From: Thermococcus sp.
Lineage (GTDB): Archaea; Methanobacteriota_B; Thermococci; Thermococcales; Thermococcaceae
Reading direction: 5' to 3'
NCBI GenBank assembly: GCA_027001105.1
Contig: JALTMZ010000187.1
Location: 1-11,385 of the forward strand
Length of the DNA stretch: 11,385 bases
The notes under the pieces: model-generated
Database searches by the model: none
What the model was told of the DNA's origin: nothing
What the model saw: the letters and a program-made list of their open reading frames with translations, nothing else
Shown: positions 1 to 11,385 of the stretch, in pieces
Layout of the letters: each line of letters starts with the position of its first letter
Numbering within the stretch: the first letter of the stretch is position 1
Translations under genes and position numbers: made by a program

Positions 1-971
1 GTCTCTCTTTTTTTCAGTATTTCAATTGTCTGATCAAAGCTTTTTGCTGCAGCGTATGATCCAAATATATGGAGTTCTTTCTGATTCATCAGGGTAAAAC
101 TAACTTTATCTGCAAAGGCATGAATGTTCTGCTGGCCAAAGAGGGACAACCTACCTCCGGGTCTTAATGCCCTAACAGCTTGCTCTATGACAACCGGAAC
201 TCCGCTTGCATCTATGGCAACATCAACCCCATATTTGGTGACTGAGTGGACAATCTCAACAACGTCTTCATTTATGGGATCAACAACCTTTGTTGCCCCA
301 AGCTTTCTGGCAATTTCTCTTCTCAAAGAACTTGGTTCGGAGACTATTATCTCATTGGCACCCGAAATTTGTGCGAGTTTAATAAAAAACGCTCCTATTG
401 GCCCAGCTCCGAATATCAGGATGTTCTCTCCTGGCTTTAAATTCACCTTTTCCCAGTTGTGAACTGCCGTTGTCAGAGGTTCAAATAACACTGCCTTGTC
501 AATATCCATGCCTCTTGGGAGCACATATACCTGCTTAGCCGGGACAACTGCATATTCCGCAAATCCTCCATTTCCGTATATTCCAAGAGTCGTCATTTCT
601 GGACACATGTTTGGATAGCCGTTTCTACAGAACCAGCATTTTCCGCACTTTATATTTGGATCAACCGCTACAAGGTCCCCTACATTAACGTTGTCAACTT
701 CACTTCCTATGTCCACAACCTCCCCAACGAACTCATGTCCAAGTATTGCTCCAGGAGTGGCAGTGTGTCCTGGGGGGACGCTTAGTATGTGCAGGTCAGT
801 TCCACAGATTCCTGCTGCTAAAACCCTCAAAAGGACAAGCTCTTCTTTTCTGACTTTTACAAATTCATTTGGTTTGTATTTTTTTGGAATAATTAGGTCT
901 TTACTCAAATCAGGCTTTGGAACATCCTCAATTACAAGCTTTCCTTCCCCTTTAAATACTGCAGCTTTCAC
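1..971 (-). CDS. Zn-dependent medium-chain alcohol/polyol dehydrogenase, partial; candidate inositol 2-dehydrogenase
   Basis: Last visible gene of the operon; its 3' end lies beyond the left edge, so 323 residues are seen. It is a medium-chain (sorbitol/threonine dehydrogenase-type) NAD(P)-dependent dehydrogenase. The catalytic zinc ligands are C56 (in GICGTD) and H79-E80 (in LGHEF). The structural zinc cysteines are C109, C112, C115 and C123. A GAGPIG nucleotide-binding loop follows. The second Rossmann strand ends in SEP, an acidic residue that usually favours NAD. Residues about 22-44 form an insertion not found in typical members. The GTG start at 971 is chosen because GGGGGTG lies 5 bases upstream; it is 11 bases after the aldolase stop. 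By elimination within the operon it may oxidise myo-inositol to scyllo-inosose, replacing the usual Gfo/Idh/MocA-type IolG. That role is inference; another polyol or sugar-acid substrate is possible. Confidence 0.9.
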   Translation of the reverse strand, partial: MKAAVFKGEGKLVIEDVPKPDLSKDLIIPKKYKPNEFVKVRKEELVLLRVLAAGICGTDLHILSVPPGHTATPGAILGHEFVGEVVDIGSEVDNVNVGDLVAVDPNIKCGKCWFCRNGYPNMCPEMTTLGIYGNGGFAEYAVVPAKQVYVLPRGMDIDKAVLFEPLTTAVHNWEKVNLKPGENILIFGAGPIGAFFIKLAQISGANEIIVSEPSSLRREIARKLGATKVVDPINEDVVEIVHSVTKYGVDVAIDASGVPVVIEQAVRALRPGGRLSLFGQQNIHAFADKVSFTLMNQKELHIFGSYAAAKSFDQTIEILKKRE

Positions 972-982
972 AACAACACCCC

Positions 983-1867
983 CTATATAACCCCAACAGC
1001 TTTCAGTTCCTCCCTTAAACATTGCAATTGATCTTTACTCAAAAAAACTAAAGGACTCCTCAAAACACCCATATCAATACCTCTAAGCTTTAAAGCTGCT
1101 TTGATACCTGAAAGATATGGGTATTTCTTCAATATCTGTCTTATAATCAAAATTCTATCCTGAATCTCTTTTGCCTTGGCTAAATTTCCTGCCCTAAACT
1201 CCTTGTATAACTTAATCACTATTTCAGGAAATGCATTTGCTATCGCTGAAACTGCACCATTCCCTCCCAACACCAAATGGGTGTATATCAATGCATCACT
1301 GCCACCCAGAAATACAAAATCTGGATTCTCCTTTTTTACAGTCATAATAGCATTATAAAACCATGTCACGTCTTTGGAGCTGTCTTTAATCCCAATTATG
1401 TTTCTCAATTTAGCAAGCTCACACAGCGTTTTTACATCAATTTTGTTTCCTGTTCTGCTGGGAATATAATAAATCAGAATTGGAAGATCAACTTCTTGAG
1501 AAACTTTGGCATAGTGCCTCAAGATACCCTCTCTTGACAATGGATAATAATAGGGGACTATCACATGGATTGCGTCAACTCCGATTCTCTCAGCCTCTTT
1601 ACTTAACTTTATGGTTTCCCTTGTGGTTATTGCTCCAGTTCCAGCTATAACAGGCACTTTTCCCTGCACGGCTTCCACGGCTATTTCCATGATCCTGATT
1701 TTCTCATCATTTTCAAGTGAGAACCCTTCTCCATTAGTTCCAAGAAGAAAAAGCCCGTTAACTTTTTTCTTAACCAAAAACTCCAAAAATGATGCAAACT
1801 TTTCTTCGTCAATGCTTTCATCTTCCTTAAAAGGTGTTACAACCGGGGGAAAAATTCCTTCAATCAT
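983..1867 (-). CDS. DapA-fold class I aldolase, probable 2-keto-3-deoxy-6-phosphohexonate aldolase
   Basis: A 294-residue member of the dihydrodipicolinate synthase/N-acetylneuraminate lyase family, which forms a Schiff base with pyruvate. Visible family residues are GTNGEG (43-48, pyruvate carboxylate binding), Y133 and K161 in GIKDSS (the Schiff-base lysine). R138, in the PSRTG segment, matches the position that binds substrate carboxylate in true DHDPS. The ATG at 1867 is preferred over an in-frame start at 1891 because GAGGTGA ends 5 bases before it. The stop codon of the kinase lies inside that ribosome binding site, so the two are likely translationally coupled. Downstream of a 2-keto-3-deoxy acid kinase, the expected reaction is cleavage of a 6-phospho-2-keto-3-deoxyhexonate to pyruvate and glyceraldehyde-3-phosphate. 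A role in lysine synthesis is unlikely here. The unphosphorylated substrate remains possible, as DapA-type KDG aldolases of Sulfolobales accept both. Confidence 0.92.
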   Translation of the reverse strand: MIEGIFPPVVTPFKEDESIDEEKFASFLEFLVKKKVNGLFLLGTNGEGFSLENDEKIRIMEIAVEAVQGKVPVIAGTGAITTRETIKLSKEAERIGVDAIHVIVPYYYPLSREGILRHYAKVSQEVDLPILIYYIPSRTGNKIDVKTLCELAKLRNIIGIKDSSKDVTWFYNAIMTVKKENPDFVFLGGSDALIYTHLVLGGNGAVSAIANAFPEIVIKLYKEFRAGNLAKAKEIQDRILIIRQILKKYPYLSGIKAALKLRGIDMGVLRSPLVFLSKDQLQCLREELKAVGVI

Positions 1868-1872
1868 CAAAA

Positions 1873-1879
1873 TCACCTC
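1873..1879 (-). promoter_or_regulatory. Ribosome binding site of the aldolase, containing the kinase stop codon
   Basis: GAGGTGA ends 5 bases before the aldolase ATG at 1867. Its last three bases are the TGA stop of the kinase, so a ribosome ending the kinase sits on the start signal of the aldolase. This points to coupled translation. Confidence 0.8.
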
Positions 1880-2832
1880 ATTATTTCGCAATACTCTCTG
1901 CCTTTAATGAGCCTTCTAACTTCGTCTCTAATTATATACACTGGATCACCGGGTATGGTATGTGCCAATGCTGCCATAGCAATCCCCCATTCTAATGCCT
2001 CTTTTACATCTTGCTTCTCCAAGTACCTATATACGAAGCCAGCATCAAATGCATCTCCAGCTCCTATCCTGTCAACAACTTCTATTGGATAAGGTTTAAC
2101 TCTGTAAATCCTTCCATCCTTAATTGCCATTGCTCCTTCAGAACCAAGGGTGAGCACAAGGACCTCAGGGCCATATCTTTGATACAGCTCTCGTACAATG
2201 TCCTCATAACTTCCCTCAGCAAGCAGAACACTCTTTGCATCTTCCTTTGTGACAATGAGTATGTCCACCCCTTTGAGAATCACGTCAAGAGCTTTGAACG
2301 CTTCTTCAGGAGACCACAACTTTGCCCTGTAATTAACATCAAACGAAACCTTCGTGCCAAATTCTTTTGCTTTTGTGATCCCCATTTTCACGGACTTTCT
2401 GCAACTTTCGCTCAGTGAAACGGTTATCCCAGTAGTGTGAAATACATCGTATTCAGCGAGCACATCCCAGTTTACTTCATGCGGCTGGATATTAGCAAAC
2501 GCTGAGTTCTTTCTGTCATAAATAACCTCAATCCCCCTTGGTTTTCTGCCAAATTCTATGAAGTACAATCCAACCCTGTATTCCTTTGTCCATATAACAT
2601 TTGATACGTCTACACCATGCTCCCTAATCCGGTTGACTATTAACCTCCCAAGAGGATTATCGGTGAGTTTACTTATCCACGCGGATCTTCCACCAAGCCT
2701 GGCAAAGGCTATCGCAAAATTCGATTCAGCCCCACCAATACTAACTTCGAACTCCTTCGCCTGTTCAATTCGTTCAAAATTCTTCGTTGAGAACCTAATC
2801 ATCGTTTCCCCAAAAGAAACTGCAGAAGGCAT
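1873..2832 (-). CDS. kdgK: PfkB-family 2-keto-3-deoxy-sugar-acid (KDG/KDGal) kinase
   Basis: A 319-residue ribokinase/PfkB-family sugar kinase. The N-terminal GGAESNFA segment (33-40) is the PfkB glycine motif. The C-terminal signature GAGDAF (257-262) holds the catalytic base D260. The DVNYRAKLW segment (165-173) and the YDRKNSAF segment (105-112) are typical of 2-keto-3-deoxygluconate kinases. The expected reaction is ATP-dependent phosphorylation of the C6 hydroxyl of a 2-keto-3-deoxyhexonate in the cytoplasm. The ATG at 2832 is chosen because GGGGTG lies 6 bases upstream. The GTG at 2841, inside that ribosome binding site, would also be in frame but is a poor choice. The gene lies 12 bases after the dehydratase large subunit and 5 before the aldolase. 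It is placed where a pathway would need it, between dehydratase and aldolase. The C4 stereochemistry of the substrate cannot be read from the sequence. Confidence 0.93.
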   Translation of the reverse strand: MPSAVSFGETMIRFSTKNFERIEQAKEFEVSIGGAESNFAIAFARLGGRSAWISKLTDNPLGRLIVNRIREHGVDVSNVIWTKEYRVGLYFIEFGRKPRGIEVIYDRKNSAFANIQPHEVNWDVLAEYDVFHTTGITVSLSESCRKSVKMGITKAKEFGTKVSFDVNYRAKLWSPEEAFKALDVILKGVDILIVTKEDAKSVLLAEGSYEDIVRELYQRYGPEVLVLTLGSEGAMAIKDGRIYRVKPYPIEVVDRIGAGDAFDAGFVYRYLEKQDVKEALEWGIAMAALAHTIPGDPVYIIRDEVRRLIKGREYCEIMR

Positions 2833-2838
2833 TTTAGA

Positions 2839-2844
2839 CACCCC
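2839..2844 (-). promoter_or_regulatory. Ribosome binding site of the sugar-acid kinase
   Basis: GGGGTG lies 6 bases before the ATG at 2832. It overlaps an in-frame GTG at 2841, which is therefore rejected as the start. Confidence 0.7.
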
Positions 2845-4029
2845 TTAAGCTATTATGCCAGTTAGTTCAATTGAAAACTCAATATGTTGGCTTTTCTCTG
2901 CTTTTGTCAGCTTCCCATTTGCAACACGTACTATTTCCTCCAGTATCATCTTCCCACCAATTTCAAGTATTTCGTCAAGAGAAGCATCCTTTGATATTAT
3001 CTCCTCAAAAAGAACGCTCAGGTCAACGTCTATTGCATCACGAAGCTTCCTCGCAGTAGTTGGATTCCCTGTTATTTTAATTACAGGTGAGACTGGAGAA
3101 CCAAGATAGGTTCCCAAACCCGTTGTAAAAAGTATTATATGACTCCCGGCACACATTAGTCCACTTACTGCTTTAACGTCATATCCAGGACCGTCCATAA
3201 AGTACAGACCTCTACCTTTTGGTTTTTCTCCGTAATCAAGGCACCCCTCCAATTGAGCATTTCCGGCCTTTTTTACTGCACCGAGAGATTTTTCCTCTAT
3301 GGTCGTTAGACCCCCCTTTATGTTTCCCATTGATGGCTGAGATCCTATCCAGTCAACCCCTCTTTTGTTAACATCCTCAACAGCTTTCTTTATTCTCCTA
3401 AGAAAATCTTCAGCAACCTCTTTACTTTTAGCCCTTCTTGCTAAGATTTGCTCGGCTCCAACAAGTTCAAGCCTCTCCGTAATTATGGCAGTTCCACCAT
3501 GCTCTATAAGAATGTCCACGGCTTTTCCAACAGAAGGGTTTGAGATTAAGCCAGAAGTGTAGTCAGATGCCCCGCACTTCAAGCCAATAACGAGCTCTTC
3601 AACTCCAGCAGTCTCTCTCCGCGGAGTTAGATTTTCCTTTGCTCTGTTTACAAGTTCAACACCTCTCTCCACTGTCTTATCCATGCCAAGTTCTTGGATC
3701 AACAACGATTCTGCATTTCTACCCCTCTTAGATATTTCATCAGCAAGTTGATGAGCATCGATGCCTTCACACCCGAGACCTACCACTAATGTCCATGCAA
3801 CGTTTGGGTGAGAGCCAACGTTAGCCATGCACCTCAAAAACCGCTTCCTATCTTCCCCAAACATCCCACAAGCGCCTTCTTCTTGAATTATCGGGATTGC
3901 TCCTGTTCTCCTCGCAATTTCCAGAGCTGCATGGTTTGCACATGCCACCGAGGAGAGAACTACGATGTGATTTCTTATCCCAAAGTCCCCATTCTCTCGC
4001 CTCCAGCCTTTTATCTCACCCAACTTCAT
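2845..4029 (-). CDS. UxaA-type hexonate dehydratase, large (C-terminal) subunit
   Basis: A 394-residue protein equal to the C-terminal catalytic part of altronate/galactarate dehydratases (UxaA/GarD family). Conserved blocks in order are GIRNHIVVLSSVACAN (17-32), GLGCEG (84-89), LKCGASD (150-156), GNIKGGLTTIEEKSLG (235-250), MDGPGYD (278-284) and FTTGLGT (301-307). These enzymes remove water across C2-C3 of a hexonate to give a 2-keto-3-deoxyhexonate and need a divalent metal. The ATG overlaps the stop of the small subunit as ATGA, a strong sign of coupled translation and subunit assembly. The family is broad: split members also include the sulfolactate sulfo-lyase SuyAB, and substrates range over altronate, galactarate and others. 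The neighbouring kinase and aldolase favour a six-carbon aldonate. Where altronate dehydratases usually read VPEMFGAE, this one reads LELVGAE (187-193), which may point to a different substrate. Confidence 0.92.
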   Translation of the reverse strand: MKLGEIKGWRRENGDFGIRNHIVVLSSVACANHAALEIARRTGAIPIIQEEGACGMFGEDRKRFLRCMANVGSHPNVAWTLVVGLGCEGIDAHQLADEISKRGRNAESLLIQELGMDKTVERGVELVNRAKENLTPRRETAGVEELVIGLKCGASDYTSGLISNPSVGKAVDILIEHGGTAIITERLELVGAEQILARRAKSKEVAEDFLRRIKKAVEDVNKRGVDWIGSQPSMGNIKGGLTTIEEKSLGAVKKAGNAQLEGCLDYGEKPKGRGLYFMDGPGYDVKAVSGLMCAGSHIILFTTGLGTYLGSPVSPVIKITGNPTTARKLRDAIDVDLSVLFEEIISKDASLDEILEIGGKMILEEIVRVANGKLTKAEKSQHIEFSIELTGIIA

Positions 4030-4295
4030 TTCATCGCCCCCTGATATCTGCTCCTGAGATTATGAATGTGTACATATTCACCAGCCTTTATGTTCCTCGT
4101 AGCGATTCCAATAATTTCCCCGTATTTAATGATGAAATCACCAGCATTTATGTCCCGAATAGCAAATTTGTGTCCTTGGGGGATGTCTTCAAGCAGAATT
4201 ATTTCTCTGCCCCCAACCACAACTTTTTCTCCCTTTTTCAATGGCACTATTGCAGTTGCAACATTATCCTTTCTGTTCATTATCACGAATTTCAT
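4026..4295 (-). CDS. UxaA-type hexonate dehydratase, small (SAF-domain) subunit
   Basis: An 89-residue SAF-domain protein matching the N-terminal part of altronate/galactarate dehydratases, encoded as a separate small subunit as is usual in archaea and many bacteria. Recognisable segments are DNVATA near residue 10, GHKFA near residue 41, a KYGEIIGIAT stretch near residues 57-66 and GEYVHIHNL near residues 71-79, close to the GEWVHTHNL end of UxaA N-terminal domains. It is expected to form a complex with the large subunit encoded next, whose start it overlaps by 4 bases. The ATG at 4295 is used; GAGGT lies 8 bases upstream. An ATG five codons later is possible but has no better ribosome binding site. 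It follows the upstream dehydrogenase after 16 bases. Confidence 0.9.
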   Translation of the reverse strand: MKFVIMNRKDNVATAIVPLKKGEKVVVGGREIILLEDIPQGHKFAIRDINAGDFIIKYGEIIGIATRNIKAGEYVHIHNLRSRYQGAMK

Positions 4296-4311
4296 GATAT
4301 ACTACCTCTGA

Positions 4312-5334
4312 TCACGGCTTTAGAATAACCCTTGGACTAAACCCGGTCTCAGCTTCTCTAATCGCCTTTTCCCAGTCTTCAAGCCTAAAAGGTTTGGATA
4401 TTAATGGTTTTGTTTTCACTTTTCCTTCCCTCATTAGATAAAGAATCTTTTCCCAAGATGTCCACGAAGAGGACAAATGGAAGATCACCTCCACTGCCTT
4501 AAAAACAATCATGTTCCACGGAACAGTTACACTACCCTTGGGGATTCCAAAGGCTATTATCCTTCCAAGATTTCTTGTTATTTGCAAAGCTTGGAGAACC
4601 GCTGGAGCAGCACCGCTTGCTTCAAAGGCGACATCAGCTCCTTTACCATTTGTTAAATACTTTACTTCTGAAACTGGATCTTCTTCGGCATACAATACAT
4701 GATCAGCCCCAAGCTTTTCAGCCAATTCCAACCTGTATTCATCCCTTTCAATCTTTGTGCCAACTATGGCAACTTCAGCTCCCGTTGCTTTAGCCACTTG
4801 GACAGCAAATAATCCAACAGCTCCAGGACCGAAAATAACTACAAATTCCCCAGGTTGCAGGTTTGCTCTCTCATTCAAAGCGTAAACAACGTCAGCCCCG
4901 ATCTCTGTAATGGCTGCTTCTTCAAAGCTCATGTTTTTTGGTATTCTGTGCAAACCGCTCACCGGGACCAAAATTTTTTCAGTGAATGCTCCATTCGCTT
5001 TTATGCCTATCACTTTTTTCTCTGGACAGTGTTGAGGATAGCCAGATTTGCACAGATAGCACTTTCCACAAGTGGAAAATGTCGTCTGGGAGGTAACCCT
5101 ATCACCCTTTTTCCACTCTCCCTTGTCCTCAGCGACAACTCCTGAGAACTCGTGACCCAGAATAATTGGAGGCTCATAAGGATGGCCTTTATCATGGATT
5201 ATCAGCAGATCAGAGGCGCATATTCCCGCAGCTTTTACATCAACAATTATATACCCTTCCCGGCTTTTGGGCTCTGGAACATCTCTAAGCTCAATATTCC
5301 AAGGGCCTTTGGCGTATTTAACAAGAGCCTTCAA
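4312..5334 (-). CDS. Zn-dependent medium-chain dehydrogenase, candidate 5-keto-hexonate reductase
   Basis: A 340-residue medium-chain dehydrogenase. Catalytic zinc ligands are C39 (GICASD) and H61-E62 (LGHEF). Structural zinc cysteines are C89, C92, C95 and C103. The nucleotide-binding loop is GPGAVG (169-174). The second Rossmann strand ends in IVGTKIERDE, so Gly-Thr replaces the usual acidic residue. That suggests NADP(H) or relaxed cofactor use, unlike the two other dehydrogenases of the operon. The start is a TTG at 5334, supported by GGGGGG 6 bases upstream; it lies 36 bases after the hydrolase stop and 16 before the dehydratase small subunit. Its place between ring-opening hydrolase and hexonate dehydratase, plus the cofactor hint, makes it my candidate for reducing 5-keto-L-gluconate to a hexonate. 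It could equally be an oxidising polyol dehydrogenase. Confidence 0.92.
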   Translation of the reverse strand: MKALVKYAKGPWNIELRDVPEPKSREGYIIVDVKAAGICASDLLIIHDKGHPYEPPIILGHEFSGVVAEDKGEWKKGDRVTSQTTFSTCGKCYLCKSGYPQHCPEKKVIGIKANGAFTEKILVPVSGLHRIPKNMSFEEAAITEIGADVVYALNERANLQPGEFVVIFGPGAVGLFAVQVAKATGAEVAIVGTKIERDEYRLELAEKLGADHVLYAEEDPVSEVKYLTNGKGADVAFEASGAAPAVLQALQITRNLGRIIAFGIPKGSVTVPWNMIVFKAVEVIFHLSSSWTSWEKILYLMREGKVKTKPLISKPFRLEDWEKAIREAETGFSPRVILKP

Positions 5335-5340
5335 TTCAGA

Positions 5341-5346
5341 CCCCCC
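5341..5346 (-). promoter_or_regulatory. Ribosome binding site supporting a TTG start
   Basis: GGGGGG lies 6 bases before the TTG at 5334. It is the only good support for the start of the middle dehydrogenase, whose N-terminus (MKALVKYAKG) begins at that TTG in typical family fashion. Confidence 0.65.
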
Positions 5347-5370
5347 AACGATATAGGTAAAAAACGAAGA

Positions 5371-6465
5371 TCAGCCCTTCCCTCCCAATCTCTTTACGAG
5401 CCCGTAAACGGGTTTCCATCCTTCATCTCCCGGAAGCTTGAGATAATCTTCCATCTCTTCTCTTGTTCTAAAGGTCACTTCTTCCACTGGCGGAACCTCT
5501 CCAGGTGGGAATTTCTCAAGAATTTGGTCAATCAGTAGCTCCAAGTATTTAAGTATAAATGCTATAGCTCGTTTTGCTTTTTTTGCATCAGCGAGCGTGG
5601 CTTTTCCAACAACTCCCTCAGGAGTATTTACTATCTCAATTGGAATATGACCCTCAGCACTGCTCCATCTCATTGGTCTCAGCAAGCCATCCACAGCTTT
5701 ATCAAAGTGACCATCCGGTAGATAAGCCCTTGGAGTAGTATCAACTGCTTTGTCCATATCAACCATCTCTTTTGGGAAGAGAAGCAGGGCTATTGACGTT
5801 TCAGCCTCATCCGCATGAACAAAGTCTGTTTCAAATTCTCCTCCTCTTTCTTTGGTTCGGAAGAATTTTCCTGCCGCCCTGTGCCAATCAAGAGCAATGT
5901 ATATCCCCGGCAGCTGATACTTTTTCATAAATTCCTGAATAGCAGATTCAAGAACCCAGAAGTGACCGTGATTGTTTATGAGTATCTGCTTTCTATAGCC
6001 GAGGTTCCAAAGTCCCAGCATGACATCAATTATATAATCCTTCAGGTGGTCCTCCTCAATTATCACTGTTCCAGGCATTCCGTAATGGTGCCAAGGATGG
6101 GAGCCATAGTTTATTGGCCAGGTTATTGCTACGGGTTTTCCTTTTTTCTTCATGTATCTCCTCACGGCTTCACTTATCTGGGTAACATAGAGGGTGTCTG
6201 TCCCCGAAGGTAAGTGGTTGCCGTGAAATTCCGTACTTCCAATAGGAATCAACACAACATCACACTGTCTGACTTCTTCAAAAACCCTGTATCCCGGGGT
6301 TGTTTGAATGTAAACACCGGGCTTAGCCAGTTCTGGCGGACTGGGAATTCCAAATTCCTCCAAAATTCTGTCTATTTCTTCTTCACTTGCAGTCCATATG
6401 TGTTTTTCCAGCCTTCCAACTGGAGTGTTCTCAAATGTTAAATCTTTTGGAATTTCGCGTGACAT
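5371..6465 (-). CDS. iolN: Creatininase-family hydrolase, probable 3-dehydro-scyllo-inosose hydrolase (IolN-like)
   Basis: A 364-residue member of the creatininase fold family. The metal-binding motif reads GSTEFHGNHLPSGTD (76-90), giving E79, H81 and D90 as likely ligands. H166 in NNHGHFW and E222 in the HADEAET segment (217-223) complete the usual two-metal site. About 65 residues precede the first core strand, much longer than in true creatininases. T. maritima IolN (TM0413), which hydrolyses the ring diketone made by IolM to 5-keto-L-gluconate, is from the same family, and here too the gene follows an IolM-like dehydrogenase. There is no sign of creatine metabolism, and the operon contains sugar-acid enzymes, so an amidohydrolase role is unlikely. 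The ATG at 6465 is chosen because a perfect GGAGGTG lies 5 bases upstream; the longer frame to 6501 lacks this. The IolN call rests on family and context. Confidence 0.88.
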   Translation of the reverse strand: MSREIPKDLTFENTPVGRLEKHIWTASEEEIDRILEEFGIPSPPELAKPGVYIQTTPGYRVFEEVRQCDVVLIPIGSTEFHGNHLPSGTDTLYVTQISEAVRRYMKKKGKPVAITWPINYGSHPWHHYGMPGTVIIEEDHLKDYIIDVMLGLWNLGYRKQILINNHGHFWVLESAIQEFMKKYQLPGIYIALDWHRAAGKFFRTKERGGEFETDFVHADEAETSIALLLFPKEMVDMDKAVDTTPRAYLPDGHFDKAVDGLLRPMRWSSAEGHIPIEIVNTPEGVVGKATLADAKKAKRAIAFILKYLELLIDQILEKFPPGEVPPVEEVTFRTREEMEDYLKLPGDEGWKPVYGLVKRLGGKG

Positions 6466-6519
6466 TTTTACACCTCCATTTAGCAAACATCTGAAGCTCA
6501 AAAAAGAATAAAAACGATG
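6466..6519 (-). other. 54-bp spacer between the IolM-like and IolN-like genes with an oligo-T tract
   Basis: This is the longest gap inside the operon. Read on the minus strand, positions 6514 to 6500 are T-rich: TTTTTATTCTTTTTT. Archaeal RNA polymerase can terminate at oligo-T tracts without a hairpin, so some transcripts may stop after the first gene. The gap ends with a strong GGAGGTG ribosome binding site for the hydrolase. No stem-loop stands out. Confidence 0.4.
6471..6477 (-). promoter_or_regulatory. Ribosome binding site of the IolN-like hydrolase
   Basis: GGAGGTG is a perfect match to the archaeal anti-Shine-Dalgarno complement and ends 5 bases before the ATG at 6465. It decides the start against an in-frame codon at 6501, which would place this site inside the coding sequence. 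Confidence 0.85.
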
Positions 6520-7716
6520 TTAGGGCTTTATCAAAACCTTCCCGATGTTGCTTTTCTGCTCACTCGCAAATTTCAATGCTTCAGCTGCATCCTCAAGTTT
6601 GAACCTGTGGGTCACTATTTTTGTCATATCAATTTTTCCGGATGCCATCAGATTAATAACACTTGGGAAGATTCCATGTCCAGAATGCCCCTGGGCTCCA
6701 AAAACCTGCGCTCTTCTAACCTGCAGAACTTCAAATTGAAGAGGAACATGTGTTACAGCCCTTCCAATGGCAACGACTTTTGCGTTAACTTTTTCACCGT
6801 TCCATATTGTCTCTTCAATTGCTGGCCATGTCTTTGGGAAAGCCCCGGCAGCTTCCACATACATATCAGCGCCTTCTCCATGTGTGACTTCAAGTATTTT
6901 TCCGGAAACCGAATCTATTTTAGTTGGGTCAATAACGACATCCGCACCCATTTCCTTTGCTAACTTTTGTCTTGCTTCTGCGATCTCAACTGCTATAACC
7001 TTGGCAGCTCCTGCAGCTTTGGATAGCGCAACAGCTGCCAGTCCTATAGGACCAGCGCCAAATACAACCACGTATGCCCCCGGTCTGAAACCTCCTCCCC
7101 TTTCAAAGATTCCATTGTACGCAACAGAGGTTGGTTCAACTAATGCTCCAGCTTCATAACCTTTTTTCTCCCCGTATCTTTCTACAATTTCTGTTATCTC
7201 CCAGACAACCCTTGCGGGAACAGCAATGTATTCAGCAAAAGCACCATCTCTGCTGAATCCAATTTCTTGGAGGTTGATGCAGTGATTTGGATAACCATCC
7301 CTACAGTGTCTGCAATAGCCACACCATACCATCTCCTCAGCTGTTACTGGTGTTCCAACTTCAAATTTTTCTCCCCACTGATTGTATGCCTTCTCCCCAA
7401 CCTTAACAATTTCACCTGAAAATTCATGTCCGAGAACGCACGGAAATGCTGTAAGCCCTGGATAGAGAATATAGCCATCCTCATCGGATTCGTACATGTG
7501 TATATCAGACCCACATATGCCACATGCTTTAACCTTTATCAGAACTTCGTCCTCTTTGATCTTTGGAATTGGTCTGCGCTCCACCCTAAGTTCAGGATAC
7601 CTCCAAACAAGCCCCCCAAGGTATGTCAATTTGCCTTCAATGTCCTTTGGAGTGGGCTTATATTCGGGTTTTGGATCCCATTTTGCGTACAGAACAGCAG
7701 CCAGCATATCATCCAT
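6520..7716 (-). CDS. iolM: Zn-dependent medium-chain dehydrogenase, probable scyllo-inosose 3-dehydrogenase (IolM-like)
   Basis: A 398-residue medium-chain dehydrogenase, longer than usual because of an N-terminal extension. The segment KDIEGKLTYLG (24-34), the GYILYPG motif (81-87) and the QVRRAQVFGAQGHSGHG stretch near residues 330-345 match what I recall of T. maritima IolM (TM0412). Catalytic zinc ligands are C68, H97-E98 and probably E194. Structural zinc cysteines are C132, C135, C138 and C146. The nucleotide loop is GAGPIG (220-225), and the second strand ends in an acidic residue (AVEIAEAR), so NAD is the likely cofactor. IolM oxidises 2-keto-myo-inositol to a diketone that IolN opens. 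This is the first gene of the operon, behind the TATA box at 7751-7760. The ATG at 7716 has GAGGTG 6 bases upstream; an ATG three codons later is less well placed. Confidence 0.9.
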   Translation of the reverse strand: MDDMLAAVLYAKWDPKPEYKPTPKDIEGKLTYLGGLVWRYPELRVERRPIPKIKEDEVLIKVKACGICGSDIHMYESDEDGYILYPGLTAFPCVLGHEFSGEIVKVGEKAYNQWGEKFEVGTPVTAEEMVWCGYCRHCRDGYPNHCINLQEIGFSRDGAFAEYIAVPARVVWEITEIVERYGEKKGYEAGALVEPTSVAYNGIFERGGGFRPGAYVVVFGAGPIGLAAVALSKAAGAAKVIAVEIAEARQKLAKEMGADVVIDPTKIDSVSGKILEVTHGEGADMYVEAAGAFPKTWPAIEETIWNGEKVNAKVVAIGRAVTHVPLQFEVLQVRRAQVFGAQGHSGHGIFPSVINLMASGKIDMTKIVTHRFKLEDAAEALKFASEQKSNIGKVLIKP

Positions 7717-7722
7717 TGTGAA

Positions 7723-7728
7723 CACCTC
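7723..7728 (-). promoter_or_regulatory. Ribosome binding site of the IolM-like dehydrogenase
   Basis: GAGGTG lies 6 bases before the ATG at 7716. An in-frame GTG at 7725 is part of this site and so is unlikely to be the start. Confidence 0.8.
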
Positions 7729-7750
7729 ATGCCGGTTTAAGATACAAACA

Positions 7751-7760
7751 ATATATAAGA
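7751..7760 (-). promoter_or_regulatory. Archaeal TATA box of the inositol-type operon
   Basis: On the minus strand the segment reads TCTTATATAT. Its centre is about 40 bases before the ATG at 7716. A start of transcription some 25 bases downstream would fall near 7730, leaving a short leader that includes the GAGGTG ribosome binding site. No better TATA-like element lies closer to the gene. The BRE upstream of it is only weakly like consensus. Confidence 0.6.
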
Positions 7761-7766
7761 ATTGTC

Positions 7767-7779
7767 TTTAAAATTTAAA
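7767..7779. repeat. Second copy of the palindrome core, next to the TATA box
   Basis: TTTAAAATTTAAA shares 12 identical bases (TTTAAAATTTAA) with the palindrome at 7917-7935. It starts 7 bases upstream of the TATA box as read on the minus strand, where an archaeal activator can help recruit TBP or a repressor can block TFB. The match could be partly due to low complexity. Confidence 0.4.
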
Positions 7780-7916
7780 CCACACTGTAGAACATTCCTG
7801 CACTTAAAGGTAGATATACGTAGATCAAAATTCTTTAAGGAATCTCTCTGTCCATCAAATATCCAGTTTTTGGAATATCTTCAGTAGAGAACATGCAATT
7901 TACTGAGGTTTTCGAT

Positions 7917-7935
7917 GTTAAATTTAAAATTTAAC
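7917..7935. repeat. Perfect 19-bp palindrome, candidate Lrp-type operator
   Basis: GTTAAATTTAAAATTTAAC has 9-bp perfect inverted arms (7917-7925 and 7927-7935) around one central base. It lies 24 bases after the stop of the RAM-domain gene and about 160 bases upstream of the operon TATA box. No T-run follows on the minus strand, so it is not an obvious terminator. A+T-rich palindromes of this size are typical binding sites for archaeal Lrp/AsnC proteins, two of which are encoded next to it. Binding is inference. Confidence 0.5.
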
Positions 7936-7958
7936 TTAAGCCAAGAAATATTGAGACT

Positions 7959-8204
7959 TCATTTAATCCTCTTAGATATGATTATTGTAGTAATTTCTTT
8001 AACTCCCTCAACAGTTGAGATATTGTAAAGCAAATTTGAAAGCTCCTCCCTCGTTTCAGCATGAACATGCACACACATGTCGTATTCCCCAAGAACCTCA
8101 TATAAATGCAAAACTCCCTTCATCCTGGATATTTCATCTTCAACAGGAACCTGTCGATTCTTAGGTTGAGTTTTTATAAAAAGAAATGCCATGATCCCCT
8201 TCAC
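7959..8204 (-). CDS. Stand-alone RAM (Lrp/AsnC ligand-binding) domain protein
   Basis: An 81-residue protein consisting only of the RAM domain of Lrp/AsnC regulators, a beta-alpha-beta fold that binds small molecules and drives oligomer assembly. The pattern is AFLFIKT at the first strand, a central GEYDMCVHVHA segment typical of RAM domains, and a final strand TTIIISK. There is no helix-turn-helix, so it cannot bind DNA alone. The GTG at 8204 is chosen because AGGGGTGAT ends 4 bases upstream; the ATG at 8192 gives a 77-residue form that starts right at the first strand and is a fair alternative. It follows the full-length Lrp protein by 15 bases and is surely co-transcribed. It may form mixed oligomers with that partner and tune its response to a metabolite. 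The ligand is unknown. Confidence 0.82.
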   Translation of the reverse strand: MKGIMAFLFIKTQPKNRQVPVEDEISRMKGVLHLYEVLGEYDMCVHVHAETREELSNLLYNISTVEGVKEITTIIISKRIK

Positions 8205-8208
8205 TCCG

Positions 8209-8217
8209 ATCACCCCT
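8209..8217 (-). promoter_or_regulatory. Ribosome binding site of the RAM-domain protein
   Basis: AGGGGTGAT ends 4 bases before the GTG at 8204. It favours that start over the ATG at 8192, which has only a weaker AAGGGGATC directly upstream, and over a GTG at 8213 that lies within this site. Confidence 0.6.
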
Positions 8218-8219
8218 AC

Positions 8220-8672
8220 CTACAATAACTTGTCAAACTTAATTCTGTAATTCCTAATTATAAGCAATGTCTGAGTTGATATAATTCCCTCCATCTTAGC
8301 CAAAGTGATTGCCAGAAATTCTCTTAACTCCTCCATGTTCCTGACAACGATTTTGGCCATAAAATCGCATGTCCCTGTGACCTCATATAGCTCTACAACT
8401 TCCTTACGCTTTTGCAGTGCCTCTGCAACCTCTCTTCTCACTCTTGCCTCCACGCTTATTTCAACGAATGCCATGATATCATATCCAAGTCTTGAAAGGT
8501 TTATATTTGCCGAATAACCTTCAATTATTCCTTTTTCTTCAAGCTTTCTTATCCTGTTTTTAACTCCCATTACACTCAACCCGACTTTTTTGGCAATATC
8601 TGTGAGTGACATTCTTGCGTTATCTTTTAATAAAAGTAAAATTTTCTTATCTATCTCATCAAGATCTGGCAT
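8220..8672 (-). CDS. Lrp/AsnC-family transcriptional regulator
   Basis: A 150-residue protein of normal Lrp length. Residues about 5-52 form the winged helix-turn-helix: LDEIDKKILLLLKDNAR, then SLTDIAKKVGLS (22-33) and the recognition helix VMGVKNRIRKLEEKGII. Residues about 65-145 form the RAM domain, with the EVTGTCDFMAKIVV segment that lines the ligand pocket in this family. It is cytoplasmic and acts as dimers or octamers on DNA. The ATG at 8672 is chosen because GGGGGGTGG lies about 7 bases upstream and the protein then starts MPDLDEID as usual; the longer frame to 8699 has no support. It lies 30 bases after the mannosidase and just before a RAM-only protein and the operon promoter. It is the natural candidate regulator of both neighbours and of itself. 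The effector is unknown. Confidence 0.92.
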   Translation of the reverse strand: MPDLDEIDKKILLLLKDNARMSLTDIAKKVGLSVMGVKNRIRKLEEKGIIEGYSANINLSRLGYDIMAFVEISVEARVRREVAEALQKRKEVVELYEVTGTCDFMAKIVVRNMEELREFLAITLAKMEGIISTQTLLIIRNYRIKFDKLL

Positions 8673-8702
8673 TCGACTCCACCCCCCAATAATAAACAAT
8701 TT

Positions 8703-11360
8703 TTAAACTACCTTGAGAGTTATTACCTCATTCGCTCCGACTTTTAGTTTAATGATATTTCCATTGGTTTTGATCTTTTTGATCGGTTTCTCTGCCATGT
8801 TTGCAAGCCAAACCTTTTTAGGAACCCATCCCAGTTTTACAGTTCCATCAACATCCACGTCTTTCACATTATAAAATCGGATTATAGTACCATTCCCATC
8901 TTCAGATACTTTGAACGAACTCAAAATAAGGCACTCTGGCTCTAAACTTAAGAGTGAAACCTCTGTTTCCCTTATTCCTCTAATGGAAAATACCGGAGGG
9001 AAAATCTGATACCTTCTGGAAAAATTGTAAGCTTCAATCAAGTTATGTTTATCTGTGAACCATAATGAAAATTCTGCAATATGCTTCCCCAGACACTGTG
9101 CCCCGGGTGTTAAAAATGAAGGACCGGCATCCTCATTCCGAGTTAGTAGTCCTGGTCTGGAGAGCATACCAACGCTTCTCAGTAATGTAAGAGCAACTTC
9201 AACTTCTCCATCTTTCTGTATTGTTTCATACTCCTTAAGCCCCCTTGTAGAGATAGCAACTCCACCAGTATCATCCGCGATGTAAACAAAGTTCTGCATT
9301 GGATACCTTGACTCAGGGACTTCAGAATACTGGGAAAGATCCTCTGGAATCTCAATCTTGTTGCGCCTTGTCACTGGACCAAAGTAATCATCTGATATAT
9401 TTGTTTCCACGCGCACTGGAAGTGGGATATGCACTCTCAGTCTATGATCCTTTGCGATATTCTCAAATTCAATTTTAATGTCAACCCTTGGACTCCTCTT
9501 GTAAATTACGTATGTGATATTAACAGGCATTGAGACTTTCTTCTCAGATCTTCTTTCCCTCTCAAAGTCAAAAGATTCTGGCAGTCTAAGCTCATGTTCA
9601 ACCTCCACGGAAAATGCAATGGAATCTTCCGTTATGCGTTTAATTTTAGCCTTCTGTCCAAGAGTTGTTACTATTTCAGGGTTTTTTGAGGGGGAGTAGT
9701 TGTACTCATCGCCCACATCTTCTGCATCTTCAAGGAAGAAGAGGTTTCTGTACACCCTACCTGTTCTCCTATCTTCAATTGTTAACGTGCCGTCTTTATT
9801 GACGTTAACTCTAAGGAATGCCGTTTCGATAACAGTCTTTGATACCTCCTTTGGTCTAAGGATTCCGCTGTCAAATTCAATATTAAATATTTTGAAGCCC
9901 ATTGGCGGAAGCTCCGCCTCAAATTTGATTTTTACAACTTTTCCCTTTTTCAGCTGAGGAGGTGCCTCCTCCGTGAGAAATCTTGCAATGTATTCTTCCT
10001 CAAAGGTATTACTCAAAACCTGTATTCCATCAAAGACCCTCTCTTTTATGTATTCAACAACTGTTGGCAGTTTTTTCCCATTTTCCACGACCACTAATCG
10101 TTCAAGTAAATTCTCCGGAAGTTCTTCAGGCATGTAGAGTTCCTTCTCAACTACCGTCCTTGTTTTCCTTTCAAAGGGTGAGAATACAAAAAGCTGAAGA
10201 TTTCCATTTTCTGTCTCATTTTCCAATAATGTCCCTGCTATCCTATTCACAAGCTCTAATTTTATGACTTTAATGAGCTGAAGAACCTGATCTTGGAGCA
10301 CTTCCATTTCTTTGTGAACCTGATCAATGCTGCATCCACATATGTCATCATGAGGAAGTGTTTTCAAAAAGAGCTTCCATGCATAGAACAACAAATCCAG
10401 AACTGAATCCAGCGGCAGACTATAAATATATGCAATGGCACTCAGTGGCTCGACAATGCTCACAAGTTCTTTTTCTATTAGATGACTCCTCTGCTTAAGA
10501 TGGATACGAGCTGAAGCAACATCCTTAAGTATTGGGGCATATTTCGGATCACGCATTTCTCCCTCTATTTTCTTCAAGCTGAGTTCCATTCTCTGCAAAA
10601 TTTGAACATATTCATCGAGAGTTACAATTTTGCACTTTAAGCCCTCTGAATTCAACTTTCTAACGAAGTCTGGTAACAGGGGAAAGGGGAATCTATGATC
10701 ATTTCCCGCCATTAAGAGTATGTGACCGCTCGGAGAGTGTTTGAACAGAAACTCAACTTCTTTTTCCACCATTCTCTTAAATTCATGATAATCACGGAGA
10801 GGAACTCCTAAATTCCAATAACCTCTTATTATGTTTATGCAAAGAACCTCGCTTCCATCTGGTCCCTTCCATATGAACTCCGTATCACGACACTTATCTC
10901 CCACACCACGCCATATAAGGACGGAATCCATCCCAAGCCCTCTTATTAAAGTCGGCACATACGCAGAATGCCCAAACATATCAGGGAGATATGCAACTTT
11001 CATTGAGGGCAAAGACAGTTCTTCCAAAACTCTCTGTGCAATGAGGAAGTTTCGGATAAAGGTTTCCCCAGAAATTAGGAACTCATCTGGAAGAACATAA
11101 AATGGCCCCACTGAGATTCTTTCATTGCGAATCATTGAAAATAAGTTTTCAGTTTTCTGGGGATCCTTTTCTATCTCCAAGTAGTCCTCAAGGGCTATTA
11201 CCTGACCATCCAGATTAAACTTAAATTCTGGAAATTTCTCAAGCATCTCTAAAAGCACGTCTATTACATGAAGGAGTCTTGCCCTAAATATCTGAAAAGG
11301 CAGATACCATTCTCTATCCCAGTGTGTGTGAGGAAGAAAATAGATCATCTTTTCTTTCAT
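8703..11360 (-). CDS. GH38 alpha-mannosidase, MngB-like (candidate mannosylglycerate hydrolase)
   Basis: An 885-residue glycoside hydrolase family 38 enzyme. The N-terminal HTHWDREW (11-18) supplies the first zinc ligands, H13 and D15. YLPDMFGHS (124-132) holds the nucleophile and zinc ligand D127. HDDICGCS (337-344) supplies the second zinc histidine. The C-terminal beta domains carry blocks recalling E. coli MngB: DVGDEYNYSP near 547, a RLRVHIP block near 638 and TLLRSVGML near 723. The length is close to that of MngB (about 877). There is no signal peptide, so it acts in the cytoplasm, removing alpha-mannose from a small intracellular substrate. The ATG at 11360 is preferred over the one at 11369, which abuts the GGAG ribosome binding site. 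Mannosylglycerate is attractive because Thermococcales accumulate it. An N-glycan or mannan-oligosaccharide substrate remains possible, and no mannosylglycerate transporter or phosphotransferase is visible. Confidence 0.92.
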   Translation of the reverse strand: MKEKMIYFLPHTHWDREWYLPFQIFRARLLHVIDVLLEMLEKFPEFKFNLDGQVIALEDYLEIEKDPQKTENLFSMIRNERISVGPFYVLPDEFLISGETFIRNFLIAQRVLEELSLPSMKVAYLPDMFGHSAYVPTLIRGLGMDSVLIWRGVGDKCRDTEFIWKGPDGSEVLCINIIRGYWNLGVPLRDYHEFKRMVEKEVEFLFKHSPSGHILLMAGNDHRFPFPLLPDFVRKLNSEGLKCKIVTLDEYVQILQRMELSLKKIEGEMRDPKYAPILKDVASARIHLKQRSHLIEKELVSIVEPLSAIAYIYSLPLDSVLDLLFYAWKLFLKTLPHDDICGCSIDQVHKEMEVLQDQVLQLIKVIKLELVNRIAGTLLENETENGNLQLFVFSPFERKTRTVVEKELYMPEELPENLLERLVVVENGKKLPTVVEYIKERVFDGIQVLSNTFEEEYIARFLTEEAPPQLKKGKVVKIKFEAELPPMGFKIFNIEFDSGILRPKEVSKTVIETAFLRVNVNKDGTLTIEDRRTGRVYRNLFFLEDAEDVGDEYNYSPSKNPEIVTTLGQKAKIKRITEDSIAFSVEVEHELRLPESFDFERERRSEKKVSMPVNITYVIYKRSPRVDIKIEFENIAKDHRLRVHIPLPVRVETNISDDYFGPVTRRNKIEIPEDLSQYSEVPESRYPMQNFVYIADDTGGVAISTRGLKEYETIQKDGEVEVALTLLRSVGMLSRPGLLTRNEDAGPSFLTPGAQCLGKHIAEFSLWFTDKHNLIEAYNFSRRYQIFPPVFSIRGIRETEVSLLSLEPECLILSSFKVSEDGNGTIIRFYNVKDVDVDGTVKLGWVPKKVWLANMAEKPIKKIKTNGNIIKLKVGANEVITLKVV

Positions 11361-11385
11361 GATAACCATCTCCTTTGCGTTATAT

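Follow-up and report, generated by a model that had tools for sequence, protein, structure and literature searches.

An eight-gene operon of Thermococcus-type archaea that may break inositol into two three-carbon compounds

Eight genes of a Thermococcus-type archaeal contig may constitute an inositol-catabolic operon, a reading that, judged from sequence comparison, stands at about even strength. The route most likely breaks inositol into two three-carbon compounds, mixing steps that have otherwise been reported from different bacterial pathways, and its net reaction would be inositol + NAD+ + ATP -> pyruvate + glyceraldehyde-3-phosphate (GAP) + NADH + ADP. A previous reading of the DNA from its sequence only had proposed one such inositol route; IolM and IolN scores above equivalog cut-offs, a conserved gene order and the occurrence of UxaA only where IolN is found (94 genomes) favour it, while the first oxidation and the substrates of the lower enzymes are what we infer.

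Gene organization and distribution

The window, the whole stretch of 11,385 nucleotides that was analysed, contains eight ORFs, all on the minus strand between positions 7716 and 3, preceded by a promoter region and two putative regulatory genes:

8220..8699, minus strand: Lrp/AsnC-type regulator (PF13412 and PF01037), candidate operon regulator
7959..8213, minus strand: stand-alone AsnC ligand-binding domain (PF01037, 3.9e-13), candidate effector-sensing partner
7717..7958, minus strand: promoter region; GTTTAAATTTTAA is conserved at 7768-7780, and a TATA-like TTATAT lies upstream of iolM
6520..7716, minus strand: iolM, scyllo-inosose (2-keto-myo-inositol) 3-dehydrogenase, zinc MDR family (NF041097)
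5371..6501, minus strand: iolN, 3-dehydro-scyllo-inosose hydrolase, creatininase family (NF041098)
4312..5334, minus strand: middle zinc dehydrogenase (MDR; ADH_N/ADH_zinc_N), predicted 5-keto-L-gluconate reductase
4026..4295, minus strand: UxaA-type dehydratase, small subunit (SAF domain; PF08666, 8.1e-14)
2845..4029, minus strand: UxaA-type dehydratase, large subunit (PF20629, 277 bits; PF04295, 108 bits), predicted D-idonate dehydratase
1873..2841, minus strand: PfkB-family protein, predicted 2-keto-3-deoxy-hexonate kinase (best solved match a KDG kinase; NCBIfam below cut-off)
983..1891, minus strand: DapA/NAL-fold aldolase (PF00701, 270 bits), predicted KDPGal (or KDGal) aldolase
3..1022, minus strand: third zinc dehydrogenase (MDR), running off the contig end, predicted inositol 2-dehydrogenase

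From iolM to the third MDR, the intergenic gaps calculated with the likely starts are 54, 36, 16, -4, 3, 5, and 11 bases, the first value presuming that IolN starts at the ATG at 6465, probably its true start (33 or 18 bases with earlier IolN starts). The aldolase likely starts at the ATG at 1867, and the third MDR probably at the GTG at 971. The recomputed values agree with the -4 to 54 bases given for eight packed genes in the sequence-only reading, and all eight ORFs are present. The host belongs to the Thermococcaceae, and both IolN and the UxaA-type large subunit have their nearest named matches in Thermococcus, which bears out the archaeal origin deduced earlier. The eight-gene order is kept in three other related genomes (63.7-99.8% protein identity), and the four operon-bearing genomes span two genera. 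Among the 94 Thermococcaceae genomes searched, the large subunit and IolN over its cut-off are each found in the same four, and the large subunit was not found in the 90 genomes devoid of IolN over cut-off. This co-occurrence, which the sequence-only reading had named as a check on its proposal, argues together with the order kept in three other genomes that the set did not arise by chance.

Ring oxidation and ring opening

By their sequences, IolM and IolN are firm members of their families, as both score more than 100 bits above curated equivalog cut-offs in the NCBIfam profile search, in agreement with the IolM-like and IolN-like labels given earlier. IolM reaches 563.7 bits with NF041097 (cut-off 450), and its best PDB match is 3ip1, presumably TM0412, with 492 bits, the next match reaching 157 bits. 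IolN reaches 347.9 bits with NF041098 (cut-off 245); its residues E91, H93, D102, and H178 are invariant in 31 aligned sequences and align with the E, H, D, and H of the solved creatininase-family chains 3lub and 3no4, which makes them candidate metal ligands. IolM would, very probably, oxidise 2-keto-myo-inositol to 3-dehydro-scyllo-inosose (step 2), as its sequence suggests, and IolN would in all likelihood open the ring of the latter to yield 5-keto-L-gluconate (step 3). The strength assigned to each of the seven steps is our personal judgement.

The first oxidation

Step 1, the oxidation of myo-inositol to 2-keto-myo-inositol, is assigned to the third MDR, which would replace IolG; on sequence grounds, we give this assignment an even chance. 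The protein is 99% identical to the product of a complete gene in L032, is complete in three relatives (376, 376, and 359 residues), and is encoded within the operon in all four genomes. Relatives of the third MDR adjoin IolN in six bacterial loci, IolM being seen in five of them, and a GFO/IolG-cluster gene lies within 6 kb in 0/6 of these loci as compared with 41/74 of the other IolN loci, the set of six including three near-identical loci and truncated contigs. The role of inositol oxidiser that the sequence-only reading gave to the third dehydrogenase is therefore plausible, but it is weakened by the coexistence of such an MDR with an IolG-type gene in most Chloroflexi-type loci (7/8 of the Chloroflexi-type tree rows hold a third-MDR relative and a GFO/IolG-cluster gene at the same locus). 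In the tree, the third MDR groups with the MDRs of other IolN loci (support 97/98), a grouping that is partly by construction since most rows were taken from IolN loci. The third MDR passes no cut-off among the NCBIfam models listed, its best scores being obtained with threonine dehydrogenase (Tdh) models, far below cut-off, and its closest solved structures are Tdh. Identity as a threonine dehydrogenase was rejected, the Tdh-like MDR of the host (L188) falling outside the 97/98 group.

It is unlikely that an unlinked GFO/IDH/MocA dehydrogenase performs step 1 within the same inositol upper half, leaving the third MDR as the reductase or an enzyme for another polyol. IolG-like GFO proteins do occur in 4/4 operon genomes (reaching at most 173-190 bits with the IolG model), an IolG-like GFO pair of genome G003 adjoins a predicted solute-binding protein (judged from its sequence start only), and the Chloroflexi-type loci combine both kinds of genes. 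However, IolG is over its cut-off of 355 in 0/4 operon genomes, the best score being 190.5 bits, and elsewhere in these genomes only distant GFO/IDH/MocA proteins were found, all below cut-off; applied to 14 control genomes, the same model matches in 12, T. maritima among them, and exceeds the cut-off in 4. Moreover, the G003 GFO protein has relatives in P. horikoshii, P. yayanosii, and T. nautili (66-75% identity), so its family is not linked specifically to the operon, inside which the third MDR lies in all four genomes.

Proposed steps from 5-keto-L-gluconate to pyruvate and GAP

The middle MDR sits between iolN and the dehydratase genes in 4/4 genomes and is over the cut-off of none of the 25 NCBIfam models listed, threonine dehydrogenase models again giving the best scores. 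With a likelihood slightly better than even, it would reduce C5 of 5-keto-L-gluconate to D-idonate (step 4), thereby bypassing the Thermotoga epimerase IolO; by the configurations of the compounds, C5 reduction leads into the 2-keto-3-deoxy-D-galactonate (KDGal) branch. The next two genes, which overlap by 4 bases, display the two-subunit UxaA/GarD architecture, with PF08666 beside PF04295 and PF20629, all over cut-off; the SAF small subunit and the GD_AH second/C-terminal large subunit thus correspond to the two-subunit UxaA type recognised earlier. This enzyme would rather likely dehydrate D-idonate to KDGal (step 5), D-idonate sharing its C2/C3 configuration with D-altronate.

IolO is over its cut-off of 300 in 0/4 operon genomes (best 19.8 bits); the same model matches in 9 of the 14 control genomes, T. 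maritima among them, and is over cut-off in one. The simplest fit would therefore lead from 5-keto-L-gluconate through D-idonate and KDGal to pyruvate and GAP, and the route can be called complete, as it was in the sequence-only reading, only if 5-keto-L-gluconate is reduced directly. Distinctly unlikely, in our estimate, is a Thermotoga-like course in which an unrecognised epimerase converts 5-keto-L-gluconate to D-tagaturonate, the middle MDR forms D-altronate, and the UxaA-type enzyme yields 2-keto-3-deoxy-D-gluconate. The dehydratase does belong to the galactarate/altronate family, and IolO-cluster genes lie within 6 kb of IolN in 46/80 loci, a set obtained by a contig search with an alignment as query. 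In contrast, the search for a hidden IolO in the four operon genomes returned two matches only, both below 20 bits, the domain search recognised no epimerase family among the operon genes, and an AP_endonuc_2 TIM-barrel gene near the G034 operon bears a weak resemblance to CbiR (48.9 bits against a cut-off of 105) and to MJ1311, not to IolO.

Following the preferred D-idonate branch, the PfkB protein would probably phosphorylate KDGal (step 6). Its best solved match is the KDG kinase 2afb (171 bits; NYRAKLW against NYRARLW), which we take to come from T. maritima, and KDG kinase is the name of three of its four best solved relatives. Its best NCBIfam model, the KDG/KDGal kinase NF041332, gives 349.4 bits, below the cut-off of 440, and the IolC model 185 bits, below the cut-off of 300. 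For step 7, we lean narrowly towards cleavage of the phosphorylated product by the DapA-fold enzyme into pyruvate and D-glyceraldehyde-3-phosphate. The aldolase is the weakest of the gene assignments because it passes the dapA cut-off (TIGR00674, 235.4 against 206.15 bits); it stays below that of the archaeal KD(P)G aldolase NF040954 (170.4 bits, cut-off 390). PDB matches include DapA (189 bits) and YagE, named a probable KDGal aldolase (181 bits), and the RTG stretch is as in DapA, whereas YagE has LTG there. A role as the DapA of lysine biosynthesis is not favoured, as orthologues of at least 56% identity were found in only 6/94 genomes, each beside the kinase, and the operon context argues against lysine synthesis. 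The family commonly has DapA-fold paralogues, of no more than 40% identity. In two relatives (G019 and G113), the kinase and aldolase genes again form a pair, there next to TTT or TRAP transporters. Both families agree with those first named.

IolN is not generally accompanied by the lower half, since UxaA homologues were seen in 0 of the 80 IolN loci that the alignment query had returned, a DapA-like gene in 1/80, and PfkB-like genes (27-35%) in 9/80. In another archaeal genome (L186), IolM and an IolN-like gene have UxaA-like subunits (38% and 41%) next to them, and large-subunit matches (33-44% identical) occur in 2/10 genomes with other IolN loci. It is highly improbable that the operon serves a hexuronate or hexonate, with the IolM-like and IolN-like enzymes acting on other rings or lactones: UxaA, the KDG-kinase-like PfkB, and the DapA-fold aldolase would be compatible with any hexonate, and the PfkB-aldolase pair is present in two genomes where neither the large subunit nor IolN was found over cut-off, but the equivalog scores of IolM and IolN and the restriction of the large subunit to IolN-bearing genomes of the family speak against it.

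Comparison with known pathways

The Thermotoga maritima inositol pathway reportedly uses IolG, IolM, IolN, and IolO (Rodionova 2013); PMC5931981 cites that study. The archaeal operon resembles it in the IolM and IolN families, in the same two proposed reactions, and in gene clustering; unlike it, the operon genomes have neither IolG nor IolO over cut-off (0/4), and the operon itself holds the MDR reductase, UxaA, kinase, and aldolase. The Bacillus-type pathway comprises IolG, E, D, B, C, J, and A. It shares with the archaeal proposal the entry by oxidation of inositol to 2-keto-myo-inositol, but no IolE-, IolD-, or IolB-type family is among the matches listed for the window proteins. The proposed lower half, from 5-keto-L-gluconate to pyruvate and GAP, resembles in its proposed reactions the L-glucose pathway of Paracoccus sp. 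43P, which proceeds through 5-keto-L-gluconate, D-idonate, KDGal, and KDPGal to pyruvate and GAP, but begins at L-glucose and L-gluconate (PMC12632266). The L-glucose/L-galactose pathway of Luteolibacter LG18 also has 5-keto-L-gluconate as an intermediate but, unlike the archaeal proposal, continues by a C4 epimerase and the D-tagaturonate/D-altronate branch (PMC12632266). Among titles and abstract openings on archaeal inositol catabolism, from a search with most subscription papers outside it, none describes such a pathway in Thermococcus.

If the proposal is true, Thermococcales would possess an operon devoted to degrading inositol, in which ring opening as in Thermotoga leads, with no epimerase in between, into the lower branch described for Paracoccus, perhaps with an MDR in place of IolG, and functions could be given to generic archaeal annotations such as 'threonine dehydrogenase-like', 'UxaA family', and 'DapA-like'. 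Each of the eight proteins lends itself to study in vitro, and PMC5852573 describes a gene disruption system for T. barophilus.

Upstream region and neighbouring genes

The Lrp/AsnC-type regulator gene upstream of iolM and the gene of the stand-alone AsnC ligand-binding domain are both kept in 4/4 genomes, and the promoter element is conserved in an alignment of the four. Thermococcales make inositol osmolytes. The operon might serve the turnover of self-made inositol (di-myo-inositol phosphate, inositol lipids or glycans) rather than growth on imported inositol, a role that we regard as unlikely, in which heat- or salt-stress solute pools would return to glycolysis via the epimerase-free D-idonate branch. 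It is hinted at by three observations. Searches of the flanking ORFs, made in two relatives, turned up no recognisable transporter family. An inositol-1-phosphate synthase domain occurs in each of the three operon genomes that are near-complete (with no match in the incomplete G000), although it is not operon-specific, being also present in 5/5 searched relatives without the operon. Lastly, the neighbourhood in both genera contains ManC, PMM, GH130, and a PhnP-like gene (146-155 bits on the PhnP model, cut-off 272), joined by a mannosyl-3-phosphoglycerate phosphatase in L032 and by a GH38 gene in 3/4 genomes.

Gene organization and conservation of the operon

The genome of the window is 80% complete (1.5 Mb, 245 contigs, the window being contig C187), and all the genes of interest lie on the minus strand in this order of transcription:
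minus strand: GH38-type protein, Lrp/AsnC regulator, stand-alone AsnC ligand domain, IolM, IolN, middle zinc dehydrogenase (MDR), UxaA small subunit, UxaA large subunit, PfkB kinase, DapA-fold aldolase, third MDR

The contig end interrupts the third MDR gene. A gap of 233-242 bases, depending on start choice, precedes iolM, and the tight spacing that the sequence-only reading ascribed to the ensuing eight genes is borne out, with gaps of 54, 36, 16, -4, 3, 5, and 11 bases at the likely starts. The eight-gene order is kept in G003 and G006 (proteins 95-99.8% identical to those of the window) and in G034, a genome of another genus (63.7-89.8%), each with the Lrp pair upstream. Among 94 Thermococcaceae genomes, UxaA-large and IolN over cut-off are each found in four, the identical four; since three are congeneric and UxaA-large and IolN are physically linked, this does not amount to four independent events. 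Apart from the incomplete G000, these genomes are 95-99% complete. A fifth case is likely, as the database proteins P0003 (IolN, 76%) and P0246 (UxaA-large, 60%), which come from the same source and are each listed with 10,669 bases as their longest contig, would share one contig.

The GH38-type protein scores 466 bits on the NCBIfam mannosylglycerate hydrolase model, far under its cut-off of 1138, and GH38 domains are detected in its G006 orthologue. The gene is present in G003 and G006 and was not seen in the fetched G034 stretch; near the operon it was thus seen in a single genus. A PhnP-like MBL gene, ManC, and PMM are found near the operon in two genera (L032 14237-18673; L034 1561-6230), and L032 also carries a mannosyl-3-phosphoglycerate phosphatase, an osmolyte context. 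GH130 genes of the beta-mannoside phosphorylase type are likewise found near it in both (L032 1131-2252; L034 17232-19477).

The upper half of the proposed route

The operon had been read as a route from inositol, through 5-keto-L-gluconate, to pyruvate and glyceraldehyde-3-phosphate (GAP). The family placement of IolM and IolN holds, both falling well within curated families. Some IolN-type proteins already bear the NCBI name "3-dehydro-scyllo-inosose hydrolase", and the single-gene annotation is therefore public; an archaeal inositol route of this kind was not found described in the literature searched, a scope that excluded most subscription journals. In the Thermotoga inositol pathway, epimerisation reportedly comes first, whereas the operon route is proposed without that step. 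Luteolibacter LG18 likewise differs in epimerising first, while Paracoccus 43P is described as having a D-idonate/2-keto-3-deoxy-D-galactonate (KDGal) branch from 5-keto-L-gluconate, like that proposed for the operon (PMC12632266).

Neither the epimerase IolO (best 19.8 vs 300 bits) nor the inositol dehydrogenase IolG (best 190.5 vs 355 bits) is over cut-off in any of the four operon genomes. Within 6 kb of IolN, at the best 80 of 538 IolN loci, IolM-type genes occur at at least 57, genes of the GFO cluster holding IolG at at least 41, and IolO-cluster genes at at least 46, these being lower bounds because many contigs are short; cluster identity was set by one representative each, an IolG at 489 bits and an IolO at 334 bits, which both exceed their cut-offs. 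Paired GFO/IDH/MocA-type dehydrogenases adjoin a predicted solute-binding protein in two stretches (L192 642-4136; L193 2648-6335), and relatives of one of them are found in several Thermococcales.

The third MDR may perform the first oxidation of inositol. Its relatives adjoin IolN in six loci (38-45% identical; L037, L039, L048, L049, L055, and L085), five of which also show IolM, and in a further two, L180 and L181 (41-43%). A GFO/IolG-cluster gene lies within 6 kb at 0/6 of the third-MDR loci scored vs 41/74 other IolN loci (Fisher p = 0.011), a weak test with an independent n of ~4, as L039, L049, and L055 are near duplicates. In a tree of 48 of 59 MDR rows, the Thermococcus third MDRs group with the MDRs of these eight loci and eight Chloroflexi/Acidobacteria-type rows (support 97/98), the host's Tdh-like enzyme standing outside; this IolN-linked clade arises partly by construction, nearly all rows being drawn from IolN loci. 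The locus listing of seven of the eight Chloroflexi/Acidobacteria-type rows also has a GFO/IolG-cluster gene, and the third-MDR relative is therefore no simple IolG substitute there.

The lower half of the proposed route

Reduction of 5-keto-L-gluconate at C5 could yield D-idonate or L-gluconate. Both share their C2/C3 configuration with D-altronate, the substrate of the UxaA family, and by configuration D-idonate alone leads to KDGal and D-GAP. The closest solved structure to the kinase is the 2-keto-3-deoxygluconate kinase 2afb. For the aldolase, DapA (189 bits) and YagE, a protein annotated as probable KDGal aldolase (181 bits), are matches of about equal strength, and it exceeds the dapA model cut-off, so its assignment rests on context. 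Its orthologues (57-58% identity) in G019 and G113 are paired with PfkB (70-72%), and in neither of these two genomes did the 94-genome search find UxaA-large or IolN over cut-off. The G019 pair (L202 6655-8522) accompanies a TctABC transporter and Fe-ADH, and the G113 pair (L203 6023-7896) accompanies TRAP DctP/DctM, Ldh_2, 2-hydroxyacid dehydrogenase, and FAA-hydrolase-family genes. This setting beside transporters speaks against a role in lysine biosynthesis and supports a portable carboxylate/sugar-acid cassette in Thermococcaceae. Among the best 80 of 538 IolN loci, a UxaA homologue occurs at none, a DapA-like gene (29%) at one, and PfkB-like genes (27-35%) at nine; the lower half is thus not a general IolN partner.

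Candidate regulatory elements

Each of the four aligned operon genomes carries the 13-base GTTTAAATTTTAA immediately upstream of a TATA-like element, with a second copy in G034. Its 14-base form, with at most one mismatch, occurs once in the window (shuffles: mean 0.14); as 23/200 shuffles have at least one match, the argument is conservation and not count. We infer a link to the Lrp pair. A near-palindrome, GTTAAATTTTAAATTTAAC, lies ~130-150 bases upstream of GTTTAAATTTTAA in three genomes (window 7726-7958, minus strand), and the two elements are possibly paired candidate Lrp sites.

Related loci in other archaea

In a wider survey, 398 genomes were sampled evenly across the phylum that includes the genome carrying stretch L040 (Thaumarchaeota; Thermoproteota in GTDB). 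IolN is over cut-off in 21, in three forms: Thermotoga-like (554-560 bits, plus one partial at 399 bits), window-like (302-333), and short (about 246-261). The short proteins, 31-34% identical to the IolN of the window, may constitute a separate subfamily. Among 14 stretches fetched from IolN-bearing genomes, seven with short IolN (L177, L178, L179, L183, L184, L185, and L187) hold IolM, IolN, and IolO homologues together, L187 additionally with an IolG homologue (43%), and L176 holds an IolN-like gene only. The L186 cluster (4416-8807, genome G291) combines both UxaA subunit genes with adjoining genes for IolM, an IolN-like protein, and a GFO dehydrogenase, and genes of a sugar ABC transporter are close by. 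The IolM-IolN core is therefore wider in archaea, and the UxaA association occurs once outside Thermococcus among these 14 stretches.

L180 and L181, from genomes drawn from the archaeal phylum, carry Thermotoga-like IolN-IolM-MDR-IolO clusters that may reflect either recent transfer or binning contamination. In L174 (1145-3223) and L175 (682-2760), a window-like long IolN (72%) is directly followed by a GFO/IDH/MocA gene; L175 also has a hexulose-6-phosphate-synthase-like gene in the neighbourhood.
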